Positions 1-64,000 of a DNA stretch of 64,000 nucleotides are shown in pieces. A program made the position numbers and the translations under genes. The stretch is from Meridianimaribacter flavus (lineage in GTDB: Bacteria > Bacteroidota > Bacteroidia > Flavobacteriales > Flavobacteriaceae), in contig NZ_SOQZ01000001.1 of NCBI RefSeq assembly GCF_004366715.1, positions 496,001-560,000 of the forward strand, written 5' to 3'. Every line of letters begins with the position of its first letter. The first letter of the stretch is position 1. A model generated the notes under the pieces. The model made no database searches, was not told the origin of the DNA, and saw only the letters and a program-made list of their open reading frames with translations.

Positions 1-2
1 AA

Positions 3-3000
3 AATCGTGTAAATGATACATTGGTGAAGTTAGCAAGAAAACATGATGTTAAGCTGGTTGCAACTAACAATACCTATTATCAAAATCAAGAAGATGCCAA
101 TGCACATGATATTTTATTGTGTGTAAAAGATGGTGAAAAACAAGCCACACCAATAGGTCGTGGACGTGGTTATCGCTATGGTTTACCAAATCAAGAATAT
201 TACTTTAAGTCTTCTGATGAAATGAAGACACTCTTCAAGGATTTACCTGATGCAATTTCTAATACGCAAGATATTCTTGATAAAATTGAAGCTTTTCAGT
301 TAGCTCGTGATGTACTGTTACCTGCGTTTGATATTCCTGATGAATTTAAGCATGAAGAAGATTTAGTTGATGGTGGAAAACGTGGGGAAAATGCCTATTT
401 ACGACATCTGGTTTACGAAGGCGCAAAAAAGCGTTATGGCGACCCACTATCTGAAGAAGTTACAGAGCGTCTTGACTTTGAGTTAAGCGTTATTGAAAAC
501 ACAGGTTATCCTGGGTATTTCTTGATTGTAGAAGATTTCATTCGCGAAGCCAGAAATATGGATGTATCGGTTGGTCCAGGACGTGGTTCGGCTGCTGGAT
601 CGGTAGCCGCGTACTGTTTATGGATTACCAATATAGATCCAATGAAGTACGACTTACTTTTTGAGCGTTTCTTAAATCCTGATCGTATTAGTATGCCTGA
701 TATTGATATTGATTTTGATGACGAAGGCCGAAGTCGTGTTATGGATTACGTAATTAAAAAATATGGTGCTAATCAAGTGGCGCAAATTATTACGTACGGA
801 ACCATGGCTGCAAAATCTTCTATTCGTGATACAGCTCGTGTATTAGATTTGCCTTTATTTGATGCTGATAGAATTGCTAAATTAATCCCAAACATGTCTA
901 AACTAAATAAGATATTTGGTTTAGATGAAAAAGCGTTAGCAGGTAAGTTTAGATCGGAAGAATTAGAGAAAGTTAATCAGCTTTTAAATATTTCTGAAGG
1001 CTCTGATTTGGAAGCAGAAACCGTAAACACTGCGCGTGCACTTGAAGGTTCTGTTAGAAATACAGGTATACATGCTTGTGGTGTGATTATTACACCAGAC
1101 GATATTACCAAATTCGTTCCGGTGTCTGTAGCCAAAGATTCCGATTTGTATGTTACCCAGTTTGATAACTCGGTTGTAGAATCGGCAGGACTTCTTAAAA
1201 TGGATTTCTTGGGATTAAAAACCTTAACCCTAATTAAGGATACTGTTAAGATTGTAAAAGCAAAACACGGTATAGAACTTGACCCTGAAAGTTTTCCGTT
1301 AGATGATGAAGAAACCTATGCGTTATTCCAACGTGGTGAAACGGTTGGCGTGTTTCAGTACGAATCTCCTGGGATGCAAAAACACCTTCGCGATTTAAAG
1401 CCAACGGTGTTTGAAGATTTAATTGCGATGAACGCTTTGTATCGTCCAGGTCCAATGGAATATATTCCAAGTTTCGTTCGCAGAAAGCATGGTGATGAAG
1501 AGATTGAATATGATTTACCTGCCATGGAAGAATACCTTAAGGAAACCTATGGTATTACTGTTTATCAAGAGCAGGTAATGTTGTTATCGCAAAAACTTGC
1601 AGATTTTACCAAAGGTGAAGCCGATATGCTTCGTAAAGCCATGGGTAAAAAGCAAATTGCGGTACTAGATAAAATGAAACCGAAATTTATTGAGCAAGCT
1701 AGTGCAAATGGTCATGATGCCAAAGTACTTGAAAAAGTTTGGAAAGACTGGGAAGCTTTTGCAAGTTATGCCTTCAATAAATCGCATTCAACATGTTATG
1801 CGTGGATTGCTTATCAAACGGCTTATTTAAAAGCACATTATCCTGCCGAATATATGGCTGCGGTACTTTCAAATAACATGAATGATATTAAATCGGTTAC
1901 CTTTTTTATGGAAGAATGTAAGCGAATGAAATTGAATGTACTTGGACCAGATATAAACGAAAGTTATTATAAGTTTTCGGTAAACCAAGACAACGCGGTA
2001 CGTTTTGGTATGGGAGCCATCAAAGGTGTTGGTCATGGAGCGGTAATGACTATTGTTGAAAACCGAAAAAAAGATGGTCATTATAAATCTATTTTTGATT
2101 TTGCTAAACGTATAGATTTGCGTGCTGCCAATAAAAAAGCTTTTGAAAACCTAGCGCTTGCTGGTGGTTTTGATTGTTTTAACTCAACGCATCGTGCGCA
2201 ATATTTTCATGATGAAGGAGATGGTATTACCTTTTTAGAAAAAGCTATAAAATATGGTGCAAAGCATCAAGAAAATGAAAACTCTGCACAAGTAAGTTTG
2301 TTTGGAGAAGCAAGTGATGTGCAAATAGCTGAACCACAAGTGCCGCCTTGTGAAGAATGGGGAACCATGGAAAAATTGGCAAGAGAGAAAGAGGTTGTTG
2401 GTATTTATATTTCAGGGCATCCTTTAGATGATTTTAAAATAGAAATGAAAACTTTTAGTAATGCCAATTTATCATTGCTTAGAGATTTAGAACCTTATAT
2501 AAACAGGGAACTATCTTTTGGAGGTGTGGTGACTGATGTTCAACATCGTGTGAGCAAGCAAGGTAAAGGTTGGGCAGCTTTTACGGTTGAAGATTATGAC
2601 GATAGTTTTGAATTTAGAATATTTGGTGAAGAATATTTAAAGTTTAGGCATTTCTTGGTCAAGAATTCATTTGTGTTTGTAAAGATATTTATTCGCGAAG
2701 GTTGGGTCAATAAAACTACAGGTATTAAAGGCGAACCTAGAATACAGTTTAATAATTTTCAGTTACTGCATGATGTTATGGATGCTTATGCAAAAAAACT
2801 ATCTATTCAGTTGCATATAAATGACTTGCAGGAACAACGTATAGCTATTTTAAAAGACTTATTTCACACGCATCCTGGAGATCAAATGCTTAATTTTGTG
2901 GTGTATGATAATGATGAGCAGATAAAATTAACGATGCCAAGTCGAAAACAGAAAATAAAAATATCTCAAGACTTATTAGATAAACTAGAAAGCAATGATG

Positions 3001-3020
3001 TATTCTATAAATTGAATTGA
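3..3020 (+). CDS. dnaE: DNA polymerase III alpha subunit, 5' end outside the window
   Basis: This is the catalytic subunit of the replicative polymerase. The frame is open to the left edge of the window, so the start codon and most of the N-terminal PHP domain are missing; about 1005 residues are present. The polymerase palm is visible around base 690 (PDIDIDFDDEG, the metal-binding aspartates), preceded by a GPGRGSAAGS segment. Around base 1780 comes the finger motif with NKSHSTCYAWIAYQTAYLKA. A clamp-binding pentapeptide QVSLF lies at 2289-2303, followed by an OB-fold region (FGGVVTDVQHRVSKQGKGWA). The gene ends with TGA at 3018. The identification is firm; only the upstream extent is unknown. 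Confidence 0.97.
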   Translation, partial: NRVNDTLVKLARKHDVKLVATNNTYYQNQEDANAHDILLCVKDGEKQATPIGRGRGYRYGLPNQEYYFKSSDEMKTLFKDLPDAISNTQDILDKIEAFQLARDVLLPAFDIPDEFKHEEDLVDGGKRGENAYLRHLVYEGAKKRYGDPLSEEVTERLDFELSVIENTGYPGYFLIVEDFIREARNMDVSVGPGRGSAAGSVAAYCLWITNIDPMKYDLLFERFLNPDRISMPDIDIDFDDEGRSRVMDYVIKKYGANQVAQIITYGTMAAKSSIRDTARVLDLPLFDADRIAKLIPNMSKLNKIFGLDEKALAGKFRSEELEKVNQLLNISEGSDLEAETVNTARALEGSVRNTGIHACGVIITPDDITKFVPVSVAKDSDLYVTQFDNSVVESAGLLKMDFLGLKTLTLIKDTVKIVKAKHGIELDPESFPLDDEETYALFQRGETVGVFQYESPGMQKHLRDLKPTVFEDLIAMNALYRPGPMEYIPSFVRRKHGDEEIEYDLPAMEEYLKETYGITVYQEQVMLLSQKLADFTKGEADMLRKAMGKKQIAVLDKMKPKFIEQASANGHDAKVLEKVWKDWEAFASYAFNKSHSTCYAWIAYQTAYLKAHYPAEYMAAVLSNNMNDIKSVTFFMEECKRMKLNVLGPDINESYYKFSVNQDNAVRFGMGAIKGVGHGAVMTIVENRKKDGHYKSIFDFAKRIDLRAANKKAFENLALAGGFDCFNSTHRAQYFHDEGDGITFLEKAIKYGAKHQENENSAQVSLFGEASDVQIAEPQVPPCEEWGTMEKLAREKEVVGIYISGHPLDDFKIEMKTFSNANLSLLRDLEPYINRELSFGGVVTDVQHRVSKQGKGWAAFTVEDYDDSFEFRIFGEEYLKFRHFLVKNSFVFVKIFIREGWVNKTTGIKGEPRIQFNNFQLLHDVMDAYAKKLSIQLHINDLQEQRIAILKDLFHTHPGDQMLNFVVYDNDEQIKLTMPSRKQKIKISQDLLDKLESNDVFYKLN

Positions 3021-3277
3021 TAGTAGCATTTACGCAAAGGATTGAACGGTGTGTTTGAGCTCCTCAAAGAGAGCGAGTGGTTAATATTTATATTCGCGAA
3101 TTCCGAAGAAATAGAAATACATGAATAAAGTATGGTTTATGCGCCTAAGAAAAAGTAGCTAATAACCTGAAACAATGCGTATATAAACAAAACAAATTGT
3201 TATGCTGTAAGTTTTGGCAAAATTTTTGACTAATATTGCATATAAAATTGAAGTAAAACACATTTAAATAAAAGATT
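3021..3277. other. Intergenic region with trxA promoter-like box
   Basis: 257 bp without a credible gene. It holds a perfect 10-bp palindrome ATTCGCGAAT (3092-3101) of unknown role. Just upstream of trxA there is a box TAATATTG (3231-3238), one mismatch from the Bacteroidota -7 consensus TAnnTTTG, giving a leader of about 35 nt. The left part (GC-richer than the right) looks like a decayed dispersed repeat, but this is an impression only. Confidence 0.35.
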
Positions 3278-3595
3278 ATGGCATTAGAAATAACAGATGC
3301 AACGTTTGAAGAAACTGTATTAAAAAGTGATAAACCAGTAATGGTAGATTTTTGGGCTGCTTGGTGTGGACCATGTAGAATGGTTGGACCAATCATTGAT
3401 GAAATTAGCAACGAATATGAAGGTAAAGCTGTTGTAGGTAAGGTAGATGTTGATGCTAACCAAGAGTTTGCTGCAAAATATGGAGTGCGTAATATACCAA
3501 CTGTTTTAGTATTTCAAAATGGAGAGGTAGTAGGACGTCAAGTAGGTGTAGCTCAAAAAAGTGCATATACTGAAGCGATTGATTCGCTTTTATAA
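3278..3595 (+). CDS. trxA: Thioredoxin
   Basis: This is a small cytoplasmic dithiol-disulfide oxidoreductase of 105 residues, the normal length for a stand-alone thioredoxin. The active site W29-C30-G31-P32-C33 sits after the usual VDFWAAW strand, and the cis-proline motif RNIPT follows (NIPTVLVF). There is no signal peptide, so it should act in the cytoplasm as a reductant for ribonucleotide reductase, methionine sulfoxide reductase and similar clients. It is followed by a strong terminator and seems to be a single-gene unit. Identification is secure. Confidence 0.96.
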   Translation: MALEITDATFEETVLKSDKPVMVDFWAAWCGPCRMVGPIIDEISNEYEGKAVVGKVDVDANQEFAAKYGVRNIPTVLVFQNGEVVGRQVGVAQKSAYTEAIDSLL

Positions 3596-3616
3596 GATAC
3601 TTTCTAAAAGAAAAGA

Positions 3617-3655
3617 TAAAAGGTTTGCTATAACAGCAAACCTTTTTTTATTTTA
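3617..3655 (+). terminator. Intrinsic terminator of trxA
   Basis: An 11-bp stem AAAGGTTTGCT / AGCAAACCTTT (3619-3629 with 3635-3645), loop ATAAC, is followed by a T-rich run. It ends one base before the next start codon, so the following gene must have a promoter embedded in or very near this hairpin, or depend on read-through. Confidence 0.85.
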
Positions 3656-3656
3656 G

Positions 3657-4217
3657 ATGAAAATTAATATACACATGAGCAAAGTAATAAAAACCCAAGA
3701 TTTAATAGATAATAAATTATTAGAAGACCGTAAAGTGTTTCTTTGGGGTCAAGTTGATGATAAGTCGGCAAAACATGTTATTGATAGATTACTGTATTTG
3801 GATGCATTAGAAACTAAAGACATTCAATTATACATAAATAGTCCTGGAGGTTATGTGACTTCTGGTTTTTCGATATACGATTGTATAAAATCTTTAAATA
3901 GCGATGTGTCGACAATTTGTACTGGTTTAGCAGCCTCTATGGGTTCTATATTATTATCTGTAGGAGCAAAAGGGAAACGTTTTATTCAACCACATGCAAG
4001 AGTAATGATTCATCAACCTAGTGGTGGAGCTAGAGGTCAAGCTAGTGATATTGAAATTACAGCTCAAGAAATTTTGAAAACAAAAGAGCTTAGTGCTCAA
4101 ATTTTGGCTGATAACTGTGGGCATGATTTTGATAAGGTAATGAAAGACTTTAATAGAGATCATTGGATGGGAGCGGAAGAGTCTGTTGCTTATGGAATTG
4201 TAGATAGAATAATTTAG
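3657..4217 (+). CDS. clpP: ClpP-type serine protease
   Basis: This 186-residue protein belongs to the ClpP family (S14), the proteolytic barrel that degrades proteins fed by Clp ATPases. The catalytic serine lies in GLAASMGS (Ser94 from this start), the histidine in MIHQPSGG (His119), and the region NRDHWMGAEE carries the conserved aspartate. The SPGG oxyanion segment (YINSPGGYV) is intact. A second ATG at 3675 (MSKVIKTQDL) is an equally good start and would leave more room after the trxA terminator. It stands alone, with no clpX or clpA beside it, so it may be a second ClpP paralogue rather than the main one. The following gene begins 6 nt after its stop. Confidence 0.9.
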   Translation: MKINIHMSKVIKTQDLIDNKLLEDRKVFLWGQVDDKSAKHVIDRLLYLDALETKDIQLYINSPGGYVTSGFSIYDCIKSLNSDVSTICTGLAASMGSILLSVGAKGKRFIQPHARVMIHQPSGGARGQASDIEITAQEILKTKELSAQILADNCGHDFDKVMKDFNRDHWMGAEESVAYGIVDRII

Positions 4218-4223
4218 TAGTTG

Positions 4224-5153
4224 ATGGATCTTCAACAGGAACTTAATAAAACAGGAGGATTTAAAAATCTAGAGCTACTCGCAAAGCAAGTAGTTGAAGG
4301 ATTTATTGCAGGTATGCATAAGAGTCCGTTTCATGGGTTTTCTGCTGAATTTGCTGAACATAAAATTTACAACCAAGGAGAAAGTACTAAGCATATTGAT
4401 TGGAAGTTGTATGCGAAAACAGATAAGCTTTTTACAAAGCGCTACGACGAGGAAACCAATTTAAGGTGTCATTTAATTGTTGATAATAGTAGCTCTATGC
4501 ATTTTCCTAAACTATCTTCGTTTTCCATAGATAGTCTTAACAAAATTGCATTTTCTGCATTAGCATCAGCATCTTTAATGCATATTTTAAAAAAGCAACG
4601 AGATGCAGTAGGGTTAAGCATTTATAGTGATGCCTATGATTATTATGCTCCAGAAAAAGGAAGCGAACGTCACCATCAAATGTTATTGCATCAGTTGAGT
4701 GATATGGTCAACTCTAGACCGTTAAATAAACAAACAGAAACCTATACGTATTTGCATCAAATAGCAGAAAAGATTCATAGGCGTTCTTTGATTTTCTTTT
4801 TTACTGATATGTTTCAAGCTTCTACAGATGAGGTTAAGCTGTTTGAAGCTTTAAGACATTTAAAACATAACAAGCATGAAGTTGTGTTGTTTCATATATT
4901 TGATGGAGAAAAGGAGCTTAAGTTTGATTTTGACAACACACCTAAGCGATTTATAGATGTAGAAACAGGAGAATATATCAATTTATATCCTGATTCGATA
5001 AAAGACGAGTATGAAACTTCAGTAAAAAAATATTTTAATGATATTCGATTGAAATGTGGACAATATCAGATAAAATATGTTGAAGCAGACATAAATAAGG
5101 ATTTTGATAAAATCCTAACAACGTACATGATAGAGCGACATAGATTTGCTTAA
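4224..5153 (+). CDS. DUF58 domain protein (vWA-like)
   Basis: 309 residues from ATG at 4224 (a TTG lies one codon earlier). DUF58 proteins are usually partners of MoxR AAA ATPases and are thought to act in assembly or maturation of envelope complexes. Recognisable parts are the conserved N-terminal block (GQ-like NQGESTKHIDWKLYAKTDKL, around residues 52-72) and a von Willebrand A-type fold with the MIDAS-like DNSSSMHF motif near residue 90. There is no transmembrane segment and no MoxR neighbour in the window. It is separated from the ClpP gene by only 6 nt, so the two are probably co-transcribed. Function is inferred from the family only. Confidence 0.85.
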   Translation: MDLQQELNKTGGFKNLELLAKQVVEGFIAGMHKSPFHGFSAEFAEHKIYNQGESTKHIDWKLYAKTDKLFTKRYDEETNLRCHLIVDNSSSMHFPKLSSFSIDSLNKIAFSALASASLMHILKKQRDAVGLSIYSDAYDYYAPEKGSERHHQMLLHQLSDMVNSRPLNKQTETYTYLHQIAEKIHRRSLIFFFTDMFQASTDEVKLFEALRHLKHNKHEVVLFHIFDGEKELKFDFDNTPKRFIDVETGEYINLYPDSIKDEYETSVKKYFNDIRLKCGQYQIKYVEADINKDFDKILTTYMIERHRFA

Positions 5154-5185
5154 TTGAAATTTTTTTAAAAATTTCACAAAAAATA

Positions 5186-5216
5186 TTTGTGATATAAAAA
5201 ATGGAGCGTATATTTG
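5186..5216 (+). promoter_or_regulatory. tRNA-Asp promoter
   Basis: TTTG at 5186-5189 and TATATTTG at 5209-5216, separated by 19 nt, match the Bacteroidota sigma-ABfr -33/-7 pattern exactly. The predicted start is about 5222, 13 nt before the mature tRNA. Confidence 0.75.
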
Positions 5217-5234
5217 CAACCGCAATAAAGCAAC

Positions 5235-5308
5235 GGTTTGGTAGTTCAGTTGGTTAGAATACCTGCCTGTCACGCAGGGGGTCGCGGGTTCGAGTCCCGT
5301 CCAGACCG
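5235..5308 (+). tRNA. tRNA-Asp (GTC)
   Basis: A full cloverleaf can be drawn: acceptor GGTTTGG pairs with CCAGACC (one G-T pair), D-arm with GTTCAGTTGGTTAGAA, anticodon stem CCTGC/GCAGG with GTC at 5269-5271, and T-arm CGCGGGTTCGAGTCCCG. The discriminator is G5308. The CCA tail is not encoded. It is transcribed alone and ends at a terminator just downstream. Confidence 0.97.
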
Positions 5309-5319
5309 CAAATATTGCT

Positions 5320-5347
5320 AAAGCTCCAAGAAGTTGGAGCTTTTTTT
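5320..5347 (+). terminator. Terminator of tRNA-Asp
   Basis: A 10-bp perfect stem AAAGCTCCAA / TTGGAGCTTT (5320-5329 with 5334-5343), tetraloop GAAG, followed by a T run. Confidence 0.9.
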
Positions 5348-5371
5348 GGCAATAAGATTTAGTTGTGTTGT

Positions 5372-5468
5372 TTGACAGATGTTAGAGTCTGTCAATGGTA
5401 GAGATACCCAATTTAGTTGAGTATTAAACCGATGGAAAGCTTTCCTTTTTTCTTTACAGAAAATTGGG
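5372..5468. repeat. Cluster of inverted repeats between tRNA-Asp and galM
   Basis: Three perfect inverted repeats lie in under 100 bp: TTGACAGA / TCTGTCAA (5372-5379 with 5388-5395, 8-nt loop), CCCAATTT / AAATTGGG (5407-5414 with 5461-5468), and, inside the latter, the 12-bp palindrome GGAAAGCTTTCC (5434-5445). The outer stem is followed by a GCTTTTTTG tract. No open frame of note is present. It could be a structured RNA, a degenerate element or a complex operator for galM. Confidence 0.5.
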
Positions 5469-5527
5469 ATGCTTTTTTGTTTTAAGACACTTTGTAAGTT
5501 ATTTTTGAAATACAAAACGGAACTTCT

Positions 5528-6574
5528 TTGAATAAAATACTCGGCACAGATAAAATTGAATTTGGTAGAACACCAAATGGAGATTCTATAGAGAAATATA
5601 TCCTTAAAAATACTAGTGGATTAGAAGTTGATATACTTACCTATGGCGGAATTATTTCTGCTTTGCGAATGAAAGATAAAGAAGGAAAGCAGCAAAACAT
5701 AGTTTTAGGATTTAATACGTTAGAAAAGTATATTACTGATACGTTTTATCTAGGGGCTATAATTGGAAGGTACAGTAATAGAATAGCAAATGGAAAATTT
5801 TCTATTGGTGATAAAAAGTATAGTTTGGTAGTTAATAATGGTGAAAACCATTTACACGGTGGGGAAGTAGGTTTTAATAAAGTAGTATGGAGTGCTAATG
5901 TTGAAAAATTTAGTGATAGTGTTACTTTAAAACTGACTTATTTAAGTGTGGATATGGAGGAAGGTTTTCCAGGGAATTTAATGACCACAATTGATTACAC
6001 GTTAACGAATAATAATGAGCTAAAGGTTGCTTATACATCAACTTCTGATAAGCCTACAATATTGAATTTAACTCAGCATTCTTATTTTAATTTATCAGGA
6101 GATTATAATACTTCAATTTTAAACCATGAAGTAGTTATAAATGCAGATTCTTTTTTGTCTGTTGATGAAAATTTAATTCCAACGGGTGATTATAAAAGTG
6201 TCCTTGATACTCCTTTTGATTTTAGGAAACCAAAACCAATTGGTAGTGAAATTAATTTAAACGAAGAGCAATTAAAAAGGGGAGGAGGTTATGATCATAA
6301 TTGGGTTGTTAATAATCAAAATGAAGGCTTAAGATTTGTAGCTTCAGCATATGATGGTGAAAGTGGGAGATTTATGGAGGTTTTTTCTGATCAACCTGGA
6401 TTGCAGTTTTATACTGCTAATTTTCTAGAAGGGGATTTTAAGCCAAGAACTGGATTTTGTTTTGAGACACAGCATTTTCCTGATTCACCTAATCAAAGCC
6501 ATTTTCCTACGGTTATTTTAAATCCTGATGAGGTTTTTAGTTCGGAAACTGTATTTAAGTTTTCGATTAAATAA
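5528..6574 (+). CDS. galM: Aldose 1-epimerase (mutarotase)
   Basis: This 348-residue enzyme interconverts the alpha and beta anomers of galactose and glucose, the step that feeds alpha-galactose to galactokinase. The catalytic region NGENHLHGG (histidine base), TQHSYFNLSG and the C-terminal GFCFETQHFPDSPNQ (glutamate general acid) are all present. No ATG lies between the in-frame stop at 5495 and the conserved N-terminus, so TTG at 5528 is the likely start. The protein has no export signal and is probably cytoplasmic. galK and galT lie some 40 kb away in the same window. A LacI regulator follows in the same orientation. Confidence 0.92.
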   Translation: MNKILGTDKIEFGRTPNGDSIEKYILKNTSGLEVDILTYGGIISALRMKDKEGKQQNIVLGFNTLEKYITDTFYLGAIIGRYSNRIANGKFSIGDKKYSLVVNNGENHLHGGEVGFNKVVWSANVEKFSDSVTLKLTYLSVDMEEGFPGNLMTTIDYTLTNNNELKVAYTSTSDKPTILNLTQHSYFNLSGDYNTSILNHEVVINADSFLSVDENLIPTGDYKSVLDTPFDFRKPKPIGSEINLNEEQLKRGGGYDHNWVVNNQNEGLRFVASAYDGESGRFMEVFSDQPGLQFYTANFLEGDFKPRTGFCFETQHFPDSPNQSHFPTVILNPDEVFSSETVFKFSIK

Positions 6575-6661
6575 TTATTCTTTAATAATACGAAAGAACA
6601 AAAATTTGGTATTTTTAATTTTTAAACAAAGAATTAGCTTTTCTTTTAAGATTAAGCGCTA

Positions 6662-6676
6662 CAAAAACTGTTTTTG
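6662..6676. promoter_or_regulatory. Palindrome upstream of lacI-type gene
   Basis: CAAAAACTGTTTTTG is a perfect 7-bp dyad about a single central base, 27 bp upstream of the regulator start codon. It may be the operator of the regulator, but it lacks the central CG usual for LacI-family sites. Confidence 0.35.
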
Positions 6677-6703
6677 AACAAAAAAAAATATTAAATTTAA
6701 CAC

Positions 6704-7714
6704 ATGGGCTCAAAAATTACGCTTAAAGATTTAGCAAGAATTTTAAATGTTTCAATATCTACGGTTTCTAAAGCACTCAATGATAACCCTGAAATTAGTA
6801 TTGAGACTAGAGCTAAAATTAAAGAATTGGCTGAGTCTTATGGGTATGTCCCAAATAATATAGCTCAAAGTTTAAAGTCAAAATCAACAAAAACAATAGG
6901 TGTAATTATACCTGCAATTTTGCTTGAGTTTTTTAGTAAGGTGCTTTATGGTATTGAGATTGAAGCTACTAAAAGAGGCTATAAAATAATAATATGCCTA
7001 TCTAATGAATTACAACAAAAAGAGAGTGAGAGTATAGACACTTTTATTAATGGTAGTGTAGATGGAATTATTTTATCAGTTGCTGAAGAAACCCAAAAAA
7101 CAAAAAATCACACCCATTTTTTAAAGAGTGAAAAGTATAATTTACCAATGGTAATGTTTGATAGGGTTGCAAAGGACATTAGTTGTGATAAAGTAACTGT
7201 CGATGATTTTGAAGGAGCATATGAAGCTACTCAATTTCTTCATGAATTAGATTCAAAAAATATCATCTTCATAAATCCTATTTCTAATATAAGTGTTGGC
7301 GAGTCTAGAGAAGAAGGCTATGTAAAGGCTATTGAAGATTTGAGTTTAGAGCCCTTAGTTTTAAAGGTTGAACATTATAATCAAATAGAAAAAGAGCTTA
7401 CTAAAATTTTAAATAATCAAAAAGTTGATGCAATTCTAGCTGCTGATGAATACTCAGCTATTTTAGCGATTAATGTAGCTAGACTTAATGGTTATAATGT
7501 TCCTGATGATATATCAGTTATTGGTTTTACAAATGGATTAATGGCAGAGCATTCAATCCCTTCTTTAACTGTCGTAAGCCAGCATGCTGAAAATATAGGT
7601 AGAACATCTGTTGAAATACTTTTAGATAGAATTCAAGGAAAGCTACCAGAGCAACCTGTACACAAAGTAGTGAAAACTAATATTATAGAACGTAATTCTA
7701 CCAAAAAAAGATAA
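6704..7714 (+). CDS. LacI family transcriptional regulator
   Basis: 336 residues. The N-terminal helix-turn-helix reads TLKDLARILNVSISTVSKAL, followed by the hinge helix (NNIAQSLKS) and a periplasmic-binding-protein-like effector domain from residue 60 on. This family represses or activates sugar genes in response to a small carbohydrate ligand. It strongly resembles the regulator of the maltose locus at 58733 in this window over its whole length, so the two are paralogues. Its target is not obvious: galM precedes it in the same direction, 129 bp away, and no other sugar gene adjoins. Ligand unknown. Confidence 0.92.
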   Translation: MGSKITLKDLARILNVSISTVSKALNDNPEISIETRAKIKELAESYGYVPNNIAQSLKSKSTKTIGVIIPAILLEFFSKVLYGIEIEATKRGYKIIICLSNELQQKESESIDTFINGSVDGIILSVAEETQKTKNHTHFLKSEKYNLPMVMFDRVAKDISCDKVTVDDFEGAYEATQFLHELDSKNIIFINPISNISVGESREEGYVKAIEDLSLEPLVLKVEHYNQIEKELTKILNNQKVDAILAADEYSAILAINVARLNGYNVPDDISVIGFTNGLMAEHSIPSLTVVSQHAENIGRTSVEILLDRIQGKLPEQPVHKVVKTNIIERNSTKKR

Positions 7715-8036
7715 ATTATCTTCTCTTTGATGTGTGAAAATGTGTATTTCATCGATATTTTTATGCATTTAATCTGATTTTTTGATTTTAATAATTATAT
7801 TTGAGTTACATTTGAAGTCCTTTCTTAAGCCCTAAACACTTATTAAGGTAACATTTAATCCATTTTAGTAGAATACTCTGTATTGGTATTTTACATTTCC
7901 CTCAAAAAAATATACAGTCTTAGCGTTTTACGCTTTATAGTTAATAATCCATTCTTCCCTCCAATGGCATTAGGTTATGCCCTAAAATTTGTAATTAACT
8001 AAAATTAAATATTGTAAAACCCTAAAATTAATAGAC
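7715..8036 (+). other. 322-bp non-coding stretch with two promoter boxes
   Basis: No gene is seen. Two consecutive -7 type boxes, TATATTTG (7796-7803) and TACATTTG (7807-7814), would give transcripts starting near 7809 or 7820 and hence a leader of over 200 nt before the small peptide gene at 8037. A short hairpin AGCG-TTTTA-CGCT (7922-7934) lies within this leader. Confidence 0.4.
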
Positions 8037-8210
8037 ATGAAGACCCTTAAAATTACTTTCTTATTATTAGCTGTATTATTATTAACTGTTTCAGGACAAA
8101 GCAGTGATTCTTTTAACAATGAAGAGAATAACTCTACCAAAAAATCAGAAACTAAATACGACTTATTGGTGCACAACAAAAAGAAGGTTTTAGTTCCTAC
8201 TAACGGATAA
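8037..8210 (+). CDS. Small secreted peptide, 57 residues
   Basis: A short frame starting MKTLKITFLLLAVLLL and ending at TAA 8208. Residues 1-20 form a clear signal peptide ending TVSGQ, the common flavobacterial cleavage context. The mature part, about 37 residues, is hydrophilic and asparagine/serine/lysine-rich (SFNNEENNSTKKSE), then YDLLVHNKKKVLVPTNG. It is followed by a good terminator 26 nt later and preceded by a long leader, so it looks like an independent transcript. I do not recognise a family. It lies just upstream of a sensor kinase gene, so a role as a ligand is conceivable but unproved. Confidence 0.65.
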   Translation: MKTLKITFLLLAVLLLTVSGQSSDSFNNEENNSTKKSETKYDLLVHNKKKVLVPTNG

Positions 8211-8235
8211 AAAATACTTCTTCTTAAAATATACA

Positions 8236-8266
8236 GCTCTTATCTTTTTTAGATAAGGGCTTTTGT
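8236..8266 (+). terminator. Terminator of the small peptide gene
   Basis: Stem GCTCTTATCT / AGATAAGGGC (8236-8245 with 8251-8260, two G-T pairs), loop TTTTT, then TTTTGTTGTTTT. Confidence 0.8.
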
Positions 8267-8326
8267 TGTTTTCTGTAAACTAGCTTTATAATTAAAAATA
8301 AGTCAAACACATTAAATAAATTATTC

Positions 8327-8355
8327 TAAATTTGGATTAACCATAATAATCCAAA
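8327..8355 (+). promoter_or_regulatory. Kinase promoter overlapped by a perfect inverted repeat
   Basis: TAAATTTG (8327-8334) matches the -7 consensus. A perfect 9-bp inverted repeat TTTGGATTA / TAATCCAAA (8331-8339 with 8347-8355, 7-nt spacer) begins inside it and ends 4 nt before the start codon. It could be a repressor site or a hairpin in the very short leader. Confidence 0.5.
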
Positions 8356-8359
8356 TACA

Positions 8360-10396
8360 TTGTTGCGTTATCTCTCTCTTTTAATTTTTCTCTTTTTTAA
8401 TACCAAAGCTGTTTTTTCTCAAAACGAAAAGAGTGTTAAAGGGCTTGATAGTATCCAAAAGTTAAGAAGTTTATCTTCTGATGCTGAATTCTCATTAGAA
8501 GAACGTTTAGCTTTTGCACTTAGCGCTGTAGAATTATCTTCTAAAACTAAAATAGATTCGGTTTTAATCAACTCGAACAGGACTTTGTCGAGTGTGTATT
8601 TGAATAGAGGTGAATATGAGAAGTATAGAAAACTCAATCATAACAATTTAAAACTGGCTAAGAAAATTAATGACTCATTGGTTATTGGTATCGCTAGTCT
8701 TAACTTGGGTTGGTATCATCATTTCAATATGGTTCAAAATGATAGCGCTTACTATTATTATTCAAGAGCAGCTAAAACTTTTGACGAAATAGGAGAGTTA
8801 GATAGACAGGTTACAACATTAGTAAACTTAGCAGATATTCAAGATACTGAAAGAGATTATATTGGTGCTGAAGCTAATTCAATTAAAGCTATTAAAATTT
8901 TAGAAAGACTACCTGAAACTGAAAATTATTTAAGCACAAAATGGATACTATATAATTTATTGGGAGTAATAAATTTAAAATTAGAACTCTATAATGCTTC
9001 ATTAGAGTATCATAATATGGCTTACGATATTGGTAAGAAAATGGAGTTTGGCTTTATTGATCAAATGCTGTCATTAAATAATATGGCGTTTGTTTATAGA
9101 AAGTTAGGTAATCATGCTAAAGCGTTAGAACTCTATAATACAGTATTAGAAAATAAAGAAGTCTATAATGAAGAAGATCCTACCTTTTACCCTTTGGTTT
9201 TAGAAAACTTAGCGTTTACTAAGTATGAAGCAAAACATAGCGACATTGATAATATTGAGCAGATGCTTAAAACTGCATATAAAATTAGTGATAGTCTCGA
9301 GGATCCAATCACCAAACTAGCTGTTAGTATTGATTTGGCTAAGTTTTATTATGGACAAAAAAACAAAGATTCATCATTAGTATATGCTAAACAAGCTTAC
9401 GATATTGGTGGAGAAACAAACTCTAATCAAATATGGTTAGAATCTATGCAACTACTGTCAAAAATTAATGATGGAGAAGCAGGTAAAGCATATCTAAATC
9501 AATACATAAAGCTAAGCGATAGCTTATTGTTGAACGAGCGAAAAAACAGAAACAAATTTGCAAGAATTGAATTTGAAACAGATAAACTAGAAGAGGAAAA
9601 TAAGCGTATTTCTAGAGAGCGTTTGTGGCTTACAATACTGTCAATAGGTTTGTTATTTACTGCGCTTTTAATTTATATTATCATTACCCAAAGAGCAAGA
9701 AACAAAGAGTTAAAGTTTAAACAAGACCAGCAACAAGCCAATGAGGAAATTTACAACCTTATGTTATCGCAGCAAGATAAAGTTGATGAAGCTAGAGCTA
9801 GTGAAAAGAAACGTATTTCTGAAGAATTGCACGATGGTATTTTAGGGCGTTTGTTTGGAACAAGGTTGAGTTTAGATAGTTTAAATTTTAGTGAAGGTAA
9901 AGATGCCATTAAAAGTAGAGCAAATTATATAAGCGAACTAAAAACTATTGAAGAGGATATAAGAAAAGTATCACACGATTTAAATACCGATTTTGTTTCA
10001 GGGTCAGGGTTTATGGATATTATTTCTGAATTAATTGAGAAGCAAACCAAAGCGTATCAATTGCAATACGATTTTAAATATACTGATGATATTAATTGGG
10101 AATTCGTGCCTAATAAAACCAAAATTAACATCTATAGAATAATACAAGAAACACTTCAAAATATTTATAAACATGCCGAAGCTAATGAGGTAAAGATTAG
10201 TATTGAATTAAAAAATAACGTAATTTTATTAGCGATTATTGATGACGGAAAAGGGTTTGAAATCAATAAAAGTAAGAAAGGAATTGGTCTTAAAAATATC
10301 AATTCTAGAGTAAACGAGCTAGAAGGCTCAGTTAAGTTTTACTCAGAAATAAATAAAGGAACTTCGGTATTAATTGACATTCCTTATAAAAGTTAA
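8360..10396 (+). CDS. TPR sensor histidine kinase (HPK7-like)
   Basis: 678 residues. A signal peptide (LLRYLSLLIFLFF...VFSQ) shows that the TTG at 8360 or the next codon is the true start, since no ATG precedes it in frame. Residues 25-400 are a periplasmic array of tetratricopeptide helices, followed by a transmembrane segment (about 421-443) and a cytoplasmic coiled coil. The dimerisation/phosphoacceptor helix has His491 in KRISEELHDGILGR, typical of NarL-partner kinases. The ATPase domain shows the N box (IIQETLQNIYKHAEA) and G box (GKGFEINKSKKGIGLKNI). The response regulator gene follows after 6 nt. The signal sensed is unknown; the TPR region is likely to bind a protein or peptide. Confidence 0.93.
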   Translation: MLRYLSLLIFLFFNTKAVFSQNEKSVKGLDSIQKLRSLSSDAEFSLEERLAFALSAVELSSKTKIDSVLINSNRTLSSVYLNRGEYEKYRKLNHNNLKLAKKINDSLVIGIASLNLGWYHHFNMVQNDSAYYYYSRAAKTFDEIGELDRQVTTLVNLADIQDTERDYIGAEANSIKAIKILERLPETENYLSTKWILYNLLGVINLKLELYNASLEYHNMAYDIGKKMEFGFIDQMLSLNNMAFVYRKLGNHAKALELYNTVLENKEVYNEEDPTFYPLVLENLAFTKYEAKHSDIDNIEQMLKTAYKISDSLEDPITKLAVSIDLAKFYYGQKNKDSSLVYAKQAYDIGGETNSNQIWLESMQLLSKINDGEAGKAYLNQYIKLSDSLLLNERKNRNKFARIEFETDKLEEENKRISRERLWLTILSIGLLFTALLIYIIITQRARNKELKFKQDQQQANEEIYNLMLSQQDKVDEARASEKKRISEELHDGILGRLFGTRLSLDSLNFSEGKDAIKSRANYISELKTIEEDIRKVSHDLNTDFVSGSGFMDIISELIEKQTKAYQLQYDFKYTDDINWEFVPNKTKINIYRIIQETLQNIYKHAEANEVKISIELKNNVILLAIIDDGKGFEINKSKKGIGLKNINSRVNELEGSVKFYSEINKGTSVLIDIPYKS

Positions 10397-10402
10397 ATTA
10401 TC

Positions 10403-11071
10403 ATGCAACACATAAATATCTTAATGGTAGATGATCATCCAATAATTATTGAAGGTTATCAAAATACTTTGATGGCTACAAAAAACGATGATCAGGTACT
10501 AGTCATAGATACAGCTAATAATTGTGATACAGCTAACGAGTTACTTCAAAAAGCATCTAAAGAAAAGCCTTATGATGTCTGTTTTTTCGACATTAGTTTA
10601 CCCAGTTCTTCAGATGGTTCAATAACATCAGGAGAAGATTTAGCAAAAATTGCTCGAGACATATTACCTAATGCAAAAATTATTATTTTAACAATGTTTA
10701 ATGAGTCGTACAGGATTCATAATATTATTAAAGAGGTAAGTCCTGATGGATTTTTAATAAAAAGTGATTTAACATCAATGGAACTAGCTGAAGCATTTCA
10801 GCATATTTTATCCAACCCTCCATACTACAGTAGTACAGTAAACAACTATTTAAAGAAGTCTATTACTAGTGATATTTATATTGACGACATTAATAGAAAA
10901 ATACTTCACTTATTATCTCAAGGTATAAAAACAAGAAGTTTAAAAGAGTACATAGACTTATCAATGAGTGCTATTGAAAAACGTAAAAAGCAGATGAAAC
11001 TTTTATTTTCTGTTGAAGATGGTAAAGACGAAACATTGCTAGAAGAAGCCAGGAAAAAAGGCTTTTTGTAA
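10403..11071 (+). CDS. Response regulator with NarL/LuxR-type tail
   Basis: 222 residues. The receiver domain has the acidic pair in MVDDHP (residues 10-11 region), the phosphorylatable Asp63 in FFDISLP and the lysine in FLIKSD. The C-terminal 65 residues (INRKILHLLSQGIKTRSL...SAIEKRKKQMKLLF) match a degenerate LuxR-type DNA-binding helix-turn-helix. The linker is longer than usual. It forms an operon with the kinase at 8360. Its DNA targets may include the paired dyads at 11144-11178, which have the spacing expected for this class of regulator. Confidence 0.9.
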   Translation: MQHINILMVDDHPIIIEGYQNTLMATKNDDQVLVIDTANNCDTANELLQKASKEKPYDVCFFDISLPSSSDGSITSGEDLAKIARDILPNAKIIILTMFNESYRIHNIIKEVSPDGFLIKSDLTSMELAEAFQHILSNPPYYSSTVNNYLKKSITSDIYIDDINRKILHLLSQGIKTRSLKEYIDLSMSAIEKRKKQMKLLFSVEDGKDETLLEEARKKGFL

Positions 11072-11143
11072 ATTTCACGTTAAATCTTCATTTTTTTTTA
11101 GCTTCTCCAAGCTTATGCAACACTAGGTTATTGCTAGAAAGTA

Positions 11144-11208
11144 CGGTTTTTCCGCATCAAGTTTGCGGTTTTTCCGCACATTTAAAACCTTCTACTTATA
11201 TACATTTG
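11144..11208 (+). promoter_or_regulatory. Candidate activator sites and promoter for a small RNA
   Basis: The dyad CGGTTTTTCCG occurs twice, at 11144-11154 and 11166-11176, 22 bp apart and in direct order (both followed by CA). A -7 box TACATTTG lies at 11201-11208, so transcription should start near 11214. The dyad centres then fall near -65 and -43, the classic positions for class I/II activation by NarL/FixJ-type regulators. No good -33 element is visible, as expected for an activator-dependent promoter. Confidence 0.5.
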
Positions 11209-11212
11209 TAAT

Positions 11213-11305
11213 AGTCAACGAAATTAATTAATCCCTCTAAGTAATTTGTTGAATTAATAGCAAATAAAGAATTACCCAATAACCCACTAGGTTATTGGGT
11301 TTTTT
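11213..11305 (+). ncRNA. Putative small RNA of about 90 nt
   Basis: A promoter box ends at 11208 and a strong terminator occupies 11274-11305. Between them is an AT-rich stretch with no ATG-initiated frame. This gives a predicted transcript of about 90 nt whose 5' two thirds are unstructured. No known RNA family was recognised. Alternatively the terminator serves only the response regulator and the convergent DUF456 gene, and no RNA exists. Confidence 0.4.
11274..11305. terminator. Terminator before DUF456 gene
   Basis: Perfect 10-bp stem ACCCAATAAC / GTTATTGGGT (11274-11283 with 11291-11300) followed by T6 on the plus strand. It lies 200 bp beyond the response regulator stop and 3 bp from the end of the convergent gene. 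Confidence 0.85.
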
Positions 11306-11308
11306 CAT

Positions 11309-11806
11309 TTATACAAAACCGTCAGAATATTTTATTACTTTATAAATAAAGAATCCGGTAAAAATCATTGCTACAATAAACTTCATAAACGTTGAAGCAA
11401 GGAATCCTAAAAAAGATCCAAAAGCAGCTTTCACAGCTTTATCAAATTCACTTTTATTAATAAGCTCACCTATTAGAGCACCAAAAAACGGACCTATAAT
11501 TATTCCGAAAGGTCCTAAAAATATTAAGCCTATTATAAGGCCAATAGTTGTACCTATCATTCCTGCTTTACTGCCTCCAAAACGTTTGGTTCCCATAGCT
11601 GGAATTACATAGTCTAACAACCAAATGGCAATAGCTACAATTAATGTTATGATTAAAAATGTCCAGTTCATTGGTAGTGCATCAGTAAGATGTAAAACTA
11701 AAAGCCCAACCCAACTGGTTAATGGACCTGGTAAAACAGGTAAAAAGCTACCAAGTATTCCAAGAAGCATTAATAAGCCACTAATTATCAATAAAAATAT
11801 ATCCAT
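11309..11806 (-). CDS. DUF456 integral membrane protein
   Basis: 165 residues forming about four or five hydrophobic segments, with the glycine- and proline-rich turns of the DUF456 family (GSFLPVLPGPLTSWVGLL near the N-terminus, and GPFGIIIGPFFGALIGEL around residues 98-115). Members are predicted inner-membrane proteins of unknown function. The gene stands alone between the putative small RNA and the divergent BlaI operon. Family assignment is good; role unknown. Confidence 0.85.
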   Translation of the reverse strand: MDIFLLIISGLLMLLGILGSFLPVLPGPLTSWVGLLVLHLTDALPMNWTFLIITLIVAIAIWLLDYVIPAMGTKRFGGSKAGMIGTTIGLIIGLIFLGPFGIIIGPFFGALIGELINKSEFDKAVKAAFGSFLGFLASTFMKFIVAMIFTGFFIYKVIKYSDGFV

Positions 11807-11867
11807 TAAATCTATTTAGAGTTTACACAATTATGTGACGATGAAAATAGTCATTTGTTACATTTGT

Positions 11868-11908
11868 AACTAAAAAATTAGTTTAAACTAAAAATTTAGT
11901 TATATTTG
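11868..11908 (+). promoter_or_regulatory. BlaI-operon promoter with tandem operators
   Basis: Two near-identical 16-bp palindromes, AACTAAAAAATTAGTT (11868-11883) and AACTAAAAATTTAGTT (11886-11901), are repeated at 18-bp spacing. The second abuts the -7 box TATATTTG (11901-11908). Occupancy would block the promoter, the arrangement expected for autorepression by the BlaI-type protein encoded next. Confidence 0.7.
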
Positions 11909-11950
11909 TTAAGCTCTTTTATTCAGAGTTTTAAATTAAAAATAAGCATC

Positions 11951-12310
11951 ATGAAGCAACTTACCAAGGCAGAAGAAGAAATCATGCAAGTTTTATGGCA
12001 ACTTAAAAAGGCCAATGTAAAACATATTATAGATGAGTTACCAGAGCCCAAACCAGCTTACAATACTGTATCAACTATTGTAAGAATTTTGGAAAGTAAG
12101 GGCTTTGTCGATTATGAAAAACAAGGTAAAGGTCATGTGTATTTTCCAGTGGTTAAAAAGCAAGATTATAGTAACCAGACCATAAATACATTGGTGGATA
12201 ATTATTTTCAAGGCTCTTTTAAAAGCATGGTGTCTTTTTTTGTGAAGAAAAATGACATTAACCTAAAAGACTTGGAAGCTGTACTAAAAGAAATCAATAA
12301 AAAAGAATAG
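11951..12310 (+). CDS. BlaI/MecI/CopY family repressor
   Basis: 119 residues from ATG 11951. A winged helix-turn-helix fills the first 75 residues (LTKAEEEIMQVLWQLKKANV, then PAYNTVSTIVRILESKGFV), followed by a dimerisation tail. This family represses its own operon until cleaved in response to an M56-family membrane protease, such as the one encoded next, 4 bp downstream. Paired palindromes over its promoter are the probable operators. In Bacteroidota these pairs are common and usually unrelated to beta-lactams; the inducing signal here is unknown. A paralogue is at 37962. Confidence 0.93.
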   Translation: MKQLTKAEEEIMQVLWQLKKANVKHIIDELPEPKPAYNTVSTIVRILESKGFVDYEKQGKGHVYFPVVKKQDYSNQTINTLVDNYFQGSFKSMVSFFVKKNDINLKDLEAVLKEINKKE

Positions 12311-12314
12311 TATT

Positions 12315-14606
12315 ATGTTGCATTATGTATTACAAACTATAGCGTTTCAATTATTCTTTTTGCTCATCTACGATGTGTTTTTAAAAAAGGAAACTTTCTT
12401 TAATTGGAACAGGTTTTACTTGTTATCGACTGCGATACTTTCAGTGGTATTACCATTTATTAAATTTAAAAGTATAAGAGACATCGTTCCAGAGCAGTTT
12501 GTTATTCAATTACCTGAAATTATTATAGGTAAGGTCGAAGAAAAACAATCTGTAATTGATGTTTTTATTGCTCAACCGCAACAAACGGTTGAATCCGTTT
12601 TTACTTGGTCTTGGAGTATGCTGCTATATGTAGGAATGTGTATTGCAGCTATACTGTTTATAGTTAAATTGATTAAACTTCTAGTTCTATTTTACAAAAA
12701 CCCAAAACGTTGGAAAGGCAATTTGCTAATCGTTAATTTATTGAATAGTAATGCGGCATTTTCATTTTTTAATTATGTGTTTTTAGGTGAAAAAATACAG
12801 TCAAAAGAGCAAAAAACGATTCTACAACACGAGCTTGTTCATGTTCAGGAAAAGCATACTATCGATTTGTTGTTTTTTGAAGCACTGAGGATTGCGTTTT
12901 GGTTTAACCCATTAGTGTATATGTATCAAGCTAGAATAGTTGAGTTACACGAGTTCATTGCAGATTATAAAGCACTACAACATCACGATAAAAAGGAATA
13001 CTATGAAAACTTATTGGCTCAGGTTTTCGAGACCAAAAACATTTCTTTCATAAACCCATTTTTTAAACAAGCATTAATCAAAAAACGAATAGTCATGTTA
13101 AGTAAATCAAAATCAAAACAAATCCATTTATTCAAGTACACATTATTACTGCCAATGGTATTTGGAATGCTTATGTATACATCGTCATATTCACAAGACC
13201 CAAAGTCAACAACTAAAACCACGCAAGAAGATAAGTCTACGAAAGATATGACTGATGATGAATTGCTTCAAAAGTATTATGATGAGTTGGAAGAGTTGGA
13301 TGCTTCTAGTGGTAATTCTGCTGAAATATTTAAAGAATATATGCCTAAAACTGATAAATATATTCTTACTAGAGAAGAGTATGCAAAAAGAGCAGCATTC
13401 TTTAAGTTTTTGACCGATAAGGAAATTGAGGGTAAACAAAAAGACGGAAGTTTGACCCAAGAAGATATTGAAAGAAGTGAAAAAAGCTTTCCTAAACATA
13501 AAACTTATGAAGATTATTTAGAATATAAGAAGACTGATGAGGCTAAGTTAAGCTGGGAGAGTAACACCAAAGATGGCATTTTACGATTGGTAGTTGATGA
13601 CTTTAAAAACATGACAGCTGCTGAGCAAAAACGTTATGATAAAAAAATGAAAATGATTCAAAATGACGATTACTTCAATACGCTGATGATTGTTACAAAA
13701 AACACAATATTAAAAATGCAAGTAAATGATATTGACGGCAAAAAAATACCAAACCCAGGTAATGAAAATGATGAGGTTATAGTTGAGCATGTTGAAGAAA
13801 CCATTGAAGTACCATTTGCTGTTATTGATGAAGCGCCTACATTTACTTTTTGTGAGACTTTATCAACTCGAGAGGAGAAGAGAAAGTGCATGAGCGACAA
13901 TATTGCTGAGCATGTCAATAAAAATTTCAACACAAATATTGCAAAGGAAAAAGGACTTACAGGAAGACAGCGTATCAATGTTATTTTTAAAATAGATAAA
14001 GATGGTACTGTAAAAGATGTTGCAGCAAGAGCACCACATCCAGCTTTAGAAGAAGAAGCAAAGCGTGTTATAAAAACATTGCCAACGTTTATACCAGGAA
14101 AGCAAAAAGGAAAAACTGTAGTAGTGCCTTATAGTTTGCCAATTTTATTTCAAGTGTCAGATAATGATAATCAAAATGAAGTAAATAGTACTCAAGACCA
14201 AAAAGAGTATATCAAGGAGTTAAAAGAACAATTTAAGAATGCTGATGAAGTGCCATTTGCAGTGGTTGATGAGATTCCTATGTTAGCGCCTTGTGAAAAT
14301 TTAGCAACACAAGATGAAAAGAAAAAATGCATAAGTAATAATGTCGCTAAGCAAGTCAATGAAAACTTCAACATAAATGTTGCAAAGGAAAAAGGACTTA
14401 AAGGACAACAGCGTATCAATGTCATTTTTAAAATAGATAAAGATGGTACTGTAAAAGAGGTAAAAGCTAGAGCATCGCATCCTGCATTGGAAGAAGAAGC
14501 AATACGTGCTATAAAAACATTGCCAAAATTTATTCCTGGAAAGCAAAACGGAAAAGTTGTAAAAGTTGCCTATAGCTTACCAATACTATTTCAAGTCAAT
14601 GAATAA
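12315..14606 (+). CDS. M56 (BlaR1-type) membrane protease with two TonB-like C-terminal domains
   Basis: 763 residues. The N-terminal part has several transmembrane helices and the zinc motif H172-ELVH with a downstream glutamate region (ELHEFIADYKAL), the M56 protease signature. A last membrane helix near residues 275-293 is followed by a long charged periplasmic region. Residues 498-614 and 645-761 are two tandem copies of a TonB C-terminal-like domain, each with a cysteine pair (for example APCEN...KKKCIS) and a GKQ-G-K-V-VPYSLPILFQV ending. No penicillin-binding domain is present. It probably senses an envelope signal and inactivates the preceding repressor. The stop overlaps the next start by 8 bp. 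Confidence 0.9.
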   Translation: MLHYVLQTIAFQLFFLLIYDVFLKKETFFNWNRFYLLSTAILSVVLPFIKFKSIRDIVPEQFVIQLPEIIIGKVEEKQSVIDVFIAQPQQTVESVFTWSWSMLLYVGMCIAAILFIVKLIKLLVLFYKNPKRWKGNLLIVNLLNSNAAFSFFNYVFLGEKIQSKEQKTILQHELVHVQEKHTIDLLFFEALRIAFWFNPLVYMYQARIVELHEFIADYKALQHHDKKEYYENLLAQVFETKNISFINPFFKQALIKKRIVMLSKSKSKQIHLFKYTLLLPMVFGMLMYTSSYSQDPKSTTKTTQEDKSTKDMTDDELLQKYYDELEELDASSGNSAEIFKEYMPKTDKYILTREEYAKRAAFFKFLTDKEIEGKQKDGSLTQEDIERSEKSFPKHKTYEDYLEYKKTDEAKLSWESNTKDGILRLVVDDFKNMTAAEQKRYDKKMKMIQNDDYFNTLMIVTKNTILKMQVNDIDGKKIPNPGNENDEVIVEHVEETIEVPFAVIDEAPTFTFCETLSTREEKRKCMSDNIAEHVNKNFNTNIAKEKGLTGRQRINVIFKIDKDGTVKDVAARAPHPALEEEAKRVIKTLPTFIPGKQKGKTVVVPYSLPILFQVSDNDNQNEVNSTQDQKEYIKELKEQFKNADEVPFAVVDEIPMLAPCENLATQDEKKKCISNNVAKQVNENFNINVAKEKGLKGQQRINVIFKIDKDGTVKEVKARASHPALEEEAIRAIKTLPKFIPGKQNGKVVKVAYSLPILFQVNE
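13807..14602 (+). repeat. Tandem duplication of a TonB-C-like domain
   Basis: Bases 13807-14158 and 14248-14602 are two copies of one segment, offset by 441 bp, nearly identical over long stretches at DNA level (for example the blocks encoding QRINVIFKIDKDGTVK in both). The high nucleotide identity points to a recent in-frame duplication. Confidence 0.85.
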
Positions 14607-15732
14607 AGCACTTTTAATCCTAATAGTATTAATAACATTAAAAACCGAAGCTCAAACTTCGGTTTTACAGCATGCTGATAGTTTGTACTTAAACGGTAAC
14701 TATAGTAAAGCTATTGAGCAATACAAAACGCTGAGTAAAACTGAAGAAGTGTTTGATAAAATTGCAAAAGCCTACATTGCAATAGGAAATTATGACGCTG
14801 CTTTAGAGTATTACCAAAAGAGTTTAGAAGCAAATCCTGATGATGCACTTGTAAAATACGAATACGCCAAATTACTTTCAAAGACCAAGAAGTTTAAAGA
14901 AGCTTCAACTCAATTTAATGAGTTGGTGTATATAGATTATAAAAATCCAAATTACCATTATGAATTAGGTTTAGCACTCGAAGCTTTAAACGATTCAACT
15001 GCAATGAATAGGTTTCGTTCTGCTTATGATTTGGATCAAACCCATCAAAAAGCCATTTATAAAATTGCACGATCCTATGTGAAAAAACGTGCTTATGAAC
15101 AAGCAGAATATTTTATAAACAAAGGCTTGGAAAGTTATGAGAACAATGTAAGTCTTATTAGCTTAAAAGCGCAAAACTATTATAACAAAGACGATTACAA
15201 AAACTCAAAAATCTGGTTTCACAAGTTAGTGCAGCTTGGAGAATCTTCAGAATTTATTCATGTGAAATTAAGTGTTATTCATGCTGAACTTTCAGAATAT
15301 GAAGAAGCCATTGAGCAACGAAAACGTGCATTAAACTTTAATCCTTACGATTCTAACGGATTGTTTCTTATAGGAACATATTATGAGCGTTTAAACGATT
15401 ATGAAAATGCTGAAAAGTATATTGTACAATGCTTAAAGTTAAAAGATGTGCCATTGGATTATGAATATCAAAAATTGGGTACAATCTATAACCGTCAACA
15501 AAAGTATAAAGAAGCCATTGCAAGCTTTCAAACTGCTTTAAAAGAAAACCCAGACAATATCAATTCAGCGTTTTATATGGTTGTTTCAAAAGATAAATAT
15601 TATGCTGATACTGATGCTAAAATTAAACTCTACGAAGATTTTAAAACCCAATATCCTGAGAGTTTTTATGTAAAGCTAGCCAATATGCGGTTACAAGAGC
15701 TCAAAGAAGAAAAGTTTATGAATGAAGATTAA
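14599..15732 (+). CDS. Secreted tetratricopeptide repeat protein
   Basis: 377 residues from ATG 14599, which overlaps the end of the M56 gene by 8 bp, so the two are translationally coupled. A signal peptide (MNKALLILIVLITLKTEAQ) is followed by about nine TPR units (for example IGNYDAALEYYQKSLEANPDD, and KYKEAIASFQTALKENPDN near the C-terminus). It should be a periplasmic or outer-membrane-attached scaffold. Its position in the operon suggests it works with the M56/TonB-like protein, perhaps as a binding platform, but nothing shows the partner directly. Confidence 0.88.
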   Translation: MNKALLILIVLITLKTEAQTSVLQHADSLYLNGNYSKAIEQYKTLSKTEEVFDKIAKAYIAIGNYDAALEYYQKSLEANPDDALVKYEYAKLLSKTKKFKEASTQFNELVYIDYKNPNYHYELGLALEALNDSTAMNRFRSAYDLDQTHQKAIYKIARSYVKKRAYEQAEYFINKGLESYENNVSLISLKAQNYYNKDDYKNSKIWFHKLVQLGESSEFIHVKLSVIHAELSEYEEAIEQRKRALNFNPYDSNGLFLIGTYYERLNDYENAEKYIVQCLKLKDVPLDYEYQKLGTIYNRQQKYKEAIASFQTALKENPDNINSAFYMVVSKDKYYADTDAKIKLYEDFKTQYPESFYVKLANMRLQELKEEKFMNED

Positions 15733-15773
15733 ATACCAAAAAAATTGTACTTTTCGGCTTCAGTAGTATATTA

Positions 15774-16250
15774 ATGAAGCACTTATTCTTTATTTTTTGT
15801 GTTTTTACGTTGGTGTCTTGCGACTATTTTGATAAACAGAAGATTTCTACAGAAGAAATTCTTCAGGAAGAGTTGCAAACCTTCAACTGGAATGATGTTG
15901 ATGAGTATCCTACATTTGCATCATGCGACACCACTTCTGGAAAGGCAAACAAAAAAAACTGCTTTGAAACCACACTGCGAAACATACTAAACGAAAACCT
16001 TTCAAAACATAACATTGTAGTTTCTGAAGACGTTAATGATACTGTTATTTTAAAAATTAAAATAGATAGCAAAGGTCAATTCACTATTGAAGACATTAAA
16101 AGTTCTGATGTTACCCGTCAACAAATTCCTGAGTTGGATAGTTTGTTAACTCATAGTTTTGATTCGTTGCCAAAAATATATCCAGCAATAAAACGTAGTC
16201 AACAGGTAACGACTCAATTTAATCTTCCTGTAATAGTTAGTATCAATTAA
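15774..16250 (+). CDS. Lipoprotein with a TonB-C-like domain
   Basis: 158 residues. The lipobox LVSCD at residues 12-17 marks a lipoprotein. The mature part contains EYPTFASC...KKNCFETTLRNILNENL and FDSLPKIYPAI...FNLPVIVSIN. These align with both repeats of the M56 protein upstream (same cysteine pair, same ending), so this is a third, diverged copy on a lipid anchor. It probably belongs to the same operon and overlaps the convergent gene by 4 bp. Function unknown; a role in the same signalling or envelope complex is an inference. Confidence 0.75.
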   Translation: MKHLFFIFCVFTLVSCDYFDKQKISTEEILQEELQTFNWNDVDEYPTFASCDTTSGKANKKNCFETTLRNILNENLSKHNIVVSEDVNDTVILKIKIDSKGQFTIEDIKSSDVTRQQIPELDSLLTHSFDSLPKIYPAIKRSQQVTTQFNLPVIVSIN

Positions 16251-16984
16251 AACCGAATTGCTAGCTTTCGCATTAAGCGTAAAATTTCAACATACAACCA
16301 AATTAGAGTTACTAGAAGTCCCCAAGTAGCAAGCCATTCTTTATATTTTGGTGCTTTGTTTTTATGACGTTCTATAAAATCAAAATCCAACAATAATGAA
16401 AACGAAGCTACAATTGCTGCAACAACATTAAAAATAATGGCAACCCAAGAAGTTCCCCAAATAAACGATTTGATACCAAAAAAGCCTAAAATAAACGAAA
16501 TGATATACACCAAAAATATACTTGCAGCAGCTGTGATAATTACACTTCTAAGTTGTTTGGTAACTACAATAATTCGTGTTTGGTATAAGATGAGCATTAC
16601 AAAAAAAGTTACAATGGTAACTCCAATAGCTTGATAAGGCATTTCAGGAAATTTAACTCTTACATAAGCCGAAAAACCACCTAAAAAACAACCTTTGGTT
16701 ATGGAGTAAATAGGTACTAAAATATGTGCCCAATTGTTCTTGTAAGAAATCATTACACTTACAATTATTGAAGCAATCATACCACCAAGTGTAAACCAAC
16801 TTACATCCATTCCATCTTCATGAAGTTTCCAAACTCCAGCAGTAACTGCAGCGATAACCAATATGGACAACATGGATTTTACAAAAATCCCTGAAACAGT
16901 CATTTTTGCTTCAGGCTTTTTGTTGTCGTCCCAAAAATAAGGTGTAAAGGCTGGGTTAGAGGTTTTAAAATTTGATAATTTCAT
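16247..16984 (-). CDS. Bax inhibitor-1/YccA family membrane protein
   Basis: 245 residues with seven hydrophobic segments, matching the Bax-inhibitor-1 fold. The family-typical end LLLDFDFIERHKNKAPKYKE and WATWGL-type last helix (EWLATWGLLVTLIWLYVEIL) are clear. The N-terminal 30 residues are cytoplasmic (SNFKTSNPAFTPYFWDD). Bacterial members are inner-membrane proteins with proposed calcium-leak or protease-interaction roles. The start codon lies directly at the stop of the upstream gene (16985), so they are co-transcribed. Confidence 0.88.
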   Translation of the reverse strand: MKLSNFKTSNPAFTPYFWDDNKKPEAKMTVSGIFVKSMLSILVIAAVTAGVWKLHEDGMDVSWFTLGGMIASIIVSVMISYKNNWAHILVPIYSITKGCFLGGFSAYVRVKFPEMPYQAIGVTIVTFFVMLILYQTRIIVVTKQLRSVIITAAASIFLVYIISFILGFFGIKSFIWGTSWVAIIFNVVAAIVASFSLLLDFDFIERHKNKAPKYKEWLATWGLLVTLIWLYVEILRLMRKLAIRF

Positions 16985-17848
16985 TTACAGCGTAAACTTG
17001 TAACCCAATGTAAAATCAGTTGGGAAATTGTCGTTAGTGTCTAAATCTAAAGCAAATAATTGATTAACCCCAAATGTAATATAACCGTTGCCTACTTTGT
17101 AATCGGCACCTAGTCCAAAAATAAAAGGCGCATTAAAAGAAGTGTCACTTTCTTCAATAACGTCATCTTCGGTTGCTACAGTTACTTTACTAAAGTTGAG
17201 TGTTGCAAATTTCACATTGCCATAAATACTTAAGTTTGAAATATTAATAGCTCTCAACCTATAACCTAAAGAAAACTCGGTTGAGGTGTATTCTAAATCA
17301 TCGTTTTTAAGAACTTGTCTAAGTTGTAAAAATCCTGAGTGTATAGGTTTTTCAGCATTAGTAATCACTTCTAGTTCGGTTCCAAAAACAGGAGATTTTA
17401 AATTGTCAGGGTTTGGAACAAATGGATTGTTGGTAATACCACCATAAACACCTAAACGTAGTTCGAGTTTGTTCTTTTTAAGTTGCGTTTGGTAAGACAC
17501 GTCAGACGTACTGTTGTACATGTCAATAAAGTCTTTAAGGCTGCCAAGTGTGAGTTTTACCTTGTCTGTAGATAAACCATAATCTTCCATGACATTGTTT
17601 AGCGTGGTTTTATACTCTTCTTGGTATTTGTTATTGTCACCTTTGGTGTTTTTTAATTCTAAGATGGTGTTGTTTTGAGTCCTTACAAAATAACGGTATT
17701 TACCATCAACAGTTGTCCAAAGTAAATCCAGGTTTCCATCAATTTCGGTCTTTAACTCTAGGGTTTCACCATTTACAGTGTAGGTGTCTTGAGCACTCAT
17801 TGAAGCATAACTTAACAAGATGCAGAGAATAGCGACTATTTTTTTCAT
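16985..17848 (-). CDS. Secreted protein, probable outer-membrane beta-barrel
   Basis: 287 residues with a signal peptide (MKKIVAILCILLSYASMSAQ). The first hundred residues contain strands and a helix of unknown fold. From about residue 130 onward, alternating amphipathic strands (KLELRLGVYGGITNNPF, FSLGYRLRAINISNL, PFIFGLGADYKVGNGYITF) end in LGYKFTL with a terminal hydrophobic residue, as expected for an outer-membrane barrel. I do not recognise a specific family. It is co-transcribed with the Bax-inhibitor-like gene. Confidence 0.7.
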   Translation of the reverse strand: MKKIVAILCILLSYASMSAQDTYTVNGETLELKTEIDGNLDLLWTTVDGKYRYFVRTQNNTILELKNTKGDNNKYQEEYKTTLNNVMEDYGLSTDKVKLTLGSLKDFIDMYNSTSDVSYQTQLKKNKLELRLGVYGGITNNPFVPNPDNLKSPVFGTELEVITNAEKPIHSGFLQLRQVLKNDDLEYTSTEFSLGYRLRAINISNLSIYGNVKFATLNFSKVTVATEDDVIEESDTSFNAPFIFGLGADYKVGNGYITFGVNQLFALDLDTNDNFPTDFTLGYKFTL

Positions 17849-17900
17849 CAGGATTTAGGATTATAGTTTAGTAAATCTAACAAAAATAAATGATAAAACA

Positions 17901-19025
17901 TCATTTTCGGTATGCTCTTCCTTTCCACTTATATCCTTTAAAAACAGATGTGAAGGCCACGAAAACACTAAAAAAAGGATATAAAAAACAGCCAAAAATA
18001 TATGAGAACAAAGTATGTTCTTGGTTAAAAAATCGAGCGCTTTTAAAAATGAGAAGAAAGTCAATACAAAATTTTATAATAAACACATAAATCAACACTT
18101 TATATGAAACAACTCCTGAAATTGCAAATAGTAAATAACAAAGCAATGCAGCATTCATTGTAAAAATGATTAATCCAGAAAGCTTCCCAAAAATATTACG
18201 ATAGTTACTTGTTTTTGCTGCCCAACGAACGCGTTGTGCAAATAAGCTTTTTATACTGTTTTCAGGTATTGTAGTTACAACAGCTTTATCGCATTTTAAA
18301 TACTTTACTTGCGTTTGAGGATGGTTAATAGCTTTTTCTAAAAGAAAAATATCATCACCACTAGCAATGGTGTTGTTGCCTTGATAACCGTTAACAGTAT
18401 TGAAAAAATCTGTTTTAAAACCTAAGTTAGCACCATTACTCAAAAATGGTTTGTTGATGCCAAAACCACCAATAGTTGCTCCTTGCAGACTTAAAATTTC
18501 AAGTAATTGAAAGCGTTTAAAAAATGTATTGTAATGGCTAAGCGTTACTGGAGCTACAATAAAATCGGGTTGACGCTCTTGTATAAAACAATCAAAACTA
18601 TCTAACCAATATGTAGGTAAAACGCAATCAGCATCTGTGGTGATAATCCAAGGGTGTTTTGCTTGTGAAATGGCTAATGTAATAGCATCTTTTTTTGGAG
18701 AGTTTGAACTGCGAATGTTTTTTATTAAGCTTATGTTTAGCTTCGATTTTTTTTGAAACGCATTAATGAGTGCAACTGAATTGTCTTCAGAATCGTCATC
18801 AATAAAAATAATTTCAAAATATGTTTTTGGGTAATTTAGTGTTGAAATAGCTTGTAGTAAAGCAGGTAAATTTTCAGCTTCATTTCTAAAAGGAATAAGT
18901 ATTGAAAACCTATTTTCTGGTGTAACATCTTTTAAGGTAAATTCATTCACTTTGTCAAAGCCTAAAATCAGGCTTCCAATTAAAGCTAGATATAGGATCA
19001 CAATAATAAGTGCTATTAAACTCAT
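17901..19025 (-). CDS. Membrane-bound family 2 glycosyltransferase
   Basis: 374 residues. An N-terminal membrane helix is followed by a GT-A catalytic domain: substrate-binding FSILIPFRNEAENL, the IDDDSEDNS turn, the metal-binding TTDADC, and the QRVRWAAK (QxxRW-type) motif. Two to three C-terminal hydrophobic segments anchor it. It would transfer a sugar from a nucleotide or lipid donor at the inner membrane; the acceptor is unknown. It overlaps the next gene upstream (19022) by 4 bp, a translationally coupled pair suggesting glycolipid or cell-surface glycan synthesis. Confidence 0.9.
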   Translation of the reverse strand: MSLIALIIVILYLALIGSLILGFDKVNEFTLKDVTPENRFSILIPFRNEAENLPALLQAISTLNYPKTYFEIIFIDDDSEDNSVALINAFQKKSKLNISLIKNIRSSNSPKKDAITLAISQAKHPWIITTDADCVLPTYWLDSFDCFIQERQPDFIVAPVTLSHYNTFFKRFQLLEILSLQGATIGGFGINKPFLSNGANLGFKTDFFNTVNGYQGNNTIASGDDIFLLEKAINHPQTQVKYLKCDKAVVTTIPENSIKSLFAQRVRWAAKTSNYRNIFGKLSGLIIFTMNAALLCYLLFAISGVVSYKVLIYVFIIKFCIDFLLIFKSARFFNQEHTLFSYIFGCFLYPFFSVFVAFTSVFKGYKWKGRAYRK

Positions 19026-19999
19026 CTGTTTGAGGTGTTTTTAGGTAGGTTAAAATTTAGGACATAATAGCTTCCAAATACACTCGGAATGACAAAATTC
19101 AACAACCACATTAACGTTACAATACATAAAACAGTAAGCTCATTTACGCCAACAATAGAAAACAAATACACAGCAACACTACCTTTTATCACTACATCAA
19201 AAATAAAAATGGAAGGAATAATAGAGGCTAATAGGTACATGCTTGTAATTACAATCATAGCATTACTGTAGTGTACATTTACTCCAAAAATAGTGAGCAG
19301 AAAATAGAACTGAAATGAGAAAATCGCGTACCTAATTACAGAAAGTAAAAACCCTTTAGCTAAAACAGTTTTTGGTAAATAGATGATAAAATGAATGATT
19401 TTTTGTAGCGTATTTCCTTTTATTTGGAATGTTTTATGCTTAGCTCCAAAAAGGGTTAACACTATTACTAAAAGTATAATAAACAAGAACCTTGATACTT
19501 TAAGGTAATTGATGTCTAGGTTGTAGTTTAATTTAAAAAAGATAAGACCAGCAATACCAAAAAGTACTGTAACTGTCATTTGCATCATATTGCCAACAAG
19601 GTTTAATAGTGCAATTCGATTTCTAAATGCTTTAGTATAGTAAGCTGCTTTAGCTCCATATTCACCAATTCGGTTAGGTGTAATTAATGATGCTGTTAAT
19701 GAACCTAAGGTTTGTTCAAGTGCATTTTTAAAGGTTATTTTTTTTATGGAATCGACTAAAGTTTGCCATTTTAAAATTTCAAAAAACCAGTTAAAAACAC
19801 TTAAAATGATTAAAAAAATAATGTTTTTTGCTGAAAACAACTCGTTTTCGAATAAAAATCGTGTAAAATCGTTAAAATCTAAGTATTCATTATCAGTCAG
19901 TTTTTTATAAATAAAATAAAATGCGCCAACAACTATGCTTAATTTAATAAGCACAACAAAGAATTGCTTAGTTTTGTAAGAAAGCGTTCCTAGAAGCAT
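19022..19999 (-). CDS. Flippase-like (LPG synthase N-domain, UPF0104) membrane protein
   Basis: 325 residues, very hydrophobic, with about eight transmembrane helices. It contains the conserved pattern of the lysylphosphatidylglycerol-synthase membrane region (NWFFEILKWQTLV, then LGSLTASLITPNRIGEYGAKAAYY, residues about 66-125). Such stand-alone domains are predicted lipid or glycolipid translocases. It is immediately upstream of, and overlaps, the glycosyltransferase gene; the two could make and flip one product. Divergent from the outer-membrane protein gene at 20024. Confidence 0.82.
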   Translation of the reverse strand: MLLGTLSYKTKQFFVVLIKLSIVVGAFYFIYKKLTDNEYLDFNDFTRFLFENELFSAKNIIFLIILSVFNWFFEILKWQTLVDSIKKITFKNALEQTLGSLTASLITPNRIGEYGAKAAYYTKAFRNRIALLNLVGNMMQMTVTVLFGIAGLIFFKLNYNLDINYLKVSRFLFIILLVIVLTLFGAKHKTFQIKGNTLQKIIHFIIYLPKTVLAKGFLLSVIRYAIFSFQFYFLLTIFGVNVHYSNAMIVITSMYLLASIIPSIFIFDVVIKGSVAVYLFSIVGVNELTVLCIVTLMWLLNFVIPSVFGSYYVLNFNLPKNTSNR

Positions 20000-20023
20000 A
20001 TTACAAATAAAACCAATTAGACT

Positions 20024-20659
20024 ATGACCTCAAATTTTAAACATATAAAATCACTCTTAGTATGTGTGTTTATGGTGTTTGTTACAGCAACACTTACAGC
20101 GCAACGAGATACTAACAAATGGAAAGCACAATTGGCACTTGGGTTTAACAATCCGTCGCAGTCAGGTTTTGTGGCTGATTTTGAGAGTAAGCCTATAAAT
20201 TTTCCGACAGTGAATTTAGGAATTCAACACATGTTTAAATCGCAGTTGGGAGCAAAGGTTGATTTTGGATTTAACCGATTTTCAAGTGAAGATAATTCGC
20301 CAGAATTTAAAACCAATTACACAAGACTTAATTTACAAGTGGTCTACGATCCATCTGAAACCCTTACGTTTCTTCCAGAGCGAATGGGACTTGTAGCACA
20401 CGCAGGACCTGGATATTCGTTTGTGAAACCGCTTGGTAATTATTCAGGAAACGATGTGTCGTTTTTAAATGCAATGGCAGGCTTGGAAGTGCATTATGCT
20501 TTTAACAGACGTATGTCATTTTACACAGATGTGTCATACATTTTAGGTTTTGGAAAGGATTTTGACCCAATTACTGAAGGTTATGGTGCTTTTAACGGAA
20601 ATTTACTAACGGTAACTTTTGGTATAACCTTTTCATTAAGTGGTTGTCAATATTGTTAA
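20024..20659 (+). CDS. Outer-membrane beta-barrel protein (OmpA-type)
   Basis: 211 residues with a signal peptide (ending TATLTAQ) and eight predicted amphipathic strands (for example WKAQLALGFNNPSQSG, LGAKVDFGFNRF, LVAHAGPGYSFV, MSFYTDVSYILGFG). There is no peptidoglycan-binding domain. The last strand reads LLTVTFGITFSLSG and is followed by a short tail with two cysteines, which is unusual for an Omp C-terminus. The gene ends 3 bp before ruvC, so the two may share a transcript. Confidence 0.8.
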   Translation: MTSNFKHIKSLLVCVFMVFVTATLTAQRDTNKWKAQLALGFNNPSQSGFVADFESKPINFPTVNLGIQHMFKSQLGAKVDFGFNRFSSEDNSPEFKTNYTRLNLQVVYDPSETLTFLPERMGLVAHAGPGYSFVKPLGNYSGNDVSFLNAMAGLEVHYAFNRRMSFYTDVSYILGFGKDFDPITEGYGAFNGNLLTVTFGITFSLSGCQYC

Positions 20660-20662
20660 TGC

Positions 20663-21262
20663 ATGAGTAAAGAAAAAATTATATTAGGTATTGATCCTGG
20701 AACAACAATTATGGGTTTTGGGCTTATAAAAGTTGTTGGAAAGACCATGCAGTTTTTGCAGTTGAACGAATTGGATTTAAAAAAATACGACGACCATTAT
20801 TTAAAACTGAAGCTCATTTTTGAACGGACCATTGAACTAATTGAAACCCATCATCCTGATGAAATTGCAATTGAAGCACCTTTTTTTGGGAAGAACGTAC
20901 AAAGTATGTTAAAATTGGGTAGAGCTCAAGGTGTTGCTATGGCTGCAGGTTTATCGAGAGAAGTACCAATTACTGAGTATTCACCAAAGAAAATTAAAAT
21001 GGCAATTACAGGAAATGGTAATGCCAGTAAAGAACAAGTTGCTAAAATGTTACAAAGTACTTTAGGTTTAAAAACGTTACCTAAAAACCTAGATGCAACC
21101 GATGGTTTAGCAGCTGCAGTTTGCCATTTTTACAACGAAGGTAGAGTAGAGGTTGGTAAAAGCTATTCTGGTTGGGCAAGCTTTGTGAAGCAGAATAGCC
21201 TCCCAACCTCCAAAGGAGGAGCAAAAAATAACCCTATTGTAGACTTGAGAAAAAATAAATGA
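20663..21262 (+). CDS. ruvC: Crossover junction endodeoxyribonuclease RuvC
   Basis: 199 residues. RuvC cleaves Holliday junctions after RuvAB branch migration. The acidic catalytic residues lie in [15 protein letters not shown] and [14 protein letters not shown]. The core ends near residue 160. The C-terminal 25 residues, including [14 protein letters not shown], are not part of the family and are encoded by a palindromic repeat at 21198-21222. This looks like a read-through into an inserted element that still leaves a functional core. The hemW gene follows 13 bp later. Confidence 0.94.
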
Positions 21263-21344
21263 TGAAGTCAGTATAGTGAAAGATGTCATTAATAAAAATT
21301 TGAGTAATAGTTCTTCCCCTTTGGGGAAGTTAGAAGGGGCTGGA
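21198..21344. repeat. Inverted pair of GC-rich palindromic repeats at the ruvC-hemW junction
   Basis: Copy A (21198-21222) contains CCTCCCAACCTCCAAAGGAGG. Copy B (21312-21344) contains CCCCTTTGGGGAAG and then GAAGGGGCTGG. The reverse complement of A (CTCCTTTGGAGGTTGGGAGG) aligns with B, so the same kind of element is present twice in opposite orientation. Both are read in frame as protein. Confidence 0.65.
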
Positions 21345-22469
21345 GGAATCTACATTCATATACCATTTTGCAAGCAAGCTTGTCACTATTGCGACTTTCA
21401 TTTTTCTACATCGTTAAAGCAAGAAGATAAAATGTTGTCTGCTCTTAAAGTGGAACTCATTTTGCGTAAAAACGAAATGAAAAATACCACAATAGAAACC
21501 ATTTATTTTGGTGGAGGAACTCCAAGCATTTTAAAAGTTGAAGATATTGAATGGCTTATTGGCTTGATAAAGATAGATTATCAGGTTTCTGAATCTGCCG
21601 AAATTACTCTTGAAGCAAATCCTGATGATTTAAATTCGGAGTATTTAAAAGCATTGTCAAAAAGTTCTGTAAATAGATTGAGTATAGGTGTTCAGTCTTT
21701 TTTTGAAGATGATTTAAAGCTAATGAATCGCGCTCATAATGCCAATGAAGCTAAAGCCTGTTTAGAGCAAGCAACACAATATTTCAGTAATATTTCTATC
21801 GATTTAATTTATGGAATTCCAGGGTCAACCAATGAACGTTGGATTGAAAATATTGACACTGCATTAGAGTTTAATATTCCTCATATTTCAAGCTACGCTT
21901 TAACCGTAGAACCTAAAACAGCTTTGGAACATTTCATAAAAAAAGGTATTATAGCCAATGTTGACGATGATTTGGCTAATGAGCAGTTTCATATATTAAT
22001 TGAAAAACTAAACCAAAATGGGTTTGTGCATTACGAACTTTCAAACTTTGGAAAAGAAGGTTTCTTTAGTAGAAATAATTCTGCTTATTGGCAAGGAAAA
22101 CCTTATTTAGGCATAGGTCCTTCAGCACATTCGTTTGATGGAGCTACTAGAGGCTGGAACATAAATAACAATTCAAAATACATTAAATCAATATTAAATC
22201 ACGAACTACCAATAGAAATCGAAACCCTAACAGTAACTGATGCATACAACGAGTATGTTATGACTGGTTTGCGTACTATTTGGGGAGTGTCTTTAGATAA
22301 GGTTGAACGTGATTTTGGTAAAGACTACAAAAGCTATCTTTTGAGTCAAGCAGATAACCATTTAAAAAATGAATTGTTGTATATTGAAGAAAACAAATTG
22401 TTAGTCACCAAAAAAGGAAAATTTTTAAGCGATGGCATCGCTTCAGACTTATTTAAAATAAACACATAA
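21276..22469 (+). CDS. hemW: HemW-like radical SAM heme chaperone
   Basis: 397 residues. The [4Fe-4S]/SAM motif CKQACHYC (CxxxCxxC) follows IYIHIPFC at about residue 25-38, as in HemW, often misnamed coproporphyrinogen oxidase HemN. The GGGTPSIL and EANPDDLN blocks follow, and the C-terminal helical domain is intact. The normal protein begins just before IYIHIPF, but here no ATG is available; the frame starts with GTG at 21276 and about 24 extra residues (LSNSSSPLGKLEGAGG) come from the inserted repeat. Function, handing heme to target proteins, should be unaffected. Confidence 0.9.
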   Translation: MKDVINKNLSNSSSPLGKLEGAGGIYIHIPFCKQACHYCDFHFSTSLKQEDKMLSALKVELILRKNEMKNTTIETIYFGGGTPSILKVEDIEWLIGLIKIDYQVSESAEITLEANPDDLNSEYLKALSKSSVNRLSIGVQSFFEDDLKLMNRAHNANEAKACLEQATQYFSNISIDLIYGIPGSTNERWIENIDTALEFNIPHISSYALTVEPKTALEHFIKKGIIANVDDDLANEQFHILIEKLNQNGFVHYELSNFGKEGFFSRNNSAYWQGKPYLGIGPSAHSFDGATRGWNINNNSKYIKSILNHELPIEIETLTVTDAYNEYVMTGLRTIWGVSLDKVERDFGKDYKSYLLSQADNHLKNELLYIEENKLLVTKKGKFLSDGIASDLFKINT

Positions 22470-23219
22470 ATGATTGCAAGCATACAATACAACTCAAACA
22501 AATATAAAATAGATTTTTCACAACCAATTGACATATCCATACCGTTGATAGCCTCAAAACAAAATGTAAATGCGTGGTATATTGACGAACCAAAAATTGA
22601 ACCTGTTCAAATAGAAGATTGGATTGCTAGTGTAGCTGAAGGTTCACCAGTAAACTTCAATGACATTCAGTTTAATCCGCATGCTCATGGTACACATACT
22701 GAGTGTGTAGGGCACATTACAAAAAAAGTACACTCTATAAACCAAAACCTTAATCAATTCTTTTTTTTAGCTGAAGTTATAACAGTCGCGCCAGAAAAAT
22801 TGAATGATGATTTTGTGATTTCTAAAAAGCAAGTGCAATTTGCATTAGGAAACAAAAAAAGAGATGCAGTAGTCATAAGAACCATACCAAATACCAAAGA
22901 AAAGCTGTCAATGCAGTATTCTAATACAAACCCAACGTATTTGCTTGAGGAGACTGCTAATTATTTAAAAAAGAAAGGCGTTAAGCACTTACTTATCGAT
23001 TTGCCTAGTGTAGATAAAGAAAAGGATGAAGGTAAGCTGTTGGCTCATAATGCATTTTGGAATACCACAGGAAAACTAAGGTTAGATGCAACCATAACCG
23101 AGTTTATTTTTGTGCCTAATAATGTGGTAGATGGTACTTACTTTTTAAACCTGCAAATAGCACCTTTTGAAAATGATGCTACACCAAGTAAACCTGTGTT
23201 GTATGAAATTTTAGATTAA
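22470..23219 (+). CDS. Cyclase-family (kynurenine formamidase-like) hydrolase
   Basis: 249 residues starting directly after the hemW stop. The family metal motif HxGTHxE/D is present as HAHGTHTECVGH (residues about 71-82), and a second histidine region follows near LAHNAFWNTTG. Members are metal-dependent hydrolases that include arylformamidases. The canonical HxGTHxDxPxH is altered here (TEC for xDxP), so substrate is uncertain. It lies in a run of co-directional genes (hemW to PhnA) with short gaps. Confidence 0.8.
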   Translation: MIASIQYNSNKYKIDFSQPIDISIPLIASKQNVNAWYIDEPKIEPVQIEDWIASVAEGSPVNFNDIQFNPHAHGTHTECVGHITKKVHSINQNLNQFFFLAEVITVAPEKLNDDFVISKKQVQFALGNKKRDAVVIRTIPNTKEKLSMQYSNTNPTYLLEETANYLKKKGVKHLLIDLPSVDKEKDEGKLLAHNAFWNTTGKLRLDATITEFIFVPNNVVDGTYFLNLQIAPFENDATPSKPVLYEILD

Positions 23220-23234
23220 AACCAGAACGTAATT

Positions 23235-23846
23235 ATGGAAACATTTTTTATAATCATTATTAGCATTTTGGTAACCTTGGCTATTGTAACTATAGTGAAG
23301 CAATTTCAAATTAAAAAGCGCACAAATTCTCAATCGGTTATACTCTTGGACAAAATTAAAAAAGTGTGTAAGTTTATTACTGTTGAAGGTGATTTTGCCG
23401 AAATTTATCATTACGAAGATGTAAAAGAACGCTTTCTAAAACTAGTTACAAGTAAAAAGAAAGCACTCGTGGTTATCAACGCCAAAGCACATGTTGGATT
23501 TGATTTATCAAAAATAAAAATGGAATCGGATACTAAAACAAAAACGGTAAAGCTGTATCATTTTCCGCAACCTGAAGTGCTAAGTGTTGAAACCGATTTA
23601 AATTATTACGATAAAAAAGATGGTATGTTTAATAAGTTTGAAGCTTCTGATTTAACTGAGTTACACAACGAAGCAAAAATCCATATTATGAACAAAGTGC
23701 CAGAAAGCGGATTGTTCAATGTCGCTAAACAAGAAGCACTTGAGGCGATTTCATTAATTGAAAATATCGTACAAACCATTGGTTGGTCGTTAGACTATTC
23801 TGCATTAAAAATAGAAGAGTATAAAACAAAAACGCTTAACTCTTAA
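23235..23846 (+). CDS. DUF4230 protein
   Basis: 203 residues. One N-terminal membrane helix (FFIIIISILVTLAIVTIVK) is followed by an extracytoplasmic domain with KKVCKFITVEGDFAEIYHYED and KALVVINAKAHVGFDLSKIK, the hallmark of DUF4230. The function of the family is not known. It lies 15 bp after the cyclase gene and 3 bp before the next, so it is in the same operon. Confidence 0.85.
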   Translation: METFFIIIISILVTLAIVTIVKQFQIKKRTNSQSVILLDKIKKVCKFITVEGDFAEIYHYEDVKERFLKLVTSKKKALVVINAKAHVGFDLSKIKMESDTKTKTVKLYHFPQPEVLSVETDLNYYDKKDGMFNKFEASDLTELHNEAKIHIMNKVPESGLFNVAKQEALEAISLIENIVQTIGWSLDYSALKIEEYKTKTLNS

Positions 23847-23849
23847 AAG

Positions 23850-24212
23850 ATGAAGATAGATCAACTACGTAATCACTGTTTAAAGAAGAAAGGCGTTACT
23901 GAAGATTTTCCTTTTGATGAGCACACCTTAGTGTTTAAGGTTTTAGGTAAAATGTTTGCTTTGGTAGGACTTAAAAAATGGGAGTCAGGTAATCGTTTTA
24001 TCAATTTAAAGTGTGATCCTGAGTATGCTCAAGAGTTGAGAGCTGAGTACGATAGTATTTATCCAGGATACCATATGAGCAAAGTGCATTGGAACTCTGT
24101 TGAACTCAATTCAGGTGAGATTTCTGCAACATTTCTTTTTGAACTCATTGATCATTCTTATGATATGGTTGTTAAAGGAATGACTAAAAAAATGAGAGAA
24201 TCTCTTCAATAA
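23850..24212 (+). CDS. MmcQ/YjbR family protein
   Basis: 120 residues, matching the whole length of the family. Typical features are an N-terminal helix (LRNHCLKKKGVTEDFPFDE), the FKVLGKMFALVG strands and WNSVELNSG near residue 83. The fold resembles a CyaY/double-wing DNA-binding structure; the cellular role is unclear. Starts 3 bp after the DUF4230 gene. Confidence 0.88.
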   Translation: MKIDQLRNHCLKKKGVTEDFPFDEHTLVFKVLGKMFALVGLKKWESGNRFINLKCDPEYAQELRAEYDSIYPGYHMSKVHWNSVELNSGEISATFLFELIDHSYDMVVKGMTKKMRESLQ

Positions 24213-24254
24213 ATTCTAAATTTGCGGCATAACTAAAGCAAACTACGTATTCAA

Positions 24255-24833
24255 ATGAGCGTTTTACATACATTACAAGAAAGAAGCAATACCAGCTGTG
24301 AACTTTGTGGTTCTAAAACAGGTTTAAAACAATACAATATTCCGCCAGCACTAAATGAAACTGTAGATACAAGTATTCTTGCATGCGAAACCTGTTTTAA
24401 TCAAATTGAAGGTAATGAAGATATGGATGCTAACCACTGGCGTTGTTTAAACGACAGCATGTGGAGCGAGCACAAAGCAGTACAAGTAATGGCTTGGAGA
24501 ATGTTACAAAGACTTCGTAAAGAAGGTTGGCCGCAAGACTTACTAGATATGATGTATCTAGATGACGAAACAATGGCATTTGCAAAAGAAACAGGTGAGC
24601 ATAAAGACGACAGCGAAAAAATTATTCATAGAGACTCTAATGGTGTAATATTGGAACATGGTGATTCTGTAGTGCTTATTAAAGACCTTAAAGTAAAAGG
24701 CTCAAGTATGGTAGCTAAACAAGGAACAGCTGTTCGCAACATTCGTTTAGATCATGAAAACGCCACTTATATTGAAGGAAAAGTTGACGGACAACAAATT
24801 GTTATTGTTACCGAGTATGTAAAAAAGCTTTAA
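24255..24833 (+). CDS. PhnA (YjdM) domain protein
   Basis: 192 residues. The N-terminal zinc-ribbon-like part has two CxxC pairs (CELCGSK and CETCFNQ). The C-terminal PhnA domain reads DSNGVILEHGDSVVLIKDLKVKG, with the conserved GTAVRNIRLD. Despite the historical name, it is not a phosphonoacetate hydrolase. The extra central helical segment is usual in Bacteroidota versions. The stop overlaps the end of a convergent small gene. Confidence 0.88.
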   Translation: MSVLHTLQERSNTSCELCGSKTGLKQYNIPPALNETVDTSILACETCFNQIEGNEDMDANHWRCLNDSMWSEHKAVQVMAWRMLQRLRKEGWPQDLLDMMYLDDETMAFAKETGEHKDDSEKIIHRDSNGVILEHGDSVVLIKDLKVKGSSMVAKQGTAVRNIRLDHENATYIEGKVDGQQIVIVTEYVKKL

Positions 24834-24973
24834 TCATCCTTTCTCTTTCTACTGAAAAGCCCTAAACCTAAGGGTAAAAAGATAAACAAGAAGAAAAATT
24901 TACCGCTTACTACACCATAAATTGTAATAAGTAGCGCAATAGCTAGTATTAAATAAGTGTGTTTGTTTTTCAT
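24830..24973 (-). CDS. Small membrane protein, 47 residues
   Basis: A short frame from ATG at 24973 to TAA at 24830, directly upstream in sequence of the AraC gene end (24975). It has two hydrophobic segments (YLILAIALLITIYGVV and FFFLFIFLPLGLGLF) joined by a short turn and ends in a positively charged tail (SRKRKDD). The codon use and the tight fit between flanking genes support it. No family was recognised; it follows the AraC gene by one base and may be co-transcribed with it. Confidence 0.6.
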   Translation of the reverse strand: MKNKHTYLILAIALLITIYGVVSGKFFFLFIFLPLGLGLFSRKRKDD

Positions 24974-24974
24974 G

Positions 24975-25817
24975 TCAGCTTGTTTGTCTAAAAACATAAG
25001 GCGTCAAGCCTTTAAGAGATTTGAACTGTCTGTTGAAATTGGACATATTATTAAATCCGCAATGTTCAGCTATTTGAGCAATAGTAATTTCTTTATCTAA
25101 AATTAATTGTTTGCAGGCATGCTCAATTCTTAGCTCATTTAAAAATTGAATATAAGTTTTATTGGTGCGTTTTTTAAAGTATTTACAAAATGCGTTTTTG
25201 GTCATTGCTGCAATTTCTGAAATCGTTTCAAGTGTAATATTTTCATGAAAATGATTCATAGTATACTCAAAAACATTTCGCATTCTCGCACCTTCATTAT
25301 CAGTGTATTTTTTGTCGTATATAAAAGAAGATAAACTTTTATAGTTTGCTGAAGACGTCAGTTTTAAAAGCTGAAGCAAGATGATTAGTCGGTTTAATTT
25401 TGAAGCATTTTCTAATTTAAAAAACAGTTCACTTGCTAGTTTTTGTTTAGATGTAAGTTTAAATCCGTGAGTTGCTCTTTTAAAAAAAGGTTGAACCTCT
25501 TTCAGTTCTTCAAGTTGAAAAAAAGTGCTTCCAAAAGTCTTTTTAGTAAAAAACAATGTTAGCATGTGTGATGTGTTACATGTGCTGTCATCACTTTTAA
25601 ACACATGAGGCAAGTTGCTGCCAATAATAAGTATGTCGCCTTTAGAATAGTAGTTAATAGTATCGCCAACTAGTAATGTGCCTTCACCTTCAACAATAAA
25701 ACTCATTTGTATTTCTTCGTGTTGATGTAGTTTATCATAAAAAATAGCTGCGTTATCAACTTGATAGACAAAAGCATCTTTTTCAGGTTTTGGAATTTTA
25801 AAAGGTAATACTCGCAT
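24975..25817 (-). CDS. AraC family regulator with cupin sensor
   Basis: 280 residues. An N-terminal cupin (HQHEEIQMSFIVEGEGTLLVGD, residues about 32-53) binds the effector, and the C-terminal 100 residues contain the two AraC helix-turn-helix motifs (TLETISEIAAMTKNAFCKYF and TIAQIAEHCGFNNMSNFNRQF). It is divergent from the hydroxyproline cluster beginning at 25987, and so is the obvious candidate for its regulator. The effector could be hydroxyproline or a pathway intermediate. Confidence 0.9.
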   Translation of the reverse strand: MRVLPFKIPKPEKDAFVYQVDNAAIFYDKLHQHEEIQMSFIVEGEGTLLVGDTINYYSKGDILIIGSNLPHVFKSDDSTCNTSHMLTLFFTKKTFGSTFFQLEELKEVQPFFKRATHGFKLTSKQKLASELFFKLENASKLNRLIILLQLLKLTSSANYKSLSSFIYDKKYTDNEGARMRNVFEYTMNHFHENITLETISEIAAMTKNAFCKYFKKRTNKTYIQFLNELRIEHACKQLILDKEITIAQIAEHCGFNNMSNFNRQFKSLKGLTPYVFRQTS

Positions 25818-25956
25818 TTAAAATGGCTGTTTTTATTTCTGTGAAAACAAATTTATAATTAAATACTATTCAAAATTAAGCATAAATATACTAAAACGGA
25901 TAATATAATATTAATCAAGGATAACTACTTATTAATTTTTTAGTCAATTATTACTC

Positions 25957-25964
25957 TAAATTTA
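25957..25964 (+). promoter_or_regulatory. Possible -7 box of the hydroxyproline operon
   Basis: TAAATTTA differs from TAnnTTTG at the last base and would give a leader of about 16 nt. The 120 bp between it and the AraC start is AT-rich, with a weak dyad around TAATATAATATTA, possibly regulator sites. Confidence 0.35.
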
Positions 25965-25986
25965 CACTATCAAAAAAACGTAATTT

Positions 25987-26901
25987 ATGAGTATACAATG
26001 GAAAGGCGTTATGCCAGCAGTTACTACAAAGTTCACTGACACTGATGAACTAGATTTAAAAATGTTTGAAAAAAATATCAATGCTCAGTTAGAAGCTGGT
26101 GTACATGGTATTGTTTTAGGAGGAACTTTAGGAGAAGCGAGTACGTTGTTAGATGAAGAAAAGCGTATTCTAACAAAAACTACAGTAAATCTAGTAAATT
26201 CAAGAGTTCCTGTCTTGGTTAATGTGGCAGAACAAAGTACCAAAGCTGCAATTGCTACAGCTCAAAAAGCTGAAGATGATGGAGCACAAGCACTCATGAT
26301 GTTACCTCCAATGCGCTATAAATCTGGAAATAAAGAAACTGTAGAATACTTTAAAGCAGTTGCAAATAATACCTCATTGCCAATAATGATTTACAACAAT
26401 CCTGTTGACTATAAGGTAGAGGTGAGTTTAGATATGTTTGAAGAATTACTCAAGTGCGATAACATTGAAGCAGTAAAAGAATCCACGCGAGATATCACTA
26501 ACATTACTAGAATTAAAAACCGATTTGGTGACCGATTAAAAATCATGACAGGAGTTGATACCTTAGCATTAGAAAGTCTGCTCATGGGAGCAGATGGCTG
26601 GATTGCTGGTTTGGTTTGCGCGTTTCCAGCAGAAACGGTTGCAATTTACAAACTTCAAAAAGCAGGACGCATTAAGGAAGCAATTGACATTTATAGATGG
26701 TTTTTGCCGTTGTTGGAGTTAGATATAAACCCTAAATTAGTACAAAATATTAAACTCGCTGAAGTTTACACTAAAATAGGAACCGAAAATGTTCGTGCTC
26801 CTCGTTTGCCATTGCATGGAGAAGAGCGCAAACAGGTTATAAAAATCATAGAAAAGAGTCTGGAAAATCGACCAAAACTTCCAGATTATAAAAATTTATA
26901 A
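25987..26901 (+). CDS. DapA-family lyase, probable 1-pyrroline-4-hydroxy-2-carboxylate deaminase
   Basis: 304 residues, full length for the DapA/NAL aldolase barrel. The Schiff-base lysine is Lys164 in AVKEST and the catalytic tyrosine is Tyr136 in IYNNP. The glycine-rich GGTLGEASTL motif replaces the GTTGE of true DHDPS. In hydroxyproline catabolism a DapA-family enzyme deaminates 1-pyrroline-4-hydroxy-2-carboxylate to 2-oxoglutarate semialdehyde. The neighbouring semialdehyde dehydrogenase, hydroxyproline epimerase and FAD oxidase make that role much more likely than lysine synthesis. It is the first gene of the cluster. Confidence 0.82.
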   Translation: MSIQWKGVMPAVTTKFTDTDELDLKMFEKNINAQLEAGVHGIVLGGTLGEASTLLDEEKRILTKTTVNLVNSRVPVLVNVAEQSTKAAIATAQKAEDDGAQALMMLPPMRYKSGNKETVEYFKAVANNTSLPIMIYNNPVDYKVEVSLDMFEELLKCDNIEAVKESTRDITNITRIKNRFGDRLKIMTGVDTLALESLLMGADGWIAGLVCAFPAETVAIYKLQKAGRIKEAIDIYRWFLPLLELDINPKLVQNIKLAEVYTKIGTENVRAPRLPLHGEERKQVIKIIEKSLENRPKLPDYKNL

Positions 26902-26910
26902 ACTAATTTG

Positions 26911-26993
26911 GGTGCTCCCACGCAAAAAGCGTGGTCAGGTTTTCGGCACTCGCTTTTACCTTTTTTGTCATTCCGCACTTCGATGCGGAATCC
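26911..26993. repeat. Dispersed intergenic repeat with hairpins
   Basis: Two parts: a hairpin CCACGC-AAAAA-GCGTGG (26918-26934), and TGTCATTCCGCACTTCGATG (26966-26985) continuing to 26993, which folds as CCGCA/TGCGG. The second part matches the start of the element at 27314 nearly base for base. Looks like a genome-wide repeat family that has entered the operon. Confidence 0.65.
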
Positions 26994-27042
26994 TTAAAAG
27001 CTAAAGAGCTCAAACAAAGCCTCAATCCTTAACACAATAAAA

Positions 27043-27309
27043 ATGTTAGACATAAGACCAACATGCGAACATTGTAATAAATCATTGCCTTATGATTCTA
27101 AGGAGGCAATGATATGCACGTTTGAATGTACATTTTGTAAGGATTGTGTAGAAAACGTTTTACAGCATGTATGTCCTAATTGTGGAGGCGGTTTTGAGAA
27201 ACGACCAATACGACCAAAACAACTTTTAAAAAAATACCCTGTTTCAACAAAAGTGGTTTTTAAACCAGTAGATGTTGAAGCACATTTAAAACGAATTAAT
27301 AAAAATTAG
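27043..27309 (+). CDS. DUF1272 zinc-binding protein
   Basis: 88 residues. The conserved start LDIRPTCEHCNKSLP and three further cysteine pairs (CTFECTFCKDC, CPNCGGGF) form a treble zinc ribbon typical of DUF1272. Function unknown. It interrupts an otherwise logical catabolic operon and is bracketed by two copies of the same repeat (26966 and 27314), which suggests it arrived with, or was made mobile by, these repeats. Confidence 0.85.
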   Translation: MLDIRPTCEHCNKSLPYDSKEAMICTFECTFCKDCVENVLQHVCPNCGGGFEKRPIRPKQLLKKYPVSTKVVFKPVDVEAHLKRINKN

Positions 27310-27313
27310 ACTT

Positions 27314-27383
27314 TGTCATTCCGCACTTGATGCGGAATCCATAAGTAAAACAAATAGATTTTGCGTCGTAGCGCAGAATGACA
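27314..27383. repeat. 70-bp element with inverted termini
   Basis: It begins TGTCATTCCGCACTTGATG and ends GCGCAGAATGACA, so the termini are imperfect inverted repeats (11 of 13 match). An inner hairpin CCGCA/TGCGG is at its left. The ends supply an ATG (27378) in frame with the next gene. Confidence 0.7.
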
Positions 27384-27392
27384 ATAAGAAAT

Positions 27393-28976
27393 ATGATAAC
27401 CGGAAAAAACTACATAGGAAACAATTTATCATCCAAAGGAACAAAGCAGTATAACACGTTTAATCCGCAACTCAATATAAAAAATGAGCATGTGTTTACT
27501 GAGGCAACTGCAGAAGAAATTGATGAAGCAGTTCATCTCGCAACAGAAGCTTTTAAAGTATTTAGGTCAATCTCAAAAGAAAAAAAAGCAACATTTTTAA
27601 ACACGATAGCCGATGAAATTTTAGCTCTAGACGATTTTCTGATAAAAACCTATTGTTCAGAATCCGGATTACCTGAAGGCAGAGCGAAAGGAGAACGAGG
27701 TAGAACAGTAATGCAATTGCGCATGTTTGCCGATTTAGTAAATGAAGGCTCTTGGGTTGATGCTACAATAGATACAGCATTACCTAATAGAGAACCAGCT
27801 CCAAAACCCGATTTACGTAAAATGTATATTCCTTTAGGTCCAGTAGTGGTGTTTGGAGCAAGTAATTTCCCTCTAGCATATTCAACTGCTGGTGGTGATA
27901 CAGCTGCAGCTTTTGCTGCTGGTTGTCCTGTTATTGTAAAATCGCATCCTATGCATGCAGGAACAGGAGAATTAGTAGCTTCTGCAATAGTAAAAGCAGT
28001 TCAAAAAACAGGAATGCCAAACGGAGTGTTTTCAAATTTAAATAGTAGCGGAATTGAAGTTGGTGAACAGTTGGTTAAACATTCAGGAGTTAAAGCAGTA
28101 GGCTTCACAGGAAGTATTAATGGCGGAAGAGCATTGTACGATTTAGCTGCTCAACGCGATGAGCCAATTCCTGTGTTTGCTGAAATGGGAAGTATAAACC
28201 CTGTTGTGATGCTTCCAAAATCAGTGAAACATAATTATGAGCGTTTAGCAAAAACCTATGCGAGTTCTATCACGTTAGGAACAGGTCAGTTTTGTACCAA
28301 TCCAGGTTTAATTTTAGGAATTAAAGGTGATGATTTAACCAATTTCATCATTAAATTATCTGAAGAAATTGTAAAAATAGATCCTACTTGTATGCTACAT
28401 CCTAATATTATTAAGGCTTATGATGCTAAACGACAAAAGGCTGTGAATCAAGATAATTTACATGTAGCTGCTGAATATGCTGAAGACGTTAAAACCAACT
28501 ATGCTAGACAAACAGTTGCAACGGTTTCTGGAAAAGCATTTATAGATAATCCAACATTGCACCAAGAAGTGTTTGGACCATATTCTTTGGTTGTTGAATG
28601 TGAATCTGTAGAAGAATTAGAAGCTATTATTTCAAATTTAGAAGGTCAGCTTACAGGAACATTAATTGCTCACGATGATGAAGCTGCTCAATATCCTGAA
28701 ATTGTTTCTGCATTACAAAATAGAGTAGGAAGAATCATTTTTAATGGTGTACCAACAGGAGTTGAGGTATGTCCTTCAATGACACATGGTGGTCCATATC
28801 CATCATCAACTGATAGTCGTTTTACAGCTGTTGGTATTCATTCTATAAAGCGTTGGGTACGTCCATTTAGTTATCAGGATTGGCCTAATGAATTGCTTCC
28901 TGATGAATTGAAAAATGAAAATCCACTTGGGATTTCACGTTTAGTAAATAACAAACAAACCACTGAAAAAATATGA
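27393..28976 (+). CDS. Aldehyde dehydrogenase, probable 2-oxoglutarate semialdehyde dehydrogenase
   Basis: 527 residues from ATG 27393 (MITGKNYIGNN). An ATG at 27378 lies in the inserted repeat and is less likely. The catalytic cysteine is Cys301 (GTGQFCTNPG), the general base glutamate is in FAEMGSINP, and the NAD(P) motif VGFTGSINGG is present. The length and these motifs match the NADP-dependent class that oxidises 2-oxoglutarate semialdehyde to 2-oxoglutarate. This is the last step of hydroxyproline degradation (also of sugar-acid pathways). ATGA overlap couples it to the next gene. Confidence 0.88.
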   Translation: MITGKNYIGNNLSSKGTKQYNTFNPQLNIKNEHVFTEATAEEIDEAVHLATEAFKVFRSISKEKKATFLNTIADEILALDDFLIKTYCSESGLPEGRAKGERGRTVMQLRMFADLVNEGSWVDATIDTALPNREPAPKPDLRKMYIPLGPVVVFGASNFPLAYSTAGGDTAAAFAAGCPVIVKSHPMHAGTGELVASAIVKAVQKTGMPNGVFSNLNSSGIEVGEQLVKHSGVKAVGFTGSINGGRALYDLAAQRDEPIPVFAEMGSINPVVMLPKSVKHNYERLAKTYASSITLGTGQFCTNPGLILGIKGDDLTNFIIKLSEEIVKIDPTCMLHPNIIKAYDAKRQKAVNQDNLHVAAEYAEDVKTNYARQTVATVSGKAFIDNPTLHQEVFGPYSLVVECESVEELEAIISNLEGQLTGTLIAHDDEAAQYPEIVSALQNRVGRIIFNGVPTGVEVCPSMTHGGPYPSSTDSRFTAVGIHSIKRWVRPFSYQDWPNELLPDELKNENPLGISRLVNNKQTTEKI

Positions 28977-30703
28977 AACGCATAAAACAAATTGCACTTA
29001 TTGCATTGGTACTATGCTTTGGATGCAACAAAGACCAACAAGTTGAGAAAGCATCAAAATTAGATGAAATCATTAATAGCTATCAAGATCATGAAGGGTA
29101 TGATTATAGGTCATATCCTTTAGGTCTTTTTACAAAAGAATATTATAAAACCGAAGCTGATTTTGCTCAAAAAACATTAGATGAATTAGCAAAAATTGAC
29201 ACGAGTAGTTTGAGTGAAACTGATAAAATTTCAGCTAAACTTTTAGCATTTGTGCTTCAAGATCAAATTGATTATTACATGTTTGAAGAGTATTTAAACC
29301 CAATACTTTCTGATGCAGGTTTTCATAGCAGTTTGACTTATGAGGTAAGACCGCTTGCAAATTATAACCAAGTAAAAGATTATTTAAATAAGCTTAATGC
29401 TATTCCAGAATTTGTAAATCAGCATCTGGTAAACTTAAGAGAAGGATTAGAAAAAGGGATTTCGCAACCTCTAGTTATTTTTAAAGGTTATGAATCAACG
29501 TATAACGATAATATTGTTGAAAATTTTGAAGACAGTTACTACTACTCACCTTTTAAGAATTTACCTTCAGATTTAAGTGAAACTCAAAAAGACTCTGTGT
29601 TAACAGCTGCTAAAACAGCAATCGAAACTAAAGTAACTCCAGAATTTAAACGCATTAAAACTTTTTTTGAAACCGAGTATTTCCCAAAAACTAGAACAAC
29701 TTTAGGTGTTTCAGAAACGCCAAACGGAAATGAGTTTTATCAAAATAGAATTAACTTTTACACAACGAGTACACAATACACAGCAGACGATATTCACAAT
29801 ATTGGATTAAAAGAAGTCGCTCGTATAAAAGCCGAAATGGAGCAAATCATAAAAGAGTTAAATTTTGAAGGAAGCTTTGCTGACTTCTTTCATTTTTTAA
29901 GAACAGACAAGCAGTTTTATGCTGAAACTCCTCAGGAAATTTTAATGATTGCTCGTGATATGGCAAAACGTATTGATGCGCAGTTACCAAGATATTTCAA
30001 AACCTTACCTCGTAAACCTTATGGTGTAGCTCCAGTACCAGATGCTATTGCACCAAAATATACAAGTGGTCGTTACATAGGCACTTCTAAAGAAAGCACT
30101 AATCCTGGTTATTATTGGGTAAATACTTACGATTTACCTAGTAGAACCTTGTACACCTTGCCAGCATTAACAGCTCATGAGGCAGTTCCTGGTCATCACT
30201 TACAAGGGAGCTTAAATAATGAACTAGGAGACAGTATTCCGCAGTTTAGAAAAAATTTATACCTCTCTGCTTATGGAGAAGGTTGGGGATTGTATTCAGA
30301 ATATTTAGCTGATGAAATGGGTATATACACAACGCCATATGAACAATTTGGAAAATTAACTTACGAAATGTGGCGTGCTTGCCGATTGGTGGTTGATACA
30401 GGAATACATGCAAAAGGATGGACGCGAGAGCAAGTAGTGGATTATATGTCATCAAATACTGCATTATCACTACACGAAATTAATACCGAAACTGACAGAT
30501 ACATTTCATGGCCAGGACAAGCACTATCTTATAAAATTGGAGAATTAAAAATAAGAGAACTACGTCAAAAAGCAGAAAAAGAATTAGGTGCTAAGTTTGA
30601 TATTAGAGCATTTCATGAAATAATTTTAGAACAAGGCACAGTAACCTTGTCAATCCTTGAAGAGCGAGTGAATAATTATATTCAGAAAGTTAAAAATGAA
30701 TAA
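28973..30703 (+). CDS. DUF885 lipoprotein, probable metallopeptidase
   Basis: 576 residues. The lipobox LCFGC near residues 14-18 makes it a lipoprotein. The zinc-type motif TAHEAVPGHHLQ (His402) and the downstream YGEGWGLYSEYL glutamate segment define DUF885 (PF05960), proteins related to metallopeptidases. Being inside the hydroxyproline operon and translationally coupled on both sides, it may release hydroxyproline from imported or surface peptides, such as collagen or cell-wall glycoprotein fragments. The catalytic activity is inferred from the family; the substrate from context only. Confidence 0.82.
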   Translation: MKRIKQIALIALVLCFGCNKDQQVEKASKLDEIINSYQDHEGYDYRSYPLGLFTKEYYKTEADFAQKTLDELAKIDTSSLSETDKISAKLLAFVLQDQIDYYMFEEYLNPILSDAGFHSSLTYEVRPLANYNQVKDYLNKLNAIPEFVNQHLVNLREGLEKGISQPLVIFKGYESTYNDNIVENFEDSYYYSPFKNLPSDLSETQKDSVLTAAKTAIETKVTPEFKRIKTFFETEYFPKTRTTLGVSETPNGNEFYQNRINFYTTSTQYTADDIHNIGLKEVARIKAEMEQIIKELNFEGSFADFFHFLRTDKQFYAETPQEILMIARDMAKRIDAQLPRYFKTLPRKPYGVAPVPDAIAPKYTSGRYIGTSKESTNPGYYWVNTYDLPSRTLYTLPALTAHEAVPGHHLQGSLNNELGDSIPQFRKNLYLSAYGEGWGLYSEYLADEMGIYTTPYEQFGKLTYEMWRACRLVVDTGIHAKGWTREQVVDYMSSNTALSLHEINTETDRYISWPGQALSYKIGELKIRELRQKAEKELGAKFDIRAFHEIILEQGTVTLSILEERVNNYIQKVKNE

Positions 30704-31706
30704 AAACACTTTTGTTTGCATTGATGCGCATACCTGCGGAAATCCTGTTAGGCTTATAAAAGAAGGTGGGCCAAAACTTATTGGTAAAACAATGAACGAA
30801 AAACGTCAGCATTTTTTAAAAGACTTTGACTGGATACGAAAAGGATTAATGTTTGAACCACGAGGTCACGACATGATGAGTGGTTCAATTTTATACCCAC
30901 CACACAATCCAGAAAATGATTTTGCCATTTTGTTTATTGAAACTTCAGGATGCTTGCCAATGTGTGGACATGGTACCATAGGAACAATTACCATTGCTAT
31001 TGAAGAGGGATTGATTACTCCTAAAACACCTGGAAAAATAAAAATGGAAGCTCCTGCTGGTTTGGTAGATATAGAATATCAACAAACAGGTGAAAAAATA
31101 GATTGGGTTAAGCTAACTAACGTGAAAAGCTATTTAGCAGCAGAAAATTTATCTGTTGAATGTCCAGAATTAGGCGAAATTAAGTTTGATGTTGCTTACG
31201 GAGGAAATTTTTATGCTATAGTTGACCCACAAGATAATTTTTCAGGAGTTCATGATTTTTCAGCGTCAAAAATTATCCAGTACTCACAAGTGGTAAGACA
31301 GCGCATTAATGAAAAATATCCTAATCAATTTATACATCCTGAAAATGAAACTATAAAAGATGTCTCACACATGTTGTGGACAGGAAACCCTATTGATGCT
31401 AATTCATCAGGTAGAAATGCGGTGTTTTATGGTGATAAAGCTATAGATAGAAGCCCTTGTGGTACAGGAACTTCAGCTAGAATGGCACAATTGTATGCAA
31501 AAGGAAAACTGAAGATTGGAGAAGATTTTATTCACGAAAGTTTTATAGGTAGTAAATTTATAGGACGTGTTGAAAAAGAAGCAACTTTAGATAATAAATT
31601 AGCCATAATACCAAGTATTCAAGGTTGGGCAAAAATTTATGGACATAATACAATAACTATAGATACTGAAGACGATCCTTATGCGTATGGATTTCAAGTG
31701 ATTTAA
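30696..31706 (+). CDS. 4-hydroxyproline 2-epimerase (proline racemase family)
   Basis: 336 residues. The two catalytic cysteines of epimerases are both present: Cys90 in LPMCGHGT and Cys255 in RSPCGTGT. This excludes the dehydratase members, which have threonine in the second site. The enzyme converts trans-4-hydroxy-L-proline to cis-4-hydroxy-D-proline, the first step of the pathway. The start overlaps the preceding gene by 8 bp. Bases downstream carry the left arm of an inverted repeat. Confidence 0.9.
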   Translation: MNKNTFVCIDAHTCGNPVRLIKEGGPKLIGKTMNEKRQHFLKDFDWIRKGLMFEPRGHDMMSGSILYPPHNPENDFAILFIETSGCLPMCGHGTIGTITIAIEEGLITPKTPGKIKMEAPAGLVDIEYQQTGEKIDWVKLTNVKSYLAAENLSVECPELGEIKFDVAYGGNFYAIVDPQDNFSGVHDFSASKIIQYSQVVRQRINEKYPNQFIHPENETIKDVSHMLWTGNPIDANSSGRNAVFYGDKAIDRSPCGTGTSARMAQLYAKGKLKIGEDFIHESFIGSKFIGRVEKEATLDNKLAIIPSIQGWAKIYGHNTITIDTEDDPYAYGFQVI

Positions 31707-31709
31707 GAC

Positions 31710-32146
31710 TGAAACAATGAAACAATGAAATAATGATGTAATTATGGAAAAGTCAGAATTTGTAGAATCAATAAAGAAAAGAACAAAGCAATTAGCTGTC
31801 GATATTATTTTGCTTTATGATGAAATTCAGAAAACTGAAGCAACCAGAGTTATTGGTAGGCAACTTATTCGATCTGCAACTTCCACTGCAGCAAATTATA
31901 GAGCTGCTTGTATTTCACGTTCAAAAAAAGAATTTTTCTCGAAAATGTCTATTGTAGTTGAAGAGGCTGACGAGACTTTATTTTGGTTAGAAATTTTAAA
32001 TGATTCTAATTTAGTTTCTGTTGAACATCTTACACCTTTAATGAACGAAGCGCTTGAAATTGTAAAAATAGTTTCTAAAGCTAGAAAAAGTACAGGAACA
32101 ATTAATTAATTTTATGAAGCACTATTTCATTAAATCATTAAATCCA
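31710..32146. repeat. Inverted arms flanking the S23 gene
   Basis: Left arm 31710-31738 (TGAAACAATGAAACAATGAA...) and right arm 32120-32146 (CACTATTTCATTAAATCATT...) are imperfect inverted repeats: 18 of 25 aligned positions match, with a core of TATTTCATT on the right. They enclose the four-helix-bundle gene exactly. Confidence 0.6.
31744..32109 (+). CDS. Four-helix-bundle protein (S23 / 23S rRNA IVP family)
   Basis: 121 residues, nearly all helical. Family marks are the N-terminal KKRTKQLAVDIILLYDEI, the RQLIRSATSTAANYRAACIS block and the C-terminal EALEIVKIVSKARKS. These proteins were first found in intervening sequences of 23S rRNA and otherwise appear as single genes in variable positions. 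Here the gene breaks the hydroxyproline operon between the epimerase and the oxidase and is framed by inverted repeats, as expected for an inserted unit. Molecular function is unknown. Confidence 0.88.
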   Translation: MEKSEFVESIKKRTKQLAVDIILLYDEIQKTEATRVIGRQLIRSATSTAANYRAACISRSKKEFFSKMSIVVEEADETLFWLEILNDSNLVSVEHLTPLMNEALEIVKIVSKARKSTGTIN

Positions 32147-33390
32147 TGAAGCATTGTATAATAATTGGAGGCGGAATTATTGGTTTATGTTCTGCGTATT
32201 ATCTTCAAAAAGAAGGTCACCAAGTAACTGTTGTTGATCAATTTGGTATGGACTCAGGAGCTTCTTATGTAAATGCAGGTTATTTGTCACCAAGTCATAT
32301 TGTTCCACTTTCTGCTCCTGGAGTTATGAAAAAAGGATTGAAATGGATGTTTAATTCGTCAAGTCCGTTATACATTAAACCTAGATTAGAATCTGATTTT
32401 CTAAAATGGGTCTTAGCGTTTAATAAGTCGTGTAATGCTAATCATGTTAAAAAAGCAATTCCTGCCATAAAATCTATTTCATTGTTGAGTCAGGATTTGT
32501 ATGATGATATAAAGCAAGCTGAAAACTTTTCATTTCATTATGAAAAGAAAGGGCTTTTAATGTTGTGTCAAACAGAAAAAATGCTTGAAGAAGAAGTTAA
32601 AACAGCACATTTAGCTAAACGAGAAGGGTTAGATGCATCAGAAATTAGTCTTCAAGATCTGAAAACTTTAGAACCCAATGTTAACATAAATGTTAAAGGT
32701 GCAACGTATTATAAATGCGATTCGCATACTACACCACATGAGTTTATGGCTGAAATGAAAACATATTTACAAACTGTAGGAGTTCAATTTCTTTTAAATG
32801 AAAAAGTAGAAGATTTAACGGTTGACAACGGAAAGATTTCAGAAATAAAAACAAATAAGCAATCTTTAAAGGCAGATGAATTTGTTTTGGCAGCTGGTTC
32901 TTGGAGTAATTTGCTTAGTAAAAAATTAGGTTTAAAATTACTGTTACAAGCAGGTAAAGGGTACAGAATCAATACTACTCAGACTACTGGAATACAAATT
33001 CCTTCAATATTAACGGAGGCTAAAGTAGCGGTAACTCCTATGAATGGTTTTACGCGTTTTGCAGGTACTATGGAAATAGCAGGAATTAACCATACAATCA
33101 ACAGCACTCGAGTTGAAGCCATTTCTCAAGCGACAACACGTTTTTATCCTAATGTAGAATTAACTCAACAAGAAAAGCAAAATGCAGCGTGTGGTTTACG
33201 ACCAGTAACTCCTGATGGGTTACCTTATATAGGAAAATCATCAAAATGCGAAAATCTAACTATTGCAACAGGGCATGCAATGATGGGTTGGAGTATGGGA
33301 ACAGCAACAGGGAAGTTAGTGTCTGAAATTATTTCAAATCATCCAACTTCGCTAGATGTGAATATTTTTACTCCTGACAGAAGGTTTTAG
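32146..33390 (+). CDS. FAD-dependent D-amino-acid/D-hydroxyproline dehydrogenase (DadA-like)
   Basis: 414 residues. The N-terminal Rossmann motif IIGGGIIGLCSAYYL binds FAD. The C-terminal block CGLRPVTPDGLPYIGKSSK and TGHAMMGWSMGTATG matches DadA/glycine-oxidase relatives. In this cluster it should oxidise cis-4-hydroxy-D-proline to 1-pyrroline-4-hydroxy-2-carboxylate, the substrate of the DapA-like enzyme at 25987. A general D-amino-acid oxidase is the alternative. It is the last recognisable gene of the pathway; no dedicated permease is present. Confidence 0.85.
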   Translation: MKHCIIIGGGIIGLCSAYYLQKEGHQVTVVDQFGMDSGASYVNAGYLSPSHIVPLSAPGVMKKGLKWMFNSSSPLYIKPRLESDFLKWVLAFNKSCNANHVKKAIPAIKSISLLSQDLYDDIKQAENFSFHYEKKGLLMLCQTEKMLEEEVKTAHLAKREGLDASEISLQDLKTLEPNVNINVKGATYYKCDSHTTPHEFMAEMKTYLQTVGVQFLLNEKVEDLTVDNGKISEIKTNKQSLKADEFVLAAGSWSNLLSKKLGLKLLLQAGKGYRINTTQTTGIQIPSILTEAKVAVTPMNGFTRFAGTMEIAGINHTINSTRVEAISQATTRFYPNVELTQQEKQNAACGLRPVTPDGLPYIGKSSKCENLTIATGHAMMGWSMGTATGKLVSEIISNHPTSLDVNIFTPDRRF

Positions 33391-33470
33391 TAGGTAAAAT
33401 ACTCTAAACGTGTGTTTTGTCGACTTTTCTGCTTTGTAATTTTATCTAGTCTAGCTTTTAAGTAGTTTAT

Positions 33471-33490
33471 CGAAAATCTTTCGGTTTTTT
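33471..33490 (+). terminator. Weak terminator after the hydroxyproline operon
   Basis: Five-bp stem CGAAA/TTTCG with a 3-nt loop and a following GTTTTTT. Short but correctly placed, 80 bp after the oxidase gene. Confidence 0.4.
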
Positions 33491-33566
33491 ATTTCATTTA
33501 TAGACATTTACACCATTCCCACCCGATTTTAATAGCACCAGATTTATTGTTTAACCTTATAAAATT

Positions 33567-33854
33567 ATGTTTATGAGTCTTAAAATTACTTGCTACAACA
33601 ATTTTTTTAAAGTCACTGGTGTACTTGATAGAACTAGTGTAGATGTTTTTCATCATGAATTTAGAAATGTATTCGAAAAGTCTGATGAAATTACCATTAG
33701 TATTGAAGGCATTGAAAGTATTGATAGATATGGTGTAAGAGCATTAGCTAAACTCCATAACGAATCTATTACAAGACAAAAACGCTTGTCGATTATTGGT
33801 TTTGGATGTAAAGAGTTATACGACCACTTTAAAACTAAAGAAACAGCAGCTTAA
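33567..33854 (+). CDS. STAS-domain protein
   Basis: 95 residues; a second ATG at 33573 is possible. The fold matches anti-sigma-factor antagonists: strand KITCYNNFFKVTGVLDRTS, then ITISIEGIESIDRYGVRALAKLH. In active antagonists the loop carries a phosphorylatable serine (D-S-x-G); here it is DRYG, so regulation by phosphorylation looks lost. No partner kinase or phosphatase is nearby. It ends 1 bp before the end of the convergent DUF4407 gene. Confidence 0.75.
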   Translation: MFMSLKITCYNNFFKVTGVLDRTSVDVFHHEFRNVFEKSDEITISIEGIESIDRYGVRALAKLHNESITRQKRLSIIGFGCKELYDHFKTKETAA

Positions 33855-33855
33855 T

Positions 33856-34956
33856 TTATAATGCGTTTTTTTGGTGCTTAAAAAAGGCATCAGCTTGTAG
33901 TTGCATTAATTCTCGAGCTTTTTTGCGCTTGTATTGATACAACTCGTCTTCCTCAGCAATATCGCTGTAGATTTTATTGTTGATGTCTCTATCTGTTTTT
34001 AATAGAACATTTCGTTCGTTAACCTTTTGTTCAACCCAAGTTTTAACAGCAGTTTCAGCATCTTCTAGTTTGAAATCATACTCGCCTTTTGGAGATAATA
34101 GTTTTGCAAAAATAGGAGAGGTTTCAATAGCTAAAAACAGCAAAAAGATAAAAAACGAAGGCAGCCAAGGTAGTTTGCCTAAAGCATTTACACGAGCCAT
34201 TAAACCATCAAAACCATCAATAATAGGTTGTGTGGTTGCAATTTGTGTGTCGTAATTGGTTCTAAGTTGAGTAATTTCAGCTTCAATAGCTTCGATTTTT
34301 GTTTTATTATCGGCTTTTAGTTGCTGTAATTCCGCTAGAGCAGTATCATGCTTATCACGTTTTTCTTTGTAAACAGGACCTTTGCCTAGTTTCATGGAAC
34401 CACTTGTGCCTTCAGCTTCAGTAATGTATGTGTCGTAAAGCGCATTAACTTCAGCTTCTTTGGTGTTGACTTGATTTCTAAGAAACTCAATATTGTTTTC
34501 TAATGCTGCAATTTCAGGAGTGTATTGTTCAGCAATTTGATTTTGATTAGCAAGTGTCATGCTATTCTTTTCTTCTAAAAGCACCTGGTTGATTTCCTTT
34601 TCAAAAATCTTTAATTCGAGTGGTTTAGAAATAACTATAGCTATAATCACTGCTAAAATTATCCTTGGAGAAGCTTGTATAAGCTCATCAATAATGTTAC
34701 CTCTTTTTTTAATGGTTGATACTATAAAGCGGTCGAGGTTAAAAATGAGTAATCCCCAAATAAAGCCAAAAGCAACAGCTGTAAAATAATTATCAAAAAC
34801 GGTATAAAGCGCATAACTAGCTGCAATAAATGCCATTACTGCAGTAAAAAAAACAGTAGCTCCAATACCTGCAAATTTGTTTTGTTCGCCAATAGAACAA
34901 TTGTCAAGAATATCAGTATCAGAACCAGAACAAATGATGAAGAATTTTTTTAACAT
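33856..34956 (-). CDS. DUF4407 membrane protein
   Basis: 366 residues. The N-terminal block (GSDTDILDNCSIGEQNKFAG) and two close pairs of transmembrane helices (residues about 30-80 and 95-115) are diagnostic of DUF4407. A long coiled-coil loop (about residues 130-240) follows, then another membrane helix (WLPSFFIFLLFLAIETSPIF) and a charged tail. Function unknown; topology suggests a large soluble coiled-coil domain facing one side of the inner membrane. Confidence 0.85.
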   Translation of the reverse strand: MLKKFFIICSGSDTDILDNCSIGEQNKFAGIGATVFFTAVMAFIAASYALYTVFDNYFTAVAFGFIWGLLIFNLDRFIVSTIKKRGNIIDELIQASPRIILAVIIAIVISKPLELKIFEKEINQVLLEEKNSMTLANQNQIAEQYTPEIAALENNIEFLRNQVNTKEAEVNALYDTYITEAEGTSGSMKLGKGPVYKEKRDKHDTALAELQQLKADNKTKIEAIEAEITQLRTNYDTQIATTQPIIDGFDGLMARVNALGKLPWLPSFFIFLLFLAIETSPIFAKLLSPKGEYDFKLEDAETAVKTWVEQKVNERNVLLKTDRDINNKIYSDIAEEDELYQYKRKKARELMQLQADAFFKHQKNAL

Positions 34957-35014
34957 AACTGATTCGGTTTTTTGGTTGATGTCTATTAGAACGTAAAAAA
35001 CACTGAATTGTTAC

Positions 35015-35040
35015 AAAAAAGCCTTGAAAATTCAAGGCTT
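35015..35040 (-). terminator. Terminator of the second M56 gene
   Basis: Stem AAGCCTTGAA / TTCAAGGCTT, 10 bp, followed on the minus strand by a T run. Confidence 0.85.
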
Positions 35041-35065
35041 CAGGTAATTGTAAGTTTTAAGTGAA

Positions 35066-37954
35066 TCAATTTTTAATACTAACAGGTGCTTTTGTAATGT
35101 AAACTTTAGCTTGTTTTGAATCAGTCTGTTGTGTGGAAATATTAAGCTCATTATTCTTTTTTAATAAAGCAATGGCTTCGTCTGAAGAAATTGACTTTCC
35201 TTCATAATAAAATGCAGCGCCTTTTTTAGCCATGTCAATTATATGATCTAAAGGTGATTTTGGAGGAGGTGGAGGAGGTGGAACGTCTTGATCCCAATTT
35301 TTATTGAACTCACTTACAACCTTATTATCTTTATATACTTTTGTTATTTTTTGACCTGGAATTACTTTGTCACCATCAACTTGAGTATCGTTGATTATAG
35401 TTCCTTCTTTATTGGTTTCTTGACCATAACGATTATAATATTTAGTGTTTCCATTTTGAGTAACATAATAATGAGTGGAATTATTTATAGTTATAAAACC
35501 TGTTTTAACATTAGGGTCTGGAGCAGGTGGAGGTGGAGGTGGAAGCTTTGAGAAATCGGGAAAAGCTTCGGCAGATTCTTTTTGCTCTTTAGACATTTTA
35601 TTGTACAAATACTTTACCCTTACTGCATCTTTGTGCTTCACAATTGGATATTCACTCTCAGAAATTTGAGAATTGATATGTTTAGCAAGCGTATTGTATT
35701 CTTTTAATTCTTCTTTAGTAACTCCTTTAGTGTCTTGCGAACTCTGTTCTAAGATATTTTCAACCTTAACCCAATTGTTAAATGCTTTTTTTTGAGCTGG
35801 TAATGGAGGTGTTTGTAGTATGTTATTCTCTTTAAGTTCTTCTTTTGTAAACGTATTGTATATTTTATCAGCTTGCGCTTTTAAAATTTTTAGTTCAGAA
35901 TTGTCTTCTTGTGAACCCTTTAAGAAATTTTGTATCGCATTAGTATATGCTTCTGATGCTTTTTTATACTGATTTACATTTGCTTTTTGATACGTGTTTT
36001 CAAACCCTTTCTTTGTGTATAATGAGTATTGGTAAGGTTGCGGAAACCTATCGCTTCTTGCATTATTGTGAATAAATGAACCTGTATAATGCATAATATC
36101 GTTAGCAGAAAGTTTGTTTAGGTTTGAGTTTGGTATAGGCTTTCCATCTAACCAAATGGCAAACTCTTTTTCATTTTTCCAAGATTCAAACTCAGAAGAT
36201 GTTGGTTGCTTTGGTTGTGTTTTAGAAAGATTGCTATCAGGAATTAAATTACTAGGATATTTATCAACCGATGCACGTTGCTTATCAGTCATTAATTGGT
36301 CATAAATAATTACCGCACGTTTATGTTTTTCAGAATAAACAACGTTAGTTGATTTGTATTCATTGATAAAATTACGATACTCTTGCATTTGTTCTTCTGA
36401 AGCACCTTTGTTCTCATCTTGTTTTGTGACTTTTGCTTTGAGTTTAGATTTTTCAACTAAAGATTTTGAACCAATAACAGTAGTTAAAAAATAGTCGGTT
36501 TTTTTATGCAATTCATTTAATTTGTCCAAAAATTCTTTTGAGCAGTTTTCTGTTTTTAAATCGAAAGTTGTTAGTTCGAAATCCTTCAATGTCCAATTTT
36601 TGGTAATTTCGTTTAAGTCATCTACGTATGTATCGATACTAGATTTTTTGTTACCAATGAAAAGCACGTTGTCAACAGCTTTCATCGCTATTGTTTTTTT
36701 GTTTTTTTCTTCAATACTTGATCGTGTTAAATTTGTTACTCCAAATTGATCGATCGCTCGAACCTGATTTTCGTATAGTGAGAAGCTTAGTTCTAACCAA
36801 GCGGTGCCTTTCAATCCATTTAGAAAAACACCAGATTCATTAGGTTTAATCGTAAAGGCAAATTGGTCGGTTTCTAAAGTTTTGCCTTCAGAAAAACCAT
36901 AATCGGTAAAAGTGTAACTTCGATTTGTATTGGTGTCCAAAAGTAGTTTACTCCATTTACAACCATTTTCGCATTTAAGGGTTATTGAGTTTTCATTTTT
37001 TTCAATTGTAACAAAAAATTGCGATAATTTGTTTTCATAATTGTTTTCATAATTGTTTTCAGTAATTAAAGGTGTAACTTCTTTTACAACCTCTTCTTTT
37101 TTACTAAACCCAAAGATTAAAATTGCCAAAAGAGGTAAAACCACTAAGGTTTTAATCCATTTTTTGGTGGATGATGTTTGTGTTTTCATAACTGTAAGTC
37201 GTTTTTTGATTGATGAATAATTAATGGCATTGGTAAGTTCGTTACCACCATGTGTTGATGAAAAGGCCAACAATAAATGTTGGTATGTGTTTATTTGAGT
37301 ACCTTGTTGTAATACGGCTTGGTCAGCTAAGTACTCGTGGTTGAGTTTAATGTCTTTTTTTAAGAAGTATATAATCGGATTAAACCAAAATGCAATTTGT
37401 AGAAGTTCAATAAATAATATGTCTAAGCTATGTTTTTGAGTAGCGTGTGTGTGCTCATGTAATAATACTTCTTCTGGTATTTGATTGTTTTCAAACTTGG
37501 TTTTGTTTAAAAATATATAGCTTAAAAACGTGTGAGGAATTTCAAGATTATTGATTAAAACATTAATGATATTTTTGCTTTTTAGTTTAGGATTGGTCTT
37601 TATTTTTGCGATGAGTTTTGTGAGGTTAACTATAAACTTCACTAAAAATAAAACCACTCCTATTCCATAAATACTCCATAATAGTGTAGGCCAAAAATTG
37701 GTGTTTTGTTCAGTAGGTTGAGTGGTTTCAGGATAAAACACAGGCTCTAGTAAAGGAGGTTGAAATGTGCCTAAAGTGTATGTTGGCTCTACATAGGTTG
37801 TAATGGTAATAAACGGAATAGTAAACCCTAAAACGGTTGCCAACAATAGGTAGAAACGTTTTAACTGGTGCATGTTTTCACGCTCCAAGATTAACTTGTA
37901 AAATAGTAGTAAAACAAGTAAGCAAGCCGATGATTTTAAAATATAATCGAGCAT
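35066..37954 (-). CDS. M56 (BlaR1-type) membrane protease, large variant
   Basis: 962 residues. The N-terminal four-helix membrane region contains the zinc motif HEHTH (LLHEHTHATQKHSLDI, near residue 168) and the FWFNPIIYFLKK helix, as in M56 proteases. Another helix (near residue 275, TLVVLPLLAILIFGF) leads to a long extracytoplasmic region with no recognised domain. It contains two proline stretches (PPPPPPAPDPN and VPPPPPPPKSP) and DUF-like repeats of strand/helix. It has no TonB-C-like domain, unlike the paralogue at 12315. The repressor gene is 7 bp upstream. It probably relays an envelope signal to that repressor. Confidence 0.85.
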   Translation of the reverse strand: MLDYILKSSACLLVLLLFYKLILERENMHQLKRFYLLLATVLGFTIPFITITTYVEPTYTLGTFQPPLLEPVFYPETTQPTEQNTNFWPTLLWSIYGIGVVLFLVKFIVNLTKLIAKIKTNPKLKSKNIINVLINNLEIPHTFLSYIFLNKTKFENNQIPEEVLLHEHTHATQKHSLDILFIELLQIAFWFNPIIYFLKKDIKLNHEYLADQAVLQQGTQINTYQHLLLAFSSTHGGNELTNAINYSSIKKRLTVMKTQTSSTKKWIKTLVVLPLLAILIFGFSKKEEVVKEVTPLITENNYENNYENKLSQFFVTIEKNENSITLKCENGCKWSKLLLDTNTNRSYTFTDYGFSEGKTLETDQFAFTIKPNESGVFLNGLKGTAWLELSFSLYENQVRAIDQFGVTNLTRSSIEEKNKKTIAMKAVDNVLFIGNKKSSIDTYVDDLNEITKNWTLKDFELTTFDLKTENCSKEFLDKLNELHKKTDYFLTTVIGSKSLVEKSKLKAKVTKQDENKGASEEQMQEYRNFINEYKSTNVVYSEKHKRAVIIYDQLMTDKQRASVDKYPSNLIPDSNLSKTQPKQPTSSEFESWKNEKEFAIWLDGKPIPNSNLNKLSANDIMHYTGSFIHNNARSDRFPQPYQYSLYTKKGFENTYQKANVNQYKKASEAYTNAIQNFLKGSQEDNSELKILKAQADKIYNTFTKEELKENNILQTPPLPAQKKAFNNWVKVENILEQSSQDTKGVTKEELKEYNTLAKHINSQISESEYPIVKHKDAVRVKYLYNKMSKEQKESAEAFPDFSKLPPPPPPAPDPNVKTGFITINNSTHYYVTQNGNTKYYNRYGQETNKEGTIINDTQVDGDKVIPGQKITKVYKDNKVVSEFNKNWDQDVPPPPPPPKSPLDHIIDMAKKGAAFYYEGKSISSDEAIALLKKNNELNISTQQTDSKQAKVYITKAPVSIKN
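37031..37060 (-). repeat. 12-bp tandem repeat in the M56 gene
   Basis: About 2.5 copies of CATAATTGTTTT on the plus strand, encoding a repeated E-N-N-Y in the protein. Confidence 0.7.
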
Positions 37955-37961
37955 GGTTTTT

Positions 37962-38333
37962 TTAGTTTGGTTTCTTTTTTATTTCGCTATCAATTAAAGC
38001 TTTTAAGTCTTCAAGTTCTTTTTTTGATAAGTTAGTTTCTTTGGTAAAAAACGATGCAAATTGACTTGCGCTATCATTAAAAAAGTTCTTGATTAACCCA
38101 TTAACATGCTTAGAGAAATAATCTTTCTTTTTTACTAAAGGAAAATATTCTCTAGACTTTCCATAGAGTTTATAATCTACAAATCCTTTATCAATCATAC
38201 GTTTTAAAAGTGTAGCAACGGTTGTTGTAGCTGGTTTTGGTTCTGGGTAAGCATCAAGCAAATCTTTCATGAAAGCTTTTTCTAACTTCCACAGATGGTT
38301 CATTAAATCTTCTTCGGTTTTTGATAAACTCAT
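37962..38333 (-). CDS. BlaI/MecI family repressor
   Basis: 123 residues. Winged helix-turn-helix with LSKTEEDLMNHLWKLEKAFM and PATTTVATLLKRMIDKGFV, then a dimerisation tail (YFSKHVNGLIKNFF). It pairs with the M56 gene 7 bp downstream. Its promoter carries a site identical to the MecI/BlaI consensus TACAnnTGTA, so autorepression is likely. Related to, but clearly distinct from, the repressor at 11951, whose operators have a different sequence. Confidence 0.93.
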   Translation of the reverse strand: MSLSKTEEDLMNHLWKLEKAFMKDLLDAYPEPKPATTTVATLLKRMIDKGFVDYKLYGKSREYFPLVKKKDYFSKHVNGLIKNFFNDSASQFASFFTKETNLSKKELEDLKALIDSEIKKKPN

Positions 38334-38334
38334 T

Positions 38335-38370
38335 ATTCTACATGTTTAGAATTAACTCTACAAATGTAGA
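38335..38370 (-). promoter_or_regulatory. Operators and promoter of the second BlaI operon
   Basis: A perfect palindrome TCTACA-AA-TGTAGA (38357-38370) and an imperfect one, ATTCTACAT/GTTTAGAAT (38335-38352), have centres 20 bp apart. Read on the minus strand, TACATTTG (the complement of 38361-38368) inside the first palindrome is the -7 box. The imperfect palindrome lies in the leader, just before the start codon. Confidence 0.75.
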
Positions 38371-38455
38371 ATAAAAAACAAGATAACCAAATTATCCAAG
38401 GCATTATTTTATTAAAATCTATTATATTTGACTAAATTTTACACGAATCCCCAAA

Positions 38456-39820
38456 ATGAAGAAGCTTATTTTTAGTCTGTTAGGTGTTTTTGCATTTGTG
38501 CTGGTTACAAGTGCTCAAAACATTTCAGACATTATAAATGAAGTTAATTTAGACTCTCTTCAACTCACCTTAAGAGAATTTTCAGGTGAACAATCGACTG
38601 TTGTTAACGGAAATACAGTAACAATTCTTAATAGGCAACAAGCTAATAACGATTTGGCAGCAGACTATTTGGTTCAAAGGTTTGAGCAAATGGACAACAT
38701 TACTGTAGTAGCTCAACAGTTTGACTCTAACGGTAGAAATGTAATTGCAACTCAAGTAGGAAAAACCAATCCTGACGATATTTATATTATTTGTGCGCAT
38801 TATGATACGGTTGCCGATTATTGTGCTGATGATAATGCTAGTGGAGTTGCAACTGTACTAGAAATTGCTCGTATTTTATCAACACAATGCTTAGATAATA
38901 CTATTGTTTATGCACTTTGGGATGAAGAAGAAATAGGCTTACTAGGTGCAAATTATTACGCTACTCAAGCAGCTTCAAATGGTGATAATATCTTGGGTGT
39001 TTTAAACATTGATATGATGGGTTATGATGGCAATGATGATAACGATTTTGATATTGATGTTAGAGATTTTGGCAATTCGCTTGCTATGAAAGATGATATT
39101 ATTGCGGTTTTAGAAGATCCTACCTATGGTTTTACTTTAAATGTTAATGTTGTAAATCCTGGAACAACAGCAAGTGATCATGCTAGGTTTTGGAATCAAG
39201 GTTTTACAGCTGTTTTAGTAGGAGAATCTTGGGAAACCAATGACGAAACGCCATTTTACCATTCTTCAAATGATAGGTACAACACGTTAAACTTTCCGTA
39301 TTATCATGAATTAGCTAAGCTTATTATGGGTTATATGGTTACTAAGGCAAATTTGATTGATGTCGATAATACAATTACGCAAAGCCCAAGTACATTAACT
39401 TCTAATGATGCTTCTGCATCTTATCAATGGTATAATTGTGATACAAACACTGCATTGTCAGGTGAAACAGGGCAAACTTTTACACCAACTGTAAATGGTA
39501 ATTATGCTGTTGAAGTTACCAATGGAAGTTGTTCAGAGTTTAGTATTTGTGTGAGTTTTAATTCGTTGAGTTTAGAACCGTTTTCTAATTCTGAAATAAG
39601 TGTTTTTCCAAATCCTGTAAAAAGTAAACTTAATATCGATATTTCTTTTGAAGAATCTTATGAATTTACTCTTTATGATGTTGGAGGTAAATTGCTTTTA
39701 AATAAATCAGAAATTATGGGTTCAACAACTTTAAAAACAAAAGATTTGCCTAAAGGAATTTATTTTTTAAAAGTATCGTCTTCTAATAAATCAGGGACTT
39801 ATAAAATTGTTAAGGAGTAA
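38456..39820 (+). CDS. Secreted M28 aminopeptidase with T9SS sorting domain
   Basis: 454 residues with a signal peptide (ending VTSAQ). The M28 zinc ligands are visible: HYDTVADYCADDNASG (His and Asp), WDEEEIGLLGA (catalytic Glu and ligand), NIDMMGYD and SDHARFW. A short Ig-like linker (YQWYNCDTNTALSG) is followed by a T9SS type A domain beginning FPNPVKSKLNI and ending KGIYFLKVSSSN. It should be exported through the type IX system to the surface or medium, where it would remove N-terminal residues from peptides. Confidence 0.92.
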   Translation: MKKLIFSLLGVFAFVLVTSAQNISDIINEVNLDSLQLTLREFSGEQSTVVNGNTVTILNRQQANNDLAADYLVQRFEQMDNITVVAQQFDSNGRNVIATQVGKTNPDDIYIICAHYDTVADYCADDNASGVATVLEIARILSTQCLDNTIVYALWDEEEIGLLGANYYATQAASNGDNILGVLNIDMMGYDGNDDNDFDIDVRDFGNSLAMKDDIIAVLEDPTYGFTLNVNVVNPGTTASDHARFWNQGFTAVLVGESWETNDETPFYHSSNDRYNTLNFPYYHELAKLIMGYMVTKANLIDVDNTITQSPSTLTSNDASASYQWYNCDTNTALSGETGQTFTPTVNGNYAVEVTNGSCSEFSICVSFNSLSLEPFSNSEISVFPNPVKSKLNIDISFEESYEFTLYDVGGKLLLNKSEIMGSTTLKTKDLPKGIYFLKVSSSNKSGTYKIVKE

Positions 39821-39838
39821 CTTTTTGTAAAAAGCATA

Positions 39839-39870
39839 AAAAAACCGTTCAAGAAATTGAACGGTTTTTT
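39839..39870. terminator. Bidirectional terminator
   Basis: A long stem AAAAAACCGTTCAA / TTGAACGGTTTTTT with loop GAAA serves the M28 gene and the convergent M20 gene. Confidence 0.9.
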
Positions 39871-39877
39871 ATTACTA

Positions 39878-41266
39878 TTATTTAGAAAGCTCAGTAAAAT
39901 ACTTATAAAATAAAGGAATAGTTTCGATGCCTTTAAAATAATTCCAAACACCATAATGTTCGTTTGGTGAATGTATAGCATCACTATTTAAACCGAATCC
40001 CATTAAAATAGTTTTACTTTTCAGTTCTTGCTCAAAAAGAGAAACAATTGGAATACTTCCACCACTACGTTGAGGTATTGGTGTTTTTCCAAAGGTGTCT
40101 TCATAAGCTTTTGAAGCTGCTTGATAACCTATGCTATCAATAGGCGTTACATAGCCTTGTCCACCATGATGAGGTTTCACTTTTACTGTTACTCCTGCTG
40201 GAGCTATACTTTCAAAATGAGTCTTAAATAACTGTGTGATGTCTTCCCAATCTTGATGAGGTACTAAACGCATTGATATTTTGGCGTAAGCTTTACTTGC
40301 AATTACCGTTTTAGCGCCTTCGCCAGTATAACCTCCCCAAATACCATTAACATCAAGAGTTGGTCGTATTGAGTTGCGTTCGTTTGTAGTATATCCTTCT
40401 TCGCCATAAACAGCATCAATGTCTAATGCTTTTTTGTAGTCTTCTAATGAAAAAGGTGCTTTTGCCATTTCAGCACGTTCTGCATCTGATAAATTTTCAA
40501 CCTTATCATAAAATCCAGGAATTGTAATATGATTGTTTTCATCATGTAAAGAGGCAATCATTTTGGTTAACACATTTATTGGGTTAGCAACAGCTCCTCC
40601 ATATAAACCAGAGTGTAAGTCTCTGTTAGGTCCAGTAACTTCAACCTCTACGTAGCTTAATCCTCTTAATCCTGTTGTAATAGAAGGTACATCTTTAGCA
40701 ATCATTCCTGTATCAGAAATTAAAATCACATCATTTTTTAATTTCTCCTGATTGTTTTTAACAAATTTTGAAAGGTTAACGCTACCAACTTCTTCTTCAC
40801 CTTCAATCATAAATTTCACATTACAAGGCAGCTGATTGGTTTTAGTCATAAACTCCATAGCCTTAACATGCATATACATTTGGCCTTTGTCATCGCAAGC
40901 TCCACGCGCAAAAATAGCACCTTCAGGATGAAGTTCGGTTGCTTTTATTACTGGCTCAAAAGGTGGTGAAGTCCACAGCTCAAGAGGGTCTGGTGGTTGT
41001 ACATCATAATGACCATACACTAAAACGGTAGGTAGGTTTTTATCAATTATTTTTTCGCCATAAACAATTGGGTAACCTTCGGTTTCGCAAACTTCTACAT
41101 GGTCACATCCAGCAAGCTCTAAGCTGGTTTTAATAGCATCAGCAGTTTTTAAAACATCACTTTTATATGCTGAGTCAGCGCTAATAGAAGGTATTTTGAG
41201 TAAATCAATCAACTCATTTAAAAATCGATCTTTATGTTCTTCAATATAAGATTGAATATGTTGCAT
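39878..41266 (-). CDS. M20 family dipeptidase
   Basis: 462 residues. Zinc ligands and catalytic residues of the M20 family are in order: LVYGHYDVQPPDP, ARGACDDKGQMY, MIEGEEEVGS, and RLVPHQDW, with the final histidine in DAIHSPNEHYG. The dimerisation domain is present in the middle (residues about 205-330). No signal peptide, so a cytoplasmic dipeptidase (carnosinase-like group). Single gene, with a T-run terminator shared with the M28 gene. Confidence 0.92.
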   Translation of the reverse strand: MQHIQSYIEEHKDRFLNELIDLLKIPSISADSAYKSDVLKTADAIKTSLELAGCDHVEVCETEGYPIVYGEKIIDKNLPTVLVYGHYDVQPPDPLELWTSPPFEPVIKATELHPEGAIFARGACDDKGQMYMHVKAMEFMTKTNQLPCNVKFMIEGEEEVGSVNLSKFVKNNQEKLKNDVILISDTGMIAKDVPSITTGLRGLSYVEVEVTGPNRDLHSGLYGGAVANPINVLTKMIASLHDENNHITIPGFYDKVENLSDAERAEMAKAPFSLEDYKKALDIDAVYGEEGYTTNERNSIRPTLDVNGIWGGYTGEGAKTVIASKAYAKISMRLVPHQDWEDITQLFKTHFESIAPAGVTVKVKPHHGGQGYVTPIDSIGYQAASKAYEDTFGKTPIPQRSGGSIPIVSLFEQELKSKTILMGFGLNSDAIHSPNEHYGVWNYFKGIETIPLFYKYFTELSK

Positions 41267-41333
41267 TTGTTATATTTTTTTGAATTCTCACAAAAATACA
41301 AAATCGAGGACGATTTTTTAGTAAATAAAGTTA

Positions 41334-41363
41334 TTTGAATATTGAAACTATTGTTTATATTTG
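41334..41363 (+). promoter_or_regulatory. tRNA-Leu promoter
   Basis: TTTG (41334-41337), 18 nt, TATATTTG (41356-41363): a near-perfect Bacteroidota promoter 25 bp before the tRNA. Confidence 0.75.
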
Positions 41364-41388
41364 CATCCCGAAACTTCGGAGAATAAAT

Positions 41389-41470
41389 GCAGGCGTGGTG
41401 GAATTGGTAGACACGCTAGACTTAGGATCTAGTGCCGCGAGGTGTGAGAGTTCGAGTCTCTCCGCCTGTA
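41389..41470 (+). tRNA. tRNA-Leu (TAG)
   Basis: Class II tRNA with a long variable arm. Acceptor GCAGGCG / CGCCTGT (one G-T pair), anticodon stem CTAGA / TCTAG with loop CTTAGGA and anticodon TAG, and a T-arm with GAGTTCGAGTCTC. The CCA end is not encoded. Confidence 0.96.
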
Positions 41471-41480
41471 CAAGACGAGA

Positions 41481-41510
41481 AAGCTTCAGTTAAATACTGA
41501 GGCTTTTTTT
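41481..41510 (+). terminator. Terminator of tRNA-Leu
   Basis: Stem AAGCTTCAGT / ACTGAGGCTT (one G-T pair) followed by T7. It abuts the end of the convergent GH2 gene. Confidence 0.85.
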
Positions 41511-41511
41511 A

Positions 41512-43947
41512 TTACATTGATTTTAACTGAAGACTAGAAGACTCTAATCCTTCACCTGAAACGGTAAGCGTAATATCTCCTGCTTCCTTTGTGGATTGTA
41601 CCAAAACAACAAGCTTTCCACTAAATAGTTTCATGGTTGGTAAATGAAATTGCTCCAATGAGGTAGCATCTCCATTACAAGCTGCTCGATACCTTCCATT
41701 GCCTGTTACTTCAAATTTTAACTGATTAGTTGCTGTTGGACAAGGAATCCCGTTTTCATCAACAACTGAAACGGTTACAAAGGCAAGGTCTTCGCCATTG
41801 GCTTTTAAAGTTGTGGTGTCAGATTCTAAAACTAGTTGATGTGGTTTGCCTGAAGTTTTAATCTCTTTTTCAGCAACTGGATTTCCGTTATCATCTAAAG
41901 CGATCACTTTTAAAGTTCCAGGTTCATAATTTACGTCCATCCACATTAATCGATAACGATGTTGTGGTGAACTGTTATTTTTAGTTTGAATACCCAAACT
42001 TTTTCCGTTCAGAAATAATTCAGCGCTGTTGTAATTGGTATAAACAAAAACAGGTGTGGTTTCACCTTCGCGACCTTCCCAATTCCAATGTGGTAAGATG
42101 TGTAAGGTTTCGTCTTTGGTATTCCATCTGCTTCGGTACAAATAGTAACGGTCTTTTGGTAAGCCTGCTAAATCATTAATTCCAAAATATGAACTACGTG
42201 ATGGCCACACTTCGTCATAAGGTGTTGGTTCACCTAAATAATCAAAACCAGTCCAAACAAATTCACCTAAAACCCAAGGTTTGTCGTCTTGTAATATAAA
42301 ATCGTCTTCTGGAAGGTTAGACCAGCTGCAATATTCCAAATCATAAGAAGACGATTGGTAATCGTCATGTTGTATCATACTACCTTTTTCAACAGGGAAA
42401 TGGTAAATACCACGAGAGCTTACGGTTGAAGCTGTCTCAGAACCTAGAATAAACCCTTGCGGAAAACGCTCGTAAGCTTCTTCATATAAATGCACACGAT
42501 AGTTTAGTCCTGGAATGTCCATGATGGCGCCAAATCCAGATTCCATAACCGCTTTTACTTGGTCCATACCTACAGTAACAGGTCGTGTTGGGTCTTCACG
42601 ATGGAAAATGTCTTGTAGCCATTTGGCACGTTTTACACCTTCACTTCCCCATTGGTCTGGAACTTCATTTCCAGAACTCCACATCACAATAGAGGGATGA
42701 TTTCTTGTAGCGCGCACTAAATTGACCACGTCTTTTTCAGCATAATCATCAAAATAGAGGTTGTAACCATTTTCTACTTTTGGTTTTTTCCATTCGTCAA
42801 AGCTTTCGGCTAAAAATAGAAATCCCATTTCGTCACACAATTCCAGTTGTTCAAACGATGGCATATTGTGGGAACTCCTAATAGCATTTGCTCCCATATC
42901 TTTTAATATTTCTAACTGACGTCTTAAAGCTGAGGTGTTGACTGCTGTTCCTAAAGGGCCTAAATCATGATGTAAACAAACTCCTTTAAACTTGGTTGGT
43001 TTTCCGTTAAGAGAAAAACCAGTATTTCGGTCGTAGTTGATGTCACGAATACCAAATTTGGTAGTGACTTCATCCTTTAAAGTATTGCCCACATACAATT
43101 TTGAAATAGCTTTATATAGATAAGGATTTTCAGTATCCCACAGTTTTGGGTTTTTTACGGCAATGTTTTGTTCGAATTGGTTACCGAAACGCGTAGTAGT
43201 TTCATTTGAAACAACTTCATTGCCTTCGGCATCAAAAATAGTGGTAACTAGTTTTAGATTATCTCCTGTGACTTTGGTCTTAACATTTACTTGAGCAACC
43301 TCTTCATTAATATTTGGCGTTGTAATGAAGGTTCCCCATTGGTCAATACTTTCTTGATTTTTTACAATAACACGTACATTTCTGTATAAGCCAGCTCCAG
43401 GATACCATCTTGAAGATTTTCCTTTGTTGTTGAGCTTTACTGAAAGTGAATTGTTTGTAGCTTGTACGTGTTCAGAAATATCAAAATAGAAATAGGCGTA
43501 ACCATATTTCCATTCGCCAACTTTTTTACCGTTTACAAACACTTCGGGTTCGCTCATAGCACCTTCAAACAAAATCAAAACCTTTTTACTTTTATCATAA
43601 TTAGGAACATCAAAGGTATTTCTGTACCAAGCTTCACCAATGTAAGGCAAAGCTCCTGTTCGTCCTGTTTTTTCTGTGGCTACTTCTTCACCATTTTGGG
43701 TAATGGCTACTACTTGCTTGTCAATTTCTTTGTCAAACGGTCCGTAAATAGCCCAATCGTGTGGTATGTTTATGGTTTCCCAATTGGCATCATCAAAATC
43801 GATTGAAGAAGCATCAGGAAAACTACCTTTTTGGAATTTCCAGCCTTCTTTTAAAGTAATAATTTCACGAGTGGAAGACTCCTTTTTAGTTTTTGAACAG
43901 CTTAAAATTATGATTGATAAGAAAAGAAGAAGTGCTTTAGTTTTCAT
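41512..43947 (-). CDS. GH2 beta-galactosidase, lipoprotein
   Basis: 811 residues. The lipobox ILSCS places it on a membrane lipid anchor. Domains in order: sugar-binding jelly roll (residues about 30-200), Ig-like (200-300), TIM barrel (300-590), and a C-terminal Ig-like/DUF4982 region. The acid/base glutamate is in WSSGNEVPDQWG and the nucleophile in LGEFVWTGFDYLGEP. Located directly downstream of an endo-beta-galactanase on the same strand, so the likely substrate is galacto-oligosaccharide from beta-1,4-galactan. Confidence 0.9.
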   Translation of the reverse strand: MKTKALLLFLSIIILSCSKTKKESSTREIITLKEGWKFQKGSFPDASSIDFDDANWETINIPHDWAIYGPFDKEIDKQVVAITQNGEEVATEKTGRTGALPYIGEAWYRNTFDVPNYDKSKKVLILFEGAMSEPEVFVNGKKVGEWKYGYAYFYFDISEHVQATNNSLSVKLNNKGKSSRWYPGAGLYRNVRVIVKNQESIDQWGTFITTPNINEEVAQVNVKTKVTGDNLKLVTTIFDAEGNEVVSNETTTRFGNQFEQNIAVKNPKLWDTENPYLYKAISKLYVGNTLKDEVTTKFGIRDINYDRNTGFSLNGKPTKFKGVCLHHDLGPLGTAVNTSALRRQLEILKDMGANAIRSSHNMPSFEQLELCDEMGFLFLAESFDEWKKPKVENGYNLYFDDYAEKDVVNLVRATRNHPSIVMWSSGNEVPDQWGSEGVKRAKWLQDIFHREDPTRPVTVGMDQVKAVMESGFGAIMDIPGLNYRVHLYEEAYERFPQGFILGSETASTVSSRGIYHFPVEKGSMIQHDDYQSSSYDLEYCSWSNLPEDDFILQDDKPWVLGEFVWTGFDYLGEPTPYDEVWPSRSSYFGINDLAGLPKDRYYLYRSRWNTKDETLHILPHWNWEGREGETTPVFVYTNYNSAELFLNGKSLGIQTKNNSSPQHRYRLMWMDVNYEPGTLKVIALDDNGNPVAEKEIKTSGKPHQLVLESDTTTLKANGEDLAFVTVSVVDENGIPCPTATNQLKFEVTGNGRYRAACNGDATSLEQFHLPTMKLFSGKLVVLVQSTKEAGDITLTVSGEGLESSSLQLKSM

Positions 43948-43949
43948 GT

Positions 43950-45107
43950 TTAATTGCCTTGTGAACCGTTATAAAATTGCATGCCTAAAGTAGCTTGATA
44001 ATTATGATCAAAAAGTGTAGCGTTGTCCCAATGAGAACCTTGAGCCCATTGCGTGGAGCAGCTAGTAGATACCCAAGCAGGTTCCCAATACACAATACCT
44101 TCTCCACCTGCATTTTCTACGATGCTTTTGAGTTGATTTAAATAGCCTAATTGACCTTGTTGAGTAGCAGGATAACTAGAAACTAAAGCGTCGTTTCCAA
44201 GAATGTTATTAGCGCTATCGGCATTTTCCATAGTAAATGGATAAGCAGTTTCAACAATCATTAAACGTTTGTTGTAGGTGTTGATTAATGTGCTTAGGGC
44301 AGAACCCACGTTGGTTAAGTTGTAATCGCTCCATATTGGATAATAGGAAAGCCCAATCCATTCATAATCAGTTACACCTGCATTAGTTGCTTGTTCAAAC
44401 CACCACAAACCATTTTCAGGTTGAGCAATGTGAAGCATGATTTCAATGTCTTTATTTTTGGTAATAGAAATATCCCTAACTGCTTCAATGCCTTTATTTA
44501 TCAAATGCGAATTTCTAGCCCAATCTATAGGCCAAACGAGTTCACCTTGTTGTAAAATCATACCATTTATTTCATTGCCTACTTGTACTATTTCTGGTAA
44601 TAAGTTGTCGTTAGATAGTGTTTCTAAAGTATCATAAGTATATTCATAGAGTAAATTACCCAAAGCTTCTGTGTTGTCCATTTCATTTATCCAAGCTGCT
44701 GGAATTTCCTGGGTACTTGGATCTGCCCAAGTATCGGAATAATGAAAATCTAAGAGTACATCCATTCCTTTTGCTTTAGCACGTTGTATGGTTTCTTTTA
44801 CATCCTGAAAATTGGAATAATTAGTCCAAGTTGGATTGTGCCATAAACGCACACGCACCAAGTTTGTTCCTGCTTCTTGAAAAATAGTAAAGGGATCTTT
44901 AGTAACTCCGTTTGCATCTTTGTATGTCGCTCCACAATCTTCCATTTCGTTTAGGTAAGATAAATCTGCACCATAATAAAAACTATCTTCAATAGGAGCT
45001 GCATCGTCATCAGTAGGGTCTTGATTAGTATTGTTAGTATCAGACGAACACGCTAAAGCTGAAAACAAGAGTAAATTGAGTAAGTATATAAGTTTTGTTA
45101 ATTTCAT
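43950..45107 (-). CDS. GH53 endo-beta-1,4-galactanase, lipoprotein
   Basis: 385 residues from ATG 45107. The lipobox LACSS follows a hydrophobic signal. The GH53 signature is clear: YYGADLSYLNEMEDCG at the start, NLVRVRLWHNPTW, the acid/base QVGNEINGM and the nucleophile IVETAYPF. It cleaves beta-1,4-galactan side chains of pectin or algal arabinogalactan. Its stop is 3 bp before the GH2 start, forming an operon. The gene is divergent from the GntR-type regulator. Confidence 0.92.
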   Translation of the reverse strand: MKLTKLIYLLNLLLFSALACSSDTNNTNQDPTDDDAAPIEDSFYYGADLSYLNEMEDCGATYKDANGVTKDPFTIFQEAGTNLVRVRLWHNPTWTNYSNFQDVKETIQRAKAKGMDVLLDFHYSDTWADPSTQEIPAAWINEMDNTEALGNLLYEYTYDTLETLSNDNLLPEIVQVGNEINGMILQQGELVWPIDWARNSHLINKGIEAVRDISITKNKDIEIMLHIAQPENGLWWFEQATNAGVTDYEWIGLSYYPIWSDYNLTNVGSALSTLINTYNKRLMIVETAYPFTMENADSANNILGNDALVSSYPATQQGQLGYLNQLKSIVENAGGEGIVYWEPAWVSTSCSTQWAQGSHWDNATLFDHNYQATLGMQFYNGSQGN

Positions 45108-45186
45108 AATTATCAATCAGTTTGATGATTAAAACATTTAAAAATATTGTTGTTTGATGCGAATTTAAAAATTATTTCTTTAAAAC

Positions 45187-45218
45187 CCTACCGGTACCTA
45201 CCAGTTTTTGTATCTTTG
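45187..45218 (+). promoter_or_regulatory. Regulator operator and promoter in the galactan locus
   Basis: CCTACC is repeated with exact 10-bp spacing (45187-45192, 45197-45202), embedding TACCGGTA (45189-45196) and GGTACC palindromes. It is followed by the -7 box TATCTTTG (45211-45218), just 4 nt before the start codon. The operator covers the -33 region. Confidence 0.55.
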
Positions 45219-45222
45219 TCAC

Positions 45223-46221
45223 ATGAGTATTATTTCAGTTTCAGAACAAATTGGAGCGCCAAAGTATAAGCAAATTATAACTTCAATTGAAGATGGTCTA
45301 ACTAGTGGGTTGCTCAAAAAAGGAGATAAACTGCCTTCTATTAATAGCATTAGAAATAAGTTTTCATTGTCTAGGGATACTGTTTTAATGGCTTTTAATG
45401 AATTGAAAATGCGAGGAATTGTTGAGTCAGTTTCAGGTAAAGGTTATTACATAAAAAGTGAAAATATAGATGTGAAACGAAAAGTATTTCTGCTTTTTGA
45501 TGAACTTAATGCGTTTAAGGAAGATTTATATAATGCTTTTTTAGAGGAATTAAATGATAACATTCAAGTAGATATTTTTTTTCACCATTTTAGTTTTGAT
45601 GTTTTCCAAAAGCATATTTATGATAGTATAGGAAATTATAATTACTATGTAATTATGCCTGCAAATATGAGTCAAACCCAAATGGTAATTGACAAACTTC
45701 CAGAAGATAAAGTTTATATTCTAGACCAAATGCCAGAAGAATTACAACACTATCCATCTATTTACCAAAATTTTGAAAATGACATTTTTAAGAGTCTAAA
45801 TGACGCATTTCACTTAATTAAAAAGTATGAAAAAGTGGTGTTGTTATTTCCAAATTTAAAACAGCCTAAAGGCATGTTAAATGGTTTTCAAAAATTTAGA
45901 AAGTCTATTGATTTTCCGTGCGAAGTTATTGATTCGTTAGACAATAGAATACCTAAAAAAGGAGAAGTGTATCTAGTTTTAGACGATTATGATTTAATAC
46001 TTCTGATAAAAAAAATAAAAGAGCAACAATTAAAAACAGGAAATGATATAGGCATTATTTCATATAATGATACGCTTTTAAAAGAAGTGGTAGATGGAGG
46101 AATAACAACTATTTCAACTGATTTTAAAGCCATGGGAAAGCGATTAGCTCAAATGTTGATGAAAGAAGAAAAGCAAAATATTGAAAACCCAAATACACTT
46201 ATTATAAGACATTCATTGTAA
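45223..46221 (+). CDS. GntR-LacI chimeric transcriptional regulator (AraR-like)
   Basis: 332 residues from ATG 45223. The N-terminal 75 residues are a GntR winged helix (GLLKKGDKLPSINSIRNKFS, DTVLMAFNELKMRGI). The remainder resembles a LacI/PBP-type sugar-binding domain (GIISYNDTLLKEVVDGGITT near the end), as in AraR. It leads the galK-galT operon and is divergent from the galactanase genes, so it probably controls both, with galactose or a galacto-oligosaccharide as effector. The promoter site at 45187 is its likely operator. Confidence 0.85.
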   Translation: MSIISVSEQIGAPKYKQIITSIEDGLTSGLLKKGDKLPSINSIRNKFSLSRDTVLMAFNELKMRGIVESVSGKGYYIKSENIDVKRKVFLLFDELNAFKEDLYNAFLEELNDNIQVDIFFHHFSFDVFQKHIYDSIGNYNYYVIMPANMSQTQMVIDKLPEDKVYILDQMPEELQHYPSIYQNFENDIFKSLNDAFHLIKKYEKVVLLFPNLKQPKGMLNGFQKFRKSIDFPCEVIDSLDNRIPKKGEVYLVLDDYDLILLIKKIKEQQLKTGNDIGIISYNDTLLKEVVDGGITTISTDFKAMGKRLAQMLMKEEKQNIENPNTLIIRHSL

Positions 46222-46235
46222 TATTTTAAACGCTA

Positions 46236-47387
46236 ATGAATCCAAAGTTAACAGCAGAAATCGTAAAAAGATTTCAAGATAAATTTAAAACTCAACCTTT
46301 AGTGTTGCATTCACCTGGACGCATAAATTTAATTGGTGAACATACCGATTATAACGAAGGATTTGTGTTTCCTGCCGCAATAAACAAAGGTATTGTTGGA
46401 GCAATACAAAAAGCTGAAAAACCATATTGCACTGTAATAGCTAATGATTTAGACGAGGAGTACGAATTTTCATTAAACACAATCAAGCCAATTGCTAATG
46501 GTCAATGGCGAAATTTTGTTGTAGGTGTTGTAGGCGAATTACAAAAGAGAGGTGTAGAACTAGAACCTTTCAATTTTGTGTTTGGTGGTGATATCCCAAA
46601 AGGAGCTGGTTTGTCATCTTCAGCAGCTTTAGAAAACAGTGTGATTTTTGGGTTAAATGAATTGTTTAATCTTGGGTTGTCTAAAAAGGAAATGATTGAA
46701 ATTTCCCAAAAAGCTGAGCATAATTACGTTGGTGTACGATGTGGTATTATGGACCAATATGCGAGCATGTTTGGTGAAAAGGATAGAGCATTATTACTTG
46801 ATTGCAGAACACTAAAAGCAAAAACATATCCATTAGAGTTTAAGGATTATCAGGTTATGCTTATCAATACTAATGTGAGTCATAATTTGGTAGATGCCGA
46901 ATACAATGATCGAAGAGACGTATGCGAGAAAGTAGCAAAATTGCTAAGTGTAAATTTTTTAAGAGATGCTACTGAAGCCATGCTTAACAGCATTAAGTAT
47001 CAACTTTCTGAAGATGAATATCAAAAAGCTTTATACATCATCCAAGAAAATGAACGCGTTTTGAAAGCAGGAAAAATGCTTGAAGAAAAAAATGTTTTGG
47101 GTTTTGGAAAACTGCTTTTTGAGGCGCACTATGGTGCACAACATCAATTTAAAATTAGTTGTAAAGAATTAGATTTTTTAGTTGATGAAGCTCGAAATAA
47201 TCCTCTTGTAATTGGAGCAAGAATGATGGGTGGAGGCTTTGGTGGTTGTACTATCAACTTTGTTAAAACTGAAGCTGTAAAGTCGTTTTCAGATGATATT
47301 TCTAAAAAATATAGAAAAACTTTTAAGAAAGAATGCTCCATCTATTTTGTCAAACTATCTCAAGGCACACATTTTACTAATAATTAA
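46236..47387 (+). CDS. galK: Galactokinase
   Basis: 383 residues. GHMP-kinase features: SPGRINLIGEHTDY (galactokinase signature), the phosphate loop GGDIPKGAGLSSSAAL, and the C-terminal GARMMGGGFGGC. It phosphorylates alpha-galactose to galactose-1-phosphate. The start lies 14 bp after the regulator and the stop 5 bp before galT, so the three form an operon that processes galactose freed by the GH53/GH2 pair. Confidence 0.96.
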   Translation: MNPKLTAEIVKRFQDKFKTQPLVLHSPGRINLIGEHTDYNEGFVFPAAINKGIVGAIQKAEKPYCTVIANDLDEEYEFSLNTIKPIANGQWRNFVVGVVGELQKRGVELEPFNFVFGGDIPKGAGLSSSAALENSVIFGLNELFNLGLSKKEMIEISQKAEHNYVGVRCGIMDQYASMFGEKDRALLLDCRTLKAKTYPLEFKDYQVMLINTNVSHNLVDAEYNDRRDVCEKVAKLLSVNFLRDATEAMLNSIKYQLSEDEYQKALYIIQENERVLKAGKMLEEKNVLGFGKLLFEAHYGAQHQFKISCKELDFLVDEARNNPLVIGARMMGGGFGGCTINFVKTEAVKSFSDDISKKYRKTFKKECSIYFVKLSQGTHFTNN

Positions 47388-47392
47388 TAGCT

Positions 47393-48436
47393 ATGGAAAA
47401 TACACAAGAATATTCACACAAACGCTTTAATCCATTAACAGGTGAATGGGTTTTGGTGTCTCCACATCGAGCAAAACGGCCTTGGCAAGGACAGGAGGAA
47501 GATGCAAATCAAGAGACAAGACCAACACATGATCCTGATTGTTATTTGTGTTCTGGAAATACAAGAGCTAATGGAGAAAAAAATCCAGACTATGAAGATG
47601 TGTTTGTATTTGTTAATGATTTTTCGGCACTTCAAAAAGATTCTAAACAATTCTCACTCAACGACGGATTGATAAAAGCCGAAGCAGAACAAGGTATTTG
47701 CAAAGTAATTTGTTTTAGCCCTGACCATTCCAAGTCCTTAGCAGATATGAATGTAAAGGATATTCAAAAAGTAATTCATACTTGGCAAAGTGAATTTACG
47801 TCTTTAGGGAAGCAATCTAATATTAATTATGTGCAAATTTTTGAAAATAAAGGTGCGGTAATGGGCTGTAGCAATCCGCATCCGCATGGTCAAATTTGGA
47901 GTCAATCTACTTTGCCAAATGAGGTTTCAAAAAAAGATATTCATCAAAAAACTTACTACAAACAAAACAATAATACTTTACTGCAGGATTATTTAAAACA
48001 AGAATTAAAACTTAAAGAGCGAATAGTTTTCGAAAATAGAGCCTTTGTGGTTTTGGTACCTTTTTGGGCTATTTGGCCTTATGAAGCAATGATAGTGCCT
48101 AAGCAACCTCAAAAAGATATTATTGAGTTGCCTAGAGAAGAAACTATTTTGTTTGCTGAAGCTATTTCGGTATTGACCAAAATTTATGATAAACTGTTTA
48201 ATACCTCGTTTCCATATTCAAGCGGAATACACCAAGCACCAACTAACAATGAAAATAATGAGCATTGGCATTGGCACATGAGTTTTTATCCGCCTTTATT
48301 ACGAAGCGCAACCGTAAAAAAGTTTATGGTAGGTTATGAAATGTTTGGTATGGCACAACGCGACATTACACCAGAAACCGCTGCTCAAACACTTAAACAT
48401 TTGGCAGATAATTTATATACTGCAAAACATTTTTAG
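47393..48436 (+). CDS. galT: Galactose-1-phosphate uridylyltransferase
   Basis: 347 residues. Active-site motif SNPHPHGQIW (His-Pro-His, with the uridylated histidine), preceded by YVQIFENKGAVMGC. Zinc-ligand region CYLCSGN is present at about residue 50, and the C-terminal HWHWHMSFYPP motif is intact. It swaps UMP between UDP-glucose and galactose-1-phosphate. The epimerase galE is not in the window, and galM is 40 kb upstream. Confidence 0.96.
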   Translation: MENTQEYSHKRFNPLTGEWVLVSPHRAKRPWQGQEEDANQETRPTHDPDCYLCSGNTRANGEKNPDYEDVFVFVNDFSALQKDSKQFSLNDGLIKAEAEQGICKVICFSPDHSKSLADMNVKDIQKVIHTWQSEFTSLGKQSNINYVQIFENKGAVMGCSNPHPHGQIWSQSTLPNEVSKKDIHQKTYYKQNNNTLLQDYLKQELKLKERIVFENRAFVVLVPFWAIWPYEAMIVPKQPQKDIIELPREETILFAEAISVLTKIYDKLFNTSFPYSSGIHQAPTNNENNEHWHWHMSFYPPLLRSATVKKFMVGYEMFGMAQRDITPETAAQTLKHLADNLYTAKHF

Positions 48437-48446
48437 CATAAAAATA

Positions 48447-48477
48447 AAAAGCTTTCCAAGTTTAATGGAAAGCTTTT
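48447..48477. terminator. Bidirectional terminator after galT
   Basis: Stem AAAAGCTTTCC / GGAAAGCTTTT (48447-48457 with 48467-48477), separating galT from the convergent starch locus. Confidence 0.85.
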
Positions 48478-48506
48478 AAGGCTAATTCAAATTACTATTA
48501 TATCAA

Positions 48507-49427
48507 TTAAAGTTTTACAAGTTTTGATGTAATGGACTCACCGTTTTCGTTTTCTATTTTTACTAAATACATACCTTGAGTTAAACTCGAAATATCATAG
48601 CTGTCATTTTTAGTAAACTCACCAGTAAATGATTTTACTAGTTTTCCAGTAATATCATAGATATGAAGTCCATTTAATGATTTATTAGTTTTGAAAGAAT
48701 CATTAACTGGGTTTGGATGTAATTTAATAGGAAAAACATTTACATCATTTATACTTAAGGTTGAAGCATAAGTGTACTCAGTAACAGGTTTCCAGTAAAT
48801 ATTGGCATTTGCGGTTCCATTCCAGTCATCAGCAAAATAAACAGAATAACCAGTAATATCAGTATTATTTAATGTGATATTAAAAACTTCAGCACCATCG
48901 TTTATTGATACTGTCATAGTATTGGCAGAATTTAAAGTAAACTGAAATTTAAAATCAGCATAATTTGTAGAACCTCCAATTGAAGAAGCGTTTATTGTAC
49001 CGCCATTTGAAACAACTTCCCATGGATCATTTGCTCCACTGTTTCCATTTAAGTTTACCTGAACAGCATAGTTACTCACTCTATCGTCCCAAGATGATGT
49101 TGAAGGATTCGATAGTAGAGCAACTCCAATTTGTCCATAAGACGCTTGGGTAGCAGAAATAGTAATTGTAAAGCTATCACCAACAGCCATTGTAGAAGGT
49201 GTTCCTCCAGGTAGACCAGTTTCAGTAAATGATCTCCAAGCTACTGATTGTTTTGCTCCGCCACCATTAGCCCACATACCAAACTCATCAGAGTTTTGGT
49301 TAAAATGTCCGCCACTATCAGAAAAAAACGCGTTATAGTTTTCTGCCTGTTGAGGATACTGAACTGTAGTTTGAGAAAACAAACCAAATGATAAAAAGCT
49401 TAAAGCTAAAGTATAAAGTTTCTTCAT
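48507..49427 (-). CDS. Secreted protein of unknown fold with T9SS domain
   Basis: 306 residues with a signal peptide (ending SFGLFSQ). Residues about 20-220 form a beta-rich domain I do not recognise (FFSDSGGHFNQNSDEFGMWA, then DRVSNYAVQVNLNGN, VYFADDWNGTANANIYWKP). The C-terminal 80 residues are a T9SS type A sorting domain that is very similar to that of the amylase encoded just upstream (both share NSFKTNK/DSFKTNK). It is the last gene of the sus-like operon, 12 bp after the GH13 gene. A carbohydrate-binding role is plausible from context, but unproved. Confidence 0.75.
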   Translation of the reverse strand: MKKLYTLALSFLSFGLFSQTTVQYPQQAENYNAFFSDSGGHFNQNSDEFGMWANGGGAKQSVAWRSFTETGLPGGTPSTMAVGDSFTITISATQASYGQIGVALLSNPSTSSWDDRVSNYAVQVNLNGNSGANDPWEVVSNGGTINASSIGGSTNYADFKFQFTLNSANTMTVSINDGAEVFNITLNNTDITGYSVYFADDWNGTANANIYWKPVTEYTYASTLSINDVNVFPIKLHPNPVNDSFKTNKSLNGLHIYDITGKLVKSFTGEFTKNDSYDISSLTQGMYLVKIENENGESITSKLVKL

Positions 49428-49439
49428 GAGTTATAGATG

Positions 49440-52280
49440 TTAGTTAATAATTAGTTTTCTAGTTGTAGTGTTAGAATTACTTTCTAATTTAACCATATAC
49501 AATCCTTGAGACAGATTAGAAACATTAAACTCGTGATTTTTTTCGAATCCTCCATCAAAAGTGTAGATCAGTTTACCAGTGGTGTTGTAAATCAAAACTT
49601 TATCAAGTGTTTTATTAGTTTTGAAAGAATTTGAAGTAGGATTTGGGAACATTTTAAGAGTTGATAGTGATGAGAAATCTTCAATGCTTAAAGTTGAAGC
49701 TTGGTTTCCATAAATTCTAAATTCTCCAGCAGGAATGTTGATAGTAGCAGTAGTACTTGAAACAGTAATTGTTGTGCTGCCTGAATCATCCATTAAATCA
49801 TACCAAGTCCCAGTGTAAGGAAAATCAGGAACAATGTTTTGAGCAGTTACATCAAAATTTGCTAATATAACTACGTTTTTCAAACTAGTTGATGGAAGCG
49901 CATCATCCCAAATATAGATTCGAGGTGTCGTATCTCCTGAATCTATTGAATAGTTGCCTTCAAATACATCTTCGTTGATTTTTAATTCATTTAACCTAGC
50001 CCAATCGTTATAAATTTGACTTCTGTTAGTGTCACCAATCCAGTTATTAACCCATTGAGGTTGTGGTTTGGTGTCTAGTTTACAGTCACCATCAGTACCT
50101 CCTGGTTCGTTAACTGTGCCATTGTTACAGGTGAAAATTGAGTTTTCCATGCCTAATTCACCAAAATGCCAAATCATTTTTGGACCAGGAATAGTAAGTG
50201 TAACAGCTCCAAGAGCAGACATTCTTTCAAGTGCAGTGTTAAGGTTTGTAATATCATATCCTCCACTACTATTACCAAATTGAAGGTTTTTATACATTAA
50301 GCGTTCTTCATCATGACTTTCAGCATAACCAACTACTCTAGGAGCATTAAAACCTCTTGCAACGTGACCCATTCTGTTAATATCTGCAGGATAGCCCATT
50401 GTAAGCTCGTTGTAATCATGGTTCATAATTCCCCACATCATAATACCTTTATCTTCATTCAATCTGTAATTAGCCCATTCTTGTTCTTCGTTATCTTGAC
50501 CTAAGTGTTCAAAAATTACATAATGAGTATCATCTAAACTCCAAGAATAATCGGCATATTGCTTTAAAATATCTACACGATCTTGTTGGTAAGTGTTTGT
50601 ACAACCTTCGTTATTTTCACAGTTTTGTGTAAATCCTTTTGTTAAATCCCAGCGGAAGCCATCAATGTTAAATTCTTCTATCCAATGTTTTACAACTCTT
50701 TCAACATAATATTGAGTTCTTGTTTGCTGATGATTAAAATCAGAACCTACGCTGTAACTATGTTTTGCAACTTGATTAAAATATGGGTTTTCGCTACTTG
50801 GTTCTCCCCAGCCGTCACCATCAGGATCGTCCATCCACATACGTACCATTGGGTTTCTTCCAAATGCATGGTTTAAAGCAATATCAAGAATTACTGCAAT
50901 TCCATTTTGATGGAAAACATCTACTAATTCCTTGAACTTTTCTTCAGTGCCATAAAATTTATCTAAAGCCATGTGGAATGAAGTATTGTATCCCCAACTT
51001 TCATTGCCTTCAAATTCCATTACAGGCATTAATTGAATTGCGTTAACGTTAAGGTCTTTAAAATAATCGACCTTGTCAATTAAGTCTTGAAAATTTCTGT
51101 CTTGGTCAAAATCGCGTACTAATACCTCATAGATGATTAAATCTTCTTTTTTAGGTTTTTGAAAGTTAGTTACTTGCCACGCGTAAGGTGTTTGACCAGT
51201 TTCTAAAACAGTTACTTCGCGCTCTTGACCTTCAGGGTAGGCAGGCAAGTTAGGGTATGTAGTAGCAGAAATCCATGGATCATCAAAAGGAGATAGTACA
51301 AGTGTTGAATAAGGGTCTGCTGTTTTAACTAATTTAGGTGAACCAGCAATAGGGTTTAAGCTGCCAACCCAATATTGATAAGTTTCTATTTGACCAGAAG
51401 TTAAACCAGTTAATTCTACCCAAAATTTACTAGAGCTTGGGTCTTTTTTCATTGCATGAGTAGAGGTTGGCTCCCAATTATTAAAACTTCCTGCTACATA
51501 CACAAAATCTTTATTAGGTGCATCGATAACTAATGTAGCTGTTGTAGGGTCACTATCATTATAATTTATTCCGTCTTCAAGGTTTGAAGGTATACTTTCT
51601 TCGATAGTGCTATTTACTAGAATTAAAAAAGAACGAGAAGTAGTTGCAGCACCTTGAGTAACTACCAATTCACAATATTGATTCTCGGTTAATCCAGAAA
51701 AAAAATAACCGTTGTAAAATGTTGTATTGTTTTGAGTATGTATGCTAACACCATTAGCAAATAATTCGTAGTTAGCAGGACCATTACTGTTTTGGGCTAA
51801 AATTTGAGTTCCACCACCATTGTCAACTATAACAACACCGTTAGCACTAGGCGCAGGATTAATCATGGTTACTTGAAAAGCACCTACACTAATTTCAAGA
51901 TCAACGGTTTGTTGAGATCCGTCGTCGCTTCTAAAAACAACATTAATTGAGGTGATAGAACCTGTAGGGTTATTGTAAAAATCTCTTATTGTTGGTGTTA
52001 GGTCTAGTTCGTAGATGTTTCCTGAAACAAGAGTTAAAGCTGGTTGTGTACTGTTGCTTCCCCAAGTACCAATAACATTCTGCCATTGATCAGTATCATC
52101 TAAAGTTACACCAGTATGAGCATAAATAGTTCCAGAATAAGACTCTAACCCTGTACCTGTTTTATCAAACAAAAGTGTTGCAGAGTCATTTTCTTCTGGG
52201 TTAGTTCCTCCTTGCCATGAAAGTTGCGCATGTAAACTTGTAAAAGCAAGTAAGAAAAGTAAAAGTAAAGTTTTTTTCAT
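49440..52280 (-). CDS. Secreted GH13 alpha-amylase with T9SS domain
   Basis: 946 residues with a signal peptide (LLLFLLAFTSLHAQ). The N-terminal half has Ig-like/CBM48-type modules (DFVYVAGSFNNWEPT near residue 260). The GH13 barrel spans about residues 380-780: region I DIALNHAFGRNP, region II GFRWDLTKGF (nucleophile Asp), region III YVIFEHLGQD (acid/base Glu) and region IV YAESHDEERLM. A C-terminal T9SS type A domain follows. It should be displayed on or released from the cell surface and open starch or glycogen for SusCD uptake. Confidence 0.93.
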   Translation of the reverse strand: MKKTLLLLFLLAFTSLHAQLSWQGGTNPEENDSATLLFDKTGTGLESYSGTIYAHTGVTLDDTDQWQNVIGTWGSNSTQPALTLVSGNIYELDLTPTIRDFYNNPTGSITSINVVFRSDDGSQQTVDLEISVGAFQVTMINPAPSANGVVIVDNGGGTQILAQNSNGPANYELFANGVSIHTQNNTTFYNGYFFSGLTENQYCELVVTQGAATTSRSFLILVNSTIEESIPSNLEDGINYNDSDPTTATLVIDAPNKDFVYVAGSFNNWEPTSTHAMKKDPSSSKFWVELTGLTSGQIETYQYWVGSLNPIAGSPKLVKTADPYSTLVLSPFDDPWISATTYPNLPAYPEGQEREVTVLETGQTPYAWQVTNFQKPKKEDLIIYEVLVRDFDQDRNFQDLIDKVDYFKDLNVNAIQLMPVMEFEGNESWGYNTSFHMALDKFYGTEEKFKELVDVFHQNGIAVILDIALNHAFGRNPMVRMWMDDPDGDGWGEPSSENPYFNQVAKHSYSVGSDFNHQQTRTQYYVERVVKHWIEEFNIDGFRWDLTKGFTQNCENNEGCTNTYQQDRVDILKQYADYSWSLDDTHYVIFEHLGQDNEEQEWANYRLNEDKGIMMWGIMNHDYNELTMGYPADINRMGHVARGFNAPRVVGYAESHDEERLMYKNLQFGNSSGGYDITNLNTALERMSALGAVTLTIPGPKMIWHFGELGMENSIFTCNNGTVNEPGGTDGDCKLDTKPQPQWVNNWIGDTNRSQIYNDWARLNELKINEDVFEGNYSIDSGDTTPRIYIWDDALPSTSLKNVVILANFDVTAQNIVPDFPYTGTWYDLMDDSGSTTITVSSTTATINIPAGEFRIYGNQASTLSIEDFSSLSTLKMFPNPTSNSFKTNKTLDKVLIYNTTGKLIYTFDGGFEKNHEFNVSNLSQGLYMVKLESNSNTTTRKLIIN

Positions 52281-52301
52281 GGTTTATTAATTTTAAGAAA
52301 T

Positions 52302-52331
52302 AAAAGGTCATGGTAAATGCCACAACCTTTT
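52302..52331 (-). terminator. Intra-operon hairpin between susE and the amylase gene
   Basis: Interrupted stem AAAAGGT-ca-TGG / CCA-ca-ACCTTTT, followed on the minus strand by ATTTCTTAAAA. It could attenuate transcription so that SusCDE are made in excess over the enzymes. Confidence 0.5.
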
Positions 52332-52362
52332 ATCTAAATCTTTAATTAATTTGGTATGACTT

Positions 52363-53565
52363 TTATTCTAAAGTAATGGTCATATTGTTATCATCGATGG
52401 TTAAGGTGTAAGTTCCAGATGTACCAACAAAAGCAAAGTTATTGTCACCATCCATTGCATCTACTAAATCAGCATCGATAGTATAACCAGCATCTACATA
52501 CCAAGGATAGTTTCTGCCTGAAGCCCAATCACCATCAACAGTAAAAAATCTAAAGTTGTTGTTTGGTTCTGCACCACCAAGGTTTTGCAATTCTACAGAA
52601 ACCGAATATACACCATCTCCTGAGCAAAGTACATTAACAGGAGTTGCCCATCCCCAACCTGCAGTTGGTAATCCTGCTCCAACACCATAAAGTCTTTCAA
52701 ATTCACATACACCTAATGGTTGTGGATCGTCTAATGTTATAGTTTTGTTAGCTGAATCAATTTCTAAATAGTAAGTACCAGTTGTACCAACAAAAGCAAA
52801 GTTGTTATCACCATCCATTGCATCTTCAAAGTTAGCATCTATGGTATAGCCTTCATCAATAAACCAAGGGTAGTTTCTACCAGAAGCCCAATCACCTTCT
52901 ACAGTAAAGAATCTAAAGTTGTTATTTGGTTCAGCACCACCAAGGTTTTGAAGGTTTACATTTGCACCATAAACACCATCTCCAATACAGTTAAAGCTTT
53001 CAGGAGTTGTCCATCCCCAACCAGCGCTTGGTAGTCCAGCTCCAACACCCCAAAGTTGGTCGAATTCGCAAACAGGTTCTCCACTGGCTGCTTCAGGTAA
53101 AACAAGTGTTAATGCTTGAGAAGGTGTAAGTAATTCTTCAGAAGAGTCAGCTCCTATAAAAGCACGAACTCTAAAAGAAACAGTTCCTGTGTCAGGGTTC
53201 TCAGTGCTTGGGTCATTATCTAAACCTGCTTCACTTGCAAAACCTAATAAGTCACCAATAGTTAACGTGTATTCATTTGCACTGGTAGAACCTAATACTT
53301 CCATATCAGTAAAATCTCCAGTGATTGATTTTTGCATTTCGTAAGTAACATTAGTTGGAATGTCAAAATTTGCATCATCCCAAGTAAATCTTTCACCTAG
53401 ATTACTAGATGTAGCTGTTGTTAATGTGTATTCAGACAAGAATGAGTTAGAAAATGTAAACTCTCCTGTTGGTTGTGCAATATAAGTAAGGCTATCATCG
53501 CTTTCGCAAGCATTAAAGCCAATTACACTTATAATCAATAATGCTAAAATTTTTATATTTTTCAT
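52363..53565 (-). CDS. susE: SusE-type surface starch-binding lipoprotein
   Basis: 400 residues, lipobox FNACES. The first 160 residues are a SusE N-domain (Ig-like). The rest consists of two tandem copies of about 115 residues (residues about 167-283 and 284-400), each with GVGAGLP-AGWGW, LQNLGGAEPNNNFRFFT and DWASGRNYPW. The aromatic and DW-type residues resemble starch-binding surfaces in SusE/SusF. It should help hold maltodextrin at the cell surface for SusCD. Confidence 0.85.
   Translation of the reverse strand: MKNIKILALLIISVIGFNACESDDSLTYIAQPTGEFTFSNSFLSEYTLTTATSSNLGERFTWDDANFDIPTNVTYEMQKSITGDFTDMEVLGSTSANEYTLTIGDLLGFASEAGLDNDPSTENPDTGTVSFRVRAFIGADSSEELLTPSQALTLVLPEAASGEPVCEFDQLWGVGAGLPSAGWGWTTPESFNCIGDGVYGANVNLQNLGGAEPNNNFRFFTVEGDWASGRNYPWFIDEGYTIDANFEDAMDGDNNFAFVGTTGTYYLEIDSANKTITLDDPQPLGVCEFERLYGVGAGLPTAGWGWATPVNVLCSGDGVYSVSVELQNLGGAEPNNNFRFFTVDGDWASGRNYPWYVDAGYTIDADLVDAMDGDNNFAFVGTSGTYTLTIDDNNMTITLE
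52377..53072 (-). repeat. Tandem duplication in susE
   Basis: Two copies with an offset of about 360 bp, near-identical at DNA level over long stretches (for example the bases encoding GGAEPNNNFRFFTV in both). Indicates recent duplication of a binding module. Confidence 0.8.
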
Positions 53566-53581
53566 TGTTTAGATTTTTTAA

Positions 53582-55483
53582 TTAGTAACCTTCGTTTTGC
53601 TGTAAGTTAGGGTTTGTTAATATGGTATTACTTGGGATTGGGAATACATTTCTAAATGAACTTGTAGAAACTCCGTTCGGTTGATTCCCTTTCCAAGGCC
53701 ATAAATAGTCAGATGTTGTAAAATAGTCGTATCTAATCAAGTCTGTACGTCTTTGACCTTCCCAGTATAATTCTCTTGAGCGCTCATCAAGGATGAAATC
53801 TTCATCTAAATCACCAATGGAAATATTCCCAGATGAGTTACCATAAGCACGTTCTCTTAATTCATTTATTAAATTAACTGATTGTTGATCTGCTGCTCCA
53901 TCTCTTCGTATTACTGCTTCAGCATAATTTAAGTAGATTTCTGCCAGACGTATTACAGGTATATCTGTATCAACAAATTCACCACTACTATCATTTCCTT
54001 GGCTTCCACTTGAGTCAATGTTTTTAAACTTAGTAGTTGCGTAACCATTGCTAAAAGGAGGGATGCTCTCAATTTCAAGCTCTTGTCCATCAGTATAGAA
54101 CATTCCTCTCATGTCTCCAGAAGGAACTATTTCGGTAATAGAATATGTTAAACCATCTAAATCCATTGTTATAAGATAAGTTCCATCAGCAGCTATAGGT
54201 ATGTTTGCTCCACCTGGCTCTAAAGTGCCATCAGTATCATTGTCTCCATAGTTTTGCCCCCAATCTTCATTAAATCTGAATTTTAATTCACCAGAAGTTA
54301 AGTTAGCGTAAAGGGCATATTGATTAGTTGCAGTTTCAAACATTTCCATGTCTGGACCATCCCAACTATTTTCAGTTGCATCACCTACAAGTCCCCAATC
54401 AGATAATGTTCCTCCTAAAGAGCCGTTTAAGTTGTCGATATCAATCTCTCCAGTCTCAAATTTATTAACTAAGTTTTTGGTAACTCGAAGGCCTCCCCAA
54501 CCACCATTAACACCGTAAGCTGTAGGATCCATTGAACCACCAATTGCTGCATGAACTAAGAAAGTGGTTCCTCCGTAGGTTTGCGATTGTAGACCATCAA
54601 AATTAAGTGTGAAAATGAATTCGTTTTGAGCTCCATTAGTATCATTGTCTGCTAAGAATAATTCGTCATAAGCTGTTCCGTTACCATTGGCATCATTCAT
54701 GTTAATTGTGTAACTAGAGTTTATAACGTTGTTTGAAAATGTAACACAGTCATTATAACGAGGAACTCCTGTCCAAACTTCAGCATTTAAGTATAGCTTA
54801 GATAGTAATGCCCAAGCAGCTACTTTATCCACTCTTCCATATTCGTTAGATTCTGGTAAAAGATCTTGTATTGCAAGAAGTTCTTCTTCAATAAAGTTGA
54901 ATACTTCTTCTCTTGTATTTTGAGTAGGAAGTGTTGTAGAAATTTCGGTTAAAACAGGTACATTACCATAAAAATCGGCTAGGTTATAATAAGCAAAAGC
55001 TCGTAGAAATCTAGCTTCAGCAATATAGGTTTGCACTACGTCATCACTTAAGTTACTTGCGTTTTGAATAAATGAGTTACAAAACGACACTTCTTGTGCT
55101 AAACGTAAATACATAGCACCTGTGAAATCGTTACTTGCAGACCAGTATTGTCCATGTAAATCAGGTAAACCTGGATCTCCCCAACCTACAACAGCATGAT
55201 CGGTAGTTAATTCATTTAGGTTAAATAACATTCTAGAATATTGAGAGAAACCTTCATCAATTTCAGAAATATCAGGGTTTCCAGCAGGACCATCTTGTCC
55301 AGTAAGTGCTAAACTTGCATAAAGTTTTGCTAGAGCACTTTGAGCTTCAGTAGCATTTGCGAATACATCTAATTCAGAAAAGATATCTGGATCAGTAGGT
55401 AATTGGTCTAAATCATCATGACATGATACCATGGCAGATGATATAGCTACTATACAAATTAGTTGTTTAATTATATTTTTCAT
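53582..55483 (-). CDS. susD: SusD/RagB nutrient-binding lipoprotein with embedded SusE/F-like module
   Basis: 633 residues, lipobox MVSCHDD. The TPR-containing N-terminal part (ARFLRAFAYYNLADFYGNVP) and the C-terminal RLAEIYLNYAEAVIRR / YWEGQRRTDLIRY motifs mark it as SusD. It is longer than the usual 500-550 residues. Residues about 356-450 (LSDWGLVGDATENSWDG, LKFRFNEDWGQNYGDND, TYLITMDLDGLTYSI) do not belong to SusD and match the SusE/SusF glycan-binding domains. The insertion lies just before the DMRGMFYTDG segment. It is the SusC partner that closes over the oligosaccharide. Confidence 0.9.
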   Translation of the reverse strand: MKNIIKQLICIVAISSAMVSCHDDLDQLPTDPDIFSELDVFANATEAQSALAKLYASLALTGQDGPAGNPDISEIDEGFSQYSRMLFNLNELTTDHAVVGWGDPGLPDLHGQYWSASNDFTGAMYLRLAQEVSFCNSFIQNASNLSDDVVQTYIAEARFLRAFAYYNLADFYGNVPVLTEISTTLPTQNTREEVFNFIEEELLAIQDLLPESNEYGRVDKVAAWALLSKLYLNAEVWTGVPRYNDCVTFSNNVINSSYTINMNDANGNGTAYDELFLADNDTNGAQNEFIFTLNFDGLQSQTYGGTTFLVHAAIGGSMDPTAYGVNGGWGGLRVTKNLVNKFETGEIDIDNLNGSLGGTLSDWGLVGDATENSWDGPDMEMFETATNQYALYANLTSGELKFRFNEDWGQNYGDNDTDGTLEPGGANIPIAADGTYLITMDLDGLTYSITEIVPSGDMRGMFYTDGQELEIESIPPFSNGYATTKFKNIDSSGSQGNDSSGEFVDTDIPVIRLAEIYLNYAEAVIRRDGAADQQSVNLINELRERAYGNSSGNISIGDLDEDFILDERSRELYWEGQRRTDLIRYDYFTTSDYLWPWKGNQPNGVSTSSFRNVFPIPSNTILTNPNLQQNEGY

Positions 55484-55495
55484 AAGTCAATTTTT

Positions 55496-58426
55496 TTAAA
55501 AATCTATATTAACTCCAAATGTAAATGATTGAGGTCTAGGGTAAAATCCGTTATCTATACCGCCATTTATTTCTGGATCTATACCGTCATAATCTGTTAT
55601 GGTTGCAACATTTTGCATAGAGCCATAAAGTCTTATGTTAGCATCTTTAATAGCATTGTTTATGGTATATCCTAAAGTGATATTATCTATTTTAAAGAAT
55701 GATGCTTCTTGTATCCAGTGGCTACTTAAAAAGTTTTTTTCATCTGATTGATTCTCAAAACCAGTACTTAAATAATCTGAGTGGATATTCCATAAGAAGT
55801 TATTAGTTGTTGGGATAACACCATTAAGGTAAGAGTTACCAGAAGCCACATTGTTATAAGCATAGTTACCTATATTAGCTCTTGTTACTACTGCTAAATC
55901 CCAATTTTTATAGCTTATGTTAGTGTTAAGCCCCATAATGATATCTGCATAAGGATCTTTGTATAAATACTTATCAGCATCATTAATAACATTATCACCA
56001 TTTCTATCAACAAAAGCGCCTTCTATAGGGTTTCCATCAGTGTCATATACTTGTTGGAATACGTAAAAACTATAAGGAGATTCACCTTCTCTGTGAAGTT
56101 GTACGTTATTACCAACACCACCACTAATTCCACCAGTTTCAATATCTGAAGGTAAGCTAATAATCTCGTTATCATTAAAGGCAACATTGTAGTTAATGTT
56201 CCATTCAAAATCGTCAGTTTTAATAGGTGTAAGGTTTAAAGCGAATTCAATACCTTTATTTTCCATATCACCTATATTCTTGTTAATGCTGCTCCCAAAG
56301 TTTGTAAATGGATCAATAGAAACAAATGCAATTAAATCTTTAGTCTTTTTAAGATATGCATTAACAGAACCTGAAATTCTATTGTCTAATAACGCATAGT
56401 CTAAACCAATATTTAAAGTATTACCAATTTCCCATCTAAGGTCTTCATTGATTGGGTCAGGTCTGTAAGTTTGGTAAAATGAGTTTCCAAATTGATAGTT
56501 TGCAGATGATTGACTTACTGTATATCTAGTTAAAAAGCCATAGTCACCTAAACCGTTTACGTTTCCAACTTCACCATAACCTGCTCTAAGTTTAAGTTCA
56601 TTTAAAAAACCATTAGAGTTTATGAAATCCTCTTTATGAATATTCCAAGCTAATGCTACAGAAGGGAAATATCCCCAACGATCATCAGGATTTAATTTAG
56701 AAGAAGCATCAGCTCTTAAGGTTGCAGTTACAAGGTACTTACCATCAAAATCATAGTTTAAACGCCCAAAATAAGAAAGTAATACATTTTTAGAACTGTC
56801 GTAGAATTCAAAATCGTTACCATCTTCTTCGTCTTCACTATTATAGCTGTAATTATCATATTCAAACGATTGATAAGAGTAACCTGCTACAGCATTTAAG
56901 TTGTGAACGTCATTTAAAGTTTTATTATACGTTAAATAAGCATCAAATAACTTATTAGTTGATTCATTATTATATGTGCTTCTTGAACCGTTCCATGTTT
57001 GATCAGCGGTAGGGATAAGCTCAGAAGTTATGATACGACCATGACTATTAGATTTGTCGATACCAACATTTACAGTAGCAGTAAGGTCATTTAAGAAATG
57101 TAATTTGTAATCTACTTTAGCATTACCTACAAATCGTCTTACTTCTGATTCGTCATCAACTAAATTTAAAAGAGCAACTGGGTTTGTTCCTGCTAAACTT
57201 GGTTGAAACCCTGTAGCAGAATCAATCCAAGAAAAGTAACCTCCAAATTGAGAGTTAGGGTCGTAAACAGGTTGAGTTGGCGCATAAGTACTAGCTGAAC
57301 CTATTGCTCCTCTGTTACCAAATAAGTTTTCGGTATAATTACCTCTTGCATTTAATTCTAATTTTATATGATCTTCTAAAAAAGTTGGAGTTAAATTTAA
57401 CGAGGCAGTTGTTCTTTTAAAATTATCACGTTTAAGAATTCCATCATGATCAGAATATCCTAACGAAGCTCTCATAGGAACACCAAAAGCGCTACCCAAA
57501 GCACTAAAAGTATGGTCTTGACCAAAACCAGTAGCATAAATTTCTTCTTGCCAATCAGTATTAGCATTGCCTAATAAAGCCAACGTGTTTGCATTAGCAT
57601 TAGGATGAGTTGTTACAACTTCTCTAAATTGGTCAGCCGATAAGACATCAACTCTATCAACAGATGTGTGTACTGTTGTAGATGAAGTAACATTAAATTT
57701 AAATTCGTTGTTCTTTCCTTTTTTAGTTGTTATCATAATAATACCATTAGCAGCTCTTGAACCGTAAATTGCGGTTGCCGAAGCATCTTTAAGTACTACC
57801 ATGCTTTCAATATCATTAGGGTTTACTAGGTTAAGAGGGTTTCTTGAACCGCCTACACCACCACTGTCTAGAGGAATTCCATCTAAAACAATCAAAGGGT
57901 TGTTATTTAATGATAAAGAACCATTACCTCTAATTCTAATTTCTTGACCATCACCAGGTGCTCCACTACCAGAAGTAACTGATACACCAGCAACTTTACC
58001 TGAAATTAATTGTTGAGCTGAAACAATAGGCCCTTGGTTAAAGTCTTCAGAAGTCACTAAATCAGCAGCACCTGTAAGATCTTCTTTCTTTACACTACCA
58101 TAACCGATTACTACTACTTCGTCTAATTGAGAAGCATCTTCAACTAGGCTTACATCAATTGTTGATTGTCCTGTATAAGTGATTTCTTGGGTAATGTAAC
58201 CAAGATAAGAAAACACTAATATGTCACCATTATTAATGTTAATTTGGTATTTCCCATCAAAATCTGTTGCTGTACCTTGAGTTGTACCTTTTACTAGTAC
58301 ATTTACTCCTGGTAAGGGTAATGATGAGGATTGTTCTGTTACTGTACCCGAAACTCTATTTTGAGCCATCAAAAATGATGGTATAATAAAGAACAAAAAC
58401 AGTAAGCAATTTAACGTTGTTTTCAT
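55496..58426 (-). CDS. susC: SusC/RagA TonB-dependent glycan transporter
   Basis: 976 residues. Signal peptide, then a carboxypeptidase-regulatory-like domain (VSGTVTEQSSSLPLPGVNVL), a TonB box region (DEVVVIGYGSVKKEDLTGA), a plug (IRGNGSLSLNNNPLIVLDG, GSRAANGIIMITTKKG) and a 22-strand barrel ending FGVNIDF. It imports maltodextrin across the outer membrane. First gene of a five-gene minus-strand operon (susC, susD, susE, GH13, unknown). A LacI-type palindrome lies 110 bp upstream. Confidence 0.95.
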   Translation of the reverse strand: MKTTLNCLLFLFFIIPSFLMAQNRVSGTVTEQSSSLPLPGVNVLVKGTTQGTATDFDGKYQININNGDILVFSYLGYITQEITYTGQSTIDVSLVEDASQLDEVVVIGYGSVKKEDLTGAADLVTSEDFNQGPIVSAQQLISGKVAGVSVTSGSGAPGDGQEIRIRGNGSLSLNNNPLIVLDGIPLDSGGVGGSRNPLNLVNPNDIESMVVLKDASATAIYGSRAANGIIMITTKKGKNNEFKFNVTSSTTVHTSVDRVDVLSADQFREVVTTHPNANANTLALLGNANTDWQEEIYATGFGQDHTFSALGSAFGVPMRASLGYSDHDGILKRDNFKRTTASLNLTPTFLEDHIKLELNARGNYTENLFGNRGAIGSASTYAPTQPVYDPNSQFGGYFSWIDSATGFQPSLAGTNPVALLNLVDDESEVRRFVGNAKVDYKLHFLNDLTATVNVGIDKSNSHGRIITSELIPTADQTWNGSRSTYNNESTNKLFDAYLTYNKTLNDVHNLNAVAGYSYQSFEYDNYSYNSEDEEDGNDFEFYDSSKNVLLSYFGRLNYDFDGKYLVTATLRADASSKLNPDDRWGYFPSVALAWNIHKEDFINSNGFLNELKLRAGYGEVGNVNGLGDYGFLTRYTVSQSSANYQFGNSFYQTYRPDPINEDLRWEIGNTLNIGLDYALLDNRISGSVNAYLKKTKDLIAFVSIDPFTNFGSSINKNIGDMENKGIEFALNLTPIKTDDFEWNINYNVAFNDNEIISLPSDIETGGISGGVGNNVQLHREGESPYSFYVFQQVYDTDGNPIEGAFVDRNGDNVINDADKYLYKDPYADIIMGLNTNISYKNWDLAVVTRANIGNYAYNNVASGNSYLNGVIPTTNNFLWNIHSDYLSTGFENQSDEKNFLSSHWIQEASFFKIDNITLGYTINNAIKDANIRLYGSMQNVATITDYDGIDPEINGGIDNGFYPRPQSFTFGVNIDF

Positions 58427-58732
58427 ACAATACTTTTAATGTTAGTTTGTTAATTTTCTATGTATATTTTCACTTCTCGATGTTAAATCTATGTAAATTT
58501 TGTGTATCTTCTTGGAGTTGTACTTTTAATTACCTTGCGAAAACGTTTTCGTGTTAAAAACTTTTTTAAAAATGAGAGAAAACAATAAAAAACAGCTTAA
58601 AATTATTAAATATGTAATAAAGTAATACCTTTATTGTCATCTTCAAAAAAATTGAGATGAGTCTTATTTTAACAATAAGATGTTTATTGAAAATTATTTA
58701 GCAATTTTTACCTTTATAAGGTACAAAAAAAT
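58427..58732. promoter_or_regulatory. Divergent control region of the maltodextrin locus
   Basis: 306 bp between susC and the regulator. A perfect 14-bp palindrome CGAAAACGTTTTCG (58538-58551), with a central CG, is a typical LacI-family operator. On the minus strand TAGATTTA (58484-58491) is a near -7 box for susC, putting the operator near -65. A 16-mer TATATTTTCACTTCTC (58463-58478) recurs in the permease leader at 59831. No gene is seen. Confidence 0.65.
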
Positions 58733-59773
58733 ATGAAAAGAAAGATTACCCTAAAACAGATTGCAAGAGAGTTAGATGTGTCAATTTCTACGGTTTCAAA
58801 AGCGTTAAGAAATAGTGCCGAAATTAGTGATGATACTAAGCAAAAAGTTCAGGCTTTTGCGAAACTCTATAATTATCGTCCAAACAATATTGCTTTAAGC
58901 TTAAAAAACCGAAAAACTAAAACTATTGGAATTATAATTCCTGAGATAGTACATTATTTCTTTGCCAAAGTGATAAGAGGTATCGAGTTAGTAGCCAATA
59001 GAAGAGGTTATAATGTTATTATTGGGCTTTCTAATGAATCTTTTAATAAAGAAGTTATCAATATGGAAATGCTTGCCAATGGTAGTATAGATGGTTTTGT
59101 GCTCTCTATTTCCAAAGATACATTAGCACAACAAGATTATCATCATTTTTACGAAACCATAAATCAAGGAATGCCAATCGTGATGTTTGATAGGGTTGTA
59201 AACGAGGTTAATTGTGATAAAGTTATTGTAGACGATTTAAAAGGCTCTAAAAAAGCAGTTAATAAACTTATTGAAAATGGTTGTAAAAACATAGCAATCA
59301 TTACTACTAAAGACTATGTGAGTGTAGGTAAACTTAGAACTCAAGGTTATTTAGAAGCTTTAGAGGACCATGGTATTGAGCCACAATCAGACTTGATTTT
59401 AAAAATTGTAGAAGAATTAGATTCAGAAGATCATTTAGAAGATCTAGAAGCCGAAATAGAACAACTTTTTAAAGAGAATAAAAAGATAGATGGTGTTTTT
59501 GCTGTAAATGAACTTTATGCTCTAACAGCAATGAAAATAGCCAGAAAGCTAAAGAAAAAAATACCTGAGGATATACAGTTTATAGGATTTACTGACGGAG
59601 TTTTATCAAAACACGCAACTCCAAGTTTAACAACGGTAAGTCAACATGCGCAAACTATGGGCGAACAAGCAGCTGAATTATTGATAGACAAATTAGAAAA
59701 TGAAGACGATGAAGAAAACTACCAAACAGTTGTAATTGAGACCGAATTAATTGAAAGAGAATCTACCAAATAG
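58733..59773 (+). CDS. LacI family regulator of the maltodextrin locus
   Basis: 346 residues. DNA-binding domain TLKQIARELDVSISTVSKAL, then hinge helix and effector domain (FAVNELYALTAMKIARKL, then VIETELIERES). It is divergent from susC and lies upstream of the permease and phosphorylase genes, so it should sense maltose or a phosphorylated product and act at the palindrome 58538-58551. In flavobacteria such regulators may activate rather than repress; the operator position upstream of the -33 of susC is compatible with activation. Paralogue of the regulator at 6704. Confidence 0.92.
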   Translation: MKRKITLKQIARELDVSISTVSKALRNSAEISDDTKQKVQAFAKLYNYRPNNIALSLKNRKTKTIGIIIPEIVHYFFAKVIRGIELVANRRGYNVIIGLSNESFNKEVINMEMLANGSIDGFVLSISKDTLAQQDYHHFYETINQGMPIVMFDRVVNEVNCDKVIVDDLKGSKKAVNKLIENGCKNIAIITTKDYVSVGKLRTQGYLEALEDHGIEPQSDLILKIVEELDSEDHLEDLEAEIEQLFKENKKIDGVFAVNELYALTAMKIARKLKKKIPEDIQFIGFTDGVLSKHATPSLTTVSQHAQTMGEQAAELLIDKLENEDDEENYQTVVIETELIERESTK

Positions 59774-59804
59774 AAATTTAACATTGCGTATTTAAAAACT
59801 TTTA

Positions 59805-59905
59805 TATCTTTACCACCAGAAATCAAAACTTATATTTTCACTTCTCACCATAAGTTTTGATGAGTTTATGCTTATCAAAATAGTATTAATCTAAATTATA
59901 CTATT
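59805..59905 (+). promoter_or_regulatory. Permease gene leader with two hairpins
   Basis: A -7-like box TATCTTTA (59805-59812) predicts a start near 59818. The leader then begins with a perfect 12-bp inverted repeat ATCAAAACTTAT / ATAAGTTTTGAT (59822-59833 with 59850-59861, 16-nt loop). A second 8-bp repeat AATAGTAT / ATACTATT (59879-59886 with 59898-59905) ends one base before the ATG. The loop of the first holds most of the 16-mer shared with the susC control region. Confidence 0.55.
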
Positions 59906-59906
59906 A

Positions 59907-61286
59907 ATGAAAAAGCGTTCCTTAAGTTTTTGGGAAATCTGGAATATGAGTTTCGGTTTCCTAGGAATTCAATTTGGTTTTGCGTTACAAGGAGGCTTCA
60001 TGTCTCGAATATTTCAAACACTTGGTGCTGATAAAGATGCTATTCCATTGTTATGGATTGCAGCTCCTTTAACAGGATTATTAGTGCAACCCATTATTGG
60101 TTATTTAAGCGATAAAACTTGGCACCCACGCTGGGGAAGACGTCGTCCATATTTTTTAATCGGAGCTATTTTAAGCTCACTTGCACTGTTTTTAGTACCA
60201 CATTCATCAGTTTTGTGGATGGCTGCAGGTTTTTTATGGATTCTTGATGCTTCTATCAATATTTCAATGGAGCCATTCAGGGCTTTAGTAGCAGATAAGC
60301 TACCCAATTCGCAACGTTCGTATGGTTTTGTTGTCCAAACACTTATTATTGGTATTGGTACTTGGATAGCAAGTAATTTGCCTTGGATGGTATCGCAGCT
60401 AGGTGTTAGCGATGCAGCGCCAAAAGGCGTTGTGCCAATGTCGGTAAAAGTAGCCTTTGGTATTGGTGCTGTTGTGTTTTTAATAAGCATACTATATACC
60501 GTATTTACCACATCCGAATATCCTCCTGAAGATATGGAGGAATTTGAGCGTGAACGAAAAAAGAAAAACCGCTTTATTCCAGATATTTTAGAAAACATAG
60601 GCAAAATGCCGCTAACAATGAAAAAACTAGGACTTATACAGTTCTTTAGTTGGTTTGCGTTTTTTACTATGTGGAGTATGGCAAATCCTGCGCTTACAGA
60701 GCATGTGTTTCAAACACCTGCACCATTAGAAGCAGCTTTTGATTTAACTAATGCATCACAAGCTGAAGCTTTTGATACGGCAAATACAGCATTTCAGAAA
60801 TCATCAAACTTGGTAGGTTCTGCAATGGGTGTTTATGGATTGTCTTCTATGGCATTTGCATTATTACTAGCAATGTATACATCTAAAAAGCGTATAAACA
60901 GAAAATTTGTTCACATGGGTTCTCTTATACTAGGAGGCGTAGGGTTTATGGCTATGTATTATGCAACACCAGAAACCTTAAAGTACTGTTTTATTTTAAT
61001 AGGAATTGCATGGGGAAGTATTCTTTCAATGCCGTATGCAATGTTATCAAGTTCCGTAGATCCTAAAAAGATGGGAGTTATTATGGGTATCTTCAATATG
61101 TTTATTGTAATACCTCAAATTATAGCAGCACTTGGTGGCATTAATTATGTGTCTAGTCTTTTAGGTGAAGATGCTATTAATGCTATGACTGTTGCTGGTA
61201 TTAGTTTAATTCTAGCAGCACTTTGCAACCTGTTTATTGTGAATAAAGACGCAATTTCATATCAACCAGAAAACGAAATAAATTAA
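59907..61286 (+). CDS. MFS sugar transporter (maltose permease type)
   Basis: 459 residues with 12 transmembrane helices. The motif SDKTWHPRWGRRRPYFLIGA after helix 2 is that of the SLC45-like sugar/proton symporters commonly found in Bacteroidota maltose loci. The ending helix carries IVNKDAISYQPE. It would bring maltose or short maltodextrin from the periplasm into the cytoplasm. The gene is followed directly (2 bp) by the phosphoglucomutase gene. Confidence 0.9.
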   Translation: MKKRSLSFWEIWNMSFGFLGIQFGFALQGGFMSRIFQTLGADKDAIPLLWIAAPLTGLLVQPIIGYLSDKTWHPRWGRRRPYFLIGAILSSLALFLVPHSSVLWMAAGFLWILDASINISMEPFRALVADKLPNSQRSYGFVVQTLIIGIGTWIASNLPWMVSQLGVSDAAPKGVVPMSVKVAFGIGAVVFLISILYTVFTTSEYPPEDMEEFERERKKKNRFIPDILENIGKMPLTMKKLGLIQFFSWFAFFTMWSMANPALTEHVFQTPAPLEAAFDLTNASQAEAFDTANTAFQKSSNLVGSAMGVYGLSSMAFALLLAMYTSKKRINRKFVHMGSLILGGVGFMAMYYATPETLKYCFILIGIAWGSILSMPYAMLSSSVDPKKMGVIMGIFNMFIVIPQIIAALGGINYVSSLLGEDAINAMTVAGISLILAALCNLFIVNKDAISYQPENEIN

Positions 61287-61287
61287 A

Positions 61288-61944
61288 ATGAATACAAAAG
61301 GATTCATATTTGACCTAGATGGTGTTATTGTAGATACTGCAAAATACCATTTTTTAGCATGGAAAAAATTAGCCAATAGTATTGATGTTGATTTTACTGA
61401 AACACAAAACGAACAACTAAAAGGTGTAAGTCGTGTAAAATCTTTAGAAAAAATCTTGTCTTGGGGAAATAAAACAATTTCAGAAGATGAGTTTATGGCA
61501 TTAATGGCAAAAAAGAATGATGATTATTTAAGCTACATAGATAAAATGGGAGAAAGCGAAATTCTTCCAGATGTGCCAAAAATTTTAAATCATCTTAATG
61601 AAAGTAATCAAGGCGTAGCTTTAGGGTCGGCTAGTAAAAACGCCAGAAAAATACTTCAAAAAGTAAACCTTATTTCAAACTTTCAAGCCATTGTAGATGG
61701 TAATGATGTAAGTAAGGCAAAACCAGATCCAGAAGTATTCCTTATAGGTGCAAAAGCACTTAACCAAAAGCCTGAAAATTGCATTGTGTTTGAAGATTCT
61801 GTAGCAGGTGTTCAAGCAGCAAATAATGCCAATATGATTTCAATTGGTATAGGTGATAAAACAGTGTTATCTGAAGCAGATTATGTGTTTAAAGATTTCA
61901 CTGAAATAAGTATAGAATTTATAGAAGAATTAATAAAGAAATAA
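61288..61944 (+). CDS. pgmB: Beta-phosphoglucomutase
   Basis: 218 residues of the HAD superfamily. The nucleophile and acid/base aspartates lie in IFDLDGVIVDTA (Asp9, Asp11), cap-domain lysine region LKGVSRVKSLEKIL, the third motif LGSASKNA and the metal motif FEDSVAGVQAA. It turns beta-glucose-1-phosphate, the product of inverting maltose phosphorylase, into glucose-6-phosphate. The adjoining GH65 gene makes that assignment firm. Confidence 0.94.
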   Translation: MNTKGFIFDLDGVIVDTAKYHFLAWKKLANSIDVDFTETQNEQLKGVSRVKSLEKILSWGNKTISEDEFMALMAKKNDDYLSYIDKMGESEILPDVPKILNHLNESNQGVALGSASKNARKILQKVNLISNFQAIVDGNDVSKAKPDPEVFLIGAKALNQKPENCIVFEDSVAGVQAANNANMISIGIGDKTVLSEADYVFKDFTEISIEFIEELIKK

Positions 61945-61983
61945 GTTGTCGTTGTAGCGATAACAAGACAATATATTAAAATT

Positions 61984-64000
61984 ATGAACCAAGATTATAT
62001 TAAACCAGATAATTGGTCAATCATAGAAGAAGGGTTTCATGCAGAGCGCGTAGAATCATCAGAAAGTTTGTTTAGTATTGGCAATGGAGCCATGGGACAA
62101 CGCGCTAATTTTGAAGAACAATATTCAGGAAAAACCTTTCAAGGAAGCTACATAGCAGGTGTATATTATCCTGATAAAACACGTGTTGGTTGGTGGAAAA
62201 ACGGCTACCCAGAATATTTTGCAAAAGTACTTAATGCACCAAACTGGATTGGTATTAATGTAGCAATAAATGGCGAACAGTTAGACCTAAACAAGTGCAA
62301 AACGGTTCAAGATTTTAGGCGAGAACTTAATATGAAAGAAGGATGGTTGTCTAGAACTTTTAAGGCAACACTTCAAAATGGTATAGAAGTAGAGGTTAAC
62401 GCAAAACGTTTTTTAAGTCTTAACCAAGACGAAATGGGAGTAATCAATTATCAAGTAACACCATTGAATAGTGATGCTGAAATTGTATTTCAACCATATA
62501 TAGATTCAGGAATTACAAACGAAGACACCAACTGGGACGATAAGTTTTGGGACACTACTCAAGTAAGTCACGATAATAACCAAGCGTTTATTCAGGCTAA
62601 AACCATGAAAACCGATTTTTATACATGCACATTCATGGAATCAAAGGTTTTTATCAATGGTAAGTCGGTATTAATCGAGCCAAACGTTAGTGCAGATGCA
62701 ACATTAGTATCTTACAGCTACAAACAAAATGTTAAGCAAGGCGAAACTTATGCCATTCATAAATTTGGAGGTTACACTGTAGATAGAAACCATGACAAAA
62801 ACGCATTGGTAACTGCAGCAAAATCAGTGTTGGCAACAGCTACACAACTTGGTTTTGATACTTTGCTAGAGCAACAAAAACAAGCTTGGGCAAACATTTG
62901 GGATATGGCAGATATTACCATTAGTGGTGATGTAAAAGCGCAACAAGGTATTCGTTTTAATATATTTCATTTAAATCAGACGTATTTAGGAAAAGATTCT
63001 AGATTAAATATTGGTCCAAAAGGATTTACAGGCGAAAAATATGGTGGAAGCACCTATTGGGATACCGAAGCATATTGCATTCCGTTTTACATGGCTACAA
63101 AAGACCAAAAAGTAGCAAGAAGCTTATTGGAGTACAGATATAATCATCTGCAAAAAGCTATTGAGAATGCTGAAAAATTAGGCTTTACTAATGGCGCAGC
63201 ATTGTATCCAATGGTAACTATGAATGGAGAAGAATGTCATAACGAATGGGAAATTACTTTTGAGGAAATTCATCGTAATGGCGCCATTGCTTTTGCTATT
63301 TATAACTACCACAGGTTTACAAACGATTACAGTTACATACCTGAAAAAGGCTTGGAAGTACTTATTGGTATTGCACGTTTTTGGCACCAACGCGCTACGT
63401 TTTCAACAAACAAAAACAAGTATGTTATTTTAGGTGTTACAGGTCCAAATGAGTACGAAAATAACGTAAACAACAACTGGTATACTAACTATATAGCTAA
63501 ATGGTGTATAGATTATGCTATTGAAAATATTAGTAAAGTTGAAGCAGAATACGATACAGACTTTACTAGAATAATGAACAAAGTTAAGCTGTCTAAAGCT
63601 GAAATAGCACAATGGAAATCGGTTGCAGATGCGATGTATTTCCCATATTCTGAAGAGCATAATGTGTACTTACAGCAAGACGGATTTTTAGATAAAGAAT
63701 TAATAAAAGTTGATGAGCTAGATGCTAGTCAACGTCCTATAAACCAATATTGGTCTTGGGATCGCATTTTGCGTTCGCCTTACATAAAACAAGCCGATAC
63801 ATTACAAGGTTTCTATTTCTTTGAAGATCATTTTTCTACTGAAGAGTTAGAGCGTCATTTCGATTTTTACGAGCCATATACTGTTCACGAAAGTTCATTG
63901 TCACCTTGTGTTCATAGTATTCAAGCGGCAAAAATAGACCGTATGGAACAAGCCTATACGTTTTATTTAAGAACATCGCGATTAGATTTAGATGATTATA
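61984..64000 (+). CDS. GH65 glycoside phosphorylase, probable maltose phosphorylase, 3' end outside the window
   Basis: Open to the right edge, 672 codons seen. The N-terminal beta-sandwich starts IIEEGFHAERVESSESLFSI with GNGAMGQRANFEEQYSG, then the alpha/alpha barrel begins around residue 310. The general acid is Glu490 in GVTGPNEYENNV, and the phosphate-site region includes HESSLSPCVHS. It phosphorylyses maltose to glucose and beta-glucose-1-phosphate. A trehalose or kojibiose phosphorylase is possible in principle, but linkage to susCDE, amylase and pgmB favours maltose. The start lies 39 bp after pgmB. Confidence 0.93.
   Translation, partial: MNQDYIKPDNWSIIEEGFHAERVESSESLFSIGNGAMGQRANFEEQYSGKTFQGSYIAGVYYPDKTRVGWWKNGYPEYFAKVLNAPNWIGINVAINGEQLDLNKCKTVQDFRRELNMKEGWLSRTFKATLQNGIEVEVNAKRFLSLNQDEMGVINYQVTPLNSDAEIVFQPYIDSGITNEDTNWDDKFWDTTQVSHDNNQAFIQAKTMKTDFYTCTFMESKVFINGKSVLIEPNVSADATLVSYSYKQNVKQGETYAIHKFGGYTVDRNHDKNALVTAAKSVLATATQLGFDTLLEQQKQAWANIWDMADITISGDVKAQQGIRFNIFHLNQTYLGKDSRLNIGPKGFTGEKYGGSTYWDTEAYCIPFYMATKDQKVARSLLEYRYNHLQKAIENAEKLGFTNGAALYPMVTMNGEECHNEWEITFEEIHRNGAIAFAIYNYHRFTNDYSYIPEKGLEVLIGIARFWHQRATFSTNKNKYVILGVTGPNEYENNVNNNWYTNYIAKWCIDYAIENISKVEAEYDTDFTRIMNKVKLSKAEIAQWKSVADAMYFPYSEEHNVYLQQDGFLDKELIKVDELDASQRPINQYWSWDRILRSPYIKQADTLQGFYFFEDHFSTEELERHFDFYEPYTVHESSLSPCVHSIQAAKIDRMEQAYTFYLRTSRLDLDDY

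Follow-up and report, generated by a model that had tools for sequence, protein, structure and literature searches.

A widely conserved putative small RNA tied to a TPR kinase and NarL/FixJ-type response regulator in Flavobacteriaceae

Directly downstream of a kinase and response regulator gene pair in Meridianimaribacter flavus lies a short non-coding stretch that, judged from the comparison of genomes, turns out, for all its ordinary-looking layout, to represent a new family of small RNAs, widely conserved and linked to a single two-component system. The comparative data support the existence of the gene, its conservation, the geometry of the sites that precede it, its link to the regulator and the recurrence of second sites elsewhere. 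We consider it highly probable that this part of the window (the whole 64-kb stretch of DNA analysed here) encodes a conserved non-coding small RNA controlled by the adjacent regulator in the manner outlined below, with transcription, binding, activation and action in trans being inferred.

In the mechanism that we propose, the TPR kinase would sense an unknown cue and phosphorylate the regulator, dimers of which would bind two dyads centred near -65 and -43, on the same face of the DNA with two helical turns between them. The bound regulator would then switch on the sigma-A promoter of the RNA, and may also act at single dyads located before a peptide/membrane-protein operon and several secreted-looking peptidases. 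The RNA, in which a 5' hairpin bearing a UCCCUC loop is followed by a UAAUAGCA linker and a terminator, would tune this programme post-transcriptionally, with the loop and linker most likely binding an mRNA or an RNA-binding protein without Hfq.

Table 1. Predicted elements of the locus, in window coordinates
Feature	Position	Strand	Basis or remark
TPR-containing sensor histidine kinase	8360..10396	+	Pfam TPR_12, HATPase_c; weak HisKA_3
Response regulator, NarL/FixJ-type by predicted fold	10403..11071	+	Pfam Response_reg, AlphaFold, Foldseek
Distal dyad GTACGGTTTTTCCGCAT	11141..11157	+	centre ~ -65
Proximal dyad TTGCGGTTTTTCCGCAC	11163..11179	+	centre ~ -43
-7 box TACATTTG	11201..11208	+	flavobacterial TAnnTTTG
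Predicted small RNA, ~92 nt	11214..11305	+	start inferred; covariance model R1
5' hairpin UCAAC...GUUGA, displays core loop	11215..11252	+	fold and conservation
Conserved core TTAATTAATCCCTC	11224..11237	+	same sense as in co-regulated peptide mRNA leader
Conserved linker TTAATAGCAAA	11254..11264	+	TAATAGC in most relatives
Intrinsic terminator	11274..11305	+	
DUF456 gene, convergent neighbour outside RNA	11309..11806	-	Pfam DUF456 5.7e-43

The plus strand carries, in order, the TPR kinase, the regulator, the two dyads, the -7 box, the non-coding stretch of ~92 nt and the terminator (Table 1). A short coding gene was rejected, as the window RNA contains no ATG. The next gene, encoding a DUF456 protein, is convergent with the RNA and runs towards its terminator, and the RNA is therefore not a leader or attenuator of this gene. 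We note that similar sequence is present 3' of the RNA in several relatives, as judged by eye.

The kinase, for which the TTG start codon was taken from the list of open reading frames, matches the Pfam families TPR_12 (1.4e-15) and HATPase_c (6e-10), whereas its match to HisKA_3 (9.6e-4) remains under the Pfam cut-off. The best NCBIfam matches are the MctS, UhpB, LiaS and NarX kinases, all far under their cut-offs. The regulator contains a Response_reg domain (Pfam, 5.5e-10) in which D10, D11, D63 and K120 are invariant among 13 orthologues, as appropriate for a receiver domain with a phospho-acceptor Asp. The Pfam search gave no HTH match for the regulator, and no GerE. Nevertheless, the assignment of this gene to the NarL/FixJ type in the earlier note is upheld at the level of predicted fold: the AlphaFold model (pLDDT 86.9, pTM 0.66) has four C-terminal helices, compatible with a GerE-like four-helix HTH by fold only, and its whole-chain Foldseek matches are the full-length NarL/FixJ regulators ChrA, RcsB, LiaR and NarL. 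Ranking high in this comparison are RcsB structures, of which one (6zj2) is in complex with the rprA promoter. As a separate observation, TTAATTAATCCCTT is also found at G017:C1:263551 (L333), on the same strand as the regulator gene and ~2.5 kb 5' of it, possibly near the kinase start.

The two copies of CGGTTTTTCCG that had been noticed 22 bp apart are both exact, at 11144-11154 and 11166-11176, and the dyads extend further than first noted, to the 17-mers GTACGGTTTTTCCGCAT and TTGCGGTTTTTCCGCAC, members of a family with the consensus TTACGG-N5-CCGTAA. With up to one mismatch allowed, the two matches to the single 11-mer in 64 kb are unremarkable (shuffle mean 0.61, with at least two matches in 13 of 100 shuffles); the window has a single copy of the tandem arrangement CGG-N5-CCG-N11-CGG-N5-CCG, which is absent from all 200 dinucleotide shuffles. 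The -7 box beyond the dyads fits the published consensus TAnnTTTG, located at -12 to -5 of flavobacterial sigma-A promoters (PMC9723704). Together, the box and this consensus position the start at ~11213-11214, which puts the centres of the dyads near -65 and -43, in agreement with the distances initially proposed. Regulator-like sites at an activating distance from a sigma-A promoter thus appear to be in place as far as the DNA letters alone can tell. Binding of the regulator to the dyads, for which there are no direct data, is an inference that rests on adjacency, co-occurrence and fold; transcription, activation rather than repression, and a regulator-dependent level of the transcript likewise remain inferences.

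The promoter geometry was followed in 68 of the 69 genomes identified with the covariance model described below. The proximal 17-mer has at least 8 of 12 matches to TTACGG-N5-CCGTAA in 60/68 genomes, and a second site exactly 22 bp upstream has at least 7 of 12 matches in 57/68, such that the distal dyad is weak or lost in 11. At this offset the mean match is 8.4, compared with 2.9 at other offsets, and it ranks top of the tested offsets in 55/68 genomes. The dyads are thus kept in relatives, as the earlier note had required, and at a fixed geometry. A TAnnTTT(G/A) box is present in 65/68 genomes and begins at -11 to -13 in 58 of these. When thresholds of 8/12 (proximal) and 7/12 (distal) are applied to 93 loci of regulator orthologues, both dyads exceed them in 85. 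A regulator of only 28% identity (L028, in G003) is also followed by dyad-like sequences, ACGGTTTTTTCGT and GCGGTGGTTTTCCG, a TATATTTG box and a terminator; these elements lie ~80-260 nt past the regulator stop with no obvious gene between, and perhaps mark an analogous RNA.

In a set of 60 genomes, M. flavus included, full-length regulator orthologues with at least 66% identity are found in 13, and the RNA lies downstream in all 13 cases; a fourteenth orthologue (G015), with 70% identity over part of the protein, runs into the contig edge. A scan of named genomes, including Mangrovimonas, Gelidibacter, Psychroserpens, Winogradskyella and others, contributed a further 80 loci, the best-scoring 80 of 395 relatives, and the RNA is again present in 80/80. 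It is therefore found at all 93 regulator-orthologue loci read (13 and the best 80 of 395 relatives, with at least four genomes counted twice), a count obtained with a looser pattern, since the strict pattern skipped 21 of the 80 loci.

A covariance model of the hairpin and linker (R1), applied with stricter Infernal filters to 249 genomes of the family, detects the RNA as a single copy in each of 69 genomes, which represent 64 of 235 genera. Because 68 of the 69 matches are located directly past a regulator orthologue (91-298 nt, median 154) and on the same strand, the RNA is tied to the regulator, as the suggestion of a small RNA beside the regulator gene had implied. The exception (G238, E 0.0065) falls inside a long open frame and looks like a chance match. 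Relatives of the regulator with at least 63% identity are present in 74/249 genomes, of which 68 carry the RNA; five of the remaining six have a diverged version in place and one meets a contig end. Of the more distant regulators with 48-60% identity, 17 in number, 14 loci were read: six have RNA-like sequence and eight have none. By eye, neither RNA nor dyads were seen at 13 loci of paralogues with 32-47% identity (L015-L027). Control of the RNA by the regulator is well supported by comparison, with transcription and binding inferred. In a literature search restricted to titles and abstract openings, with most subscription papers outside it, no description of such a pair or of the RNA was found.

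The predicted RNA folds better than its shuffles (z -4.95, terminator included) and meets the description of a conserved non-coding RNA with an intrinsic terminator. The recurring parts are a 5' stem (UCAACA/UGUUGA), a core extending to AUCCCUC within the apical loop, the UAAUAGCA linker and the terminator, with the loop and linker being the most conserved parts outside the stem. The RNA sequence varies among loci (CCCTT, CCTTT, TCAGC), and the diverged RNAs of L163 and L165 have no CCC loop. RNAs of class A, from Mangrovimonas, Winogradskyella and relatives and including that of the window, have variable terminators, and class B comprises 37 of 79 sequences. As class B was chosen by the string TGAGAGA, this string is invariant by choice, whereas changes in the stem are unaffected. 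In class B, the terminator loop AGGUGAGAGAC is shared by 19 of 25 distinct terminators, and six of the nine terminator pairs have double-sided changes, with all cells pairing. The whole structure has 35 double-change cells, compared with 8.4 +/- 2.6 in shuffles. The 5' stem is 97-98% paired but has no double-sided change in either alignment, and is therefore conserved without being proven by covariation. Thus, the covariance check suggested at the outset is satisfied by the compensatory changes of the class B terminator and not by the 5' stem. No Rfam family reaches the gathering threshold on either strand of 11060-11350, and membership of a known Rfam family was rejected on this basis. GGA is absent from the window RNA, and in class B a single GGAGG is located in the terminator loop. 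We also note by eye that the AGGUGAGAGAC loop of class B RNAs (e.g. L141:1460-1554) is part-complementary to the 5' loop CCCUCA, so that a loop-loop contact is possible.

Sites resembling the dyads are also present elsewhere in the genomes. In the M. flavus genome, the pattern ACGG-N5-CCGYA gives 10 counts at 8 places and its reverse gives 3; the flanks that were read contain no further tandem dyad. In 16 RNA-positive genomes, the stricter TWACGG-N5-CCGYAR reaches 81 counts at 54 places, perfect palindromes scoring twice, and its reverse 54 counts, such that most single dyad matches in a given genome could be chance. The scattering of dyads at random, raised earlier as grounds for refutation, is therefore only partly dispelled: single dyads are modestly above the reversed control, whereas the recurring ones precede a small set of genes. 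Of the 54 places, 10 are RNA promoters, 26 were examined (mostly those with A/T-rich centres) and 18 were left out, a selective choice that provides no enrichment value. Enrichment of k-mers upstream of genes was also left unused, because a large number of genes escaped the gene caller and the loci are not independent of one another.

Five of the 26 examined places precede a gene for a ~48-aa peptide that overlaps a membrane-protein gene, and seven precede genes with Pfam peptidase matches above cut-off (three M12B, and one each of M14, M43, S8 and M57). One further dyad lies near an Rce1-like membrane protease. The neighbours of the others include lipoproteins, an elongation-factor-type GTPase and a protein whose tail is a type IX sorting signal, and some have no obvious neighbour. 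These selectively examined sites suggest a regulon for proteolysis or peptide use. The M12B (reprolysin-like) metallopeptidase is found behind a dyad in the M. flavus genome (G000:C1:254209, L276) and at L304 and L311. An oligopeptide-type ABC-transporter ATPase is the divergent neighbour at L304 and L311, beside M12B, and at L307, beside another gene. The lipoprotein-like proteins behind the dyads of L310 and L316 have no Pfam match and look related by eye, sharing '...Y.SYTF.I.R'.

The site that recurs before the peptide operon accompanies the RNA, being present in 18/18 RNA-positive genomes and in 0/12 RNA-negative genomes (16 were searched, of which 12 have the membrane-protein gene). It lies 203-276 nt upstream of the membrane-protein match and has 9-12 of 12 matches in RNA-positive genomes, compared with 7-8 of 12 in RNA-negative genomes, which retain a similar-sized short frame before the gene, without the dyad. 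In mononucleotide shuffles, p is at most 0.01 in 16 of the 18 genomes, and 0.065 and 0.075 in the other two. The RNA-negative genomes are more distant, however, and phylogeny therefore confounds the co-occurrence of dyad and RNA. In M. flavus, the operon dyad is at G000:C2 178758 and the membrane frame at L275:1162-1710. The ~48-aa peptide has a hydrophobic N-terminus (MKTKKYVLAxAIFGGMLF...) and overlaps a 183-aa membrane-type protein without a Pfam match. In several operon promoters (e.g. L275, L274, L340), the dyad is separated from the -7 box by TTTAACA-like repeats, to which a further factor perhaps binds.

How the RNA might act in trans can only be inferred. Hfq (PF17209) was found in none of 28 genomes, the control search being positive in 5 of 14 known genomes, and any action of the RNA must therefore take another route. 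Pairing of the UCCCUC loop and/or the UAAUAGCA linker with target mRNAs near their start codons could well be correct, although we would not quite expect it: the layout is that usual for small RNAs, with a conserved loop and linker and a terminator at the end, but the anti-seed sites upstream of ATG codons are in slight excess only (148, compared with 110 in the control, over 15 genomes), and antisense action through GAGGGAUU near start codons was rejected on this account. GAGGGATTA occurs 11 times in the M. flavus genome against 7 for the control, one of the 11 being the other strand of the RNA gene itself. Pairing of the UAAUAGCA linker with the peptide mRNA, to which an 8-nt match in the same genome had pointed, was rejected, as it shows no cognate advantage across 18 genomes (-6.9 kcal/mol for cognate and -7.1 kcal/mol for non-cognate pairs), and feedback on the kinase leader was discarded, as no conserved anti-core site was seen by eye in 80 kinase leaders. 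Instead of pairing, the core AAUUAAUUAAUCCCUY might mimic the co-regulated peptide mRNA leader, titrating a leader-binding factor, a possibility that we regard as rather unlikely. Over 16 genomes, TTAATTAATCCCTY has 19 matches and the reversed sequence one; 12 of the 19 are the RNA, two are peptide leaders and five are elsewhere (of which at least two immediately precede other open reading frames), the last group arguing against a decoy. Of 67 related core matches in 740 kb, 65 correspond to the RNA and two do not, compared with five matches for the reversed control, and a leader of the form ATTAA..TCCCT..ATG is present in 14/18 RNA-positive genomes, the other four having variants, and in 0/12 RNA-negative genomes. 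The rarity of the core, together with its same-sense recurrence in the peptide mRNA leader, favours a decoy without showing it, as does the failure to find Hfq in the 28 genomes. CsrB/RsmZ RNAs titrate CsrA/RsmA under GacA, and CsrB-type RNAs carry many copies of their element, whereas the RNA described here has a single, hairpin-held copy, and some diverged RNAs (L163, L165) are without its CCC loop. The more far-reaching proposal, that in Hfq-less genomes the RNA is a same-sense leader mimic (UUAAUUAAUCCCUY) acting as a decoy for an unknown leader-binding factor, such that a single regulator would govern a programme of peptides and secreted proteases at the transcriptional as well as the translational level across tens of flavobacterial genera, seems to us unlikely. 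Shorter motifs were set aside: TTAATCCCT as a general leader motif has 88 matches and 47 reversed in five genomes, the longer core being nearly specific, and TAATAGCAA, with 115 matches in the M. flavus genome compared with 61 in the control, is too common for use.

The conserved function could also reside in the double site itself, the short transcript being a by-product that does no more than insulate the convergent DUF456 gene. The terminator does part two convergent units, but conservation of the transcribed core and linker across ~64 genera, together with the compensatory changes that keep the class B terminator paired, makes this very improbable. We further consider it improbable that the dyads are bound by a regulator other than the adjacent one. 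The absence of binding data, the missing Pfam HTH match of the adjacent regulator and the modest genome-wide excess of single dyads over control leave room for such a regulator, whereas RNA and dyads accompany the orthologue and are unseen beside the 32-47% paralogues, and the adjacent regulator itself has a NarL/FixJ-like fold. Under the preferred reading, a small RNA controlled by the adjacent regulator, Flavobacteriaceae would have a small RNA of broad conservation for which a controller can be named, a binding site defined and a short candidate regulon listed. Its fixed geometry and single copy make regulator-RNA-protease control testable in Winogradskyella, Gelidibacter, Psychroserpens and Mangrovimonas.

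Comparison with known RNAs reveals both likenesses and differences. Rfam BTnc005 and the trpB motif give sub-threshold cmscan matches over 11204-11311 (E 9e-4 and 0.037), but with 24.5 bits against a gathering threshold of 174.8 and 28.4 against 59, the RNA is not a member of either. The Flavobacterium psychrophilum small RNA Rfp18 is described as needed for correct metalloprotease expression and is said to pair via its third stem-loop (PMC9723704). A link to proteases is shared, in that the dyads described here also precede peptidase genes, whereas our RNA has two hairpins; identity with Rfp18 is not excluded.

The RcsB-RprA system of Escherichia and Salmonella similarly has a NarL/FixJ-type regulator that acts on a small-RNA promoter. 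RprA is Hfq-dependent, and rprA is not known to follow the regulator gene. In contrast to the RcsB-RprA system, TPRs are present in the kinase described here, none of 28 genomes yielded Hfq, such that an Hfq-dependent trans-acting small RNA is not indicated, and Rfam gives no threshold match. In the GacS/GacA-RsmY/RsmZ and BarA/UvrY-CsrB/C systems, a NarL/FixJ regulator controls small RNAs, with secreted proteases downstream. The hallmark of CsrB/RsmZ-type RNAs, many GGA motifs in stem-loops, is not met by the window RNA, which lacks repeated GGA stem-loops, has UCCCUC instead and occurs as one copy per genome. The GacA/UvrY systems and the one described here nevertheless have in common two-component control of the NarL/FixJ type and a link to proteases, and the core of the RNA resembles a co-regulated leader.
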